A DNA stretch of 64,000 nucleotides, from the NCBI GenBank assembly GCA_030649935.1, contig JAUSFN010000015.1, positions 1 to 64,000 on the forward strand, read 5' to 3'. This DNA comes from Candidatus Planktophila sp. Lineage in GTDB: Bacteria > Actinomycetota > Actinomycetes > Nanopelagicales > Nanopelagicaceae. The position numbers were made by a program, and so were the translations under genes. How positions within the stretch are numbered: position 1 is the stretch's first letter; each line of letters begins with the position of its first letter. The notes beneath the pieces are model-generated. The model was not told where the DNA came from, did not search any database, and saw only the letters and a program-made list of their open reading frames with translations. This document shows, one piece after another, positions 1-64,000 of the stretch.

Positions 1-460
1 CACCTGTGGCATAGAGAAGCTCAACCATTGCAACATCTCGAAGTGATAATGGAGTCTCTTCATCACTTGCCCGAGCTGCCAAAGAATCCATCGCCAACGC
101 TGCGCTATTAATATCGAGTACTCCAGGTAATGTGCGATGTCCCTTCGGAGTTGCCAGGTTCGCCCCGACATCGGAGGTGAGATAGTTATTTTTGAAAGCC
201 CATTTGGTAAATAAACGCACTGAAACGGCGCGACGCGAAATCGTAGTGCGCGCCGCGCCTTTTACGTTTTGATTGGCCAACCAGGATCGAATATGCGCCA
301 AGTCAAGCAAAGAGATATCGGTTAAACCCAGCGCGCTTAGATGTTGGAGCATGGATTCTAAATCACCAATGTAGGCCCGTACTGTGTGTGCCGAAAGATT
401 TCGTTCAATCTCTAAATGGCGCTTAAAAGCTGTCAGTAACCTCTCGAATTGGTCGACCAC
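1..460 (-). CDS. xerC: Tyrosine recombinase XerC-like, N-terminal part (cut by window start)
   Basis: The reverse strand reads openly from the GTG at 460 to the window edge, about 153 residues. The product has the all-alpha SAM-like N-terminal core-binding domain of XerC/XerD: it opens FERLLTAFKRHLEIERNLS and continues with HTVRAYIGDL, then IRSWLAN and TISRRAVSVRLF. It breaks off at VAMVELLYATG, which is the start of the catalytic domain. XerC-type recombinases resolve chromosome dimers at dif sites. A TTG at 466 is an alternative start; an in-frame TAG lies just upstream of it. The catalytic Arg-His-Tyr residues lie outside the window, so XerC versus another tyrosine recombinase is not settled, though the N-terminus fits XerC well. 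Confidence 0.85.
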   Translation of the reverse strand, partial: MVDQFERLLTAFKRHLEIERNLSAHTVRAYIGDLESMLQHLSALGLTDISLLDLAHIRSWLANQNVKGAARTTISRRAVSVRLFTKWAFKNNYLTSDVGANLATPKGHRTLPGVLDINSAALAMDSLAARASDEETPLSLRDVAMVELLYATG

Positions 461-530
461 ATGCAAAGACTACTGTTCTATCGTGCGGAAATTGAGTGAG
501 AATAGTTTAGAAACGATTGGAAATTAATGA

Positions 531-674
531 TTAACCAGAAATTGCTGGTAACAACACAAATGCAGTTGGAGAGACAACAATGTATATAACAAACAGAGCC
601 ACTGCCAATGAACAAATGACAATCCCTATAAATACGCTCATTAATAGAGAATTCTTTACTTCCGCGGTAGACAT
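531..674 (-). CDS. Small single-span membrane protein, 47 aa
   Basis: An ATG at 674 opens a 47-codon frame ending in TAA at 531. The product starts MSTAEVKNSLLMS and then carries one long hydrophobic stretch (about residues 10-44), so it is probably a one-span membrane peptide with a short polar N-terminus. A weak AGGA lies upstream. It sits between xerC and the LuxR pair with no overlap to either. I do not recognise a family. Its support is the hydrophobic pattern and the open frame in an otherwise empty gap. It could be a chance ORF. Confidence 0.4.
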   Translation of the reverse strand: MSTAEVKNSLLMSVFIGIVICSLAVALFVIYIVVSPTAFVLLPAISG

Positions 675-762
675 AGAATCAACTCATTTCCTGATCAAGG
701 GTGTGATCAATCTGTATGGGGTAATGGTGTTACCAATTCTCCATTTGTAGTGGTCAATGTCT

Positions 763-794
763 GGTCATATTGTGTGATAGCGCACACTATGACC
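763..794. promoter_or_regulatory. Imperfect 14-bp inverted repeat, possible operator
   Basis: GGTCATATTGTGTG, a 4-base spacer ATAG, then CGCACACTATGACC: 12 of 14 positions are complementary. It lies 122 bp upstream of the first LuxR-type gene in a gap without another convincing gene on that strand. There is no U-tract, so a regulator site is more likely than a terminator. The rest of 675-915 shows no clear gene. Confidence 0.45.
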
Positions 795-915
795 GGAAAC
801 TGTCCGTTTTATGTGTTTTTTCATGGGTTTCTCCGTGTCTTTCCCGTCGCTGGTCGAGACAGTTCAATAAAGTTCATGAATGATTAAGACGCCTACCTCA
901 CGGAGTTAATTAGCA

Positions 916-1710
916 GTGCATAGCAAGCCGAGCCCTAGCGGATATCTAGAGGCGGTTGCAGAGTTCATCGCCTTCCTTTCAGGAAAGGAACTCACGCTTA
1001 ATGAGATTATGAGTCATATTGTGTTGGTGGTTCTGGCTCCTCTAAATGCTGAAGCTTTAACGCTAGACCAACTCAATGATAGAAATCAGGTTGAAAATAT
1101 TGGCAGATGGGGAATGCCTTTAGAAATGATTAAAGACTACGTGGACATATACAGTTTCAATGATAGATACCCATCAACTGACACGCTTCGATATAGAACC
1201 ACCACATATGTAACTACTCTGCCAGATTGGGGCGATGACTATCCCCTACTCAAAAACCTTCCATACACGACTGGCGCACAGAGTTTCATCACCATTCCAA
1301 TTGAAAGAGCGGGCACGCCAGTGGCTGCGCTTGGAGTCTTTAGTAGAGATGTAATACAGCCAAATGCTGAAATAGAGTCCTTTTTAACCGCAGTTGGAAG
1401 CGTTTTGTCAATGTATATGTTTAGCCAAGGCTCTAGTTCTCATGTACTCCCGAAAATTAAAAATGTCGGTGGAATTGCAGCTCATCCTTATGTGGACAAC
1501 TCCTCTAATGAATTTACAGAACGGCAGCAGGTGATTCTGCGCCTTATAAGCGAAGGCCATACCAATCTTTCGATTAGTGAGTTGCTTGGCTATTCAGAGT
1601 CCACGGTTCGACAAGAGACGATAAAAATTTTTGCAAAATTACAGTGTGATGGTCGTATTGAAGCGGCGAAAATTTACAAAGAAATGATGGCTAATTCCAA
1701 TGAGGGATAG
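916..1710 (+). CDS. LuxR-type transcriptional regulator with N-terminal sensor domain (copy 1)
   Basis: 264 aa. The C-terminal ~60 residues form a GerE/LuxR helix-turn-helix: TERQQVILRLISEGHTNLSI, then ESTVRQETIKIFAKL. The N-terminal ~175 residues look like a GAF-type sensor fold, judged from length and pattern only; no ligand residues are recognised. The GTG start at 916 has GGAG at 902-905, and the start aligns with that of the downstream copy. The gene is followed 72 bp later by a close paralogue, so the two arose by tandem duplication. The DNA-binding family is clear; the signal and the targets are unknown. Confidence 0.85.
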   Translation: MHSKPSPSGYLEAVAEFIAFLSGKELTLNEIMSHIVLVVLAPLNAEALTLDQLNDRNQVENIGRWGMPLEMIKDYVDIYSFNDRYPSTDTLRYRTTTYVTTLPDWGDDYPLLKNLPYTTGAQSFITIPIERAGTPVAALGVFSRDVIQPNAEIESFLTAVGSVLSMYMFSQGSSSHVLPKIKNVGGIAAHPYVDNSSNEFTERQQVILRLISEGHTNLSISELLGYSESTVRQETIKIFAKLQCDGRIEAAKIYKEMMANSNEG

Positions 1711-1782
1711 ATACAATCATTGCGTGAGGGGAGATATTTTTGTTACTCTAAGTAACTCATTTCAAAAATCGCGGAATCTGCC

Positions 1783-2574
1783 ATGAGTAAAAAAGTCCTC
1801 CCCACCAATGATTATTTAAAGCACGTTACAGAGTTCATCTCATTCCTTTCTGTCAATGAACTCACTCTTGAGGAAATTTTGAGTCACATTGTGCTGGTAG
1901 TTTTTGCTCCTCTGAATGCTGAAGGAATATTTATGTGTCAGTTAAATAGCGGAAATCAGGCTGAGAGAGTTGGGGCATGGGGCATGCCTCTGGAAATGTT
2001 TCGATCACAAGGAAGTCTTTTTAACTTAAATGATAAATACCCTTCAACTGACGCGCTTCGATATAGAAAAACGACTTGGGTAAATACGTTGCCAGAATGG
2101 GGTACTGCTTATCCACTTCTTAAAAATCTGCCGTACACCACTGGAGCAAAGAGTTTCATCTGTTTTCCGATTGAAAAAGCAGGCACGCCAGTGGCGACGC
2201 TAGGAGTCTTTAGTAGAGATGACATCCTCCCGAATGCTGAAATTGAGGCATTTTTAAAGGCAGTTGGAAGTGTATTTTCGATGTATATGTTTAGCCAAGA
2301 CTCTAGAACGCGTGGCACCATGAGAGTTCAAGAAAAATACATGCCTTCGCATGTGGAAAGTACTGATAATAAGCTTACCGAAAGGCAGCAGGTCATTCTG
2401 CGCCTTATCAGCGAAGATCGAACTAATCTTACTATTAGTGAACTTCTGGGTTATTCAGAGTCCACTGTTCGACAAGAGACGATAAAGATTTTCGCAAAGC
2501 TGAACTGTGCCGGACGTAAAGAGGCAACGCAGATTTACAGGCAACAGTTAGCTAAATCCAAAGAGCATTATTAA
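1783..2574 (+). CDS. LuxR-type transcriptional regulator with N-terminal sensor domain (copy 2)
   Basis: 263 aa, alignable over its whole length with the gene just upstream (shared VEF/TEF-I-FLS start, GMPLEM, LKNLPYTTGA, AGTPVA-LGVFSRD, ESTVRQETIKIFAKL). The middle linker (about residues 175-195) is the main divergent part, and the HTH is almost unchanged. The two may therefore bind the same DNA while sensing different states. ATG start at 1783. The gene ends 2 bp before the convergent cimA stop, leaving no room for a terminator. Confidence 0.85.
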   Translation: MSKKVLPTNDYLKHVTEFISFLSVNELTLEEILSHIVLVVFAPLNAEGIFMCQLNSGNQAERVGAWGMPLEMFRSQGSLFNLNDKYPSTDALRYRKTTWVNTLPEWGTAYPLLKNLPYTTGAKSFICFPIEKAGTPVATLGVFSRDDILPNAEIEAFLKAVGSVFSMYMFSQDSRTRGTMRVQEKYMPSHVESTDNKLTERQQVILRLISEDRTNLTISELLGYSESTVRQETIKIFAKLNCAGRKEATQIYRQQLAKSKEHY

Positions 2575-2576
2575 TA

Positions 2577-4166
2577 CTACTTTAGTTTGCGGCCTTGACG
2601 TAGAAGACCGAATGTAATCGCATCTTCTAACGCCATGGCAGAAGCTGCGATGACGTTTTCATGCACGCCGACCGTGCTCCACTCGTTAGTGCCATCGCTA
2701 GTTTCAACTAGAACTCGAGTAATTGCACCCGTACCTAAGCGGCCCTCAAGTATTCTTACTTTGTAATCGATAAGTTTTAACTTCTCAAGTGCAGGATAGA
2801 ATTGAATAAGTCCTGAGCGAAGGGCGTTATCAAAGGCGTTCACTGGACCGTTGCCAGTGCCAATGCAGACAATCTTCGTTCCCCCGGCAATAACTGTGAC
2901 TTCAGCCTTGGTCAGGATGCTTTGATCTTCGGCGCGTTCAACTGTAGTTAACCAATGTTCAATAGTAAAAAAGGATGGTCGTTCTCCGTTAATTTCTTCT
3001 TGGATTAAAAGTTCGAAAGAGGCATCAGCGGCCTCAAAGGAGAAGCCTTGTAACTCCATATCTTTGACGCGGCTCACGATTCGCGCAATGAGCTCCTTAT
3101 CGCCACCTAAATCCACACCTAATTCTTGGGATTTTAATTCAATCGAAGCCCGTCCGGCCATATCAGAGACCAACATACGCATATCGTTTCCAACTGACTG
3201 TGGATCTTCATGTTGGTAGAGCGCGGGATCAACTTTAATTGCACTGGCATGAAGGCCAGCTTTATGGGCAAAAGCTGAAATACCAACATATGGTTGGCGT
3301 GAACTTGATGAGACATTCGTTACTTCTGCAACGGCATGCGAAATTCTAAATGCCTCTTGCAGAGCGTTGTGCGGTAGGACTAATTTGTCCTTCTTTAACT
3401 CTAAGTTAGCGATAATCGTTACGAGATCTGCATTGCCCGTGCGTTCGCCATAACCATTTAAAGTTCCTTGAACATGTGTGGCACCTGCGGCGATCGCCGC
3501 CATTGAATTTGCAACGGCGCATCCGGTGTCATTATGGCAGTGGATACCAAGGCGGGCTGAGGTTGACGTCAAAACATCGTGAACAATCTGGGAGAGTTCA
3601 TCGGGCAACATTCCACCATTAGTATCACAGAGCGCAATGACATCGGCGCCGGCTTCGGCGGCAACGCGAATGGTTTCAATGGCGTAGGCACGGTTTTTGC
3701 GATAGCCGTCAAAGAAATGTTCGGCATCTAAGAAAACGCGTTGGCCCTCGTGAATTAAATGTGTGACTGAATCGCGAATCATCGCCAAGTTTTCATCCAG
3801 GGTTGTTTTTAACGCTAAATCAACGTGGCGATCAAATGCTTTCGCAACTAGCGTTACTACTGGTGCCCCGCTATCTCGAAGCGCGCCTAGTAAAACATCA
3901 TCGGCCGCATTAACATTAGGGCGACGGGTTGCTCCAAAGGCAACGAAAGTCGAATTCTTTAAGTGAAGTTCCTTTCTAGCCCGGGCAAAGAACTCGGTGT
4001 CTTTAGGATTTGCACCCGGCCAACCGCCTTCGATAAAGCCAACGCCTAGATCATCTAAATGTCGCGCGATGGTTAGCTTGTCATGAACTGAGAGGCTAAG
4101 CCCCTCTTGCTGAGCACCATCGCGCAGCGTTGTGTCATAAATATGGAAAGCGTCATCGATTGCCAT
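2577..4166 (-). CDS. cimA: (R)-citramalate synthase
   Basis: About 529 aa, in the LeuA/citramalate-synthase family. It condenses pyruvate and acetyl-CoA to citramalate, giving 2-oxobutyrate for isoleucine without threonine deaminase. Visible motifs: DTTLRDGAQQEG near the N-terminus, GWPGANPKDTEFF typical of the CimA branch, the metal-binding HCHNDTGCAVAN, and GERTGNADL. A LeuA-type regulatory domain follows from about residue 390. The ATG at 4166 overlaps the ilvE stop as TAATG, so I prefer it to the TTG at 4187. It is the last gene of the ilvBNC-serA-leuB-ilvE-cimA run. LeuB in the same operon could serve the citramalate route as well as the leucine route. Confidence 0.9.
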   Translation of the reverse strand: MAIDDAFHIYDTTLRDGAQQEGLSLSVHDKLTIARHLDDLGVGFIEGGWPGANPKDTEFFARARKELHLKNSTFVAFGATRRPNVNAADDVLLGALRDSGAPVVTLVAKAFDRHVDLALKTTLDENLAMIRDSVTHLIHEGQRVFLDAEHFFDGYRKNRAYAIETIRVAAEAGADVIALCDTNGGMLPDELSQIVHDVLTSTSARLGIHCHNDTGCAVANSMAAIAAGATHVQGTLNGYGERTGNADLVTIIANLELKKDKLVLPHNALQEAFRISHAVAEVTNVSSSSRQPYVGISAFAHKAGLHASAIKVDPALYQHEDPQSVGNDMRMLVSDMAGRASIELKSQELGVDLGGDKELIARIVSRVKDMELQGFSFEAADASFELLIQEEINGERPSFFTIEHWLTTVERAEDQSILTKAEVTVIAGGTKIVCIGTGNGPVNAFDNALRSGLIQFYPALEKLKLIDYKVRILEGRLGTGAITRVLVETSDGTNEWSTVGVHENVIAASAMALEDAITFGLLRQGRKLK

Positions 4167-5245
4167 TAAAGAACCCGATGCATCCAACCATGCGTATCTG
4201 CAATCGTGCCATGCTGAATTCCAAGTAAATGTGCTCGAATTTGTCCAGTAATAGGACCAGGTTCGCCATCACCTGTAATCCATGTACCCATGGCACTCTT
4301 AGCAGATCCAACTGGAGTAATCACCGCCGCGGTTCCGCAGGCAAAAATCTCTGTAATCTCACTTGATTCAACTCCGTGATGCCAATCATCGATACTGATC
4401 ATCGCCTCTTCACTTTTATACCCTAAATCATTGGCAACAGTTAAAATCGAATCGCGTGTGATTCCAGGTAGTAGCGTGCCTGTGAGTTTGGGAGTTACGA
4501 GAGTTACATCTGCGCCTTTGCCTTTGACGAAGTAGAGGTTCATGCCACCCATCTCTTCAATCCATTTTCGCTCAACGGCGTCAATCCACACCACTTGATC
4601 ACAGCCTTGTTTAGCTGCCGCTTTTTGTGCAACTAAAGATGCTGCATAATTTCCACCACACTTTGCCTCACCTGTTCCACCAAGGGCGGCACGGACATAC
4701 TCGGTTGAAATCCATACCGAGACCGCCGTGTTAGTAGAAAAATAGCCACTAGCGGGGGTTGCAATGAGAATGTACAAAGCTTTATTTGATGGCCGCACAC
4801 CTAAACCAACTTCGGTAGCAAACATAAAGGGGCGCATGTACAGCGACTCCCCCACATTATTGGGAACCCACTTCGAGTCTTGCTTAATGAGCGTCTCTAA
4901 AGTTTCAATAAATGCTTCCACCGACATTTGCGGCAGAGCCAATCGTGCCGCCGATTTAGCAAAGCGCTGTGCGTTTTGCTCGGGGCGAAAGAGTGAGACT
5001 CCACCATCGGGTTGGCGGTAAGCCTTCATACCTTCGAAGATTTCTTGGGCGTAATGAAAAACCGCGGTCGCAGGATCTAGTGTGATGGGACCGTAAGGAA
5101 CTAACTCTGGCTCTTGCCAGCCATCTTTTTCACTCCACTCGCGTGTGATCATGTGGTCGGTGTAATGACGACCAAAGCCACCTTCGGCAATCTGTGCGCT
5201 GCGAGTGGCATCATCTTTTATATGCGGATTCATAGTTGTCTTCAT
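4166..5245 (-). CDS. ilvE: Branched-chain amino acid aminotransferase
   Basis: 359 aa from the ATG at 5245, a fold-type IV PLP enzyme catalysing the last transamination for Ile, Leu and Val with glutamate. The PLP lysine is in GEAKCGGNYA. FHYAQEIFEGMKAYR near the N-terminus and ITRDSIL and ACGTAAVITPVG toward the C-terminus are family signatures. A longer open frame to 5308 exists but runs into leuB. Starting at 5245 leaves a 4-bp gap after the leuB stop and gives the usual MNPHI-like N-terminus. Cytoplasmic. Its stop is coupled to cimA. Confidence 0.93.
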   Translation of the reverse strand: MKTTMNPHIKDDATRSAQIAEGGFGRHYTDHMITREWSEKDGWQEPELVPYGPITLDPATAVFHYAQEIFEGMKAYRQPDGGVSLFRPEQNAQRFAKSAARLALPQMSVEAFIETLETLIKQDSKWVPNNVGESLYMRPFMFATEVGLGVRPSNKALYILIATPASGYFSTNTAVSVWISTEYVRAALGGTGEAKCGGNYAASLVAQKAAAKQGCDQVVWIDAVERKWIEEMGGMNLYFVKGKGADVTLVTPKLTGTLLPGITRDSILTVANDLGYKSEEAMISIDDWHHGVESSEITEIFACGTAAVITPVGSAKSAMGTWITGDGEPGPITGQIRAHLLGIQHGTIADTHGWMHRVL

Positions 5246-5249
5246 AGTT

Positions 5250-6269
5250 TTATAGCGCTGCAACCAGCGCATCTCCAACTTCCCTAGTACTTCGCTTTTT
5301 ATCTCCACGAACTAATAAATCGGCGGCAACGGCCCGCTCAATATCGCGCGCAGCTTCGTCAAAACCTAAGTGTTCTAGCATCATCGCAACTGACATTACG
5401 GTGGCCGTTGGGTCGGCGATATTTTTACCGGCAATGTCAGGGGCTGAACCGTGTACTGGTTCGAACATCGATGGAAATTTACCCGTTGGATTTATATTGC
5501 CGGATGCTGCAAGGCCAATGCCGCCACATATTGCCGCGGCGATGTCGGTCAAAATGTCACCAAATAAGTTGTCGGTGACAATGACGTCAAAGCGCTCTGG
5601 GTTTGTGATGAGAAACATTGCGGCGGCATCGGCATGTAAATAATCCGTTGAAACGCTTGGGTACTCTCTTGCAACTTCATTAAAAGTGCGCGTCCAAAGA
5701 TCGCCCGAGTGGACGAGAACATTATTTTTATGCACCATCGTCACTTTTTTACGATCGCGTTTTAATGCGCGCTCAAAAGCATCGCGTATTACACGTTCGG
5801 CGCCGCGGCGAGTATTAAGACTCTCTTCAGTAGCGATTTCAGCCTCTGTTCCTATTGCCATAACCCCACCAGCACCAGAGTAAGGACCCTCTGTACCTTC
5901 GCGGACTACGAGGAAATCTATTGCTGCCTGAGTTGCAAGTGGGCCAGTAACGCCTGGCATTAATTTCGCGGGACGTAAATTAACGTAATGATCAAAGGCA
6001 AAGCGAAGTTTGAGCAACAATCCACGCTCAAGCACTCCACTTGGAACCGTTGGATCTCCCACTGCGCCAAGAAGGATGACATCGGCCCTTGCGAGTTCAG
6101 CCATTGTTTCATCGGAAAGGGCGATGCCGGTGCGATGCCAGTTGGCCGCACCTAATTCATAAGAACTCCTTTTGAATTCGACGAACGGCATCTAAAACTT
6201 TCAAGCCCTCGTTAACAACTTCTGGTCCGATCCCATCCCCGGCGATCACGGCTAAGTTAATAGTTTTCA

Positions 6270-6270
<1 letters not shown>
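5250..6270 (-). CDS. leuB: 3-isopropylmalate dehydrogenase, interrupted by a +1 frameshift after codon ~30
   Basis: The true start is the ATG at 6270, overlapping the serA stop as ATGA. It encodes [19 protein letters not shown], the LeuB N-terminus with its GDGIGPE motif, but the frame stops at TGA 6157-6159 after 37 codons. The rest of LeuB ([68 protein letters not shown]) is in the +1 frame, open from 6191 to 5250. The shift must occur between about 6193 and 6157. The piece from 6191 alone lacks the GDGIGPE strand and has no ribosome-binding site at its first ATG. Alternatives are sequencing error, a real indel or programmed frameshifting. The enzyme oxidises 3-isopropylmalate in leucine synthesis and could also act on the citramalate branch. 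Confidence 0.85.
6157..6171 (-). other. Candidate +1 frameshift signal in leuB
   Basis: On the coding strand: Shine-Dalgarno-like AAGGAG, three bases (UUC), codon UUA, then in-frame stop UGA. This is the same spacing as the prfB (release factor 2) shift site, AGGGGG-UAU-CUU-UGA. Skipping one base at the stop joins the two LeuB frames exactly. Against it, UUA-U is a poor slip site because tRNA-Leu re-pairs badly on UAU. Confidence 0.35.
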
Positions 6271-9191
<2,921 letters not shown>

Positions 9192-9192
9192 T

Positions 9193-10929
9193 TTATAACT
9201 CCTGAGAACCCCAGTCGGGCGCAGTTTCGCGCGCAATCATTATTTCATCATTTGATGTTCCGGCCGCGACCATTGGCCAGACCATTGCATCTCGATTGAC
9301 TCTAAAATCAACTACCACTGGTTGATTATCACTGCTCATCGCCTTCTCAATTGTTGCATCGACATCTTCTGGTCGATCACAACTTAAACCAATACAACCC
9401 ATCGCCTCGGCCAGCATTGGAAAGTTTGGAACTCGCTTTGATTCAAGGTTGGTATTTGAGTAGCGACCCTCATAAAAAAGCGTCTGCCACTGTCGGACCA
9501 TTCCTAATGATTCATTGTTAATAATCGCCACTTTGATTGGAATGTTATTAAGTGCACACGTTGTTAGCTCTTGATTAGTCATTTGGAAACAACCATCACC
9601 ATCAATCGCCCACACAGTTGTATCTGGTGCACCGACCTTTGCACCCATCGCTGCCGGGACGGCATATCCCATCGTGCCAAGGCCACCAGAGTTAAGCCAT
9701 GTGCGGGGGTATTCATATGAGATAAATTGAGATGCCCACATCTGATGTTGACCGACACCGGAAGCAAAAATTGTCTGCGGGCCAGAGATTTTTCCTAAGC
9801 GCTCGATTACATACTGCGGTGAGAGCGAACCATCGGTGGGTATGTCATAGCCCACTGGATATGTTGTTTTCAATGAGTTCATCTGGCGAAGCCAAGGTGT
9901 TAAATCCGGACGATTCTTTGCAAGGGATTCCTTCAACGCTGGAATCAGCGCAGTGATTGTATGTTTCAAATCTCCGAGCACCGGCACATCGGCAAATCTA
10001 TTCTTACCTATTTCAGCGGGATCTACATCGGCATGAATTACCTTTGCATTAACGGCAAAGGTTGAGAGTTTTCCAGTTACGCGATCATCAAAGCGAGCGC
10101 CAAGCGTTATTAATAGATCCGCCTTTTGCAACGCGGTAACGGCGGCAACGGTGCCATGCATCCCTGGCATCCCTAGATTCAATGGATGTGAATCTGGAAA
10201 AGCACCGCGGGCCATGAGAGTTGTAACAACTGGCGCACCAAGTAACTGCGCAAGCTCAAATAGTTCACGCGAAGCATTTGCTTTGATGACTCCGCCGCCA
10301 ACGTAAAAGACGGGTTTGCTCGATTGCGCAATTAAATCAGCGGCATCGGTAATCGATTCGGCGCAAGTGATAGTTCTTGGTTGATAACCCTTTAATGAAA
10401 CCGATGTTGGATAGTTAAAATCCGTCATCTTCTGCAGAGCATCTTTTGCAATATCTACAAGAACTGGACCTGGTCGACCAGTGCTGGCAATATGGAAGGC
10501 CTCGGCGATCGCGCGCGGAATATCGGCAGGATCGGTAATGAGGTAATTATGTTTTGCAAAGGGCATCGTAATGCCACGGATATCGGCCTCTTGAAATGCA
10601 TCGGTACCGATAGCAAGCGATGGAACTTGACCGGTAATTGCAACAACTGGGACTGAGTCCATTGCCGCATCGGCTAGCGGAGTTACCAGATTTGTTGCAC
10701 CGGGGCCAGATGTTGCGATGCAGACTCCGACACGGCCTGTTACTTGGGCATAACCAGTTGCGGCATGACCGGCTCCCTGTTCGTGGCGCACAAGAATATG
10801 GCGAATAGAGCTAGAAAAGATTGGATCATATGCTGGAAGGATCGCACCACCGGGAATTCCAAACATCACATCGACTCCAGCAGCCTCGAGCGATGCCACG
10901 AGTGAACTGGCTCCATTCATTGCACTCAT
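9193..10929 (-). CDS. ilvB: Acetolactate synthase large (catalytic) subunit
   Basis: About 578 aa. ThDP-, FAD- and Mg-dependent enzyme making 2-acetolactate and 2-aceto-2-hydroxybutyrate, the first common step of Val/Leu/Ile synthesis. The conserved ThDP glutamate is in [18 protein letters not shown]. The ThDP/Mg motif starts [12 protein letters not shown] near residue 440 and runs to [14 protein letters not shown] lies at the N-terminus. AGGAGG is only two bases before the ATG at 10935 but eight bases before the ATG at 10929, so I chose the latter. The gene is preceded by a leader peptide and terminator (attenuation). Confidence 0.95.
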
Positions 10930-10973
10930 CTCCATCGCCTCCTTCTTTTACCTAGTTGTGTCGTGTATAAATG

Positions 10974-10998
10974 AAAAAACCCCCAGATTAACTGAGGG
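10974..10998 (-). terminator. Intrinsic terminator of the ilvB attenuator
   Basis: On the minus strand, CCCTCAG, loop TTAAT, CTGGGGG (one G-U pair), followed directly by six T. It lies between the leader peptide and ilvB, about 39 bp before the ilvB ribosome-binding region, so it would stop transcription before the operon. Confidence 0.85.
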
Positions 10999-10999
10999 T

Positions 11000-11030
11000 A
11001 GCGCGCGATCGAACTGCTAGATCACGCGCT
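11000..11030 (-). promoter_or_regulatory. Attenuator hairpin 1 (pause/anti-antiterminator candidate)
   Basis: AGCGCGTGATC pairs with GATCGCGCGCT (11 bp, one G-U) around a 9-base loop. It starts just after the leader-peptide stop at 11032. A ribosome stalled on the Val-Val-Ile codons would cover the upstream arm. I did not find an equally good antiterminator that includes the terminator's CCCTCAG arm, so the exact switching mechanism is open. Confidence 0.7.
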
Positions 11031-11031
11031 T

Positions 11032-11058
11032 TTAAATCACCACTGACTGTGTAGACAT
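11032..11058 (-). CDS. ilvB leader peptide MSTQSVVI
   Basis: Eight codons from ATG 11058 to TAA 11032, ending Val-Val-Ile, the end products of the downstream pathway. It is followed at once by a strong hairpin and a terminator, the classical layout of amino-acid attenuation; leader peptides of this kind precede ilvBNC in other actinobacteria. The predicted transcription start coincides with the A of the ATG, so the peptide would be translated from a leaderless transcript. Low charged tRNA-Val or tRNA-Ile should stall the ribosome and let transcription reach ilvB. Confidence 0.75.
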   Translation of the reverse strand: MSTQSVVI

Positions 11059-11064
11059 GGCTGT

Positions 11065-11093
11065 ATTATTCAATAGCTTTTGATGTGAGTCAA
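11065..11093 (-). promoter_or_regulatory. Promoter of the ilvB-cimA operon
   Basis: Minus strand: -35 TTGACT (11093-11088), a 17-base spacer, then -10 AATAAT (11070-11065). The expected start point about seven bases downstream falls on the leader-peptide ATG at 11058. Confidence 0.65.
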
Positions 11094-11127
11094 GGTATGA
11101 GATGCACATCTCACACTGTGAACAGTT

Positions 11128-12801
11128 TTAGTCGCAGACTGCGCCTTTAGATGCAGAGCCGACCAGCTTGGAGTATTTGTGCAAGACGCCTCGGGTGTAT
11201 GTGTGGGTCAATGGTGTCCAGCCAATTTTACGGGCTTCGAGTTCGGCCTCATCGACCAGTAAATCCATGGTTCTATTGGTGATATCGATGCGAACGATGT
11301 CTCCATCTTTTACAAATGCGATGGGTCCACCATCTACTGCCTCAGGGGCAACATGGCCAACACATAAGCCCGTTGATCCCCCAGAGAAACGTCCATCGGT
11401 GAGAAGTAAAGTGGATTTGCCAAGACCGGCGCCCTTTATAGCACCTGTAATCATTAACATCTCGCGCATTCCGGGTCCACCTTTTGGACCTTCGTAGCGA
11501 ATAACAACGACATCCCCAGCTTGAATCGTTCCATTTTCGAGGGCATCCATCGCCGCTTGCTCGCGCTCGAATACTCGGGCCGGGCCTACAAAGGATTCAA
11601 TTCCAATACCCGCCGTTTTACATACTGCGCCGTCGGGTGCAAGCGTGCCGCCCAAGATTGTGATTCCAATATCGGTTGAAAGTGGCTTTAACGTTGCGCG
11701 CAGAATTTCTCCATCAGGATCTGGTGGATTTATATCGGCCAAATTCTCGGCCATCGTCTTTCCGGTCACAGTTAAAACATCACCATGCAACATCTTGGCA
11801 TCAAGTAGGGCTTTAAGAATAACCGGAACTCCCCCAATTTTATCCATATCACTCATGACAAATCGTCCGAAGGGTTTTAAGTCACCCAGCAGTGGAACCT
11901 TTGAACCAATGCGATGAAAGTCATTGAGTTCTAAATCAACATCGGCCTCATGTGCAATTGCAAGTAGATGCAGAACCGCATTCGTTGAGCCACCTAATGC
12001 CATTAAAATTGTAATTGCATTTTCAAATGCCTGCTTCGTTAAAATATCGCGCGTAGTAATTCCTGCACGAATTAATTCGACAACGGCTGCACCTGATTTA
12101 ACGGCAAAGGCATCACGTCTGCGATCAACGGCTGGAGGCGCAGCCGAACCTGGAAGAGATAAACCAATCGCCTCACCAATGCTTGCCATAGTATTTGCGG
12201 TGAACATTCCTCCACATGCGCCTTCACCTGGACAGATTGCGCGTTCTATCTCATCCAAGCTCTCTCGGGTAATTAATCCTCGCGCACATGCACCAACGGC
12301 TTCGAAGGCATCGATAATCGTGACATCTTTTCCATCAACCTGTCCAGGCAGGGTAGAACCGGCGTAAACAAAGACGCTTGCAACATCGATGCGCGCCGCA
12401 GCCATCATCATTCCAGGAAGTGATTTATCACAACCGGCAAAAGTCACCATTCCATCTAAACGTTCGGCCTGCATAACTGTTTCCACTGAATCGGCGATTA
12501 CTTCACGCGAAACGAGAGAAAAATGCATTCCCTCGTGGCCCATTGATATTCCATCAGAGACTGAGATTGTGCCAAACTGCATCGGAAATCCGCCTGCATC
12601 GATGACGCCTTGGCGCGAAGCTTTGGCTAGGCGATCAAGGGATAAGTTGCAGGGGGTGATTTCATTCCAAGAGGAGGCGATACCGATTTGGGGCTTTATC
12701 CAATCCTCATCCCTCATTCCAACGGCGCGAAGCATTCCACGTGCCGGAGCACGCTCCATTCCATCGGTGACTAACCCTGAACGTGGCTTCATCGTAGGCA
12801 T
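11128..12801 (-). CDS. ilvD: Dihydroxy-acid dehydratase
   Basis: 557 aa from the ATG at 12801. It dehydrates dihydroxyisovalerate and dihydroxymethylvalerate, the step after IlvC. Iron-sulfur ligand motifs are [10 protein letters not shown] and [27 protein letters not shown] and [15 protein letters not shown] are family signatures. [20 protein letters not shown] matches the N-terminus of the mycobacterial-type enzymes. A TTG at 12822 is possible, but TACGAT six bases before the ATG at 12801 looks like a -10 box of a leaderless gene. It is transcribed toward ilvB but ahead of the ilvB promoter, so it is probably its own unit with some read-through into the attenuator. Confidence 0.95.
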
Positions 12802-12852
12802 ACCCACATCGTAGGCGTTCAAGTTGCAGAATGCACCTCATTGCTTTACGAT

Positions 12853-12867
12853 ACGGAACCGTTCCGT
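12853..12867. promoter_or_regulatory. Operator palindrome ACGGAAC-C-GTTCCGT
   Basis: A perfect 7-bp inverted repeat around a single C, 18 bp before the TetR-type gene and between it and divergent ilvD. TetR-family repressors commonly autoregulate from such sites and control the adjacent transporter. A partly similar half-site (TTTCGTAT) follows at once. Confidence 0.65.
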
Positions 12868-12885
12868 TTCGTATTGGAGGTCGAT

Positions 12886-13488
12886 ATGTGCCCAGTAAAA
12901 GCTCTATGCATAAAAGGACGACCTCGCGATTCCAAACGTGAAGCTGCAATTGGCGAAGCTGCAATTTCGCTTATCCAAGAGGTTGGATATGAGCGATGCA
13001 CCATAGAGGCAATTGCATTTAAAGCCGGTGTTAGCAAGGCGACTATTTATCGACGGTGGAAGAACAAACAAGAAGTAATTGCAAACGCAATTTCACATCA
13101 CGCCTTTTCTCAAACTCCTTCCATTGATACTGGGAATTTGCGCGATGACTTAGTTGAACTTCTATTAGCTAAAGTAAAGCTCCTAAAAGGTCCAGATGGT
13201 GGCGTCATTGCATCAATCATGAGCGCGGCCAAAATGGATTCAGAGCTTGCTAAAGCAATTCCTTATTCAGCCCGAGATGGCGAAATTCAAGTACATGAGG
13301 TAATTCTTGAACGAGCAATTAGGCGCGGTGAGATCTCACTTAATGCAAACTTGGAACTATTAGCAGAGATTACTCCGGCAATTTTAACTTACAGAATTTT
13401 TATGTCGCAGCAACCGGTTAACCGAAAATTCATCGAAGCTTTAGTCGATGACGTCTTGATTCCATCAGCACAAAAAAGTAACATATAA
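12886..13488 (+). CDS. TetR-family transcriptional regulator
   Basis: 200 aa from the ATG at 12886, which has GGAGG five bases upstream; the longer frame from 12841 would run through the operator. The N-terminal HTH is clear: AAISLIQEVGYERCTIEAIA, then KAGVSKATIYRRWKNKQEVI. The C-terminal half is the helical ligand-binding and dimer domain, including ERAIRRGEI, typical of the TetR_C group seen beside drug exporters. It lies 11 bp before an MFS exporter on the same strand, so it probably represses both until an inducer binds. Confidence 0.93.
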   Translation: MCPVKALCIKGRPRDSKREAAIGEAAISLIQEVGYERCTIEAIAFKAGVSKATIYRRWKNKQEVIANAISHHAFSQTPSIDTGNLRDDLVELLLAKVKLLKGPDGGVIASIMSAAKMDSELAKAIPYSARDGEIQVHEVILERAIRRGEISLNANLELLAEITPAILTYRIFMSQQPVNRKFIEALVDDVLIPSAQKSNI

Positions 13489-13499
13489 AAGGAGAGAAT

Positions 13500-14963
13500 A
13501 TGTCAAACCCTAACTATCCAGCAGGTCAGGCCCCAGATCGCTGGCGTACACTTTTTGTAGTTGCGATTGCGCAGCTCATGATTGTTTTAGATGGTTCAAT
13601 CGTTAACATAGCGATTCCAAGTGCCAAAGTTGACCTTGGAATTACAGATGCTAATCAGCAATGGATAATCACTGCTTATACGCTTGCGTTTGGATCACTA
13701 TTATTGCTCGGTGGACGCATTGGCGATTTCATGGGTCGTAAACGTATTTTTCTTATTGGTTTATTGGGCTTTGCAGGTGCTTCAGCACTCGGCGGAATCG
13801 CCACTACACAAGGCTTGTTATTTGGTGCTCGCGCATTGCAAGGTGTCTTTGCCGCTCTATTGGCACCTGCAGCTTTATCTATCATCTCCGTAACTTTCAC
13901 AGTACCTGCCGAACGGGCAAAGGCTTTTGGGGTAATGGGTGCAATTTCCGGTGGAGGCGCAGCTATCGGCCTCATTCTCGGTGGCGCGCTAACAGAGTTT
14001 TTCTCATGGCGTTGGTGTCTTGGGGTCAATGTTCCAATCGCACTCGTAGCTTTCTTTTTAGCTACTCGCTTTGTTCATGAGTCTAAGGCTGAAGGAAATC
14101 GAACATACGATATCCCAGGTGTAATCACAGCAACGGCTGGATTGTTCTCACTTACATATGGTTTTAACCAAGCGGCAACGACAGGTTGGTCAGATAGCCT
14201 GACCATTGGCTTCTTAGTCACTGCCGTTGTACTTCTAGTTATTTTCGTCATCATCGAAAGTAAAGTTGCAAATCCCATGATGCCGCTGCGAGTGGTAACA
14301 GAGCGAAATCGCGGAGGTTCCTATCTAGGTTCATTAGTAGTTGGTGCTGGTCTTTTTTCAATGTTCCTCTTTTTAGGTCTCTACCTTCAAGTCATCCTTG
14401 GATACAGTCCATTAAAATCCGGCTTTGCTTTCCTGCCATTTACCGCCGGAATAATTGTCTTCGCTGGAATCGCCTCACAGTTACTTCCTAAAGTGGGACC
14501 AAGACCATTAATGATCCCAGGTCTTATCGCCTCAAGTGTGGGTCTCCTCTTTCTTGCACGAATTACCCCTGATACTTCCTACGTCAGTTACGTACTACCT
14601 GCACTTCTGATTATGTCTAGCGGAATAGCACTTGTCTTTATTCCGCTCACATCGACATCCCTTCACAATGTAGGCAATCATGACACTGGGGTTGCAAGTG
14701 CAATGGTTAACACCAGTCAGCAGATAGGTGGTTCATTAGGTACCGCACTTCTTAATACGGTCGCTGCAACGGCAACTGCGACTTTTGCGGCTGCAAATAC
14801 CTCACTTGGAGAAAATGCTCAAGCTTATGCTTTGACTCATGGCTTTACTGTCGCGTTTAAATTCAGTGCAGCCTTTCTATTCATTGGAGCAGTAGTTCTA
14901 TTCTTCTTTATCAATATCGGAAAAGATGCCGTCGTTGAAACTGAAGGAGCGCTCACCCACTAA
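13500..14963 (+). CDS. MFS drug exporter, DHA2 (14-TM, EmrB/QacA) type
   Basis: 487 aa integral membrane protein with about 14 hydrophobic segments. The DHA2 pattern is visible: LDGSIVNIAIPS in the first helix, WIITAYTLAFGSLLLLGGRI, then GDFMGRKRIFLIGL (motif A), ARALQGVFAALLAPAALS, and GALTEFFSWRWCLGVNVPI (motif C region). It should act as a proton-driven efflux pump for hydrophobic compounds. AAAGGAGAG lies just before the ATG at 13500. It forms an operon with the TetR gene. The substrate cannot be told from sequence. Confidence 0.93.
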   Translation: MSNPNYPAGQAPDRWRTLFVVAIAQLMIVLDGSIVNIAIPSAKVDLGITDANQQWIITAYTLAFGSLLLLGGRIGDFMGRKRIFLIGLLGFAGASALGGIATTQGLLFGARALQGVFAALLAPAALSIISVTFTVPAERAKAFGVMGAISGGGAAIGLILGGALTEFFSWRWCLGVNVPIALVAFFLATRFVHESKAEGNRTYDIPGVITATAGLFSLTYGFNQAATTGWSDSLTIGFLVTAVVLLVIFVIIESKVANPMMPLRVVTERNRGGSYLGSLVVGAGLFSMFLFLGLYLQVILGYSPLKSGFAFLPFTAGIIVFAGIASQLLPKVGPRPLMIPGLIASSVGLLFLARITPDTSYVSYVLPALLIMSSGIALVFIPLTSTSLHNVGNHDTGVASAMVNTSQQIGGSLGTALLNTVAATATATFAAANTSLGENAQAYALTHGFTVAFKFSAAFLFIGAVVLFFFINIGKDAVVETEGALTH

Positions 14964-14979
14964 TTAAGCTTGAGCCCAA

Positions 14980-16482
14980 TTATCTTTGAAGCAAATGGCC
15001 AAGTAGAAGCTCCCTTACGCGAGCGGCATCTGCTTGGCCATTTGTCGCTTTCATGACCGCACCGATTAGCGCTCCCGCCGCCGGTAAGTGGCCGTTGCGA
15101 ATTTTTTGCGCGGTCTCGGGTTGTTCAGCACAGACTTTTTCAATGGCGGCCATGAGTGCGCCATCATCATTTACAACTTTAATTCCCCTCGCAGAGATAA
15201 CTTCAGCTGGTTTACCTTCACCAGCAATTACTCCTTCAATTACTTGACGGGCTAACTTATCGGTGAGTTCGCCCGCATTAACTAAAGCCACAATTTCTGC
15301 GACATCGGTAGCTGTTATCGCTAAATCAAAAATCGCCATATCTTTATCGTTTGCTATTCGAGAGATTTCACCGAGCCACCAACTACGAGCCTTAGTTGGA
15401 TCTGCACCCTCATTAACCGTTGCCTCAACTAGATTTAAGACATCGGCGTTAATCATCGCAGCCATCTCTTTATCCGGCACCGACCATGCCTCTTGTAAAC
15501 GTTTGCGATGAATCGATGGTCGCTCTGGAAGTGATTGGCGCAAAGTTTCAATCCATACAGAATCAGGTGCAACGGGTACTAAATCCGGTTCTGGGAAATA
15601 ACGGTAATCCTCGGCCTGCTCTTTTGAGCGACCGGAACGAGTTAATCCAGACTCCTCTTGGAAGTGACGAGTCTCTTGGACAACGCGCTCCCCCTTATTT
15701 AAAAGTTCAGCGTGGCGAACCATCTCTCCTCGAATTGCACGTTCAACAGAGCGCAACGAGTTAACATTTTTAGTCTCGCTACGAGTACCTAGAGTTTCGG
15801 CTCCAATTAAGCGAAGTGAGACGTTTGCATCACAGCGAAGTGAGCCTTGCTCCATCTTTACATCACTGACACCCAGTGAGCGCAAAATATCGCGTAGCTC
15901 GGCAACATAGGCTTTTGCAACTTCTGGCGCATATTTACCGGTGCCTGGAACAATTTTGGTCACAATTTCAACTAAAGGAATTCCTGCGCGGTTATAGTCA
16001 AGTAAAGAGTATTCAGCGCCATGGATACGTCCAGTAGCACCACCTACGTGAAGTGATTTACCTGTGTCTTCCTCCATATGTACGCGTTCTATGTCGATAC
16101 GAAAGCTCTTGGGACCTTCATCGCCTTCGATCTCAACATCGACGTATCCATTGGTGCAGATTGGCTCGTCATACTGTGAAATCTGGAAATTCTTAGGCAT
16201 ATCGGGGTAAAAATAATTCTTACGTGCAAAACGAGAAAAAGGCGCAATCGAGCAGTTCAGCGCTAAGCCGATTTTGATTGTGGATTCAATCGCTTTTTCA
16301 TTGACCGTCGGAAGTGCACCCGGCAGAGCTAAGCAAACTGGACAGGTCTGCGTGTTTGGCTCGCCACCAAAAATCGTACTGCAGCCACAAAACATCTTCG
16401 ACTGCGTATTCAATTCAACATGAACTTCAAGGCCAAGTACTGGTTCGTACTTTGAAATGACCTCATCGTAAGAAAGTGCCAT
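14980..16482 (-). CDS. gatB: Aspartyl/glutamyl-tRNA(Asn/Gln) amidotransferase subunit B
   Basis: 500 aa. The tRNA-binding, phosphorylating subunit of GatCAB, which converts Glu-tRNA(Gln) or Asp-tRNA(Asn) to the amide forms. [12 protein letters not shown] opens the protein. Zinc cysteines are in FCGCS and [23 protein letters not shown] and [14 protein letters not shown] are family motifs. The C-terminal YqeY-like tail domain covers roughly residues 350-500. The ATG at 16482 abuts the gatA stop. Third gene of gatC-gatA-gatB. Confidence 0.96.
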
Positions 16483-17976
16483 TTATTTGCCTACCAATTC
16501 AGGTGCCTGCGAAAGCAAAGGCGCACCCCACCGTGTCAGCAGCGCGGCTTCTAGGACAGCGCCGACTAAGTACATACGTTGGTCTTGCATCGCAGGTGCC
16601 ATGATTTGAAAACCAACTGGTAAGCCATCTTCAGGGGCTAAACCTGCAGGTAGCGACATTCCACCAATACCGGCCATGTTAACTGGAATAGTTGCGATGT
16701 CATTTAAATACATTGCAATTGGATCATTTGATTTTTCGCCGATTTTAAAGGCCGTTGTTGGGCAGGTTGGTGAGACCATTACGTCACATTTCTCAAAAGC
16801 TTTATTGAAATCCTGAGTAATGAGTGTGCGAACTTTTTGTGCACTGCCGTAATACGCATCGTAATAACCGGATGAAAGTGCATACGTTCCAAGAATGATT
16901 CGGCGTTTTACTTCTCGTCCAAAGCCAACTTCGCGCGTTAAATTCATCACTGATTCGGCCGATGCGCCATCCACATCACCAACACGTAAGCCATAACGCA
17001 TTGCATCGAAGCGAGCTAAGTTAGATGAGCACTCAGATGGTGCGATTAAATAATAGGCGGCCAATGCATATTCAAAGTTAGGTGCAGATACTTCAACTAT
17101 TTCAGCGCCAGCATCAGCCAGAAGTTCTAATGACTCCTCAAAACGCAACCGAACACCGCTTTGATAGCCCTCGCCATTTAACTCTTTAACAACACCGATT
17201 TTCATTCCTTTTACGTCGCCAGTTTTTGCTGCCGCAACAACCTGAGGAACGGGTGCGTTAATACTCGTTGAATCTTTTGGATCGTGGCCGGCTATCGCCT
17301 CATGCAAGAGCGCGGCATCTAAAACAGTACGTGCACATGGTCCTGCTTGATCAAGTGATGATGAAAAGGCGATCAGACCAAAGCGAGAGACGCCACCATA
17401 CGTTGGTTTTACACCTACCGTTCCGGTGACTGCGGCGGGCTGGCGAATCGATCCGCCCGTATCGGTTCCGATGGCCAGTGGTGCTTCAAATGCAGCTAAA
17501 GCCGCTGAAGATCCGCCGCCTGAGCCGCCAGGAATTCGTGTCAAATCCCAAGGGTTGTGCGTTGGACCAAAGGCAGAGTTTTCAGTTGATGAGCCCATTG
17601 CAAACTCATCCATATTTGTCTTACCTAAAATAACAATTCCATTATTTTTTAAGTTTGTAACAACGGTTGAGTCATACGGTGGGCGCCAACCTTCAAGAAT
17701 CTTCGAGCCTGCAGTAGTTGGAATGCCCTTTTGCACCATGACATCTTTAAGGGCAAGTGGAACCCCGGCCAAAGGCGCAAGTTTTTCACCGGCTGAACGC
17801 TTAGCATCAACTGCAGCGGCCTGTTCGAGGGCGCCTTTTGAATCAACAAAGAGAAATGCATGCACATTGGAATCAACTTCGGCGATGCGATGTAAATGCG
17901 CTTGAGTGAGTTCAACTGACGTGGTTTCACCAGCGATAAGTTTGGAAGCCATCTGTGAGGCGGTTAAGTGGATCAT
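16483..17976 (-). CDS. gatA: Aspartyl/glutamyl-tRNA(Asn/Gln) amidotransferase subunit A
   Basis: 497 aa amidase-signature enzyme that releases ammonia from glutamine for GatB. The Ser-cisSer-Lys triad is visible: the lysine in [10 protein letters not shown], the central serine in [14 protein letters not shown], and the nucleophile region [16 protein letters not shown]. The ATG at 17976 overlaps the gatC stop as ATGA, indicating translational coupling. Presence of GatCAB implies that tRNA(Gln) and/or tRNA(Asn) is charged indirectly in this organism. Confidence 0.96.
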
Positions 17977-18272
17977 GCCTCTTCACCCAAAATCTGTGGA
18001 ACGCGAAAACGGGAATCCTCTTGTGCAGGTGCTCCCGATAGTGCTGCTTCAGTAGTCAGGGAGGCCACAACAACATCGGGGCGAAAAACATTGCGAAGTG
18101 GCAAAGGATGAGAAGTTGGCTCAACTTCGGCACCTGCAACTTCTTGCACTCTGGCAACAGCGTCCAAAATAACCGTAAACTCATTAGATAGGTTAATGAG
18201 TTCTTCTTCGCTCATTTCAATGCGCGCCAGGCGTGCGAGATTTGCGACATCATCGCGTGAAAGGCTGCTCAT
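17973..18272 (-). CDS. gatC: Aspartyl/glutamyl-tRNA(Asn/Gln) amidotransferase subunit C
   Basis: 99 aa, the small belt subunit that wraps around GatA and GatB. The N-terminus [20 protein letters not shown] is typical, as is the C-terminal LRNVFRPDV segment. ATG at 18272, 27 bp after the proA stop. Head of gatCAB. Confidence 0.94.
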
Positions 18273-18299
18273 AGGTGTGGAGTCTAATTAATTTGCAGG

Positions 18300-19562
18300 T
18301 TAACTGCGAATTTGACCATTACCGGTGACGATCCAGGTGGTTGTTGTCATAGCCTCTAATCCCATGGGACCGCGGGCATGGAGTTTTTGATTTGATATCC
18401 CAATTTCAGCGCCAAAGCCCATCTGCTCACCATCGGTAAATCGTGTCGAGGTATTTACCATTACCGCAGCACAATCGCTTAGTGCTATAAAACGCGCAGC
18501 GTTAGCTTTATTTTCCGTCACTATCGCCTCGGTATGTTGGGTACCGTATTTAGCGATGTGATCACAGGCGGCATCAACTGAATCGACTATCGCCACATTC
18601 ATCTCAAGGGCTCCATACTCAGTAGACCAGTTTTCTTCACTGGCAAGGCTGGCAGGTATTGAATTGGCCAAAGCTAGAGAGCCAGCATCGCAGTGCAAAA
18701 TTACACCGGCTTCATTCAGGGCAGCCATAGCAACAGGTATAAATTCATCTGCAATATTTTTATGAACTAAGAGTGTCTCTGCCGCATTACACACGCTAGG
18801 GCGCTGTACTTTCGAATTAATAATAATTGGCAGTGCGATGGAAAGATCGGCAAACTCATCGATAAATACATGGCACACACCTGCACCAGTTTCAATTGTG
18901 GGAACGGTAGATTCGTCGACCACCATTCGAATGAGCGAAGCGCTACCGCGTGGGATGACAAGGTCAACTTTTCCACGGGCATGCAGTAGTGCCTTTACGG
19001 TGTCGCGATCATCGGAAGGAACTAATTGCACTACATCGGGTGAAATCGCCGTGGTCGCTAATGCATCGCGCATTACGGTTACGAGAATTTGGTTGCTATC
19101 AGCGGCGTTTGATGATCCGCGTAGTAGTGCCGCATTTCCAGACATGAGCAAAATAACAGCTGCATCCACGGTGACGTTCGGGCGCGCCTCATAAACCATT
19201 CCGATCACACCAAATGGAACTGTGATTTGTTGAAGTTCAATTCCATTTGCAAGTATTGATTGGCGAAGAGTTTTACCAAGTGGATCTTCAAGAGCGGCGA
19301 CTTGGCGCGCACCTTCGGCGATTCCAGCGACGCGTGCTGGAGTCAGTAATAAGCGATCTAAGAGGGAGGGATTTAATCCAGCGGCACGGCCTCGAGACAT
19401 ATCTTTTTCATTGGCGGTGAGAATTTCGGAGCTGCGGAGATCAATTGCATCGGCAATAGCGAGTAAGGCGGCGCTTCGCTCTGCTCCAGTGGCAACGTTC
19501 AAGGTACGTGCGGCGATGCGCGCAGATCCAGCGAGTTCAGAAATTAGCGCTGTGGCATCCAT
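18300..19562 (-). CDS. proA: Glutamate-5-semialdehyde dehydrogenase (gamma-glutamyl phosphate reductase)
   Basis: 420 aa, aldehyde-dehydrogenase superfamily. It reduces gamma-glutamyl phosphate with NADPH in proline synthesis. The catalytic cysteine lies in VQRPSVCNAAETLLVHK. PFGVIGMVYEARPNVTVDAA and LRGSSNAADSN are family motifs. The ATG at 19562 is 34 bp from a divergent gene start. Actinobacteria usually have proB and proA adjacent; here a serine-hydrolase gene on the opposite strand sits between them. Confidence 0.95.
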   Translation of the reverse strand: MDATALISELAGSARIAARTLNVATGAERSAALLAIADAIDLRSSEILTANEKDMSRGRAAGLNPSLLDRLLLTPARVAGIAEGARQVAALEDPLGKTLRQSILANGIELQQITVPFGVIGMVYEARPNVTVDAAVILLMSGNAALLRGSSNAADSNQILVTVMRDALATTAISPDVVQLVPSDDRDTVKALLHARGKVDLVIPRGSASLIRMVVDESTVPTIETGAGVCHVFIDEFADLSIALPIIINSKVQRPSVCNAAETLLVHKNIADEFIPVAMAALNEAGVILHCDAGSLALANSIPASLASEENWSTEYGALEMNVAIVDSVDAACDHIAKYGTQHTEAIVTENKANAARFIALSDCAAVMVNTSTRFTDGEQMGFGAEIGISNQKLHARGPMGLEAMTTTTWIVTGNGQIRS

Positions 19563-19595
19563 GCGGGCAAGCCTATCGGGATTAGGCTAAAGGGC

Positions 19596-20735
19596 GTGCT
19601 CAAATTTATTCGTAGAACCCTCATTCTTATCCTGGTTATTTATGTTGCTCTATTCGGTTTAACTAAGGCGATTAGATATCCCGAGCCGATTGCCGCCATA
19701 AAGTTAGGTCTAGCACCTGCATCTAAAACTCCAGATTTAATGCCAGCTCACACAATAAAGGCGTCAGATATACCTGCGAACTGGAGTGCAGGCTCTGAAG
19801 CCATGCCAGAAACTGTGGAATTTGAAGGTGCACAAGTAACTTTTGATGAGTTTTTAGAATCAACACATACAAATGCTTTCTTAGTTATCCGTGATGGTGT
19901 TTTAACCTATGAAAAGTATTTAAATGGCATGAATGCGCAAACTCGACTTCCGTCATACTCAGTTGCAAAAACAATGACCTCGTTGATGATTGGAAAGTTA
20001 ATTGATGAGGGATTAATTAGAGAGAGCGACACTTTTGTTAGCGTTTTGCCTCAGTTCAAGGCCGGTACTTCTTTTGATAAAGTCACCATCAGAGATTTAC
20101 TTGATATGAAGGCCGGTGTTGGAGTTTCCGATAATTATCCCACTGGTCCAAGCGGGTGGGGCGTTGCTATTGCCCAAATGTATGCATCCACCGATGTTGA
20201 CTGGTTTTTAATGCACAATCGAATGATGAAGGAAGAGCCTGGCACCTTTGCTGAGTATCGCTCAGTTGATACGATGATGCTAGGAATGATTATCAAGAAA
20301 GTTACTGGTCGAAGTTTGGTCGACTATTTCAGCGAAAATATTTGGCAAAAAGTTGGAGCTATTGAAATCGCAACGTGGAACGTTGATCGTATTGGAGGAA
20401 CTGAAAAAGCTTTCTGTTGTTTCAATGCCACGGCTAGAGATTACGCTCTCGTCGGAGTTGAGTTAATTAAACCCACATCAAGCATCATTAACAGCACTTG
20501 GCTACACCGAATCTCTACACCAGTAGTAACTCTTGATTATGGTTGGGGTTATGGTGCCCAAGTCTGGCATCCATATCCCGGCATCAACTTAATGTTGGGG
20601 CTACACGGTCAATTTGTCTGGATGGATCTGGCCAATAAAACTGTCATCGTAAAACTCAGTGATGAGCCCACGAGCTCTGATGGACGAAGTGAACGTGTCG
20701 CGCCAGTTCTGAAGTTGATCTCAGAGCAAAACTAA
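19596..20735 (+). CDS. Beta-lactamase-fold serine hydrolase (class C / esterase type), membrane-anchored
   Basis: 379 aa. Residues ~8-24 form a hydrophobic N-terminal anchor without an obvious cleavage site. The catalytic SxxK is Ser122-Val-Ala-Lys125 in SYSVAKTMTSLM. A Tyr-x-Ser/Asn-like second motif is in FAEYRSVDTM and a C-terminal HGQ box in LGLHGQFVWMD. It belongs to the penicillin-binding-protein-like hydrolases; relatives include esterases, peptidases and 6-aminohexanoate hydrolase, so the substrate is unknown. GTG start at 19596 with TAGGCT ending seven bases upstream: probably leaderless. It sits against the strand of the core operon, between proB and proA, so it is likely a later insertion. 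Confidence 0.85.
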   Translation: MLKFIRRTLILILVIYVALFGLTKAIRYPEPIAAIKLGLAPASKTPDLMPAHTIKASDIPANWSAGSEAMPETVEFEGAQVTFDEFLESTHTNAFLVIRDGVLTYEKYLNGMNAQTRLPSYSVAKTMTSLMIGKLIDEGLIRESDTFVSVLPQFKAGTSFDKVTIRDLLDMKAGVGVSDNYPTGPSGWGVAIAQMYASTDVDWFLMHNRMMKEEPGTFAEYRSVDTMMLGMIIKKVTGRSLVDYFSENIWQKVGAIEIATWNVDRIGGTEKAFCCFNATARDYALVGVELIKPTSSIINSTWLHRISTPVVTLDYGWGYGAQVWHPYPGINLMLGLHGQFVWMDLANKTVIVKLSDEPTSSDGRSERVAPVLKLISEQN

Positions 20736-21836
20736 ATCGTCGCGATGTACTAATTCACGCTCATACTCTGGCCCAAGTGCTAGGGCTAACTCTTTAGTCG
20801 ATCGACCCAGCATCACTGGAATCTCTTCGCTATCAAATGCCACTAATCCGCGCGCAATTACTGTGGCATCTGGTCCAACTAATTCAACTGCATCCCCTGC
20901 AATGAAATCCCCGTGAACTGCGGTAACACCTGCTGGCAAAAGCGAGGTTCCGCGCTCCAAGATAGCTTTAACTGCACCTGCATCTAAAACAAGTTTTCCC
21001 TGCGTTGTAGTTGCATGGGCTAACCACAGCAGGCGTGAAGTAGTTTTGCTTGTTTGTGCATGAAAATAAGTTCCGAGCTCTGCGCCATTCATAGTTCTAT
21101 CCACATCTGCTAATGAAGTTAAGAGCATTGGGATACCAGCGTTAGTGGCAATTCGAGCCGCTTCAACTTTAGTGACCATTCCTCCGCTACCAACGCCGGC
21201 AGAGCCAGCGCCACCGAGAACGATGTTTTCAATATCTGAAATATCTGCGACTTCAAGAATCGCTTTAGCACCTGGCTGAGTTGGTAATGCGTCATATAAG
21301 GCATCGATATCTGAAACAAGGACTAATAAATCTGCACCAACAAGGAGTGCAACGAGTGCGGCTAAGCGATCATTATCACCGAAACGTATCTCTTGGGTTC
21401 CGACCGAGTCATTTTCATTAATCACTGGAACCACTCCGAGTTGAAGCAGGCGATACAAGGTACGCTGAGCATTTTGATAATGTGAACGGCGCACAACATC
21501 TTCGGTAGTAATTAGTACTTGTGAGGCTGTAATTGAATGTTTGGCAAAACTATGCGTGTAGTGAGCGATCAATAGACCTTGACCCACCGAGGCTGCAGCT
21601 TGGGCGGTAGCCAAATCTTTAGGGCGCGAGGTCAGACCAAGAGGGGCAAGTCCAGCGGCAATCGCACCGGATGAGACGATAACAACATCTGCACCACGTG
21701 TTTTACATGCAGCGACGACGTCGACAAGTTTTTCGAGTGCCGCTGAATCTAACTGCGACCCGGCTTTACCGGTGAGAGAGGATGAGCCGATCTTGATGAC
21801 AATGCGTTTTGCAGAGGTAATCTGGCCTCGGCTCAC
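20721..21836 (-). CDS. proB: Glutamate 5-kinase with PUA domain
   Basis: 371 aa. First enzyme of proline synthesis. The amino-acid kinase domain covers about residues 1-260 ([44 protein letters not shown]), followed by a C-terminal PUA domain. GTG start at 21836 overlaps the obgE stop as GTGA. Its 3' end overlaps the convergent serine hydrolase by 15 bp. Confidence 0.95.
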
Positions 21837-23347
21837 TTGGCAACTCCATCCTCTGATGATTTATCTGTGAGGAGTGGTGAAAGTTTAGGCGTGTGGGGGT
21901 CGGTTACGTTGTACTCCCACTGCTTGGCGATTTCATCATCGCTCAAGACATCTTCTACTTCTACCCGCTCGCTCTGCGCCCATGTCGATTCAAGGCGCGA
22001 ATCTTCGCCGCGGCGATGTAAATGGCCAGCTAACTGCTCAGCCCCTGCCTCAATCGTTGGCTCCCAATCAAATACAACTTCGGTAGCGCCATCACCGATT
22101 CGAACTTCACTTCCGGCAACTGCGCCTTTTTTGAAAAGCTCTTTTTCAACACCTAATTGAGCTAAGCGATCGGCTAGGTAGCCAATGGCCTCGGCATTTT
22201 TAAAGTTAGTTTGACGTACCCACCGTTCAACTTTCTTACCGCGCACTGTAAAAGATCCATCGGCATTTGCTTTAACTGCAAAACCAGAGTCATCAACTGC
22301 AACTGGACGCAAAACGATTCGAGTACGCACTTCAACAACTGCAGCGGCGCGATCTTTTTGAATCAATCGCGCCATTGCATACATGAGCTCTTGCAGGCCG
22401 GCACGAGAGGCCGCCGAAACAGGATAGACCTCGTATCCCTTTCCACGAAGTTCATCTGCCACCATGTCGGCCATCGCTTGGCCATCAGGTAAATCTATTT
22501 TATTAAGCGCAATGATCCGCACTCGATCTTCCAGATCTCCATAAAGTGCAAGTTCATTTTCAATAACCTCAAGATCATGTACTGGGTTGCGATCTGTTTC
22601 TAGCGTTCCACAGTCAAGAACATGAACTAAAGCAACACAGCGCTCGACATGGCGCAGAAATTCAAGACCTAAACCCTTACCTTGGCTCGCCCCGGGAATT
22701 AAACCTGGAACATCGGCGACGGTAAAACGTGTCTCACCAGCTTGGACAACGCCTAAGTTTGGAACAAGGGTTGTAAATGGATAGTCGGCAATCTTTGGAC
22801 GCGCCGCTGAAATCGCGGCAATTAAGGAGGATTTGCCGGCACTTGGATAACCCACGAGTGCGATATCGGCTACGGATTTAAGTTCTAGGGAAAGTGTGCG
22901 CTCTGCACCTGGTTCACCGAGTAGTGCGAAGCCAGGTGCTCGACGTTTAGAAGATGCAAGGGCCAAGTTTCCAAGACCACCATGTCCACCTTGGGCTGCG
23001 ATAAATACTGTTCCGTTACCGATTAAATCTGCGATTTGTTCGCCATTACTATCGAAAACTACCGTGCCATTTGGAACTGGGAGAATTAAATCTTCGCCTT
23101 GATATCCATCTTTGCGATCGCCATATCCTTGATGACCCGAAGTTGCTTTTCGGTGAGGTGAGTGGTGAAAATCTAAAAGAGTTGTAACCGATGGATCGAC
23201 AACGAGAACTACATCTCCACCGCGTCCACCATTTCCGCCATCTGGTCCACCCAGTGGCTTAAATTTTTCTCGCTTAACAGAGACACAGCCATCGCCACCT
23301 TTTCCAGCGGTGGCATAGAGAGTGACACGATCGACGAAAGTTGTCAT
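21833..23347 (-). CDS. obgE: GTPase Obg (ribosome assembly / stress GTPase)
   Basis: 504 aa from the ATG at 23347, which has GGGAG upstream; the longer frame to 23449 adds sequence unlike any Obg. It has the Gly-rich Obg fold ([33 protein letters not shown]), then the G domain with G1 [11 protein letters not shown]3 [10 protein letters not shown] and G4 NKID. The C-terminal OCT domain ends near residue 440, and a poorly conserved acidic tail follows. Essential for 50S maturation. It lies downstream of rplU-rpmA as in most bacteria, but an intrinsic terminator separates it from rpmA. Confidence 0.96.
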
Positions 23348-23432
23348 CTCATGTACTCCCTTCACAGTAATAGTTTCTACACAATCTTTACTTATTAATT
23401 GATACTCATTACTTTTCACAATTACCTGCAAT

Positions 23433-23462
23433 AAAAAAGCGAGCCACAATTCGCGGCTCGCT
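23433..23462 (-). terminator. Intrinsic terminator after rpmA
   Basis: Minus strand: AGCGAGCC, a 9-base loop, GGCTCGCT, then a run of T. The perfect 8-bp stem lies 20 bp after the rpmA stop and 86 bp before the obgE start, so obgE expression depends on read-through or its own promoter. Confidence 0.9.
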
Positions 23463-23481
23463 CTATTATGAGAAACCTAAA

Positions 23482-23736
23482 TTAAGCGGCCGGAACCACG
23501 TTCACTACACGACGTCCGCGAGCGCGACCGAATTCAACGGCGCCTGCTGCAAGAGCAAAGAGCGTGTCATCCTTACCGCGTCCTACGTTCTTGCCTGGAT
23601 GAAAATGTGTTCCGCGTTGACGGACTAAAATCTCACCTGCGTTAACTTCTTGGCCACCAAAGCGCTTGATGCCGAGGTACTGTGGATTTGAGTCGCGACC
23701 GTTACGTGTCGAGGAGACACCCTTCTTACTTGCCAT
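23482..23736 (-). CDS. rpmA: 50S ribosomal protein L27
   Basis: 84 aa. The N-terminus [16 protein letters not shown] reaches the peptidyl-transferase centre. [20 protein letters not shown] and the [18 protein letters not shown] segment are diagnostic. No N-terminal extension of the firmicute type. 14 bp after rplU. Confidence 0.98.
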
Positions 23737-23750
23737 TTACGCTCTCTCCC

Positions 23751-24065
23751 TTACTTCGCGCCGTTGATGGCGGTAATTTTTACGCGTGTGAGTTGGGCAC
23801 GAAAACCTTGACGACGACGGTGACCTGTCTTGTTCTTGTAGCGCAGGATGTCGATCTTTGGTCCCTTTGTCTCTTCCAGAACTTCGCCAGTTACCTTTAC
23901 CGCAGCTAATGCCGCGGCATCGGTAGTAACAGTTTCGCCATCGACAAGGAGAAGGGCAGGAAAAGAGACAGTTGCACCTACAGCAGCGGCCATACGGTCG
24001 ACGATTACTGTGTCGCCAACTGCGACTTTTTCCTGGCGCCCGCCAGCTTTAACAATTGCGTACAC
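23751..24065 (-). CDS. rplU: 50S ribosomal protein L21
   Basis: 104 aa, [19 protein letters not shown] at the N-terminus and [15 protein letters not shown]-like basic tail (here [18 protein letters not shown]). GTG start at 24065 with GGAG six bases upstream. First gene of rplU-rpmA. The upstream leader contains competing GC-rich inverted repeats. Confidence 0.97.
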
Positions 24066-24086
24066 GTGTTACTCCAGTTCAATTAA

Positions 24087-24134
24087 GCCCGCTCAAATGG
24101 CGGCGGGCAGAGGATAAGAGTACGGATGCCCGCC
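24087..24134 (-). promoter_or_regulatory. rplU 5' region with two mutually exclusive inverted repeats
   Basis: The segment TGCCCGCC (24109-24102, minus strand) can pair perfectly with GGCGGGCA at 24134-24127, while its GCCCGC (24108-24103) can instead pair with GCGGGC at 24092-24087, nearer the ribosome-binding site. If the promoter called at 24117-24146 is right, the first arm lies in the promoter and only the second hairpin is transcribed. Confidence 0.45.
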
Positions 24135-24146
24135 CCCTACGGTCAA
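24117..24146 (-). promoter_or_regulatory. Possible promoter of rplU-rpmA
   Basis: Minus strand: TTGACC (24146-24141), an 18-base spacer, TACTCT (24122-24117). It is the best match to a sigma-70 promoter in the gap upstream of rplU. Confidence 0.45.
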
Positions 24147-24177
24147 ATTGTCCAACATGTGTAGCTCGATGCCCTCA

Positions 24178-26166
24178 TTATTTGACCCAAATGACTTTAA
24201 ACTGCTCTGATTCAACACCATTTCGCATCCACCTGTATAAGGCGATTTTGGGGGTTGTAACCATCACCTCTTTCCATGGGGCAGAAAACCCTGCACTGCA
24301 CTTCCAGCTCACACTCGGCCCCCAGGGATCTGAGTAGTGGTTACCAGCGCCTAAACTCCTCCAACTCCCATCGACAAACTCCTCCAAAACAACTGAGCTA
24401 AAGCTGCCCCAACAATAGGTTAATGCTCCAATGGTCTGTGTCCCAGTTGGACAATATGCATATTTGAATCCATCGGCACGTGGCACTGGATTTAGGAAAC
24501 ATCTACTCCAATAATCCTTGTTCGTATATCCCTCCCACACCGGAAGTTTTAATATGTCTTGACCTTGGGCGGAACTACCTACATAGCGAGAGCGTTCTTT
24601 ATCTATCGTTAGTACGCCATTCGAAGGGCACGTGCCAGGAGTTTCGGGGTTGCCTCGCATGAAATCGCAAGGATTATCAAGAGTGTGACTTACACCGAAA
24701 TTATGAATCAACTCATGGGGCCAAGTGACGGCGGCATAGTCATTAAAATTAAGAGCCTTCCCCGTACATTTTGACCCATTTACAACGCCTCTCCCTATTG
24801 CAACGACTGCCGATATCCCGGGCAAACCCGCATAGCCACAAGCGGTACCGTTTTTAAGATCATTAACATCGATAAAAAATATAAAATCTTTACGATTTAT
24901 ACCTGGATTTTCAAGAACCATACTCTCTGCCATTAGATCATCGATTAGAGAAGATGCGCTAAGAAGATATGAAGTAGTTAGTTTTGTCTTTAAGAATTGA
25001 ATATCATAACTCACTGTGTTTTTATCAATTGGAACCTGCAAACCTAACTGCGCTTGCAAATATTTGTTACCTTCATCAAGAAATCCGGCAATATAGCCAT
25101 TGGTATCGTAAGAGTTATCTACGCCATCGGAAGGAACCACATATATTGCCTTTACTTGAAATCCATTTACGGTATCTGGTTGATCGCTCATCACTCGAGC
25201 GCCGGAGATAACAATGGTGGCCTCTACAGACTGCGCAGCAGGGTATAGATCCGATCCCCCTTGAACTGCCAATACTCTACACACTCCGACCTTGAGTAGA
25301 GTCAATATGGATTCTGAAACGCTACAAATCTCTGCATCTTGAGTGTTGTATTTCAAAGGCAGTCCTGAAGTTGAAGTTCCTGAAAGAGCATACGTTTTGG
25401 TGGAGAGTAGAAGTGAGTTTATAGGAGTAAATGAGATTTGATTGCCTCCTTGAATCACAATAGTTACCTCAACGCTTAAAGCAGGATCATAGAATTCTGA
25501 ACCGCTTTGTACCGCCACTACCTTACAGTAACCGACTTTAATTAATTCTAAAGTATTCTGAGACAGCGAACAAATATCCGGTGTCAAAGATTCAAATGCA
25601 ACTGGAAGTCCTGATGTTGAAGTTCCAAGAAGTGAGTAATTATTACTCACCAAAGGCAAAGAGGTTGGCGGATTAAAAACAATTTCATTGTTTCCATAAA
25701 TGAGCACTTTGATTTCTACCGGTAGCGCAGCCAGATATTGTGAATTGCCAAGTTGAGTGAACCGAACCATACAAAAACCAATTGAATATAGCTGCAGAAT
25801 TTTATCGTTCAATTTACATATTTCAGGAGTAAGAGCAACTGGACTGACTGGAAGTTTTGAGGTTGAGAAGTAATCAATTTTTTGAGTTTGCGTAGCCACA
25901 TTGACATTGGTTGGGTAGCTTGCAGAAATACTCTGTTTCTTTTTTACAAGTTGCCAGATGAGTTTGCTCTTGACTTTAGTGCAAACAAACGAACTGTTCT
26001 TTAATCCTGCTTTGGCACAACTTTGTCCAGCTTTAACTGCATGAGCTTTTTCAATAAAAAACGTTGACCCTTGCCCGCTAAAAATAAATGTAAGCAATAA
26101 AGTTAGTGAAATTTTCTCAATAGTTTTCCAATTGAAAGGAGAATATTTCGACGCCATGATAGGCAT
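24178..26166 (-). CDS. Secreted zinc metalloprotease of metzincin type with three cysteine-containing repeats
   Basis: 662 aa. The signal peptide is visible (KISLTLLLTFIFSGQG, cleavage probably near AHA at ~42-44). A short Cys-containing domain follows (QSCAKAGLKNSSFVCTKVK), of a kind I associate with exported proteins of this group. Then come three ~80-aa repeats, about residues 100-345, each with an E/D-I-C...G-x-C pair and ending in a V-E-x-x-I-V-I strand; TSTSGLP opens units 2 and 3. The catalytic region has HELIHNFGVSH near residue 481, the extended HExxHxxGxxH zinc site of metzincins. Two Cys-rich stretches follow. Probably an extracellular protease; the repeats may be Ig-like adhesion modules. 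Confidence 0.85.
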   Translation of the reverse strand: MPIMASKYSPFNWKTIEKISLTLLLTFIFSGQGSTFFIEKAHAVKAGQSCAKAGLKNSSFVCTKVKSKLIWQLVKKKQSISASYPTNVNVATQTQKIDYFSTSKLPVSPVALTPEICKLNDKILQLYSIGFCMVRFTQLGNSQYLAALPVEIKVLIYGNNEIVFNPPTSLPLVSNNYSLLGTSTSGLPVAFESLTPDICSLSQNTLELIKVGYCKVVAVQSGSEFYDPALSVEVTIVIQGGNQISFTPINSLLLSTKTYALSGTSTSGLPLKYNTQDAEICSVSESILTLLKVGVCRVLAVQGGSDLYPAAQSVEATIVISGARVMSDQPDTVNGFQVKAIYVVPSDGVDNSYDTNGYIAGFLDEGNKYLQAQLGLQVPIDKNTVSYDIQFLKTKLTTSYLLSASSLIDDLMAESMVLENPGINRKDFIFFIDVNDLKNGTACGYAGLPGISAVVAIGRGVVNGSKCTGKALNFNDYAAVTWPHELIHNFGVSHTLDNPCDFMRGNPETPGTCPSNGVLTIDKERSRYVGSSAQGQDILKLPVWEGYTNKDYWSRCFLNPVPRADGFKYAYCPTGTQTIGALTYCWGSFSSVVLEEFVDGSWRSLGAGNHYSDPWGPSVSWKCSAGFSAPWKEVMVTTPKIALYRWMRNGVESEQFKVIWVK

Positions 26167-26201
26167 AGGTCCAGAGTAGAACAGAGTTGGAGAAAATTCT
26201 A

Positions 26202-26342
26202 TTAAGTGTCTTGATTCATTCTTAAATCCCGCTTTGGATCACTCGGTGCACAACATGATTTACTCTTAACTCGACCAGTTATCATTCCTAAGGCAAGCAC
26301 AATTGAAAAGATGATGACTAGCGTCCCAAGGAAGTATCTCAA
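26202..26342 (-). CDS. Small membrane protein with SCCAPSDPKRDLRM tail, 46 aa
   Basis: TTG start at 26342 with AGGGGAG seven bases upstream and TAA at 26202. One hydrophobic span (about residues 4-22) is followed by a polar tail containing KSKSCCAPSDPKRDLRM. The Cys-Cys-Ala-Pro-x-Asp-Pro tail resembles small actinobacterial proteins of unknown function that I have seen. Good ribosome-binding site and a sensible span make it likely real. It sits between two exported proteases, separated from the next gene by 35 bp. Confidence 0.7.
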   Translation of the reverse strand: MRYFLGTLVIIFSIVLALGMITGRVKSKSCCAPSDPKRDLRMNQDT

Positions 26343-26390
26343 TCTCTTACTCCCCTCATCAGTAAATTGTTAGTGAAGTTCGAAGTGGCT

Positions 26391-27533
26391 TCATCCACCC
26401 AATGGATTAGAGTAAAGCAGAAGATTAGGGGAGCCTGTTCCGGCAGAAGTAACAATGCCGCTGGTTGCTGAGGATGTGAGCGCAGCAGCAACTTGGATTG
26501 GTGTTAACGACGGCGTTCTCGATAGCAAAACCGCCGCGACCCCTGCAACATGTGGCGATGCCATTGAGGTTCCAGAAATCGTATTTGTCGCTGTATCGGA
26601 GGATTTCCAGGCGGAAGTAATGGCTGAGCCTGGAGCAAAAAGGTCTAGACATGCACCGAAGTTTGAATATGAGGCCCGTCCATCTGTACTGACTGTCGCA
26701 CCAACCGTAACTGCTTGCGGAACACGCGCCGGTGATGAGGCACAAGCATCTGCATTTGAGTTACCCGCCGCAACAACAACGCTCACGCCATCGTTGACCA
26801 CACCCAAAACTGCTGCATCCAGAGTTGCACTTGCTCCACCGCCAAGACTCATATTGACCACGGCCGGCCCAGTAGTGTGATCTTGCGCAACCCAATCAAG
26901 TCCGGCGATGACACCAGAAGTAGTTCCTGATCCACGACAATTCAGGACGCGTACGGGAACAATCGTCGCTGTCTTAGCCACGCCATAAGTGGTGCCGGCA
27001 ACAGTCCCGGCGACATGCGTGCCGTGGCCATTGCAATCATCAGTTCCGCGCTTATCCTTAAAGGCACTAAAACCAGTAGTCATGCGACCAATGAATTCGG
27101 TATGAGTTGCACGCACTCCTGTATCAACAATGTAAGCCCGAACACCTGCACCGGTTGCCGAATAAATGAAATCGTTGGAGAGAGGGAGTGCCCGTTGATC
27201 AATTCGATCTAGCCCCCATGTCGCTCCCGATTGAGTTTCAAACGTGGTGACCTCTATATCGCGTTCAATGGATAAAACCTTTGGGTTTCGCGCCAGACCA
27301 GCAGCAGCTTGTGTAGGAAGGTTGATTGCAAAGCCTGAGAATACGTTGGTGTATTCGTGTTCAATGCGCCATCCGGCTTTACTGAATTCACGTGCCGCAG
27401 CGACACGATCAGCACCTGGATTAAGTATGACGATGTAGGTGTCAAACTCTGGAGCGGCAAATGATTGATTTGCGTTCAGAGGTAATAGGGCGATCGAAAG
27501 TGTGAATAAAGTAAATCCAAAAAGTTTACGCAT
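26391..27533 (-). CDS. Secreted subtilisin-like serine protease (S8) with inhibitor prodomain
   Basis: 380 aa. Signal peptide residues 1-~26 ([14 protein letters not shown], ending SFAA). An I9 prodomain covers about residues 27-100 ([20 protein letters not shown] to LSIERDIEV). The peptidase domain carries the triad: Asp in [17 protein letters not shown], His in [13 protein letters not shown], Ser in [19 protein letters not shown]. Proteinase-K-like subgroup, judged by motif style. It should be exported, self-processed and digest extracellular protein. It lies 43 bp downstream of holA but is not functionally related; the usual rpsT is absent here. Confidence 0.93.
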
Positions 27534-27576
27534 AGATTAAATATACTCCTCCGCCTTTTGTTTTCATAGGATTTTC

Positions 27577-28527
27577 CTAGAGAGCGCGCTGTGAAGAAAC
27601 GATACGAGCTACCGCTTTTTCTAGGGAATATATCGGATCACTCGCAGCACCTTTGACTTCGGCATCGGCCGTTGCAATCAGACCTACGGCATCGGCGATG
27701 GCCCCCGGCGACCAACGGTGGAGCTGGCGACGCGCCTTATCAATCTGCCACGGTGCCATGCCTAATTGGCCGGCTAGTTCGAAGGATTTAACTCCGCGAT
27801 TTGCTCCAGAGACCTTTGCCAGAGAGCGAAGGGCCGATGCGATAGCACTTGTAATCATTACTGGGTCTGTACCTGTTTCAAGTGCGCTACGAAGTGCAAT
27901 GAGTGCTCCAGATAAATTCCCATTCAACGTTGCATCGGCCACAACGAAGCCACTTGTTTCAACACGACCTTGGTGAAACTTATCGATTATGTTTTCATCA
28001 ATTACACCGGGCGGAGCATCGGCAGCAATCTGAGAAACCGCTGCCCGGAGTTCGCGCATATCACTTCCGAGTGCACCAACTAAGGCAGTAATTGCACCGG
28101 GGGAAGCCATGCGACCTATATCCAGAAAGAGCTCTTTAACAAAACTCTCTTTCTCGACCTCTTTCTTTAATGGTTCACATAAAATAATTTCGGGTTTAAC
28201 TTTTTTAATTGCATCCAGAAGCGCCTTGCCCTTTACTCCACCTTTGTGAACAAATATGACGGTCATAGTTTCATCGGGATCAGCAAGATAACGAGTTATC
28301 TCTTCGCGATTTTCTTCGGGCAGATCTTGTAAATCCCGAAGAATTAGCGCGCGACGTTCAGAAAATAAAGATGGAGCAAGGGCATCGGCTATGTCTCCAA
28401 CGATAGTTTCACCTGCAAAAAGAGATGTGATCTCACAGTTGTTCTCTTTTAATTCGGCGGTTAATTTATTAATTGCTCGGTCCGATAGCGCGCCTTCTGA
28501 TCCAAGGATTAGGTAGAAGGCATTCAT
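27577..28527 (-). CDS. holA: DNA polymerase III subunit delta
   Basis: 316 aa from the ATG at 28527, 4 bp after the comEC stop; the longer frame to 28647 overlaps comEC and is unlike HolA. It opens NAFYLILGSEGALSDRAINK, the usual start of actinobacterial delta. The clamp-loader segments ALILRDLQDLPEENREEITR and MTVIFVHKGGVKGKALLDAIKK are present. Delta opens the beta clamp for loading. The comEA-comEC-holA order is a conserved actinobacterial arrangement. Confidence 0.93.
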   Translation of the reverse strand: MNAFYLILGSEGALSDRAINKLTAELKENNCEITSLFAGETIVGDIADALAPSLFSERRALILRDLQDLPEENREEITRYLADPDETMTVIFVHKGGVKGKALLDAIKKVKPEIILCEPLKKEVEKESFVKELFLDIGRMASPGAITALVGALGSDMRELRAAVSQIAADAPPGVIDENIIDKFHQGRVETSGFVVADATLNGNLSGALIALRSALETGTDPVMITSAIASALRSLAKVSGANRGVKSFELAGQLGMAPWQIDKARRQLHRWSPGAIADAVGLIATADAEVKGAASDPIYSLEKAVARIVSSQRAL

Positions 28528-28531
28528 GTCA

Positions 28532-30667
28532 CTACCCCAATCGAAAGAGATTAAATCGACCCTTACTTGTTCGAATCCTAAACTGATGTGCCTTTGCTTG
28601 AATACTGATAGATCCGTTGATGTCGGTGCGGAGAACTTCTGCCCCAAGTCTAGTCAAGGCTTGAACCGTCTGCGGGGCAGGATGGCCGTAGCGATTTTTA
28701 GTTCCCACACTAATGACGGCAATCTCTGGTTTTAAAGCACGCATCAAAGCGGTTTCCTGATATTTCGATCCATGGTGTGAGACCTTATAAATATCAACCT
28801 CTGACACACGATCTACTAACTCTTGTTGGGCTGGCGGTTCTATATCCCCTGCGGAAAAGAGTGAGAAATCTACAGATGTAATGAAAACGGCGATGCTGGA
28901 GTTATTCACCGCTGAACCATCGCCAGGCATTGATGCAAAAACATGTTCACCAACTGCCGGCCACATAACATCAATCGTGAACTGGGCTATTTGCACCGAA
29001 AATCCCTGTTGTGGGCGCATTATTTTCACCCCTTTCATAAGCGAGGCAACGTGTTCGCTCTCCATTAATGGTTCAGCATTTGTACTAACCCAAAGCTGCG
29101 AAACTCTGCGATTTTTGATGGCTCCGCTTAATCCACCGACGTGATCGTCGTGAAAATGCGAAAGAATCAAAAGTGGAATTTCCTCAATACCTAACGCCTT
29201 TAAACATCGATCCTCTAAAACTGGATCTAGACCCACATCTATAACTATTGCCCGATGATTTCCGAGATTAAGTACCATGGAGTCGCCCTGACCAACATCG
29301 CAGTTAGCAATCTGCCAATCCCCTGCCGGCCACCGTTGAATCCATGTCAGCGCAATAATCAAAACTAGGGCGGTAATTGAAATCGCCCTCATATATTTCT
29401 TAAAAAGCCAAACCCCGAGTGAAAATGAGGCAACGATAAGAAAGCCAATGCTTCCGGTGCGCAGAGTTAATACTGGAAATTGTGCCGCCCATGTTGCAAC
29501 TGCTGCAATAAAACCTGCTGGAAATTTTATTATCCAAATCAAGCCCATGCTTATAAATGGGGCTACTGGTGAAAGTAGTGCTGCAATAAACCCCAGAATA
29601 GTAATTGGTCCAACTGCAGGTGCTGCCAATAGATTTGCGATAATACTAATTGGCGAAAGATACCCAGATAGCGCCACTAAAATTGGGGAACAAAAAACAA
29701 TTGCAGCAATTGGCGGCGCTAATGCTTGGGCAAGTTTGCCTGGTAAAAAACGTGCAAATCTTTCAGCCACCTTAGGTGCAAATAATAAAAGGCCACCAGT
29801 GGCTAAGACAGAGAGCGCAAAACCGGCATCGCGCGACTGCCAGGGATCTACAACAACAACTGCGCCAATAGCAAAACCCAGCGCGGGTAGAGAATCTCGG
29901 CCGCGATTAGTGCCCACGGCAATCAATAAGACTGCTGCCATCGCCGCAGCACGAAGAACAGATGGCGATGGTCGTACAAGGGCAATAAAACAGATCAAAG
30001 CAATCGCCGTTGCAATCAACCGAAACTTCATTCGGGTAAATAAAAACTGCATGCACCACAAAACGAAGGCGGAAACTATTGCAAAGTTGGCCCCACTCAC
30101 TGCTACTAAGTGCGCTAATCCTGAGCGCCTCATTGCCAATTTGAACTCAAGGCTTTGTTTTGAAGTATCGCCTAGGACCATTCCGGGGATCAATGCTCCA
30201 GCATCACCCTCCCCAGTTAAGTTGCGAAGCCCCAATCGAATTGATGCTAAGGATTTCGCCCACTGCGATGCACCTGTAATTACTGTGACATCCCCATCGA
30301 TTAGTACGAGTGCAGCAACTCGCCCTTCTTTGCTTTCGATTATCCGCACATTTGCGCTAAAACTTTGGCCTGGTAATAGTTCGAGCACACTCGGTCTCGG
30401 TGTAATAACACGAATCGGGGTTCGCATCTCAAAAGATCCCTGAATACTTTTCACATAGATTGCACGTGCAATGAAACTGTAATTTCCAGATTCGCTCAGA
30501 TTAGGATCAGTAACAACTTGAGCGATAATCTCACTCGACTGACCATAGAGTTCAACAATCTGAGAGCTTTGGAGAGATGCTTCGCGTAAAGACATCACTG
30601 TCGAGCCAACTAGAAGTGCAGTTATTAATACGGTGAAGCGAAGTTTTCGACTGATAACTGAGAGCAA
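28532..30667 (-). CDS. comEC: ComEC/Rec2 DNA-uptake channel; true start probably upstream of 30667
   Basis: 711 aa from TTG 30667. A multi-span competence domain is in the middle (RSGLAHLVAVSGANFAIVSA is the ComEC signature), followed by a C-terminal metallo-beta-lactamase domain with LILSHFHDDHVGGLSGAI. It should pass single-stranded DNA through the membrane. The same frame stays open for 36 codons above 30667, back to the comEA stop, and these codons encode hydrophobic, ComEC-like sequence (IALGTALWLGALLQ, TFVAIFLALLS). That stretch has no ATG, GTG or TTG, so initiation may use a rare codon near 30775-30757 or be a re-start after comEA. Confidence 0.92.
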   Translation of the reverse strand: MLSVISRKLRFTVLITALLVGSTVMSLREASLQSSQIVELYGQSSEIIAQVVTDPNLSESGNYSFIARAIYVKSIQGSFEMRTPIRVITPRPSVLELLPGQSFSANVRIIESKEGRVAALVLIDGDVTVITGASQWAKSLASIRLGLRNLTGEGDAGALIPGMVLGDTSKQSLEFKLAMRRSGLAHLVAVSGANFAIVSAFVLWCMQFLFTRMKFRLIATAIALICFIALVRPSPSVLRAAAMAAVLLIAVGTNRGRDSLPALGFAIGAVVVVDPWQSRDAGFALSVLATGGLLLFAPKVAERFARFLPGKLAQALAPPIAAIVFCSPILVALSGYLSPISIIANLLAAPAVGPITILGFIAALLSPVAPFISMGLIWIIKFPAGFIAAVATWAAQFPVLTLRTGSIGFLIVASFSLGVWLFKKYMRAISITALVLIIALTWIQRWPAGDWQIANCDVGQGDSMVLNLGNHRAIVIDVGLDPVLEDRCLKALGIEEIPLLILSHFHDDHVGGLSGAIKNRRVSQLWVSTNAEPLMESEHVASLMKGVKIMRPQQGFSVQIAQFTIDVMWPAVGEHVFASMPGDGSAVNNSSIAVFITSVDFSLFSAGDIEPPAQQELVDRVSEVDIYKVSHHGSKYQETALMRALKPEIAVISVGTKNRYGHPAPQTVQALTRLGAEVLRTDINGSISIQAKAHQFRIRTSKGRFNLFRLG

Positions 30668-30771
30668 AGCAAGAAAAATGGCGACAAAGGTAATTCGCCA
30701 AGGGGCCAGCGCGCTCTGCAGAAGCGCTCCCAGCCATAGCGCTGTCCCTAATGCAATGGCGCGATAATCAG

Positions 30772-31380
30772 TTAAACGCGGACTTTGCTTTTTATCGCCG
30801 CGAATTTGGCAACACCAATTCCACTCACCTTTTGAAGATCCGCAATAGTTAAAAAGGGGCCATTAGATTTTCGATATTCAATAATGCGCCTAGCAATTAC
30901 TGGTCCTATGCCATCGAGTGAATCCAATTGAGATGAAGTTGCACGATTAATATTGATCGGTCCGCTACGTTCTACTTTACTTACACGCACGCCGGAGCTA
31001 TTTCTGACTGTTGCATCAACATATATCTGCTCGCCGTCGGATAAAACGCGGGCCAAATTAATTGTGCTCAAATCAGCGCCAGGTGCAGAATCTCCTGCCG
31101 CTTTTATTGCATCAATGACACGCGAATTTGCTGCAAGTGTATAAACACCTGGTTTATTAACTGCGCCGGTTACATCAATAAATATCTCGGGAGCTGCTAT
31201 CTGCACCGCAATAATTGGCGGTGCAACGACTTCGTGAGTGTTTCCACGTACAACGAAAAGAGATGAAAAGATGATTACCAGAACGCCTAAAATTAGGAGC
31301 GCACGTTTTTGATTGTGTGAGTAGTGGAGTTCATACCACCAGTTTTTGATACCTTCATAGGCTTGATTGAGTTGGTCCAT
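30772..31380 (-). CDS. comEA: ComEA DNA receptor (SLBB plus helix-hairpin-helix)
   Basis: 202 aa. A membrane span at about residues 26-45 (RALLILGVLVIIFSSLFVV). The SLBB domain follows (IFIDVTGAVNKPGVYTLAAN, about residues 68-125). The C-terminal helix-hairpin-helix DNA-binding domain has INRATSSQLDSLDGIGPVIA then FLTIADLQKVSGIGVAKF. It binds incoming double-stranded DNA outside the membrane. Directly upstream of comEC. Confidence 0.94.
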   Translation of the reverse strand: MDQLNQAYEGIKNWWYELHYSHNQKRALLILGVLVIIFSSLFVVRGNTHEVVAPPIIAVQIAAPEIFIDVTGAVNKPGVYTLAANSRVIDAIKAAGDSAPGADLSTINLARVLSDGEQIYVDATVRNSSGVRVSKVERSGPININRATSSQLDSLDGIGPVIARRIIEYRKSNGPFLTIADLQKVSGIGVAKFAAIKSKVRV

Positions 31381-31497
31381 GTGCCAATGATTCGTGACTG
31401 GCGATAACTACACATTCCACAAAGTGTCAGGTGTGGGTAATTATTTCGGGTAACTTGCGGAGAGGTTTTACTGCTTACAGAACATTGAAAAAGTAGT

Positions 31498-31579
31498 CCA
31501 CAAACCGTGGTATGAAAGTGCCACAAACTGTGGTATGAAAGTGCCACAAACCGTGGTATGAAAGTGCCACAAACTGTGG
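31498..31579. repeat. Four palindromes CCACAAACYGTGG at exact 23-bp spacing
   Basis: Copies begin at 31498, 31521, 31544 and 31567; each is followed by TATGAAAGTG except the last. Y alternates C, T, C, T. Each unit is itself an inverted repeat (CCACA/TGTGG). They end 31 bp before the ATP-binding protein at 31610. This looks like a cooperative operator array. There are only four short units without spacers of variable sequence, so it is not CRISPR. Confidence 0.9.
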
Positions 31580-31609
31580 TATCATTACCGGATTGGGTAG
31601 GGAGTAAAA

Positions 31610-32860
31610 ATGCAGTACCAAGCACGGATCGTTGATTCAGAGCTGAAAACACTCATGAAATCCAGTGGCGCAGTTTTGATCGAAGGAGCTAAGGCAGTTG
31701 GTAAAACACAGAGTGCAAGTAGGTTAGCAAAGAGCCATATCTATCTTGATATAGATAAGGATGCGCAAGAAACCGCGAAAATCGATCCCTCTTTGATTTT
31801 AATCGGGTTAGCGCCGCTCTTGATCGATGAATGGCAGATCGTGCCAGAGTTATGGAATCACGTGCGAAGGGAGATCGACCAACGCGAGAGTTTTGGGCAG
31901 TTCATTCTTACGGGATCGGCAACTCCAGCCGATGATGTGACCCGCCACAGTGGAGCTGGACGTTTTTCAAGGCTGCGTATGAGACCAATGACTTTATATG
32001 AAATGGGTCAAAGCACTGGAGATATCTCACTTGAAAAATTATTTAAAGGTGGCGAACCAAAAGCCGGCGATTCAGGAATGACGTTAATTAACCTGATTGA
32101 TCGAATTTGTATTGGAGGCTGGCCAAAATTTGTCACTTTAGAAATTAACGAAGCAAGGAACGCAATGAGATCCTATTTGAACGAGATTATTCGCACAGAT
32201 ATACCAATGTTGAGCGGTAAAATTCATAACCCTACAAAACTTGAACGTACAATTCAGTCTCTCGCGCGCAACATTGGAACTCCAGCAAAAGTAGAAACTA
32301 TCGCGAGAGATACTGGCGGTTCAGAGGCTCAGATTGATCGATTAACTATCACGCGCTACTTAGAAACCTTAGAACAACTTATGATTATTGAAGATCTTCC
32401 TGCTTGGAGGCCAGAGTTAAGATCAAGAGCCACATTGAGGAGCGCTCCTACCCGCCATTTTGTTGATCCATCATTAGCTATTGCGGCATTGAAAGCTTCT
32501 CCCGGGCAACTAATTAAAGATCCAAATTTCCTTGGCTTCCTATTCGAAAGCCTAGTGATTCGCGATCTTCGCGTCTTCATGCAACATATTGGAGGAAAAC
32601 TTTCTCACTATCGAGATAGCGAAGACCTTGAAGTCGATGTTATTTTAGAGAGTGACGATGACAAATGGACAGCAATTGAAATCAAACTTGGAACTGGGAG
32701 AATTGACGAAGCAGCCGCCAACTTACTCAAATTTGCTTCGAAAGTTAATACCAAGATTCATGGTGCCCCAACTTTCTTGGCCGTCATAACTGGGACCGGG
32801 TATGGATATCGACGAAGCGATGGTGTTTTTGTTATACCGATCGGAAATTTAAAGCCATAA
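31610..32860 (+). CDS. AAA_14 / DUF4143 ATPase with C-terminal PD-(D/E)xK-like domain
   Basis: 416 aa. Walker A in LIEGAKAVGKTQSASRLA, Walker B in PLLIDEWQIVPELW, sensor ILTGSATPADD. The DUF4143 winged region covers about residues 190-330 (SYLNEIIRTDIPMLSG, FLGFLFESLVIRDLR). The C-terminus has LEVDVIL...WTAIEIKLG, which resembles the D...ExK core of PD-(D/E)xK nucleases. Function of the family is not established; many members are scattered, mobile genes. GGGAG precedes the ATG at 31610. The 23-bp palindrome array upstream suggests tight repression, yet no separate regulator lies beside it. It interrupts the usual comEA-leuS neighbourhood, so it was probably acquired. Confidence 0.9.
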   Translation: MQYQARIVDSELKTLMKSSGAVLIEGAKAVGKTQSASRLAKSHIYLDIDKDAQETAKIDPSLILIGLAPLLIDEWQIVPELWNHVRREIDQRESFGQFILTGSATPADDVTRHSGAGRFSRLRMRPMTLYEMGQSTGDISLEKLFKGGEPKAGDSGMTLINLIDRICIGGWPKFVTLEINEARNAMRSYLNEIIRTDIPMLSGKIHNPTKLERTIQSLARNIGTPAKVETIARDTGGSEAQIDRLTITRYLETLEQLMIIEDLPAWRPELRSRATLRSAPTRHFVDPSLAIAALKASPGQLIKDPNFLGFLFESLVIRDLRVFMQHIGGKLSHYRDSEDLEVDVILESDDDKWTAIEIKLGTGRIDEAAANLLKFASKVNTKIHGAPTFLAVITGTGYGYRRSDGVFVIPIGNLKP

Positions 32861-32861
32861 T

Positions 32862-35345
32862 TTAAATAACGATGTTTACGATTTTTGGGGCGCGCGTAAT
32901 GATTTTTGCAATTGTTACTCCGTTAAGCGCTTCGACTATTGCGGGTAGGCCTAAAGCCGCGGCCTCAAGCTCGGCATCACTAATCGTGGGCAGTACTTCG
33001 AGGCGATCTTTGATCTTGCCATTGATTTGGACAACTGCGGTCACTGCATCTGCCACTAAAAGTTTTTCATCAACTATTGGCCAACCGGCCAGGGCTACCG
33101 AAGGTTGATGGCCTAAACGCTCCCACATCTCTTCGGCGGTAAATGGAGCCACAAGTGAGAGCATGATTGCCACTGCTTCGACCGCTTCACGAACTGCCGG
33201 ATCTGCCGGACCACACCCTGAATCAATCGCCTTGCGCGTTGCATTCACAAGCTCCATTACTCGCGCGATGGCGACATTGAAGCGCAGGGATTCAATGGCA
33301 AAGTCGGCATCGTGTAGTGATTTGTGGGTAATTTTCCGAAGCCCACTATCACCACTAGTGAAATCCACACCCGGCGCACTTGTTACATCTCCAGATAAGC
33401 GCCACGCACGTGATAAAAATTTTACCGAACCAGATGGAGAAACATCTGACCAATCGACATCATCTTCAGGTGGGCCTGCAAAAACCATAGACATTCGAAT
33501 CGCATCTACGCCATGGTGTTCGAGTTCATCTGATAAACGCACTAAGTTGCCGCGGCTCTTAGACATCGCCGAGCCATCCATGACCACCATGCCTTGATTT
33601 AACAAACGTGTGAAAGGCTCATTGAAATCGAGCATATTTAAATCATTTAAAACCTTGGTTAAAAAACGGCTATAGAGCAGGTGCAAAATCGCATGTGTAA
33701 CGCCGCCGACATAGTGATCAACTGGAAGCCATGTCTGAATATCTTTCTTAGTGAATGCCTCATTGTGATTATCTGAAGATGGGTAACGCAAGAAGTACCA
33801 CGATGAATCTACGAAAGTATCCATCGTGTCGGTATCGCGCTTAGCATCTTCGCCACATTTTGGGCACTTAACGTTTACCCAATCCGTTGCCGCGCCTAAG
33901 GGTGATGTACCTTTAGGTTTTAAATCTAAGCCCTCGGCATTTGGCAAAGTTAGGGGTAATTGATCGGTGGGCACTGGAACTTCGCCACAGTGTGGGCAAT
34001 GGATAATTGGAATGGGAGTACCCCAGTAACGTTGGCGGGATACGAGCCAGTCGCGCAAACGATAGTTACGCGCAGATTTACCAAGGCCATCTCTTTCAAG
34101 TTGAGCATTAATCGCCGCAATTGCATCGGCTTTGTTCATGCCGTTAAGCGCGCCAGAGTTAATTAATACGCCATCTCCGCCGGTAGCAACACCAGATACG
34201 TTCGGATCTTCTTCACCAGTATCAACAACTACTGTAACTGGCAGTTTCATTGCGCGTGCAAAATCTAAATCTCGTTGATCATGTGCCGGAACGGCCATGA
34301 TTGCACCTGTGCCATAGTCGGCTAGAACATAATCACTGGCCCAGATTGGAAGTTTTTCGCCATTGACTGGGTTAATCGCGAAACGATGTAAGAAGACACC
34401 GCTCTTTGGGCGATCTGTCGAAAGTCGATCAATGTCGCTGTCAGCCTTAATTGTTTCCAGGTAGTCCGCAAATTCAGCCTCAACACCCGAACCAACTGAG
34501 AGCTCTGCAGCGAGTTCACTATCGGCGGCAACGACCATAAAGGTTGCTCCGAATAAAGTGTCGGGACGCGTCGAATAAACCGTGACAGGTTCGGCGCGGT
34601 TTTCAATAACAAAAGAGACATTGGCACCAGTAGATCGACCGATCCAATTACGCTGCATCATTAAGACTTTTTCTGGCCACTTACCTTCAAGTTGGGCCAT
34701 GTCATTTAGAAGTCGATCGGCGTAATCAGTAATCTTGAAATACCACTGATTCAATTTCTTTTTGGTAACTGCCGTATCGCATCGCTCGCATAAGCCAGCG
34801 ACAACTTGCTCATTGGCTAAAACTGTTTGACAACTTGGACACCAATTAACGGCCGAATCTTTTCGATAGGCAAGTCCGCGCTCATATAACTGTAAAAAGA
34901 GCCACTGGTTCCATTTATAAAACTCGGGATCACAAGTATTGAACACTCGATCCCAATCAAATGAGCATGCATAGCGGCGCATCGAAGCTTTCTGAACCGC
35001 GATATTTTCATAGGTCCAAATCCTTGGATCTTCATTGCGCTTTATCGCGGCATTTTCTGCTGGAAGTCCAAAGGCATCCCACCCAATTGGATGCATGACG
35101 TTAAAGCCTTTTTGAATCCAATATCGCGCTATTACATCCCCGAGTGCATATGCCTCGGCATGGCCCATATGCAAATCACCCGAAGGGTATGGAAACATGT
35201 CCAAGATGTATTTCTTCGGCCGAGCGTCATCGGCGCGGCCAGATTTAAAGGGCTGAATCTCATCCCAAATCGGCAGCCACTTTTCCTGCACATAGGCAAA
35301 GTCATAGGCCTCGTGCACGCTCTCGCGGTTCTGCTCAGATGACAT
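32862..35345 (-). CDS. leuS: Leucyl-tRNA synthetase
   Basis: About 827 aa class Ia synthetase. HIGH box as HMGH in [25 protein letters not shown] as AMSKS in [17 protein letters not shown]. Zinc-type cysteines are in [14 protein letters not shown] and [11 protein letters not shown] / KCPKCGED. The editing CP1 domain includes [16 protein letters not shown] and the downstream [15 protein letters not shown]. The C-terminus ends with the [13 protein letters not shown] domain. The ATG at 35345 has TAACCT seven bases before it and may be leaderless; an in-frame ATG at 35351 is the alternative. Confidence 0.96.
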
Positions 35346-35401
35346 GTGCATAGGTTACAGGGGAATTAGGTATTGCTTTCAGACGTTTTTCCAAGCCAGC
35401 T

Positions 35402-35908
35402 CTACTGGATACTTATCTTCTCGAGTTTCGCCAAGCTGGCGGTCATAGATTCAATCAATGAGTTATTTCCATTTATCCATGCTCCGCCATCACGTAAGAG
35501 ATCATCGGAGAGTGCGCTGCAATCAAAGATTTCTGTAACAACTGTTGCATCATCGTCTTCAGAGGTCAAGACATATCCCCAGCGATAGCCCGCGGGAATA
35601 CCGATTTTGGATGGATCATTTCCCTCTGCCCGAGAGATGTCTCCTGGAGCAGGTTCCCAAAATATACGTCTAGAAGGTTCGAACTCGACTACATGATTAA
35701 GAATGAGGTAGTCATCTCCGAGACGATGCATCTTCATCATGAAACTTTCTCCCACTTTTGTGATTGAACCCTCGTGATTCGTGCCACAAAGCATTCCTGA
35801 ACCGTCGAAATCCATATGTCGGTTTGGGTTTGCAAGAATTTCAAAAATCAATTCGGCGGGTGCTTCGATTCGCCGTGAAATTTCAAGTCTTTTGTTTTTC
35901 GGATTCAT
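35402..35908 (-). CDS. SRPBCC-fold (START/Bet v1-like) protein
   Basis: 168 aa from the ATG at 35908, preceded by AGAGGGAAG. The N-terminus RLEISRRIEAPAELIFEILANPNRHMDFDGSG is the usual first strand and helix of polyketide-cyclase/SRPBCC proteins. WGYVLTSEDDDATVVTEIFD and the long C-terminal helix LIESMTASLAKLEKI complete the fold. These proteins bind hydrophobic ligands or act as aromatase/cyclases; no specific role can be assigned. It lies at the leuS-proximal border of the accessory segment. Confidence 0.8.
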   Translation of the reverse strand: MNPKNKRLEISRRIEAPAELIFEILANPNRHMDFDGSGMLCGTNHEGSITKVGESFMMKMHRLGDDYLILNHVVEFEPSRRIFWEPAPGDISRAEGNDPSKIGIPAGYRWGYVLTSEDDDATVVTEIFDCSALSDDLLRDGGAWINGNNSLIESMTASLAKLEKISIQ

Positions 35909-35977
35909 TAGTGACTTCCCTCTCACTTTTATTGTAGTTTCACCTGATGGAGTGTGTCTTAACTATATTTAAGAAAA

Positions 35978-36406
35978 ATGGTGGCCCTTTCCACTGCTGA
36001 CACAAACAAATGGGCCACGCTTCTTAACAGGGGTCATTCAACCCCGGAACCCCAAGTTACAAGATTCGATTATGAACGAACTGGACCAATAAGGCAACGA
36101 CAACGACGACTATCCGAAGCTCAAGCACTTCTTATGGCTGATAAGTATCAGGCTGGGGCTACTGTCTATCAGCTCGCCCAGGAGTTCGGTATTTCTCGCC
36201 AGACAGTTTCGGGACGGCTTAAAAAGGTAGGTGCCAAAATGCGAGGAAGATCGCCAGACAATGAACTCATTGACTCAATGGTCGGTCTCTACGAATCAGG
36301 GTATTCCCTTGCGGCAGTCGGAAATCGCGTAGGAACCTCACCCAGAACAGTGCATCGCTATAACCGACTCCGTGGTGTTCAAATGAGAGATTCTCATGGT
36401 CGATAG
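35978..36406 (+). CDS. Double helix-turn-helix protein (copy 1)
   Basis: 142 aa. Two successive HTH units: about residues 48-80 (ADKYQAGATVYQLAQEFGIS, RQTVSGRLKKVG) and 95-130 (MVGLYESGYSLAAVGNRVGT, SPRTVHRYNRLRG). It ends QMRDSHGR. The style is that of resolvase/transposase DNA-binding tails (HTH_38/HTH_7-like), without a catalytic domain. A related gene with the same layout and an RMRDPHGR ending lies at 37539. Such stand-alone HTH proteins often accompany recombinases in actinobacteria, but no recombinase is present here. Confidence 0.75.
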   Translation: MVALSTADTNKWATLLNRGHSTPEPQVTRFDYERTGPIRQRQRRLSEAQALLMADKYQAGATVYQLAQEFGISRQTVSGRLKKVGAKMRGRSPDNELIDSMVGLYESGYSLAAVGNRVGTSPRTVHRYNRLRGVQMRDSHGR

Positions 36407-36467
36407 CCCTACATCAACATATGAACTTTGATTCATCGTAATATGACGATTATTCCTTTATTATTCG

Positions 36468-37154
36468 ATGGATATGTCACATTCGATAGAGCAGACACCA
36501 TGCGAATTAATCTTCGATCTTGATGGGACGTTAACTGATCCGGCGCTCGGATTTGTCCATTCCGTAAACTTTTCACTTGAATCACATGGGATAAGTCCGG
36601 TTGAAGAGGACGACCTAAAGAAGTTTATTGGCCCGCCGTTAGATGGCGCCTTCCGAGAGATCCTACATTTAGACCAAGATAAGGACGTCAGTAGCTTTGT
36701 AAGCAAATATCGTGAGCGGTATTCAGAGGTGGGATTCTCAGAGAACATTTTGTACGATGGAATTCCGGATCTCTTGGTAGCACTGCGGGGACTTGGCTTA
36801 AGGCTAGGAGTTTGCACCTCCAAGCGAGTCGACTTTGCTGAAAGGATCCTCACTCTCTTCGATATTCGTCAACACTTTGAGTTTGTTAATGGAGCAGAAG
36901 TAGGTGTCAAGAAGAGCAGTCAGTTGAAAGAACTTATGGATCAAAGTTTTATTGATACGCATTCGATAATGATTGGTGACCGGCATGTTGATATCGAGGC
37001 AGCTAAAGCGAATTCAATGAGATCGGTTGGCGTTCTTTACGGATATGGCTCGAAACAAGAAATCGAAGAAGCTCATCCTGAATGGATTGCGATAAATCCA
37101 AAAGCTCTCTTGAACATTTTCGTGGATCTAACCGCAAAAGCTGCAAAACTTTAA
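36468..37154 (+). CDS. HAD-superfamily phosphatase, phosphoglycolate phosphatase-like
   Basis: 228 aa. Motif I FDLDGTLTDPALG with both catalytic aspartates, motif II threonine in GVCTSKRVDFAERIL, and motif III/IV SIMIGDRHVDIEAAKANSMRSVGVLYGYG. The cap domain between motifs I and II is the helical C1 type used by Gph-like enzymes. Probable phosphomonoesterase, with 2-phosphoglycolate or a nucleotide as candidate substrate. The region 36407-36467 upstream has an AT-rich stretch and a small inverted repeat ATCGT/ACGAT. Confidence 0.88.
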   Translation: MDMSHSIEQTPCELIFDLDGTLTDPALGFVHSVNFSLESHGISPVEEDDLKKFIGPPLDGAFREILHLDQDKDVSSFVSKYRERYSEVGFSENILYDGIPDLLVALRGLGLRLGVCTSKRVDFAERILTLFDIRQHFEFVNGAEVGVKKSSQLKELMDQSFIDTHSIMIGDRHVDIEAAKANSMRSVGVLYGYGSKQEIEEAHPEWIAINPKALLNIFVDLTAKAAKL

Positions 37155-37193
37155 TTTCCACAGGTTGTGACGAGGAAAAGAATTATCGAATGA

Positions 37194-37325
37194 ATTTCCA
37201 TTCTAATTCTCAGTAACCTTAGTATTCCTATTCCACGGCATAAAGAGTTGGCTGATTTACTTGCGATGCGAATCATGAAACAATTTCAACCAGTCCTAGG
37301 TGAAAGATGGTGGCACAATGATTAA
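37194..37325 (+). pseudogene. hicA toxin remnant
   Basis: The frame opens after TGA 37191 and ends TAA 37323-37325, without a proper start. It encodes IPIPRHKELADLLAMRIMKQ, which resembles the C-terminal part of HicA toxins (strand ending in PRHKEL followed by the last helix, where intact proteins read roughly GTLRSILKQ). The N-terminal half, with the double-stranded RNA-binding core, is not recognisable. Its stop overlaps the hicB start by 8 bp, as expected for a former hicAB operon. Confidence 0.55.
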
Positions 37326-37539
37326 GACTACATATAGAGCCAACGTCGCTAAGGATGGCGCATTTTGGCTTATTCAAATTCCATCCCTAGAAAATGTTTT
37401 CACTCAAGCTCGCAACCTTGATGAGATTGAATCCATGACACGGGACGTAATCTCGCTGATGCTCGACATCCCTTCAGATTCCTTTGATCTTGAATTCAAT
37501 TTCGACTCCCAAGAGGAATCTCTATCTAAAACGCTTTGA
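37318..37539 (+). CDS. hicB: HicB-family antitoxin
   Basis: 73 aa from the ATG at 37318. It shows the compact HicB fold: YRANVAKDGAFWLIQIPSLE, FTQARNLDEIESMTRDVISL, then IPSDSFDLEFNFD. This short actinobacterial version has no C-terminal DNA-binding domain. HicB normally neutralises the RNase HicA. Here only a remnant of hicA is seen immediately upstream, so this may be an orphan antitoxin or one retained against another HicA. Its stop overlaps the next start by one base (TGATG). Confidence 0.8.
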   Translation: MIKTTYRANVAKDGAFWLIQIPSLENVFTQARNLDEIESMTRDVISLMLDIPSDSFDLEFNFDSQEESLSKTL

Positions 37540-38084
37540 TGGCACACTTAGCTTGTAGTGGGCGTGTTCGAGGTGCCTTTCGAATACTCACGTTGGGCCA
37601 TTATATTTTTAGTCGAATTTTTTTACGTAACAATTTTTTGGTGGGGGTACTGCGAAACTACTGCAATCACAATTTGGCAATTCGTCAACTTGATGAGCTG
37701 CTAGTGCTTGAGGCTTCTTCAGCCCCAACCGAGAGGTTTACTGCTCGGGTCATCCCTGTTCAAGTCCGAAAACTCACACTAGAGCAGATTGATGAACTTT
37801 GTTCATTTAAACAGAGTGGCCAATCGTTGCCTAGGCTGGCTACTCTCTACGGCATTCACCGAGGCACGGTCAAGGACCATCTGCGACGAGCTGGCCTCGC
37901 AATCCGGCCAGGTAATCAGGCGAAGTTGAGCGATGAAGATAAGGATGAGATCGCCAGGCACTACGAGGCTGGGCTCTCGATCCGCAAGCTCTCACTACAG
38001 TTCAGCGTCACGGACAACCCAGTACACAACGCATTGAAGGAGCATGGAGTCAGGATGCGAGATCCTCACGGCCGCGTTCTCTAG
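37539..38084 (+). CDS. Double helix-turn-helix protein (copy 2)
   Basis: 181 aa if started at the ATG coupled to hicB; the first ~55 residues are unlike the rest and the true start may be an internal GTG/TTG near 37640. The recognisable part begins RQLDELLVLEASS and contains two HTH units: LTLEQIDELCSFKQSGQSLP to GTVKDHLRRAGL, then LSDEDKDEIARHYEAGLSIR to PVHNALKEHG. It ends RMRDPHGRVL, parallel to the protein at 35978. The RNYC-N-LAIRQLDELL lead-in resembles DNA-binding accessories found next to serine recombinases. It overlaps the convergent pseudogene by 35 bp. Confidence 0.7.
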   Translation: MAHLACSGRVRGAFRILTLGHYIFSRIFLRNNFLVGVLRNYCNHNLAIRQLDELLVLEASSAPTERFTARVIPVQVRKLTLEQIDELCSFKQSGQSLPRLATLYGIHRGTVKDHLRRAGLAIRPGNQAKLSDEDKDEIARHYEAGLSIRKLSLQFSVTDNPVHNALKEHGVRMRDPHGRVL

Positions 38085-38468
38085 CAATCTCGATCAAGAA
38101 CTTCGCCATAGCTTTCGGATCAATGTTCGGGTTGACCTGGCTGAGGACGCGGACTTCGTAGGGCGCACCCTTCTTTCGAGTGTTCGGTGTGGTGTGATCC
38201 GGTATTCCTCGAGTCGATTCTTGAAGAACGCGAGTTTGGCGAACGACTTGTTGGCTCGATGCGGCAGTGATGGATGAGCTCTGGGGACTGTCGCTCGATG
38301 AGCAAGGAGCTCGTGGTCGGACAGGTGCTTCATGAACTCGAAGTAGCTGTGGCGTGTCCACAGTTCGGCAGGGCTGATCATGATGAACGCTCCCCCGGAT
38401 TCAGCGAACCATTCGGCCTTAAGTTGATGATGTTGAATCAGGTAGTTGATGTTAGTACGTCTTGTCAT
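38050..38468 (-). pseudogene. Frameshifted conserved hypothetical gene
   Basis: Frame 1 from ATG 38468 encodes a protein-like sequence: TRRTNINYLIQHHQLKAEWF, SGGAFIMISPAELWTRHSYF, then LPHRANKSFAKLAFFKNRLE. After about 38200 it turns into low-quality Arg/Ser-rich sequence. The other frame then becomes sensible: NTRKKGAPYEVRVLSQVNPN and DPKAMAKFLIEIARERGRED, ending at 38050. A single one-base deletion near 38170-38205 explains both. I do not know its function. No slippery heptamer is seen, so this is decay or a sequence error. Confidence 0.6.
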
Positions 38469-38531
38469 AGTGACAGAAGACAATGAAGAGCTAACCGCTG
38501 TTCGTCAATCGTCAGCGGCGCGAGCCTTGAG

Positions 38532-39113
38532 CTATTGCATCAGACGGAACCAGTCTTGAAGTGACAGCCTCAAGCGCAAGACTTCGTCCTCAGTCAGGTT
38601 TGAACAATGGGCAATTGGCCCGCGCAGCAGGTTCAGTCTTCCCAATACAGACTTGACCCCTTTGCGGTTGTTAAAGGTGTCGCTAAAAGCATCCCAATTG
38701 CTCTCAATAATTACGCCCAACTCACCGAACGTCGTGTAGTCGATCTGTTCTTCTGATCTGGTTGACATTGCGGCATCCCGTTCACGTTGCGCATTGTTTG
38801 CCACGTTGTCACGCACTTCCTGAGGTACCGACGACGCCCACCAATTCTCTCCATGGGCCAAAAGCAATGCATCGCTGACAGTGTCCCGAATCCAATTTTC
38901 GAGTGAGTAAAAGACTTCGTAGTAGGCGGACATCTCTTTTGCTGTTTGCCGAATTGCTGCTGGAAACTGCGGGTAGAAGATGTCATCGTTTGTGCCAACT
39001 GGCTGTGCCTCAGGAAGTATCTTCACGCCGTGATTCTGTTCGATGGCAACCAGGTCGGCATTAAGCAGTTCTCTGTTCAGATGAAAAACTTTGACCGCGT
39101 TGAGATCGGTCAC
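38532..39113 (-). CDS. HEPN-domain protein (Swt1-type), putative RNase
   Basis: 193 aa. The C-terminal ~120 residues are an all-helical HEPN domain, apparently of the Swt1 type: AYYEVFYSLENWIRDTVSDA near the middle and the active-site motif RGPIAH (Arg164-x4-His169) before the last helix. RxxxxH is the catalytic motif of HEPN RNases in toxin-antitoxin, Abi and CRISPR effectors. The N-terminal ~60 residues are separate. The GTG start at 39113 overlaps the stop of the DUF5343 gene as GTGA. Gene order (partner first, HEPN second) fits a two-gene toxin or defence unit, but this role is inferred. Confidence 0.8.
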   Translation of the reverse strand: MTDLNAVKVFHLNRELLNADLVAIEQNHGVKILPEAQPVGTNDDIFYPQFPAAIRQTAKEMSAYYEVFYSLENWIRDTVSDALLLAHGENWWASSVPQEVRDNVANNAQRERDAAMSTRSEEQIDYTTFGELGVIIESNWDAFSDTFNNRKGVKSVLGRLNLLRGPIAHCSNLTEDEVLRLRLSLQDWFRLMQ

Positions 39114-39751
39114 TGGAGGAGATTCTCCTTTAGTGACTTGAAGATTGCGTTGAAGACGGCTTGATCAGATGTGTCGGGGAGATTTAAATTGATCGTGTAG
39201 GACAGGCCTAAGGGGAACCCACTACCGCTAGTTGAGTTGCGAGGTGGAGCTTCGGGCATTGATTTCCTCTGAGGGTCGTCCTCACTAACTGGTGTAGTCG
39301 TTTCAACTGCCGTAATCTCATCAAGTTCGAAGTTTGCAAAGGCCTTGAGTGCATTGAATGTTCCAACAATTGCCCCGATGGTCTTCGACTCTTTAGACAG
39401 ACCAGTCGTCTCCATTATGAGCCCTTGGAGACCTTTGGCGTCCAATGCATGCACGAACTCATTGCGCTTGTAAAGTTCGGGGTAGCCGTTCCGAATGGCT
39501 TGCGCCATTGCTTGCTGAGAAGTTGCGTCGTTACGGAACTGGCCATACAGAGGAGTGGGCGCACCGTCTGAAGAAATCAGCCCGAGGCGCTTCGCAAGCG
39601 GGATAAAGGGAGTTGCACTTCCACCCGTGAATCCAAGGACAGTCCCCAGATAATCCTGCGAAAACCGCTCAGGTGTTTTCGCATCTTTGATCTTGTTAAG
39701 AATCTTTGTGACGTTGCCATACGCATTCATGAACGGTGGATAGTCGGCCAT
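39110..39751 (-). CDS. DUF5343-domain protein, partner of the HEPN gene
   Basis: 213 aa. The DUF5343 pattern is seen over about residues 1-145: YPPFMNAYGNVTKILNKIKD, TPERFSQDYLGTVLG, then KRLGLISSDGAPTPLYGQFR and YPELYKRN, a winged-helix-like region. A proline/serine-rich linker (SEDDPQRKSMPEAPPRNSTS) joins a short C-terminal piece with a beta-strand LSYTINLNLPD. Such a tail could bind the partner. It has a full-consensus AAGGAGGT ribosome-binding site four bases before the ATG, stronger than most genes here. Function of DUF5343 is not established; the coupled HEPN protein points to control of, or target sensing for, an RNase. Confidence 0.8.
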   Translation of the reverse strand: MADYPPFMNAYGNVTKILNKIKDAKTPERFSQDYLGTVLGFTGGSATPFIPLAKRLGLISSDGAPTPLYGQFRNDATSQQAMAQAIRNGYPELYKRNEFVHALDAKGLQGLIMETTGLSKESKTIGAIVGTFNALKAFANFELDEITAVETTTPVSEDDPQRKSMPEAPPRNSTSGSGFPLGLSYTINLNLPDTSDQAVFNAIFKSLKENLLQ

Positions 39752-39958
39752 TTTTACCTCCTTGGTTAGTTGAGCTTCATTATGAACTCTTGATAAGGAT
39801 TTGCAAGGTTAAGAAAAATGCCTGCGAATCGGTACATCTCACAGAGGTGACTAAATCGCCGAATTCATGTACTGATGTTAGGTGTCCTTCGGGGACTAAA
39901 AACAAGTAACAGGGGTGCATACCGGCATGCTCAATGCTGACTCAGATACTACCATCAC

Positions 39959-39991
39959 AAAAAGAGGCCGCACCGGTACAGTACGACCTCT
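39959..39991 (-). terminator. Intrinsic terminator after tRNA-Ala
   Basis: Minus strand: AGAGGTCG, 12-base loop, CGGCCTCT (one G-U), then TTTTTG. It is 37 bp past the tRNA-Ala CCA end and suits the tRNA transcript. The rest of 39752-39958, between the DUF5343 gene and this site, shows no convincing gene, integrase or tRNA 3'-end duplication. Confidence 0.75.
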
Positions 39992-40027
39992 GTTACTTTT
40001 GTACTTTTTAGTACGTATGTCCGGATT

Positions 40028-40103
40028 TGGTGGAGCTGAGGGGATTTGAACCCCTGACCCCCTGCATGCCATGCAGGTGCGCTACCAGTTGCGCCACAGC
40101 CCC
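40028..40103 (-). tRNA. tRNA-Ala (GGC anticodon)
   Basis: 76 nt with encoded CCA. Acceptor GGGGCTG pairs with CAGCTCC. Anticodon stem CCTGC/GCAGG with loop ATGGCAT gives anticodon GGC. T-arm AGGGGTTCAAATCCCCT. It marks the tRNA side of the accessory segment lying between it and leuS. Confidence 0.97.
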
Positions 40104-40138
40104 CAATTATTGAGATGAGGCGAACCTTACCGCATGGA

Positions 40139-40789
40139 TTACGGGGCGGTCGCGCCACTTTCTTCGCCGTAAACAGGCTCTGGAATAGATCCGGCGTTAT
40201 GCTCCATTAAATTCCATTGACGTGGATTGCGTTCGAGGATTGACCACGATGCATTTGAAAGTCCGCCAATTACACCCCAATGTGTGAGTGGAAGTTGTAA
40301 GAGCTGACCTAAAACACAGCGCGCAGTACCACCATGAGTGGCGACAATTAAAAGTTGATTGCTCTTTCCCTCAAGCTCTCTCTGTATAACTTTGACGGCA
40401 CGATCGGCAACTTCACTACGTTTTTCACCAGTTGTGCCTGCAGGGTTATCATCGCCATCTATCCAACGGATGAAGTTGTGAAAATCCTCGGCGCGATTTT
40501 CTGCACCTGTTTTTCCCTCCCACATTCCACCATTTGTTTCTCTCAAATTTTCATCTGTTCGGACGCTAAGACCGACTAAATCCGCTAACGCTTGAGCGGT
40601 ATCGCGCGCACGCCCTAAATCACTCGAAATAATTGCAGTGGGATTCATGCCAGCCAAAATTTCAGCGGCATGCTTGACTTGATAGCGACCAACATCATTG
40701 AGTGGAATATCGGAGTGACCTTGGAAGCGATTGACCATGTTCCAATCGGTCTGTCCGTGACGCCACAAAACTACGCGATTACCGGCCAT
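40139..40789 (-). CDS. Histidine-phosphatase superfamily protein (phosphoglycerate mutase-like)
   Basis: 216 aa. The catalytic-histidine motif is LWRHGQTDWN at the N-terminus, with SSDLGRARDTAQALADLVGL, LRETNGGMWEGKTG and the second histidine in LIVATHGGTARCVLGQL. This is the actinobacterial gene that follows rsfS. Possible roles include glucosyl-3-phosphoglycerate phosphatase or a general phosphatase rather than glycolytic mutase. It overlaps rsfS by 11 bp. Confidence 0.9.
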   Translation of the reverse strand: MAGNRVVLWRHGQTDWNMVNRFQGHSDIPLNDVGRYQVKHAAEILAGMNPTAIISSDLGRARDTAQALADLVGLSVRTDENLRETNGGMWEGKTGAENRAEDFHNFIRWIDGDDNPAGTTGEKRSEVADRAVKVIQRELEGKSNQLLIVATHGGTARCVLGQLLQLPLTHWGVIGGLSNASWSILERNPRQWNLMEHNAGSIPEPVYGEESGATAP

Positions 40790-41156
40790 TTACTACGCTG
40801 GCTTTCACGGCATTTAACTCAATTGTTGGGCAATCATTCCACAGTCGATCGAGCATGTAATATTTTCGAAGTTCGGTGCTCTGAATATGCACAACTAAAT
40901 CTGAGTAGTCCAGGAGAATCCACTCAGCACCTTTTTCGCGGCGAGCAGGCTTTTCTCCAATTGCCAGTAGCTGACGCTCAACTTCGTCGGCGATTGAATC
41001 GACTTGAGCAACATTTTGTCCAGTAGCAATTAAGAATACGTCGCTGAGGACTAGCTGATCAGATAAGTCAATGGCGATGAGATCAGTGCCGATTTTCTCA
41101 ACTACTGCAGCGGCGGCGGCTTGAGTGATTTCGAGGGTGCGTGCGCTAATTGTCAT
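40779..41156 (-). CDS. rsfS: Ribosomal silencing factor RsfS (YbeB/Iojap)
   Basis: 125 aa. It binds L14 on the 50S subunit and blocks joining with 30S when nutrients are short. Signature segments: LSDVFLIATGQNVAQVDSIA, GEKPARREKGAEWILLDYSD and VVHIQSTELRKYYMLDRLW. Coupled to nadD (11-bp overlap) and to the phosphatase gene downstream, the standard nadD-rsfS order. Confidence 0.95.
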   Translation of the reverse strand: MTISARTLEITQAAAAAVVEKIGTDLIAIDLSDQLVLSDVFLIATGQNVAQVDSIADEVERQLLAIGEKPARREKGAEWILLDYSDLVVHIQSTELRKYYMLDRLWNDCPTIELNAVKASVVNGR

Positions 41157-41694
41157 AGAGCTTATTCTCGCTTATAAATGCGGCAACGATTTCCGGTACG
41201 CCCTCGCTCAATCCTGCGCGAACTTCGGTGGCAGAAACATCAAGTGCTTCTATATCGATGCCATGTTGAGCAAAACCCGGCCGATTTACACAGATAATCG
41301 AGGCTAGTGAGTGGAGCTCCTCGGCACGGTGCCACTGATCGATCTTCGAATAAGCATCAGCGCCCATGATAAGAAAAATCTCATCATTAGGATGCGCGCT
41401 GCGGATCGCTTCAACTGTATCTATTGCATAGCTAGGACCCTCGCGCAGGATTTCAATCGGATTGACTTCTACGTGCATTGAAATGCTTGAGGGAAGTGTC
41501 GAAACAGCAAGTTGGCACATTGTTCGTCGATCCGAACCAGATGCAATGGGGCTGTGCTCTCTCAGCAATGGTTGGCCGGCGGGAACAAGGATTAATTGAT
41601 CAATGATTTTCTTCTCAATAAGTTGGGAAATAACTTTTAAATGGCCATTGTGAATCGGATCGAAAGTCCCGCCATAAATTCCTACTCGGGACAA
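41146..41694 (-). CDS. nadD: Nicotinate-nucleotide adenylyltransferase
   Basis: 182 aa, HxGH nucleotidyltransferase making nicotinic acid adenine dinucleotide for NAD synthesis. N-terminal GIYGGTFDPIHNGHLKVISQ holds the HxGH. FLIMGADAYSKIDQWHRAEE and the C-terminal VSATEVRAGLSEG (SxxR-type) are present. Starts with TTG at 41694, one base after the stop of the small membrane protein. No better start is in reach. Confidence 0.95.
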   Translation of the reverse strand: MSRVGIYGGTFDPIHNGHLKVISQLIEKKIIDQLILVPAGQPLLREHSPIASGSDRRTMCQLAVSTLPSSISMHVEVNPIEILREGPSYAIDTVEAIRSAHPNDEIFLIMGADAYSKIDQWHRAEELHSLASIICVNRPGFAQHGIDIEALDVSATEVRAGLSEGVPEIVAAFISENKLYDN

Positions 41695-41695
41695 A

Positions 41696-41818
41696 TTAAT
41701 CCCGGTCTAAGCGCAAAGCTAAATAAAGAAAAATCGAGAGTACTGCGAAAGTTACAACACCATAAGCAAGAGCTGGCATTGGTAATTCTCGAAGATTTTC
41801 TGCGGCAAAGTTAATCAT
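41696..41818 (-). CDS. Small membrane protein upstream of nadD, 40 aa
   Basis: ATG at 41818, TAA at 41696, 1 bp before nadD. INFAAENLRELPMPALAYGV is followed by one membrane span (about residues 17-35) and a short charged tail ending LRLDRD. I recall similar tiny one-span proteins with an ELPMP motif just before nadD in other actinobacteria, which supports it. It is followed so tightly by nadD that the two are probably co-translated. Function unknown. Confidence 0.75.
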   Translation of the reverse strand: MINFAAENLRELPMPALAYGVVTFAVLSIFLYLALRLDRD

Positions 41819-41831
41819 GGCACAAATCCTA

Positions 41832-44922
<3,091 letters not shown>

Positions 44923-44926
<4 letters not shown>

Positions 44927-46068
44927 AGTGAGTGTGCCGCCCTTCCACGGGCAATTACATCGGGAAGTACCGATACAACAAAATCACAGTCCTGTTCAGT
45001 ACTCGTTGCGCCAAATGAGAAGCGAAGCGATGACTGCGCAGAAGCCTCACTGTGACCCATTGCAAGCAAAACATGGCTCGCCTCATGTACCCCAGCGCTA
45101 CATGCCGATCCTGTTGAACAGGATATGTGCTCGCCATCCATGAGCAAAAGCAGCGTATCGCTCTGAGTCCCAGGAAAAACCACGTTTACAATTCCCGGTA
45201 GTCGCTCGGAGGCCAGTCCATTAATGATTGCATCTGGAAATAAGCGTTGAACGGCCGATATAAAGCGATCTCTGAGTGCGCTGACTGCAGCGGCGTTGTA
45301 ACCAGAGCTAACTGCCGCAGTGGAAAAACCCACAATGCCAGGGGCGTTGAAAGTACCGCTACGAATCTCACGCTCTTGTCCGCCTCCATGTAAGAGTGAA
45401 GGAATTTCGATTGTGCGTTTTAAAATTAACGCACCGATTCCTAACGGTCCACTGATTTTATGCGCACTCAAACTCATAGCAGTGATACCTAGTTGAGAAA
45501 ATGAGAGTGGCACTTTCTTAAAACTCTGCACGGCATCGCTATGGACCGGAATTTCACCGGCAATTGACACAACTTCAGAAATAGGTTGGAGCACCCCTGT
45601 CTCGTTATTGGAGTGCATCACAGAAATAACGGCAATCTCGTCTCCGCGTTTTTCAACTAGGTTTGCAAGAAATTCTAAATCAATGGTTCCGCCGTGATTT
45701 ACTGGAATCTCAATTACTTCGGCCATCTCATGAGTTGCCAGCCAATGTGCTGGATCTAAAATCGCATGATGCTCGATGCTTGAAATTACAACAACTCTTT
45801 TCCCTTTATCCCGACCAGCCCAATACAGACCCTTCAGAGCAATGTTGTTTGCCTCGGTCCCTGAAGCGGTAAATATAATTTCGCTGGGCAGACATCCAAT
45901 CTCTTGAGCTAAAATTTCGCGCGCATCCTCTAAAGTTTTTCTCGTTGCGCGACCATGCGTGTGCAGACTTGAAGGATTACCGAGTGCCGCTGCCTGATCT
46001 GTCATGGCGGCAAGTGCCCGCGCATCAATTGGCGTGGTTGCAGCATGGTCAAGGTAAATCGATGGCAT
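44923..46068 (-). CDS. Cysteine desulfurase (IscS/NifS type)
   Basis: 381 aa from the ATG at 46068; a longer frame to 46140 would overlap etfA. Opens [23 protein letters not shown] site includes [12 protein letters not shown] and the Schiff-base lysine in [17 protein letters not shown]. The active cysteine is in [20 protein letters not shown]. It transfers sulfur from cysteine, here most likely to MnmA for tRNA thiolation, given the 4-bp overlap. There are no other Fe-S assembly genes beside it. Confidence 0.94.
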
Positions 46069-46078
46069 GCCGCTAATT

Positions 46079-47032
46079 CTAGGCTTTACGTGCGTTAATG
46101 CCCTCCGTGGCCTTTGGTAAAACTGAAAAGAGATCACCAACTACGCCAAAATCGGCGATTTCAAAAATCGGTGCCTCAGGATCTTTATTGATCACAAGGA
46201 TTGCTTTACTAGTTTGCATACCCGCCCTATGTTGAATCGCACCGGAAATACCACAAGCGACATATAGCTGTGGGCTTACCGTCTTACCAGTCTGACCAAC
46301 TTGGTGAGAGTGTGGATACCAACCGGCATCCGTCGCCGCGCGTGATGCTCCAACTGCCGCGCCTAATGAATCGGCAAATGCCTCTACTGCGGTGAAATCT
46401 CCATTTGTACCTCGCCCACCCGAAACAACAATGTCGGCCTCAGTCAACTCTGGACGTCCGCCTTCTTCAGGTGGCTGGACTGATGTCACAACACTCTTTT
46501 TGGCGCTTTCACCAATTTCCATTATGAGAGTTTCAATTATTGGATGAACCTCTCGCAGATCTGGAGTGATGGAATTTGGGCGCACAGTAATAATTGGTAC
46601 TCCGTGAGAGATTTTAGAGTGCACTGCAGTAGAGCCACCAAAAACGAGCTGGGTGGCGATTAAATCGGCGCTAATATCGACGGCATCGGTAATTATTCCA
46701 GAGTTACTTTTTACGGCTACTCGGCCCGCGACCTCTTTCCCAAATGCATGCGATGCGATTAACACTGCACGCGGGGCTTTCGTTGTAATTATTTGGTTCA
46801 GAACATCGGCCGAAGCCGCTACTCCATGCGTTGTGAAACTATCTGACTCAACAACTAAAATATTAGTAATTGGACCGTGAGAAACTGCGGCTGCATATTC
46901 AGAACCTTTACCAACTGGTGCAAGCACTACTGCAGTAACCTCTGCAATTCGTGCGGCGGCAGTTGCGAGTTCGGCAGTGGTCCTACTCAATTTTGCGCCA
47001 ATGAAGTCGGCGAGAATTAATACATTGCTCAT
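46079..47032 (-). CDS. etfA: Electron transfer flavoprotein alpha subunit
   Basis: 317 aa. N-terminal domain ([20 protein letters not shown]) and the C-terminal FAD-binding domain with [53 protein letters not shown] and HRAGM...[14 protein letters not shown]. It carries electrons from acyl-CoA dehydrogenases toward the quinone pool. It overlaps etfB by 4 bp. Confidence 0.96.
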
Positions 47033-47814
47033 ATCAGCTTTTTTTCTACTAGAAAGGCAACAATTTGATCCCCAGCGGTTCCATCATCGGTAATTATGAC
47101 ACCCGCGGCGCGAGCCGGTCTAAGTGATGCATCAACGACAACGGACCATTGGCCTTCAATTGAAATGCCAAGGCTTGCAACATTCATCGTTTCGATTGTT
47201 TTTTTCTTAGCGGCCATGATGCCTTTAAATGATGGGTAACGGGGTTCATTAATCTTTTCAACAACCGATACGACAACAGGAAACTCCCCGAACATCTCTT
47301 CAACTCCAGTTTCAGTAACCCGAGTAATCGCCACTTTTTTGGCCGAAGGATCGACCGTTACCGCTGAAGCATAAGTAAGTTGAGCACAGCCAAGGCGTTC
47401 GGCAATCATCGCCGGTACAACACTCATTCGCGCATCAGTTGATTCAGTTCCGCAGATAATGAGATCAAATTCACCCTGCGAAATAACTGTAGATAAAACT
47501 TTCGACGTCGTGAGTGCATCGGCTCCTGCGAGCGCGACATCACAAATTAAGATCCCACCATTTGCCCCCATTGAGAGCGCCTTTCGAATCGATTCGCTCG
47601 CACGTTCTGGACCCATTGAAATCACAGTTATTGTGTGTGGCCCGCCTTCATCGTTACCTCCATGTGCTTCGACTATTCGCATAGCCTCTTCAATGGCGTA
47701 CTCATCTAAGTCATTGAGGACGGCATCAACATTGACTCGATCTAGTAATCCATCAACCATCTTTTTCTCTGCCCATGAATCTGGGACCTGCTTAATGCAG
47801 ACAGCAATCTTCAT
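47029..47814 (-). CDS. etfB: Electron transfer flavoprotein beta subunit
   Basis: 261 aa from the ATG at 47814; the longer frame to 47880 has an unlikely N-terminus. KIAVCIKQVPDSWAEKKM opens the protein, and LDEYAIEEAMRIVEAHGG, VISMGPERASESIRKALSMG and LIICGTESTDARMSVVPAMI are family motifs. TTGGCC, 18 bases, then TAACAT places the transcription start about at the ATG, so it is probably leaderless. Divergent from glgX. Confidence 0.95.
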   Translation of the reverse strand: MKIAVCIKQVPDSWAEKKMVDGLLDRVNVDAVLNDLDEYAIEEAMRIVEAHGGNDEGGPHTITVISMGPERASESIRKALSMGANGGILICDVALAGADALTTSKVLSTVISQGEFDLIICGTESTDARMSVVPAMIAERLGCAQLTYASAVTVDPSAKKVAITRVTETGVEEMFGEFPVVVSVVEKINEPRYPSFKGIMAAKKKTIETMNVASLGISIEGQWSVVVDASLRPARAAGVIITDDGTAGDQIVAFLVEKKLI

Positions 47815-47898
47815 GGCGCATATGTTACTGATGAGTAATTCGAAAGGCCAACTCATCCAATTACCAATACATCCCACCAATTAGGGCATCATTGCCCC

Positions 47899-50007
47899 GT
47901 GCTTCCCGCAGATCCTCGAACCCTTGGCGCCACCGTTACCGATGGTGGAACTAATTTTGCTATCTGGTCTAATGCCGCCGATGCCGTGGAGCTCTGCCTA
48001 TTTAATGAGATTAATGGCGTATTAGTGGAAACTCGCTTTGCGATGTCACATCGAAATGGGCCAATCTGGCATGGGTATTTAGCTGGGGTTCGTCCCGGAC
48101 AACGCTATGGCTATCGAATGTATGGGCCTTGGCATCCTGAAAACGGTGTTCGCTTTAACGCTGCAAAACTATTAATTGATCCCTATACCCATCTCTTAGA
48201 TGGCGACCTGACGTATGCGCCTGAAATCTATGGACATGTCGCACACAATGGCACGGGCGGTGGCGATTTAAGCGTGCGCGATGGCCGTGATAGCGCCGGT
48301 TTTGTTCCGTATTCGGTCGTTACCGATTACCGTGTTCGTGAGGTAGTTCGCCCGCTAGTGCCGTGGGCTAAAACAATTATATACGAAGCTCACGTAAAAG
48401 GATTAACGGCCAAGAATCCAGATATTCCTGAGAATGAACGTGGCACGTATAAAGCGTTAGGACATCCCAGCACGATTGCACATTTAAAATCAATTGGAGT
48501 TACCGCACTTGAGCTTTTGCCAATTGCGGCATCGCTCACCGAACCAGCAATATTTCATCGAGGTCGAATAAATTACTGGGGATATAACTCGATTGCATTT
48601 AGCGCACCGCATGCGGTGTACGCATCCAGCACTGATCCAATTACTGAACTGCAGTGGGCAGTTGATCAATTACACAATGCGGGAATTGAAGTTATTTTAG
48701 ATGTTGTTTACAACCATACTGCGGAAGGTGGCGTTGGTGGACCAACGCTGTCTTACAAGGGAATAGATAATAAGGCTTACTACCGTCACGATAGCCACGG
48801 AAATTATGTCGATGTAACGGGTTGTGGCAATACATTCGCCGCGAGTAACCCGCACTCGGTGCGCCAAATAATTGATTCGCTGCGTTGGTGGATTGAAGTA
48901 ATCGGTGTCGATGGATTCCGCTTTGATTTAACTACTGCGCTCTATACAAGTGATAGCGCCTTTAACTCATCGTTAATGACGGCCATTGAATCTGACTCGG
49001 TCCTACGCAATTTTAAAATGATTGCAGAGCCATGGGATATCACGCGGTATTCACTAGGTGATTTTCCGCATCCGTGGCGAGAGTGGAACGATGTCTATCG
49101 CGACTCAGTTCGCCAGTTCTGGCTCGGTGATCTTGAACGTGGCTTCGGTGAAGGTGTTTCCGATATTGCCAACAGTATTAGCGGTTCCAGCTCAATTTTT
49201 TATTATCGCGGTCCGACATCTTCTATTAACTTCATCACCGCTCACGATGGCTTCACTCTGCATGATTTAGTGACTTATAACGAGAAAAATAATTTAGCTA
49301 ACGGTGAAAATAATGCCGATGGAAGTGGGTCCAATAGATCGTGGAATGTAGGAAGAGAGGGTGAAAGTGATGACCCAACTATCCAAGAAACCAGACATCG
49401 AATAAAGAAATCTCTTCTTGCGACTTTGATGCTCTCGTCAGGTGTTCCGATGCTCAATATGGGCGATGAGGTCAGCCGCACTCAAGCTGGTTCTAACAAT
49501 GCCTATTCTCTTCCGATCGAAATGCTGCAAGAAAGTGAAGCAGATTTCAATGGTGGCTGGGCGCTACCGTGGGAGTTAAATAGCCAGGCCGAAGATATTT
49601 TGGCGACGGTGCAGTCGCTGGCTCAGATTCGCCAAACTTATTTGGCAGATGTTGCATCCGAATTCTTCACTGGAATGGTTGATCATGGCACGCGCCGTAA
49701 GGATATTGCTTGGTTTTCATTGGGTGGTCGAGAAATGAGTGGTGGGCACTGGGCCGATGAAGAGAAGCGAAGCATTACGGTATTCGTTGAAGCCGATCCA
49801 ACGCGAGGCTTACTTCTATTAATGAACTCGTCAAAGAGTGAAACTCTATTTACTTTACCTGATGCACAATGGGGTGAAACTTTTCGATGCATTTTTGATG
49901 CAAGTAAGAAAGTTGCAACGTATGAGCCTGTCATCGCTGCGCCAAATGCAAAGATTTCAGTTCCACAGCACAGTGCCCAAGTCTGGCTTGTTTCGCGTAC
50001 TAGGTAG
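47899..50007 (+). CDS. glgX: Glycogen debranching enzyme GlgX
   Basis: 702 aa, GH13 isoamylase-type. N-terminal CBM48 (LGATVTDGGTNFAIWSNAAD), then the barrel: VILDVVYNHTAEGG, GVDGFRFDLTTAL with the nucleophile Asp, KMIAEPWDI with the acid Glu, and FITAHDGFTLHDLVTYN with the transition-state Asp. It removes alpha-1,6 branches left by glycogen phosphorylase. GTG start at 47899 with CATCAT ending seven bases upstream: possibly leaderless. Followed 32 bp later by fabD, with no terminator seen. Confidence 0.95.
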   Translation: MLPADPRTLGATVTDGGTNFAIWSNAADAVELCLFNEINGVLVETRFAMSHRNGPIWHGYLAGVRPGQRYGYRMYGPWHPENGVRFNAAKLLIDPYTHLLDGDLTYAPEIYGHVAHNGTGGGDLSVRDGRDSAGFVPYSVVTDYRVREVVRPLVPWAKTIIYEAHVKGLTAKNPDIPENERGTYKALGHPSTIAHLKSIGVTALELLPIAASLTEPAIFHRGRINYWGYNSIAFSAPHAVYASSTDPITELQWAVDQLHNAGIEVILDVVYNHTAEGGVGGPTLSYKGIDNKAYYRHDSHGNYVDVTGCGNTFAASNPHSVRQIIDSLRWWIEVIGVDGFRFDLTTALYTSDSAFNSSLMTAIESDSVLRNFKMIAEPWDITRYSLGDFPHPWREWNDVYRDSVRQFWLGDLERGFGEGVSDIANSISGSSSIFYYRGPTSSINFITAHDGFTLHDLVTYNEKNNLANGENNADGSGSNRSWNVGREGESDDPTIQETRHRIKKSLLATLMLSSGVPMLNMGDEVSRTQAGSNNAYSLPIEMLQESEADFNGGWALPWELNSQAEDILATVQSLAQIRQTYLADVASEFFTGMVDHGTRRKDIAWFSLGGREMSGGHWADEEKRSITVFVEADPTRGLLLLMNSSKSETLFTLPDAQWGETFRCIFDASKKVATYEPVIAAPNAKISVPQHSAQVWLVSRTR

Positions 50008-50039
50008 TAAACGTGATTTATGGGTAATATTTAGAAATC

Positions 50040-50948
50040 ATGTTGGCACTCATCGCACCCGGTCAGGGCTCTCAAACACCCGGAATGCTCAACTCCTGGA
50101 TTGCAGAATCGAGCTCGAGAAATTTATTGAGTGCGTGGTCAAAGGAGATTGATTTGAATCTCGAGGACCTTGGTACAACTGCCGATGCCGATGAAATTAA
50201 AGATACGTCGAATGCACAACCGCTCATTGTTGCAACCTCTTTATTGGCCGTACATGCATTGGCTTTAGAAAATGTAGCAGTCACATCTGGTCACTCTGTT
50301 GGAGAACTTACTGCCGCCGCGATAAGCGGTGCCATAAGTGCTAACGATGCGCTCATGTTGGTCAGAGCCAGAGGCATAGAAATGGCAAAGGCGGCAGCAC
50401 TTATACCTACAGGAATGTCGGCAGTACTTGGTGGAGAGCGAAATGAAGTTGTCACCGCAATTGCAGCGTTGGGCTTAGTTGCTGCAAATGAAAATGGCGC
50501 GGGACAGATAGTAGCCGCTGGGGATTTGACTGCTCTGGCCGCACTTAGCGAACATCCACCGCTTGGGGCGCGAGTGCGCGCACTTTCAGTTGCTGGTGCT
50601 TTTCATACCCCATACATGCACACAGCAGTTGCACCCCTAAGCGATTTAGCGGCCACAGTAACCACCCGCCAACCATTAATACCATTTATCTCAAATAAAG
50701 ATGGCGTAGCAATAAGAACTGGAAGTGAAATCGTGGCTCGAATAGTAAACCAGATTACTAATCCTGTTCGATGGGATCTTTGCATGCAAAGTTTAAAAAC
50801 AATGGGAGTTACCGGAGTAATTGAACTGCCACCGGCTGGAACTTTGGTTGGCTTACTTAAACGCGCAGCTCCTGAAATTGAGAGCTTCGCCTTGAAGAGT
50901 GCGCTCGACCTAGAAGCTGCACGAGATTTCGCAGAAAGGCACATATGA
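50040..50948 (+). CDS. fabD: Malonyl-CoA:ACP transacylase
   Basis: 302 aa. Opens LALIAPGQGSQTPGMLNSWI; catalytic serine in VTSGHSVGELTAAAISG; the second catalytic residue, His, in VAGAFHTPYMHTA. It loads malonyl groups onto ACP. First gene of fabD-fabH-acpP-fabF-accD, the actinobacterial FAS II layout. Its stop overlaps the fabH start (ATGA). Confidence 0.95.
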   Translation: MLALIAPGQGSQTPGMLNSWIAESSSRNLLSAWSKEIDLNLEDLGTTADADEIKDTSNAQPLIVATSLLAVHALALENVAVTSGHSVGELTAAAISGAISANDALMLVRARGIEMAKAAALIPTGMSAVLGGERNEVVTAIAALGLVAANENGAGQIVAAGDLTALAALSEHPPLGARVRALSVAGAFHTPYMHTAVAPLSDLAATVTTRQPLIPFISNKDGVAIRTGSEIVARIVNQITNPVRWDLCMQSLKTMGVTGVIELPPAGTLVGLLKRAAPEIESFALKSALDLEAARDFAERHI

Positions 50949-51964
50949 GTTTAAAACTTCCCGCGATGGGCAACAGTCAAATTCTCTCAGTGGGATCGTA
51001 TCGCCCTAAACGACTTGTACTCAATAGTGAAATCGTGGATCGCATAGATTCCAGCGATGAGTGGATTCAACAGCGCACCGGAATCCAATCCCGCCGCTTT
51101 GCTGATTCTGATGAAACAATAATTACAATGGCACAAGCTGCCTGCGAAATGGCACTTAAGCGTGCGAATTTAACAATTGCCGATATTGATACGTTGATTC
51201 TCGCCACAATTACATATCCATTCCAAGCACCTAGTGCGGCAACGGATTTGATAAATCTTTTAGGAAACCCAAAAGCTGCAGCTTTTGATATCAGTGCTGC
51301 TTGTGCCGGTTTTTGCTACGGCGTTGCGATGGCAAGTGACCTTGTTCGCACAGGTAGTGCAAAAAATGTTTTAGTCGTTGGAGTTGAAAAGATTTCCGAT
51401 TTTACCGATCCAAATGATAGAGCAACGGCATTTATCTTTGGAGATGGCGCTGGCGCAGTAGTTATTGGGCGCAGTGAAGAGGCACGCATCGGTCCCGTAG
51501 TGTGGGGCTCAGATGCCGATTCGCGGGATGCAATTTTGTTGAAGCCAGCTTATACAGAGTTTAGAAATTCACCCGATAAAGGAGTATCAGAAATTGGTTG
51601 GCCAAATATTTCACAGCAAGGTCAAACAGTTTATCGATGGGCGGTATTTGCCGTAAGTAAAGTTGGAATAAAGGCGTTAGAAGCCGCGGGTGTGCGTCCC
51701 GATGAACTTGGCGCTTTCATTCCACATCAGGCAAATATGCGCATCATCGAATCTATGGCCAAGGAGATAAAAATCCCATCACATGTTGTGATCGCAGATG
51801 ATATTCGGGTAAATGGAAATACTTCCGCGGCTTCGATTCCCCTTGCCATGGATGTACTACTTGAAAAACATCCGCAACTTCACGGCGAATTAGCACTACT
51901 TATCGGCTATGGCGCAGGCCTGGTTTTTGCCGCTCAAGTAGTGCAATTGCCCCCAAAACCTTGA
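50945..51964 (+). CDS. fabH: 3-oxoacyl-ACP synthase III
   Basis: 339 aa, the initiating condensing enzyme using acyl-CoA and malonyl-ACP. Cys-His-Asn triad visible: Cys in FDISAACAGFCYGVAMA, His in FIPHQANMRIIESMAK, Asn in VNGNTSAASIPLAMD. IDSSDEWIQQRTGIQSRRFA is the N-terminal signature. In actinobacteria FabH often accepts branched starters derived from the Ile/Leu/Val pathway. That would link it to the ilv block here, but substrate choice is not visible. Confidence 0.96.
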   Translation: MSLKLPAMGNSQILSVGSYRPKRLVLNSEIVDRIDSSDEWIQQRTGIQSRRFADSDETIITMAQAACEMALKRANLTIADIDTLILATITYPFQAPSAATDLINLLGNPKAAAFDISAACAGFCYGVAMASDLVRTGSAKNVLVVGVEKISDFTDPNDRATAFIFGDGAGAVVIGRSEEARIGPVVWGSDADSRDAILLKPAYTEFRNSPDKGVSEIGWPNISQQGQTVYRWAVFAVSKVGIKALEAAGVRPDELGAFIPHQANMRIIESMAKEIKIPSHVVIADDIRVNGNTSAASIPLAMDVLLEKHPQLHGELALLIGYGAGLVFAAQVVQLPPKP

Positions 51965-52073
51965 GATTTCCGCCACTCAAAGGCGCTGGTACTCGTAAGT
52001 ATCGTTTTTTTCATAGAGAATAACGACCTATTAGTATCAGTACTTAAACCAGCTAACGGATGGAAGAAATAAA

Positions 52074-52322
52074 ATGGCACTTGCACATGCAGATGTACTT
52101 TCAGGGTTAAAAGAGATCGTTGAAGAAGTAGCTGGCATTCCCGCCGCATCAATTGAATTGGACAAGAACTTCACTGAGGATTTAGAAGTTGACTCACTGA
52201 GCATGGTTGAAGTTGTCGTTGCCGCAGAAGAGCGTTTTGGTGTGAAGATTCCAGATGAAGCTGTAACAGATCTCGTCACTGTTGGCGATGCCGTTAACTT
52301 CATTGTCAACGCAGCTAAGTAG
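52074..52322 (+). CDS. acpP: Acyl carrier protein
   Basis: 82 aa acidic four-helix protein. The phosphopantetheine serine is in EDLEVDSLSMVEVVVAAEER. ELDKNFTEDL precedes it. ATG at 52074 with GGAAGAAA upstream. A 109-bp AT-rich gap after fabH may hold its own promoter, fitting the high ACP demand. Confidence 0.97.
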   Translation: MALAHADVLSGLKEIVEEVAGIPAASIELDKNFTEDLEVDSLSMVEVVVAAEERFGVKIPDEAVTDLVTVGDAVNFIVNAAK

Positions 52323-52340
52323 CAAGTAGAAAACTTTCCT

Positions 52341-53576
52341 ATGTCTGCCCGTCGGGTTGTAGTTACTGGACTCGGTGCGACTACGCCTCTAGGCGGTGAT
52401 GTAGCAACGACATGGTCGGAGCTCTTAGCGGGCACAAGCGGTGTTCGATTACTCACTGAAGAGTGGGCACAAACGATTCCAGTTCGCTTTGCCGCTCGTG
52501 TTGCAGTTGAACCAAGTGAGCAGATGGAGCGCGTTGAAATGCGCCGCTTGGATAGATCCGAGCAGTTTGCCATTATCGCATCACGTGAGGCATGGAAAGA
52601 TGCTGGATCTCCCGAAATGGATAAAGAGCGTTTAGGTGTTGTAATTGCATCGGGTATTGGTGGCGTCACAACAATGCTCGATCAATATGACATCTTGCGC
52701 GAAAAAGGTGCACGTCTAGTGAGTCCGCACACCGTTCCGATGTTAATGCCAAATGGACCTGCCGCAAATGTAGGTCTTGAACTACAAGCAAAGGCTGGCG
52801 TTCATACACCGGTGAGTGCTTGTGCATCAGGGGCTGAGGCAATTGGTTATGCGTTAGAGATGATTCGAAATGATCGCGCGGACGTAGTCGTTAGCGGAGG
52901 CGTAGAAGCTGCAATTCACGTAATGCCGATGTCAGGTTTTGCCGCGATGAAGGCGCTCTCGACACGAAATGATGATCCTGCACGTGCATCGCGCCCTTAT
53001 GATCTAAATCGAGATGGCTTTGTTCTAGGTGAGGGCGGCGGAGTACTAGTTCTTGAAGAGTACGAACATGCACGCGCTCGCGGTGCGAGAATTTACTGTG
53101 AATTAGTAGGTCAAGGTTTAACCTCGGATGGATATCACATCGCAGCTCCTGATCCAGATGGTGCGGGAGTACAACGTGCGATTAAATTTGCGCTGCGTGA
53201 TGCCGGCCTTTCCACCAAAGATATTGTGCACTTAAATGCACATGCAACTTCTACCCCTGCAGGAGATGTTGCCGAGGCCAGCGCGCTGCGCGCAGCCCTT
53301 GGCATTGATGCCGATCACGTTGCAGTATCGGCTACAAAATCGATGACAGGGCATCTACTCGGAGGCGCTGGCGCAATTGAATCTGTCTTTATTGTTAAAA
53401 GTTTGCAAGATCGATTGGCTCCCCCAACTATTAACATCGATGAATTAGATCTAGCAGTCACTATTGATGTCGTGCGCGATAAGCCCCGCGCATTGCCAGC
53501 CGGTGATATTGCCGCACTCAATGATTCATTTGGTTTCGGTGGACATAACGTTGTATTGGTATTTAAGAGCATATAG
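52341..53576 (+). CDS. fabF: 3-oxoacyl-ACP synthase II
   Basis: 411 aa elongating condensing enzyme. Catalytic Cys in TPVSACASGAEAIGYALEMI; the two histidines in LNAHATSTPAGD and KSMTGHLLGGAGAIES; the lysine is in the second motif. RRVVVTGLGATTPLGGDVAT opens the protein and NDSFGFGGHNVVLVF closes it. 18 bp after acpP and directly abutting accD. Confidence 0.96.
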   Translation: MSARRVVVTGLGATTPLGGDVATTWSELLAGTSGVRLLTEEWAQTIPVRFAARVAVEPSEQMERVEMRRLDRSEQFAIIASREAWKDAGSPEMDKERLGVVIASGIGGVTTMLDQYDILREKGARLVSPHTVPMLMPNGPAANVGLELQAKAGVHTPVSACASGAEAIGYALEMIRNDRADVVVSGGVEAAIHVMPMSGFAAMKALSTRNDDPARASRPYDLNRDGFVLGEGGGVLVLEEYEHARARGARIYCELVGQGLTSDGYHIAAPDPDGAGVQRAIKFALRDAGLSTKDIVHLNAHATSTPAGDVAEASALRAALGIDADHVAVSATKSMTGHLLGGAGAIESVFIVKSLQDRLAPPTINIDELDLAVTIDVVRDKPRALPAGDIAALNDSFGFGGHNVVLVFKSI

Positions 53577-54968
53577 ATGTCACTGACGGCAGTTGATCCT
53601 CGAGATCCAGAGCTACGTATTGCCCGTTTAGTCGATGAAGGGAAATTTGAATTTCTAATTCCACGTACTGCATGTGGAATGATTGCGGTAACTTCCTTTA
53701 TTAAGGGAAATAAAGTTGTAATTTTCGCATCCGATGCCACAATTAAAAGTGGAGCACTCGGTGTTGATGGCTCGAGGGTCATTGTTACTGCTTACAAGGC
53801 TGCCATGGGCGCTCAAGTTCCGGTCATTGGTATTTGGCACTCTGGTGGAGCACGTCTAAGCGATGGGGTTGCATCTCTAGATGCATTCGGTGAAGTATTT
53901 CAATCGATGATTTCTGCAAGTGGTCGAATTCCCCAACTCTCACTTGTACTTGGACCAACTGCAGGTGGTGGTGCATATGGGCCAGCTCTGACCGACGTCG
54001 TAGTCCTTGCACCAGAGGGTCGCATATTTGTAACCGGTCCTGATGTAGTAAAAAGCGTTACAGGTGAAGATATCGATATGGCATTGCTCGGTGGACCTGA
54101 AGCCCATAAGAAGAACAGCGGTCTTGCCCACATCATTGCAGGTAGTGAGGAAGCGGCTTTTGAAGATATTCGCAATTTAACTGCACTCTTTGCTAACCAA
54201 GGCTTTATGACGCCAGATGTTGAAGATATAAATCTATCGGTTTTTGTACCAGATTCTAAGATTCGAACATATGAAGTCCGCCCTTTAATCAACGCCATTT
54301 TAGATACCGAAACCGAACAGATCGAACTTCTATCCATGTGGGCGCCGAATATGACGACAATAATCGGGCGATTGGGTGGAGCAACTGTAGGTGTACTGGC
54401 AAATAACCCAGCCCACATCGCCGGAGTTTTAGATGCCGCCGCAGGTGAAAAAGCAGCACGTTTTGTTCGAACATGTGATGCATTTGGAATTCCATTAATC
54501 GTTCTCGCAGATGTTCAGGGATTTTTACCTGGGGCTGGCCAAGAGTGGGAAGGTGCTGTCCGACGTGGTGCAAAGTTGTTGCATGCATTTGGCGAATCTG
54601 TTGTGCCTCGAGTTACGTTAATTACTCGGCGAGCATATGGTGGCGCTTATGTTGCAATGAACTCAAAGGCTTTGGGTGCAACGCGAGTCTTTGCTTGGCC
54701 GCACGCTGAAGTCTCTGTCATGGGCGCAGTTGCTGCAGTTCGCGTTCTGCACAGGCGAATTCTGGCGGACTTACCGGCCGAACAACGCGAATCCATGGAG
54801 TTAGAGTTAGCGGCCGAACATGAAAAAGTTTCGGGTGGAGTAATACGTGCAATTGAAATCGGCGCCGTTGATGAAATGGTCGAACCGCGATTAACGAGAA
54901 GCGCACTTGCAAAGACAATTGCCGATGCTCCGCATCGCCGAGGAAGCCACGGAAATATTCCGCTGTAA
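53577..54968 (+). CDS. accD: Acyl-CoA carboxylase carboxyltransferase (beta) subunit
   Basis: 463 aa, both halves of the carboxyltransferase in one chain as in actinobacterial AccD/PccB. The acyl-CoA half has VPVIGIWHSGGARLSDGVAS and LVLGPTAGGGAYGPALTDVV; the biotin half has PLIVLADVQGFLPGAGQEWE and LITRRAYGGAYVAMNSKALG. It makes malonyl-CoA for FabD with a biotinylated alpha subunit encoded elsewhere. ATG starts one base after the fabF stop. Somewhat shorter than the ~510-530 aa of typical homologues. Confidence 0.93.
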   Translation: MSLTAVDPRDPELRIARLVDEGKFEFLIPRTACGMIAVTSFIKGNKVVIFASDATIKSGALGVDGSRVIVTAYKAAMGAQVPVIGIWHSGGARLSDGVASLDAFGEVFQSMISASGRIPQLSLVLGPTAGGGAYGPALTDVVVLAPEGRIFVTGPDVVKSVTGEDIDMALLGGPEAHKKNSGLAHIIAGSEEAAFEDIRNLTALFANQGFMTPDVEDINLSVFVPDSKIRTYEVRPLINAILDTETEQIELLSMWAPNMTTIIGRLGGATVGVLANNPAHIAGVLDAAAGEKAARFVRTCDAFGIPLIVLADVQGFLPGAGQEWEGAVRRGAKLLHAFGESVVPRVTLITRRAYGGAYVAMNSKALGATRVFAWPHAEVSVMGAVAAVRVLHRRILADLPAEQRESMELELAAEHEKVSGGVIRAIEIGAVDEMVEPRLTRSALAKTIADAPHRRGSHGNIPL

Positions 54969-54969
54969 A

Positions 54970-55698
54970 TTACTTAGTTGTACGGCGAAGAGTTAATGAT
55001 CCTGCTCCGAGTAGAAATACCAAGAAGAGCGAGATTATCAAAAAGTCGTTAGTGATTGAACCCTGACCAATTAAAACTTTCTTTGTAGCATCAACAGCAT
55101 AAGAAAGTGGTAAAAAGTTTGAAATACTCTCTAAAATTCGTGGCATAGCTTCCCTAGGTGCAAGAAGACCACTGAGCAGCAATTGTGGCAGGAGAACTAT
55201 TGGCAAGAATTGAATTGCCTGGAACTCAGTTTTAGCAAAGGAGCTAACAAAAAGTCCTAGAGCCAAGCCAAGTAATGCATCGAGAATGGCAACAAAGATT
55301 AAACCTGTCTGTGATCCGATAACGTTTAAACCAAGTGGTCCAATAGCATAAGTAGAGACTACGATTGCTTGAACGGCACTCGCAATTCCAAAGGCGACTG
55401 CATAACCAAATATAAACTCAAATTTTGTTACAGGTGAGATAAGAACGCGCTCGAGAGTGCCCGATGTACGCTCACGCAAAGTTGCAACTGAGGTTATTAA
55501 AAACATAACTAGCATCGGAAATACTCCAAGCAAGGAGCCTGCAACGTTTTGAAAAACCTGAGGTTGCGACCAGTACACGAATTTAAGTATGGTCATGAGT
55601 AGGCATGGAGCCACAATGATGAGTGCCATACTGCGTGGATCATGCTTTAACTGCAATAGGATGCGCTTGGCCGATGCAAAAGTGCGTAGTGGGTTCAT
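54970..55698 (-). CDS. ABC-2 type transporter permease
   Basis: 242 aa with about six membrane spans. The ABC-2 pattern is FPMLVMFLITSVATLRERTSGTLERVLISPVTKFEFIFGY and FLPIVLLPQLLLSGLLAPRE, followed by the conserved helical end. These segments are quoted in part only: VATLRERTSGTLERVLISPV is the diagnostic core. It overlaps the ATPase gene by 4 bp, so the two form one exporter. Substrate unknown; drug or polymer export is typical. It converges with accD with a 1-bp gap. Confidence 0.9.
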   Translation of the reverse strand: MNPLRTFASAKRILLQLKHDPRSMALIIVAPCLLMTILKFVYWSQPQVFQNVAGSLLGVFPMLVMFLITSVATLRERTSGTLERVLISPVTKFEFIFGYAVAFGIASAVQAIVVSTYAIGPLGLNVIGSQTGLIFVAILDALLGLALGLFVSSFAKTEFQAIQFLPIVLLPQLLLSGLLAPREAMPRILESISNFLPLSYAVDATKKVLIGQGSITNDFLIISLFLVFLLGAGSLTLRRTTK

Positions 55699-56402
55699 GG
55701 CTTTTCCACCAACGAGATAAAGACAGCATCCATATTTTCTACTCCCGTTTGGGTGCGAAGTTCGCGAGGCGTCCCCTTGGCTAAAATCGAGCCATCTCGT
55801 AAAAGAACAAGCTCATCACAGTGATCGGCCTCTTCCATCATGTGACTACTCACCAACAAAGTCTTGCCCTCATCAGTAAAACGATGAAATAAACTCCACA
55901 AATCTCGGCGCAAAAGTGGGTCCAATCCCACCGTTGGCTCATCCAAAATCAAAATCTCTGGTTTTCCCACTAACGCAGTAGCTAAAGCAAGACGCGCTCT
56001 TTCTCCACCCGACAATGTTGCGGCAATTTGTTTACGATTTCTACTTAAATCAACAAGCTCGAGAATCTCATCCGTAGAAGAGCTCACATGCCCCTGAAGC
56101 GCGGCAAAATAATCGATGTTTTCACTGCATGTTAAGTCTCGATAGATGCTTGCATCCTGTGTCGAGTAACTGATTCGACTTCGTAAAGATTTATCCCCGG
56201 CCAGAGTTCCAAGAACTTTAATTGAACCGCCCGTTAACCTTTGCAGACCCGCAACACTTCGCATAATAGTTGTCTTGCCACTACCGCTAGGTCCAAGTAG
56301 GCCAAGAATCGCGCCAGATTCGACCTCCAAATTGAACTCACTCAAAATTCTCGTACGACCACGAATAACAGTTAAATCTGTTACCGAAATCGCCGATGTC
56401 AT
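55695..56402 (-). CDS. ABC transporter ATP-binding protein
   Basis: 235 aa. Walker A LGPSGSGKTTIMRSVAG, Q-loop YSTQDASIYRDLTCSENIDY, signature LSGGERARLALATALVG, Walker B ILILDEPTVGLDP and switch histidine in LLVSSHMMEEADHCDELVLL. DrrA-like exporter class. Paired with the ABC-2 permease downstream; the SIMPL-domain gene precedes it by 1 bp, so the three are probably one operon. Confidence 0.94.
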   Translation of the reverse strand: MTSAISVTDLTVIRGRTRILSEFNLEVESGAILGLLGPSGSGKTTIMRSVAGLQRLTGGSIKVLGTLAGDKSLRSRISYSTQDASIYRDLTCSENIDYFAALQGHVSSSTDEILELVDLSRNRKQIAATLSGGERARLALATALVGKPEILILDEPTVGLDPLLRRDLWSLFHRFTDEGKTLLVSSHMMEEADHCDELVLLRDGSILAKGTPRELRTQTGVENMDAVFISLVEKP

Positions 56403-56403
56403 A

Positions 56404-57165
56404 TTAGTTAGTTTTAAATGTTACCGAAACCGTTGCAGTAACTGTTTTCTCAATTGTGCTCGTGTCGTAAGCACCGTAATCTGCAGTCATAGTTGAATCA
56501 GGTGTTGTGATTTGAATTGGTCCGGCCTTCACATTGACAAGTGAGCCGAGATCACTGCCAACAGCCTTAGTCAACGCTAAGGCACGCACTTTGGCATCCT
56601 TCATTGCATCACTCATCAATGCTGGGCGAAGTTCGGGCAAATTAGAGATGTAGTACTGGGGACCGTAGTTATTAACATTGATTCCGGTTTCAAGGAGCGA
56701 GCCGATTCCCTGACTTAGCTTTGATACTAATGAAACATTTTTAGTACGCACAGTAACGTCTCGATTTGCGCGATATGAAAGTATTCGGCCCGTTGAATTT
56801 CCATTGACATACTCCTCGTTGGCATAGGTGGATACCGCACCCAGAGTTAATGCATCGGCGGGAATACCAACGGTAGTTAAATACATAGACAGGGCGGCAA
56901 CAACGGCATCTACTTTTTTGACAGCTGTACTGACTGCAGGTGATGACAAACTTACTGAAAGCGTCCATACCGCATTATCTGCAGTCGCACTAGTTTTTGC
57001 CGAGCCCGTAACGGTTATTCCATCACTGCTTCGTGATGCAAAACCCGAGCCAACTTTAGTTAATCCAACACCGAGAGCTAATGCAACGATGACAGCTGAG
57101 ATAATAATTGTTACCGCTTTGCGACGTTCAACGGTGATGATGGGAGATTCATGTAGTTGGCTCAT
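56404..57165 (-). CDS. SIMPL-domain (DUF541) exported/membrane-anchored protein
   Basis: 253 aa. One N-terminal membrane segment (about residues 17-37, VTIIISAVIVALALGVGLTK), then the SIMPL fold: GITVTGSAKTSATADNAVWT, a Tyr-containing YRANRDVTVRTKN strand, and AMKDAKVRALALTKAVG. Such proteins face the outside and form oligomers; a role in envelope stress has been suggested for relatives. The gene heads a run into the ABC exporter genes. Confidence 0.85.
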   Translation of the reverse strand: MSQLHESPIITVERRKAVTIIISAVIVALALGVGLTKVGSGFASRSSDGITVTGSAKTSATADNAVWTLSVSLSSPAVSTAVKKVDAVVAALSMYLTTVGIPADALTLGAVSTYANEEYVNGNSTGRILSYRANRDVTVRTKNVSLVSKLSQGIGSLLETGINVNNYGPQYYISNLPELRPALMSDAMKDAKVRALALTKAVGSDLGSLVNVKAGPIQITTPDSTMTADYGAYDTSTIEKTVTATVSVTFKTN

Positions 57166-57182
57166 GCCGTAACTATATTCGC

Positions 57183-57692
57183 TTAAATTGCGCGAAGACG
57201 AGAAAGCTCTTGGTGATTGACCCCACGGAAACGTTCAAGTTCAATTTCCCAGTCATTTCCTATAATTAAATCTAATCCAGCACGTATAGACTCTTCATCA
57301 AAACTATTGGCCAGAACTGAATTAATTTGATTTTCACTTATGACAACAGAACCAGTTAAATCGGTCAACGCTCGATGAATTCCTAGCTCAGGAGTAAATC
57401 GAAAGAGCTCTCCCCCATCGTTTGTGTCTTCAATAACCTCAAAATAGATGTAGTGCCAACTTCGAAGCGCACTTGCAATCGCCGCCGCAACACCTTCGCG
57501 ATCTCGCCATGCTATGACTGATTTGAAAGTTCCGGCTTTGAGCATTTGCGGCGTCCAATGAGGGGCGAGGCCGCTGCCAAGCAGCTCTGCCAACGCCCAA
57601 TCAATATGGCTACGCAGCGCCGAAGGCGCACTGTGAATAGTGAGTTGGCCCCTGACGGCTAAAGCCTTCGAGGTGCGGGTTAATCGTTGCAT
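57183..57692 (-). CDS. DUF3145 family protein
   Basis: 169 aa. The family pattern is clear: RGQLTIHSAPSALRSHIDWA, WTPQMLKAGTFKSVIAWRDR, AIASALRSWHYIYFEVIED and FRFTPELGIHRALTDLTGSV. DUF3145 is, to my knowledge, an actinobacterial family without an assigned function. ATG at 57692 with AGGAG six bases upstream. A long-range stem in the 5' leader includes the bases next to that ribosome-binding site. Confidence 0.9.
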   Translation of the reverse strand: MQRLTRTSKALAVRGQLTIHSAPSALRSHIDWALAELLGSGLAPHWTPQMLKAGTFKSVIAWRDREGVAAAIASALRSWHYIYFEVIEDTNDGGELFRFTPELGIHRALTDLTGSVVISENQINSVLANSFDEESIRAGLDLIIGNDWEIELERFRGVNHQELSRLRAI

Positions 57693-57701
57693 TAAAAACT
57701 C

Positions 57702-57753
57702 CTAGCAAGGACGCCGATTGCGACCTTCCCCGGCCGCCTTGTGCTCCTGCTAG
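57702..57753 (-). promoter_or_regulatory. DUF3145 5'-leader stem near the ribosome-binding site
   Basis: Minus strand: CTAGCAGGA (57753-57745) pairs with TCCTTGCTAG (57711-57702) with one bulged base, enclosing a GC-rich ~33-base loop. The 3' arm runs into the AGGAG of the DUF3145 start. A plausible promoter TTGAGC-N16-TAAGGT lies just upstream. It could be a translation switch, or incidental. Confidence 0.4.
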
Positions 57754-57953
57754 TACCTTAATTAGACACCCGTCTGGCTCAAACTGTCCAGTCCCACTTT
57801 GGGAATCCAAGCCTATAGACGCTACAGTTGGCCCCAGTCCGACGCTTAATCAGTACCCGTTTCATGTAATACATATTCGGTATCGCTGGCGCAAGAGGAA
57901 GACCGTGGTCGAGGATCTCTCGAACACCCACATATCGAAGGAAAAGTAAAAAC

Positions 57954-58157
57954 ATGGCAACAGGCACAGTTAAGTGGTTCAACTCTGAAAAGGGTTTCGG
58001 TTTCATTGCAGTTGATGGTGGCGGACAAGATGTATTCGTTCACTACTCAGCAATTCAAGGAAACGGTTACAAGTCTCTTGAAGAGGGTCAGGCAGTTTCA
58101 TTTGAGGTCGTACAGGGTCCAAAGGGTCCTCAGGCTGATGCAGTAAACCCTGCCTAA
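57954..58157 (+). CDS. cspA: Cold-shock protein (CspA family)
   Basis: 67 aa single cold-shock domain. [17 protein letters not shown] holds RNP1 (KGFGFI) and DVFVHYSAI holds RNP2; it ends [12 protein letters not shown]/ssDNA chaperone. GAAGGAAAAG precedes the ATG. The ~100-bp leader upstream could carry the temperature-responsive structure of csp mRNAs, but I cannot define one. Followed by a strong terminator. Confidence 0.96.
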
Positions 58158-58173
58158 TTAACACCGCTTTATA

Positions 58174-58211
58174 AATAACCCTCACTGGAGACAGTGAGGG
58201 TTATTTTTTTT
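58174..58211 (+). terminator. Intrinsic terminator after cspA (probably bidirectional)
   Basis: AATAACCCTCACTG, loop GAGA, CAGTGAGGGTTATT, then T-run: a perfect 14-bp stem 17 bp after the cspA stop. It ends at the convergent M23 peptidase stop and may serve both. Confidence 0.95.
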
Positions 58212-58814
58212 CTACCGCGGAACTCGTGGAATCTCACCAACTTTTAATTTTCTAGCGTCAACCTCTTTTACAGGCGATAAATCTCTGCCTTTTTTCCACG
58301 CATCTAAATATTTCCAGGGCATAACCTCTCCACGACGCACCCACCACGTATCGGCGGCAGTCGGCCACGAGATTCCAAAATGTAAGTGCGGCGATGTTCC
58401 GCGAGCGCTCCCGGTCGCCCCGATACTCCCCAGCAGACGCCCTGCAGTCACTACTACCCCTGGCTCAATGCTGGCATGTATGGAACGCAGATGAGAGCCG
58501 TAGTAACGCACGCCATCTTCTCCAATGATAGAAACATATAGTCCACCACGATCTATACCTAGATTCGACTTCCCACTCCACTGATCGACTCGATTTACCT
58601 CATCAATAACACCATTAATCGGTGCGACAAACTTACAACCTGCCTTTGCCAAAATATCTGTAGCGGCATAATCATGGTGAGCACGTGCGTAGTTAACGGC
58701 ACAACCAATGACAGGGAAAACATAGATAGGCACGGCTACGGCGTTCACAGATTGAGCAATGAGTAGACCGCTCAAGCCAGTGAGAATAGAAAACCGTCTA
58801 AAGAACCTTTTCAT
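58212..58814 (-). CDS. M23-family (LytM-type) peptidase, exported
   Basis: 200 aa. Signal or anchor segment at residues 8-~26 (SILTGLSGLLIAQSVNAVAV). The LytM core is KFVAPINGVIDEVNRV, YYGSHLRSIHASIEPG, VVVTAGRLLGSIGATGSARG and the metal motif SPHLHFGIS. The usual first-ligand HxxxD segment appears altered (AHHDYAATDILAKAG fits as H-x3-D). Likely acts on peptidoglycan cross-links during growth, or is a regulator if inactive. Confidence 0.85.
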   Translation of the reverse strand: MKRFFRRFSILTGLSGLLIAQSVNAVAVPIYVFPVIGCAVNYARAHHDYAATDILAKAGCKFVAPINGVIDEVNRVDQWSGKSNLGIDRGGLYVSIIGEDGVRYYGSHLRSIHASIEPGVVVTAGRLLGSIGATGSARGTSPHLHFGISWPTAADTWWVRRGEVMPWKYLDAWKKGRDLSPVKEVDARKLKVGEIPRVPR

Positions 58815-58875
58815 GGGGTTGAGTTTAGTGGCATATCAAGATGAAGATCGCTCTTTTTAGTGCGATGATGGAGAT

Positions 58876-60042
58876 ATGGCGCGTGCGATTGTAGTTTTGG
58901 GCTCCGGGGAAACCAGTCCGACAATGGTTACACCTCACAAGCAGATGATTTCCCATTTGAATTCAAATAAAACTGCGATATTAAACGTTCTCGATACGCC
59001 ATTTGGCTTTCAAGAAAATGCCGATGTTTTAACCTCTAAGTTAACTGAGTACTTTGAACTTTCGGTGGGTAACACGGTTGGAGTTGTCTCTCTACGAAAC
59101 TCACATGTCAGCAGCGCGGAGTTAGCTCATGCCGTGAATGCAATTCGAGATTCTGACTGGCTCTTTGCTGGCCCTGGAAGCCCCAGTTATGCATTGAAAG
59201 TGTGGCGAGAACTAGGAATTACACCGCATTTTAATGAAGTTCTTTCACGTGGAATTTTAACCTTTGCATCTGCTGCCGCATTAACGGTGGGATCTCATAC
59301 GATTCCGGTCTATGAGATGTACAAAGTTGGGCAGGACCCCCATTGGCTTGATGGACTGAATCTTCTTGAACATCACACTGGAATGTCAGCGGCAGTTATC
59401 CCACATTTTGATAATTCCGAAGGCGCAAATCACGACACTCGTTTCTGTTATATCGGAGAACAACGGTTGAGAGTATTAGAAAGTGTTTTGCCTTCAAAAA
59501 CTTTTATCATCGGCGTCGATGGTCACACTGGAGTGAGTTTCGATTTAAATACACGTGTTGCCAGCGTTTTTGGTCTTGGTCAAATGACGATCCGCCATCA
59601 TGGTGAATCATGGATTGTAAATAGCGGAGAATCAGCTACTTTCGAAGAGATAATCGCTCACACCGGAAGTTCTATTGTTCAAGAGACTCCAGCACAATTA
59701 TTTAGAGTTGATCCCCGCCGAGTTGAAGAACTCCTAGAATCTGGTGAAGTCAATGAAGCAGTTGAAGCACTTCTGGATTTAGATGAGTTAGATCGCGACA
59801 CCCAAACTCGCGTAGCTGTGCACTCTTTAATCACCCGCCTTGGCAATATTGCTGCGAGTCCACGCGTTGACATCATGTCGGTAGTTGGTCCATATATCGA
59901 TGCACTTCTTCAAGCGCGACAGGCCGCGCGCACTGCTGGGCGTTGGGATGACGCCGATGCCATTAGAAATCGCCTTATGGAGTTGAAAGTCACAATCAAA
60001 GATTCAGAGGCTGGCTCGGAGTGGAAAATCGAATCCTTTTAA
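58876..60042 (+). CDS. Peptidase S51 / cyanophycinase-like domain fused to a CysS-type C-terminal tail
   Basis: 388 aa. Residues 1-~270 resemble S51/class I amidotransferase-like peptidases: RAIVVLGSGETSPTMVTPHK at the start, LFAGPGSPSYALKVWRE, and nucleophile-type turn ILTFASAAALTVGS with a Ser where dipeptidase E and cyanophycinase have theirs. The C-terminal ~100 residues match the end of cysteinyl-tRNA synthetase: YIDALLQARQAARTAGRWDD, ADAIRNRLMELKVTIKDSEA, GSEWKI. The synthetase catalytic domain is absent, so this is not CysS. The tail may bind RNA or a partner. Divergent from the M23 gene, 61 bp away. Confidence 0.8.
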   Translation: MARAIVVLGSGETSPTMVTPHKQMISHLNSNKTAILNVLDTPFGFQENADVLTSKLTEYFELSVGNTVGVVSLRNSHVSSAELAHAVNAIRDSDWLFAGPGSPSYALKVWRELGITPHFNEVLSRGILTFASAAALTVGSHTIPVYEMYKVGQDPHWLDGLNLLEHHTGMSAAVIPHFDNSEGANHDTRFCYIGEQRLRVLESVLPSKTFIIGVDGHTGVSFDLNTRVASVFGLGQMTIRHHGESWIVNSGESATFEEIIAHTGSSIVQETPAQLFRVDPRRVEELLESGEVNEAVEALLDLDELDRDTQTRVAVHSLITRLGNIAASPRVDIMSVVGPYIDALLQARQAARTAGRWDDADAIRNRLMELKVTIKDSEAGSEWKIESF

Positions 60043-60059
60043 AAGTTAACTGGCAATCC

Positions 60060-60851
60060 TTAAGAATTACTATTTATCAACGCGTGAAAATCGTCCAACC
60101 AATCTTTTCCGTAAACCTCAGCGCCATATGCGATGTTTGCTTTCAGCCATGATTCGGCAGACCCTAAGTCATGACGCATTCCCTGAGTAACTAAGCCGGA
60201 GAGATTTCCTTGATGAGCCAACCCTCGTAGAGCATCTGTCAACTGTATTTCTCCGCCTGCTCCTGGTTGAACTTTCTCCAAAAACGGCCATATTTCTGGA
60301 GTAAGTACATACCGACCTGTGACAGAGAGATTTGAAGGTTCTCTTCCGCTCGGTGGTTTTTCAACGAGATCTGAAATGTGAACAACACCGCCATCATTCA
60401 TACCCGCTGCCACTCCATACAAATGTGCCTTTTCCTGGGGTACTTCAGTAAGAGCCAAAGTGGACTTGCCTGTACTTCCAACATGTTGAACCAATCGAGT
60501 CAATATTGGATCGCCCATCACAAGATCATCTGGAAGTAAGAGCGCAAATGCATCATCGTCGCACCAATCACGTGCAACTTGAACAGCATGACCTAAGCCC
60601 TTGGGCTTTGATTGAATTAAGTATGTGACGTGAATCGGAAGATCTTCGGTGTGGGCATACAATGCGGCAAGTTTGTTAGCGCTCGTGATAATACAAAGTT
60701 CTTCGATGCCGGCCGACGTCGCTTCTTTAACAATCCAATCAATTGCGGGACGATCTACGAGGGGGATGAGCTCCTTCGCATTCACTAAAGTGATGCGCTC
60801 CAGTCGAGTTCCACGACCGGCTGCTGGTATGACTGCTTTCCTTATATGCAT
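60060..60851 (-). CDS. galU: UTP-glucose-1-phosphate uridylyltransferase
   Basis: 263 aa, shorter than the usual ~290-300. AVIPAAGRGTRLERITLVNA then KELIPLVDRPAIDWIVKEA hold the nucleotide loop and catalytic lysine; IQSKPKGLGHAVQVARDW, LLPDDLVMG, LVEKPPSGREPSNLSVTGRY and AGGEIQLTDALRGLA are family motifs. It makes UDP-glucose. Divergent from the membrane glycosyltransferase next door, which could use this donor. Confidence 0.92.
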   Translation of the reverse strand: MHIRKAVIPAAGRGTRLERITLVNAKELIPLVDRPAIDWIVKEATSAGIEELCIITSANKLAALYAHTEDLPIHVTYLIQSKPKGLGHAVQVARDWCDDDAFALLLPDDLVMGDPILTRLVQHVGSTGKSTLALTEVPQEKAHLYGVAAGMNDGGVVHISDLVEKPPSGREPSNLSVTGRYVLTPEIWPFLEKVQPGAGGEIQLTDALRGLAHQGNLSGLVTQGMRHDLGSAESWLKANIAYGAEVYGKDWLDDFHALINSNS

Positions 60852-60908
60852 TTCACAAGCATATGAGCGTTATCGGCCATTTACTAGATATTTATTGTTG
60901 AGCCCATC

Positions 60909-60914
60909 TATAAT
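60909..60914 (+). promoter_or_regulatory. Perfect -10 box TATAAT for the glycosyltransferase operon
   Basis: TATAAT 82 bp upstream of the glycosyltransferase ATG, in the galU-divergent gap. No good -35 at the normal distance, so it may depend on an activator or another sigma factor. Confidence 0.4.
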
Positions 60915-60995
60915 TGTGTTAAATCTCTATCAGTCAAAATTCGAATAGACGCGGTCGTTCTCTAATCTCCGGTCGAGTTAAAAAGGGACCTATAC

Positions 60996-62957
60996 ATGAA
61001 TCGAATGTTGGCGCTACGAATATCTATAGTCGCCTCAGCACTCCTTGGAACCACATACGTCACATGGAGATGGCTATTTTCACTCAATATGAGCGCTTGG
61101 TGGATTGCAGTTCCGCTCGTTGTCTGTGAGACATACAGCATCATTGATTCACTATTTTTCAGTATGACTGTATGGCGTGCAAAAACGAGACCGGCGCCGC
61201 CAGTGCCGCCCATCGACTTTACCGTCGATGTATTCATTACCACATACAACGAGCCGATCGAGATGGTCATGCGTACCGCCGTCGCAGCTCAGAAAATTCG
61301 CTATCCGCATAAAACTTGGGTTTTGGATGACGGTGCACGCGAGGAGTTGCTCCATCAGACGCAGGCCCTAGGCATTGGCTATGTCTCTCGCGGCACCGAA
61401 TGGAAAAATCGTCCGCGGCATGCAAAAGCTGGCAATGTCAATAATGCGTTGATGCAAACGACTGGTGAATTAATTCTTATCTTAGACGCCGATCAAGTGC
61501 CGGCACCTGAAATCCTCGATCACACGTTGGGCTACTTTCTTGATGATCGTGTAGCACTGGTCCAAACTCCGCAAACATTTGGCAATGTTTCAATCGCAGA
61601 TCCCCTGGGCAGTCAGGCACCACTTTTTTACGGACCAATTCAACAAGGTAAAGATGGTTGGGGTGCAGCCTACTTCTGCGGCTCAAATGCTGTTCTTCGG
61701 CGAGAAGCTCTCATGCAACTTGGAGTCAAAAGGTATGTCATCGAGTTGGAAGCCGCTATAAAGAGGTCTCTCAACGATTCGGGGAAAATTATCAAGGCAG
61801 CGAAGAAAAAACTAACTCGATCTGATGAACAACTTCGCCTCGCGCTTGATCAAATTCTCGGAGCCGTAGTTGAAGCGCAAGAAAATATCAGCAATGGAAA
61901 AACTCTTGGAGAGGCCACTTTCATTTTGCATGATCGAATAAAAGATATTTCTCATGCATTGGTCTTCGCCGACTTAGACCAGATCAAACGCGACCTAGAC
62001 ATAATTGGAATTGAACAAAGTAACGATGCAAACTGGGCCGCAGAGTGGATCGATGATTTGGAGGATAGTCTCGATGGACTTTCGACCAAAGAATTGAGCC
62101 CACTCGCTGCTCTTAGTACCGTCATGGAACTGCTCAAGTCATTGGATGTAGATAGGTCACACGAAGCAATTCCAATTATGCCGATTGCCACGATCTCTAT
62201 TACCGAAGATATGGCGACGAGCATGCGGCTCCATGGAATGAAGTGGAAGAGCGTTTATCACCACGAGACTTTGGCGATCGGGTTAGCCCCCGAGGATATG
62301 AGTTCGATGCTCACGCAAAGACTTCGATGGGCGCAGGGAACTATGCAAGTTTTTCTGAAAGAAAATCCGCTCTTTCAAAAAGGCATGACGGTGCCCCAAA
62401 AACTTATGTATTTTTCTACGATGTGGAGCTACTTCAGTGGATTTGCAGCTCTTTTCTACTTTGCCGCCCCAATCATTTTTCTATGTTTCGGTATCCTGCC
62501 GGTTCGCACAGATCCGGTGGAATTCTTTTTACGATTTATTCCATTCATGATTGCCAACCAACTGATTTTTCTTTTCGCCAGCCGTGGCATTTCAACGTGG
62601 AGAGGACAGCAATATAGTTACGCATTATTCCCAGTGTGGATAAAAGCAACTGCTTCCGCAATAGCGAATGTTTACTTCAAAAGACCCATGACATTCGTGG
62701 TTACTCCCAAAACTCGGAACGAAAACTCACCAAACTTGAGACTTATCTACCCGCAACTTATCTTTATTGCAGCATTCGTGATTTCTCTTTTCGTTGGTAT
62801 TGCACGCTACGCCACGGGTCTGGCACCGCTCCTAGCTACTCTCATTAACATGATGTGGGTACTATTCGACTTGTCGTTACTCAGGGTCTTATTCCCGGCC
62901 ATTTTGTACCAAGGTTCCGATTCGCACAAGAGAGGCAGTCATGGAAATCTCACATAA
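60996..62957 (+). CDS. Membrane glycosyltransferase, GT2 cellulose-synthase (BcsA) type with a large internal insertion
   Basis: 653 aa. Two N-terminal spans, then the GT2 domain: FTVDVFITTYNEPIEMVMRT, VLDDGA, HAKAGNVNNAL, LILDADQVP (DxD), FCGSNAVLRREAL, TISITEDMATSMRLH (TED) and the QxxRW motif in TQRLRWAQGTMQVF. Four to six C-terminal spans form the export channel. Between FCGSNAVLRREAL (~235) and TED (~403) lies about 150 residues of charged, helical sequence (e.g. IKAAKKKLTRSDEQLRLALD) where normal enzymes have about 10-15. No PilZ domain is seen. It probably polymerises and exports a beta-glucan-like chain. AGGGA precedes the ATG. It overlaps the STAS gene by 17 bp. Confidence 0.9.
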   Translation: MNRMLALRISIVASALLGTTYVTWRWLFSLNMSAWWIAVPLVVCETYSIIDSLFFSMTVWRAKTRPAPPVPPIDFTVDVFITTYNEPIEMVMRTAVAAQKIRYPHKTWVLDDGAREELLHQTQALGIGYVSRGTEWKNRPRHAKAGNVNNALMQTTGELILILDADQVPAPEILDHTLGYFLDDRVALVQTPQTFGNVSIADPLGSQAPLFYGPIQQGKDGWGAAYFCGSNAVLRREALMQLGVKRYVIELEAAIKRSLNDSGKIIKAAKKKLTRSDEQLRLALDQILGAVVEAQENISNGKTLGEATFILHDRIKDISHALVFADLDQIKRDLDIIGIEQSNDANWAAEWIDDLEDSLDGLSTKELSPLAALSTVMELLKSLDVDRSHEAIPIMPIATISITEDMATSMRLHGMKWKSVYHHETLAIGLAPEDMSSMLTQRLRWAQGTMQVFLKENPLFQKGMTVPQKLMYFSTMWSYFSGFAALFYFAAPIIFLCFGILPVRTDPVEFFLRFIPFMIANQLIFLFASRGISTWRGQQYSYALFPVWIKATASAIANVYFKRPMTFVVTPKTRNENSPNLRLIYPQLIFIAAFVISLFVGIARYATGLAPLLATLINMMWVLFDLSLLRVLFPAILYQGSDSHKRGSHGNLT

Positions 62958-63276
62958 GGCTATTTCGGACGGAGTAGTTGTAGTAACTCCCGTTGGGAAG
63001 TTGAACATGGTTCACGCCCACCATCTGCGAGAAGAAGTTGATGCAATATTGGCCAAGGGCCAAAATCGCATAGTCGTAGATTTAACCAATGTCGAATTCT
63101 TAGATTCTTCTGGTCTAGGTGCTCTAATCGGCTGCCTTAAAGCTGCGCGCCAAGCGAATGGAAATCTACGAATCGCCTCACCAACGGAGCAGGTCAAATT
63201 AGTATTGCAACTTACTAATTTGGATCGCGTCTTGACCCCTTACACAAGTGTAGAAAGCGCGTATGTGATTGAATGA
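62941..63276 (+). CDS. STAS-domain anti-anti-sigma factor (SpoIIAA/RsbV-like)
   Basis: 111 aa. VVVVTPVGKLNMVHAHHLRE then RIVVDLTNVEFLDSSGLGAL, with the phosphorylatable serine at 56 or 57 (DSSGLG). When unphosphorylated it should capture the partner kinase encoded just downstream (ATGA overlap). Its start lies inside the glycosyltransferase gene, so all three are one operon. Confidence 0.93.
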   Translation: MEISHKAISDGVVVVTPVGKLNMVHAHHLREEVDAILAKGQNRIVVDLTNVEFLDSSGLGALIGCLKAARQANGNLRIASPTEQVKLVLQLTNLDRVLTPYTSVESAYVIE

Positions 63277-63686
63277 ATGCAAAATCGCACACACTGTTAA
63301 TCGATACTCCTCCAGATACTTTGGATGCGGTGCACAAACTTCTGAGAGCTATTTGGGATAGTTCTCCTGAAGTGGACATCCAAGATCAAATGAGATTTGA
63401 GACTGCCCTCATTGAATTAGCATCGAATATCTTCCGCCACGCAGATAGTGGAAGCGGCGTCTCATGTTCGCTTTCGGTGCACATTTCAAGCGACAAGATA
63501 GAGGCAAGTCTGCGTGACACTGGAGAACCCGGCGATATAGAAATAGTTGATGTCCAGATGCCAGATGTTCTCGCGGAAAGCGGTAGAGGACTTGCTTTAA
63601 TTAGCGCTCTAATGGATGAATTCACGTATGAACGGATTGACAACCATAATGTGTGGCACATTGCAAAGAAGACGTCTCGGTCATAA
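63273..63686 (+). CDS. RsbW-like anti-sigma/serine kinase (GHKL ATPase)
   Basis: 137 aa. N box FETALIELASNIFRHADSGS, G1 box LRDTGEPGDIE, G2 box ESGRGLALISALMDEFTYE: a complete Bergerat ATP fold. Such kinases phosphorylate a STAS partner and sequester a sigma factor or another target. No sigma factor gene is present nearby, so the output could be the glycosyltransferase operon or an unlinked sigma factor. Confidence 0.92.
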   Translation: MNAKSHTLLIDTPPDTLDAVHKLLRAIWDSSPEVDIQDQMRFETALIELASNIFRHADSGSGVSCSLSVHISSDKIEASLRDTGEPGDIEIVDVQMPDVLAESGRGLALISALMDEFTYERIDNHNVWHIAKKTSRS

Positions 63687-63946
63687 AAATTCATTTCAAA
63701 GAGTTCGAGAATTCAGAAGTGTTCTTGATCACGATGAAATGCTCCCAGGGGAGCTTTTGTTAAGGCGAAGTGCGGAATAGGAACAAGGTCTTGAGCGCTT
63801 CAAATCTGAGTAAATTCGCATGAAAGAGCCTGCGGTGTTGCACTCGATGTTTGGCAAGCAGAAGAACCACCATTCTTGGCCGCATTCTGTACCAATCGGG
63901 TCTACTTGGCTACTCTCCCTTTCTATGCAATAAACTCTCCCCGCAC
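63687..63946. other. Intergenic stretch, little visible
   Basis: Contains a weak hairpin GCTCC-CAGG-GGAGC followed by TTTTG at 63741-63758, a possible terminator for the partner-switch operon. The rest shows no convincing gene; a 37-codon frame from 63820 lacks a ribosome-binding site. Confidence 0.4.
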
Positions 63947-64000
63947 GGGGCGGTAGCTCAGTTGGTTAGAGCCCAGAACTCATAATTCTGTCGTCGTCGG
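63947..64000 (+). tRNA. tRNA-Met (CAT anticodon), 5' part, cut by window end
   Basis: Acceptor GGGGCGG, T8-A9, D-arm GCTCAGTTGGTTAGAGC, anticodon stem CAGAA/TTCTG with loop CTCATAA giving anticodon CAT. The D-arm and loop fit an elongator tRNA-Met. The 3' half is outside the window, so folding cannot be completed. Confidence 0.85.

What the first reader, a model, noticed from the sequence alone, without database searches (positions are those of the whole stretch)
38532..39751. Coupled DUF5343-HEPN gene pair: candidate undescribed RNase-based toxin or defence unit
The two genes overlap by GTGA, the first has an unusually perfect AAGGAGGT ribosome-binding site, and the second keeps the HEPN RNase motif RGPIAH. 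They lie in an accessory segment with TA debris next to tRNA-Ala. The upstream partner has a winged-helix-like body, a disordered linker and a small beta tail suited to binding the HEPN protein. HEPN toxins with a small partner gene are common in defence; I know of no described mechanism for this pairing.
Basis: partly seen in the sequence, partly recalled or inferred. Interest (0 to 1): 0.68.

Follow-up and report, generated by a model that had tools for sequence, protein, structure and literature searches.

The report
RNase-like gene with its control partner
Two overlapping bacterial genes encode a probable RNA-cutting toxin and the small protein that probably controls it; they always travel together and already appear, untested, in a catalogue of candidate anti-virus systems, but the control protein turns out to be shared by several unrelated toxin families.

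Summary
The pair is real. A 213-aa DUF5343 protein (PF17278, E 6.5e-45) overlaps by GTGA a 193-aa Swt1-like HEPN protein (PF18731, E 1.1e-12) with motif RGPIAH. It is not an undescribed pairing: PADLOC-DB lists it as two-gene phage-defence candidate PDC-M34 (A 1.3e-48, B 2.7e-35). No paper in the held library names it or gives it a function. The pair is a mobile accessory unit. It lies in a 4.7-kb insert between tRNA-Ala and leuS, a variable site in the genus, and no other of the 60 congener genomes searched has a DUF5343. In two other phyla all six strong matches to this HEPN lie beside a DUF5343 gene; R and H of RxxxxH are invariant in 27/27; the two proteins co-evolve (r 0.96). New here: DUF5343 proteins also precede three other HEPN or HEPN-like classes that the catalogue's second model misses. 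The most conserved part of DUF5343 is its C-terminal 34-residue tail, whose sequence type follows the HEPN class and which is absent where no HEPN follows. Best reading: DUF5343 restrains the HEPN RNase through its tail, like a toxin-antitoxin or abortive-infection unit. Neutralisation, RNase activity, defence and trigger are inferred.

The parts
39110..39751 (-). DUF5343 gene, 213 aa; proposed controller/antitoxin (PDC-M34A)
   Evidence: PF17278 6.5e-45; PDLC04589 1.3e-48; structure
39323..39736 (-). DUF5343 helical, winged-helix-like body
   Evidence: PF17278 match; pLDDT about 97; no significant PDB match
39116..39217 (-). DUF5343 C-terminal tail, residues 179-212 (YTINLNLP...VFNAIFKSLKENL), proposed HEPN-binding element
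   Evidence: most conserved segment; type follows the HEPN class; helix 197-211 predicted
38532..39113 (-). Swt1-like HEPN gene, 193 aa; proposed RNase toxin/effector (PDC-M34B)
   Evidence: PF18731 1.1e-12; PDLC04592 2.7e-35; best PDB match PbAbiF, prob 0.90, E 0.55
38607..38624 (-). RxxxxH motif RGPIAH (HEPN residues 164-169)
   Evidence: R164 and H169 invariant in 27/27 aligned homologues
39110..39113 (-). GTGA overlap (stop of DUF5343, start of HEPN)
   Evidence: overlapping or nearly abutting in almost all homologues
39756..39763 (-). AAGGAGGT ribosome-binding site of the DUF5343 gene
   Evidence: not conserved in relatives
35352..40027 (.). 4.7-kb accessory insert between tRNA-Ala and leuS that carries the pair
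   Evidence: tRNA-Ala and leuS are adjacent in many congeners; others carry a 0.95-kb gene, one a different cargo of at least 11 kb

Best explanation
A two-gene toxin-antitoxin-like or abortive-infection unit. The HEPN protein is a dimeric, metal-independent endoribonuclease that uses R164 and H169. DUF5343 is made first from the same transcript and holds the HEPN in check; its 34-residue C-terminal tail docks on the HEPN, its disordered linker tethers it, and its conserved helical body receives the triggering signal. When the body senses infection or stress, or DUF5343 is lost, the HEPN cuts RNA and stops growth. Shown: the coupling, co-inheritance, retained motif, architecture, mobility, tail conservation and its match to HEPN class. 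Inferred: binding, inhibition, RNase activity, trigger and anti-phage role.
For: HEPN follows DUF5343 in 16 of 17 GTDB loci; in the 17th (L015) an IS3 element cuts the HEPN after about 30 codons while DUF5343 stays intact. All six strong HEPN matches in 249 Pseudomonadota and 199 Acidobacteriota genomes have DUF5343. R and H are invariant in 27/27. Distance matrices correlate at r 0.96; the best of 2000 permutations is 0.42. Tail pairwise identity 0.83, body 0.57, linker 0.11. A tail profile made only from Swt1-type pairs scores 68-77 bits with Swt1 partners, 20-33 with RNECAH partners, 24-33 with three of four Ymh partners (3.9 with the fourth), 0-5 with DUF4145-like partners, and at most 0.3 or nothing where no HEPN follows. 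Only DUF and HEPN recur in the neighbourhoods. Seven viral contigs carry the pair; one checked has integrase, primase and terminase. The HEPN model's best PDB match is the Abi protein PbAbiF. PADLOC lists the pair as PDC-M34.
Against: No palindromic operator upstream of DUF5343, as an autoregulating antitoxin would often have. The DUF5343 body has no significant PDB match, so DNA binding is unsupported. Defence-gene enrichment nearby is not shown. No complex could be modelled. Low-scoring DUF5343 relatives in Acidobacteriota lack a HEPN partner, so the body has other uses. The HEPN Foldseek match is weak by E-value (0.55).
Confidence: 0.6

Rival explanations
1. Sensor-effector pair. DUF5343 is an activating recognition subunit, not an antitoxin: the two proteins form a silent complex, and DUF5343 binding a phage or nucleic-acid cue switches the HEPN on. 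HEPN alone is inactive.
For: The body is strongly conserved and not obviously a DNA-binding repressor; no operator is seen; one body family is used with several effector classes; the unit occurs on prophage-like contigs.
Against: Nothing tells activation from inhibition. Gene order (small partner first, overlapping), HEPN never found without DUF5343 in the sample, and a natural HEPN disruption that leaves DUF5343 intact (L015) lean towards neutralisation, weakly.
Confidence: 0.25
2. An RNA-processing or stress-response module without a defence role: a HEPN RNase that matures or degrades host RNA under DUF5343 control.
For: No demonstrated enrichment of defence genes nearby; some HEPN families serve host RNA processing (PMC3710099).
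Against: Patchy distribution (1 of 61 genomes in the genus; 10 of 398 Pseudomonadota above cut-off), a variable insertion site and viral carriage are those of conflict systems, not housekeeping.
Confidence: 0.1
3. A passively carried, non-functional remnant in this small-genome host.
For: Neighbouring frames 38050-38483 look like a broken gene (inference).
Against: Both frames are intact, full-length and keep the conserved residues.
Confidence: 0.05

Closest known systems
PDC-M34 (PADLOC-DB phage-defence candidate, genes M34A and M34B)
   Same: Both window proteins match over nearly their full length, adjacent and in the same order.
   Different: PDC-M34 is only a computational candidate. Its A model covers all DUF5343 variants tested, but its B model covers only the Swt1-like HEPN; pairs with RNECAH, Ymh and DUF4145-like partners fall outside it.
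HEPN-MNT type II toxin-antitoxin systems
   Same: Small HEPN RNase with a small neighbouring controller gene.
   Different: No nucleotidyltransferase: the partner is DUF5343. In HEPN-MNT the controller AMPylates the HEPN (Songailiene et al. 2020, as titled in the reference list of PMC12988326).
Abi2/AbiF/AbiD (HEPN abortive infection)
   Same: Same 2013 grouping 'Abi2/Swt1' (PMC3710099); best PDB match of the HEPN model is PbAbiF.
   Different: AbiF is bound by a non-coding RNA (entry title); here the partner is a protein and no known RNA family lies beside the pair apart from the tRNA.
Swt1-like HEPN proteins (Anantharaman et al. 2013, PMC3710099)
   Same: Same Pfam family PF18731.
   Different: The Swt1-like contexts in the table passages read are fusions to PIN, AAA, helicase, ParB and other domains; a DUF5343 partner gene does not appear there. 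The whole paper was not read.

Membership tests
PDC-M34 | M34A and M34B proteins both present, adjacent, same strand | tested here: met
   PDLC04589 1.3e-48 and PDLC04592 2.7e-35, overlapping genes
PDC-M34 | Antiviral activity | not testable with these tools
   Candidate only; a 2026 paper says PDCs remain unvalidated (PMC12988326)
HEPN superfamily, Swt1-like | Match to PF18731 above curated cut-off | tested here: met
   48.6 bits against 27.5
HEPN superfamily, Swt1-like | RxxxxH catalytic motif | tested here: met
   RGPIAH; R and H invariant in 27/27
HEPN superfamily, Swt1-like | HEPN helical fold | tested here: inconclusive
   All-helical model pLDDT 87.6; best PDB match PbAbiF prob 0.90, TM 0.45, E 0.55
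HEPN superfamily, Swt1-like | Endoribonuclease activity | not testable with these tools
   Needs an assay
Type II toxin-antitoxin system | Two small, coupled genes inherited together | tested here: met
Type II toxin-antitoxin system | Toxin not found without antitoxin | tested here: met
   6 of 6 strong HEPN matches in two phyla have DUF5343; small sample
Type II toxin-antitoxin system | Autoregulatory operator at the promoter | tested here: inconclusive
   No inverted repeat beyond chance upstream in the window and most of 20 homologues; direct repeats not tested
Type II toxin-antitoxin system | Toxicity of one gene, neutralised by direct binding of the other | not testable with these tools
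   Complex prediction not available; needs experiment
HEPN-MNT toxin-antitoxin system | Minimal nucleotidyltransferase partner | tested here: not met
   Only DUF5343 found in the partner
AbiF/Abi2 | Abi_2 domain and partner non-coding RNA | tested here: not met
   Abi_2 not hit by the window protein; no RNA family beside the pair except the tRNA; an unknown RNA is not excluded

The most novel reading that the evidence does not exclude
DUF5343 is a general, modular HEPN controller: one conserved sensing body joined by a disposable linker to a swappable 34-residue tail that specifies which of at least four HEPN or HEPN-like classes (Swt1-like, Ymh, DUF4145-like, RNECAH) it restrains. That would make PDC-M34 one branch of a larger effector-swapping defence or toxin-antitoxin superfamily that present models miss.
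Probability: 0.45. Interest if true: 0.6.

Novelty: new member of a known kind. Interest (0 to 1): 0.42.

Why it matters
The pair itself is a catalogued but untested candidate. If the controller reading is right, a single unstudied domain, DUF5343, silences several unrelated RNase toxins through an exchangeable tail. That gives an immediate way to find missed systems, since the tail profile is specific, and to test with simple tail swaps how one sensor is wired to different killers.

Tried and rejected
Undescribed pairing: rejected. Defence-island enrichment: the apparent 66 to 24 excess is mostly one multi-hit ATPase in L009, so not claimed. Autoregulatory palindrome: none. Duplicated tRNA 3' end (att site) at the far edge of the insert: none. 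A fold for the DUF5343 body: no PDB match. Homology between HEPN classes by profile comparison: not detectable. Plasmid and phage records: no match. Viral structure library: nothing. A natural DUF5343-HEPN fusion that would allow complex modelling: none seen in the fetched loci.

Full report
What is there. On the minus strand, a 213-aa gene (39751..39110) and a 193-aa gene (39113..38532) overlap by GTGA. The first is DUF5343 (PF17278, E 6.5e-45); the second is a Swt1-like HEPN protein (PF18731, 48.6 bits against a cut-off of 27.5) with RGPIAH at residues 164-169. A perfect AAGGAGGT precedes the first gene, but relatives have ordinary ribosome-binding sites, so it carries no special meaning. 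The 'TA debris' could not be confirmed: the 79-aa ORF at 37300 reaches UPF0150 only at E 0.23.

It is already catalogued. PADLOC-DB holds both genes as the two-gene phage-defence candidate PDC-M34 (M34A 1.3e-48, M34B 2.7e-35). The held papers contain no mention of DUF5343 or PDC-M34. A 2026 study states that PDCs come from a guilt-by-embedding screen and remain unvalidated (PMC12988326). So the pairing is known to a database; its function is not known.

Where it sits. In many congeners tRNA-Ala is followed directly by leuS. Others carry a single gene of about 0.95 kb between them, one (G010) carries an unrelated cargo of at least 11 kb, and the window carries a 4.7-kb insert, 35352-40027, with locally raised GC. 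DUF5343 occurs in the window genome and in none of the 60 other genus members searched. No copy of the tRNA 3' end was found at the other edge. The pair is therefore probably recent accessory cargo at a variable site.

Coupling. Among 17 GTDB loci found by similarity to DUF5343, 16 have the HEPN gene next, nearly always overlapping. In the 17th, L015, the HEPN reading frame starts normally and is cut by an IS3 element after about 30 codons, with DUF5343 intact. All seven viral contigs found carry both genes; for one of them, L136, integrase, primase and terminase were identified. Sampling by family across three phyla gave 20 genomes with DUF5343 above about 50 bits (with the window genome); 19 have a HEPN or HEPN-like gene next, and the exception, G329, lacks the tail. 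In the reverse direction, all six strong HEPN matches in 249 Pseudomonadota and 199 Acidobacteriota genomes are in genomes and contigs with DUF5343; three weaker ones are longer proteins of other kinds. Distance matrices of 26 pairs correlate at 0.96 against at most 0.42 in 2000 permutations. No third gene recurs.

What differs from the catalogue. DUF5343 also precedes three other classes of small protein: Ymh (PF09509, RNPRGH or RNPVTH), a DUF4145-like class (DUF4145 at E 0.0004-0.002, motif degenerate, GDKSSH), and a class with RNECAH (L023 reaches DUF4145 at 3e-4; HEPN membership probable but not proven). Ymh and DUF4145 are listed HEPN families (PMC3710099). PADLOC's M34A model recognises all these DUF5343 proteins, while M34B matches none of these partners. 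Profile comparison finds no detectable homology between the partner classes, so the effector has been exchanged rather than merely diverged, or has diverged beyond recognition.

The tail. The predicted DUF5343 structure has a confident helical body (pLDDT about 97; helices 12-23, 32-38, 49-56 and short strands consistent with a winged-helix arrangement), a disordered stretch and a C-terminal helix. The body has no significant match among solved structures. The tail (residues 179-212) is the most conserved part: 0.83 mean pairwise identity against 0.57 for the body and 0.11 for the linker. A tail profile built only from Swt1-type pairs scores 68-77 bits in proteins with Swt1 partners, 20-33 with RNECAH partners, 24-33 with three of four Ymh partners (3.9 for the fourth), 0-5 with DUF4145-like partners, and at most 0.3 or no score in the 17 DUF5343 relatives with no HEPN next to them. 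Searching 299 genomes with the full tail profile returned only DUF5343-like proteins: six followed by a HEPN or HEPN-like gene and one (L126) followed by an IS3-type transposase. The tail is therefore the best candidate for the HEPN-binding element. That is an inference; no complex was modelled.

How it probably works. HEPN RNases act as dimers through RxxxxH (established for the superfamily). The R and H are invariant here, and the HEPN model's nearest solved structure is the abortive-infection protein PbAbiF (prob 0.90, E 0.55). Gene order, overlap, the small size of the partner, the absence of HEPN-only genomes in the sample and the natural HEPN knock-out with DUF5343 kept all lean towards DUF5343 restraining the HEPN, with release on infection or stress. 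The main rival, in which DUF5343 is an activating sensor, cannot be excluded. Against a classical autoregulated toxin-antitoxin locus: no operator palindrome was found.

What is not shown. Defence-island residence: the neighbours' excess of PADLOC families over same-contig controls (66 against 24) collapses when one multi-hit ATPase contributing 38 families is counted once. RNase activity, binding, toxicity and phage protection need experiments. Verdict: a real, conserved, probably toxin-like pair, a new member of an existing but untested candidate family, with an effector-swapping pattern, not found described in the papers searched, as its most interesting aspect.

Noticed in passing
window 35352-40027; L027-L055, L142, L143: The tRNA-Ala / leuS junction is a variable insertion site in this genus: empty, a 0.95-kb gene, a 4.7-kb insert here, and a different cargo of at least 11 kb in G010.
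   Followed up: partly
L015:5983-7906: An IS3-type element interrupts the HEPN gene after about 30 codons while the DUF5343 gene is intact; L126 also has an IS3-type transposase right after a DUF5343 variant.
   Followed up: partly
L090, L091, L096-L098, L100-L105 (Acidobacteriota): Low-scoring DUF5343 relatives with a different C-terminal end (YQIVINLQVTKYTSEKD) are mostly followed by a conserved non-HEPN protein of about 155 aa (EKNFLEK..PGLSGYR), suggesting a second, unrelated role for this body.
   Followed up: no
window 38050-38483 (-): Overlapping minus-strand frames just downstream of the HEPN look like one gene broken by a frameshift; no Pfam match.
   Followed up: no
window 35978-36406 and 37536-38084 (+): Two small proteins with repeated resolvase-type helix-turn-helix domains lie in the same insert.
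   Followed up: no
window 31610-32860 (+): AAA_14 / DUF4143 ATPase gene directly beyond leuS.
   Followed up: no
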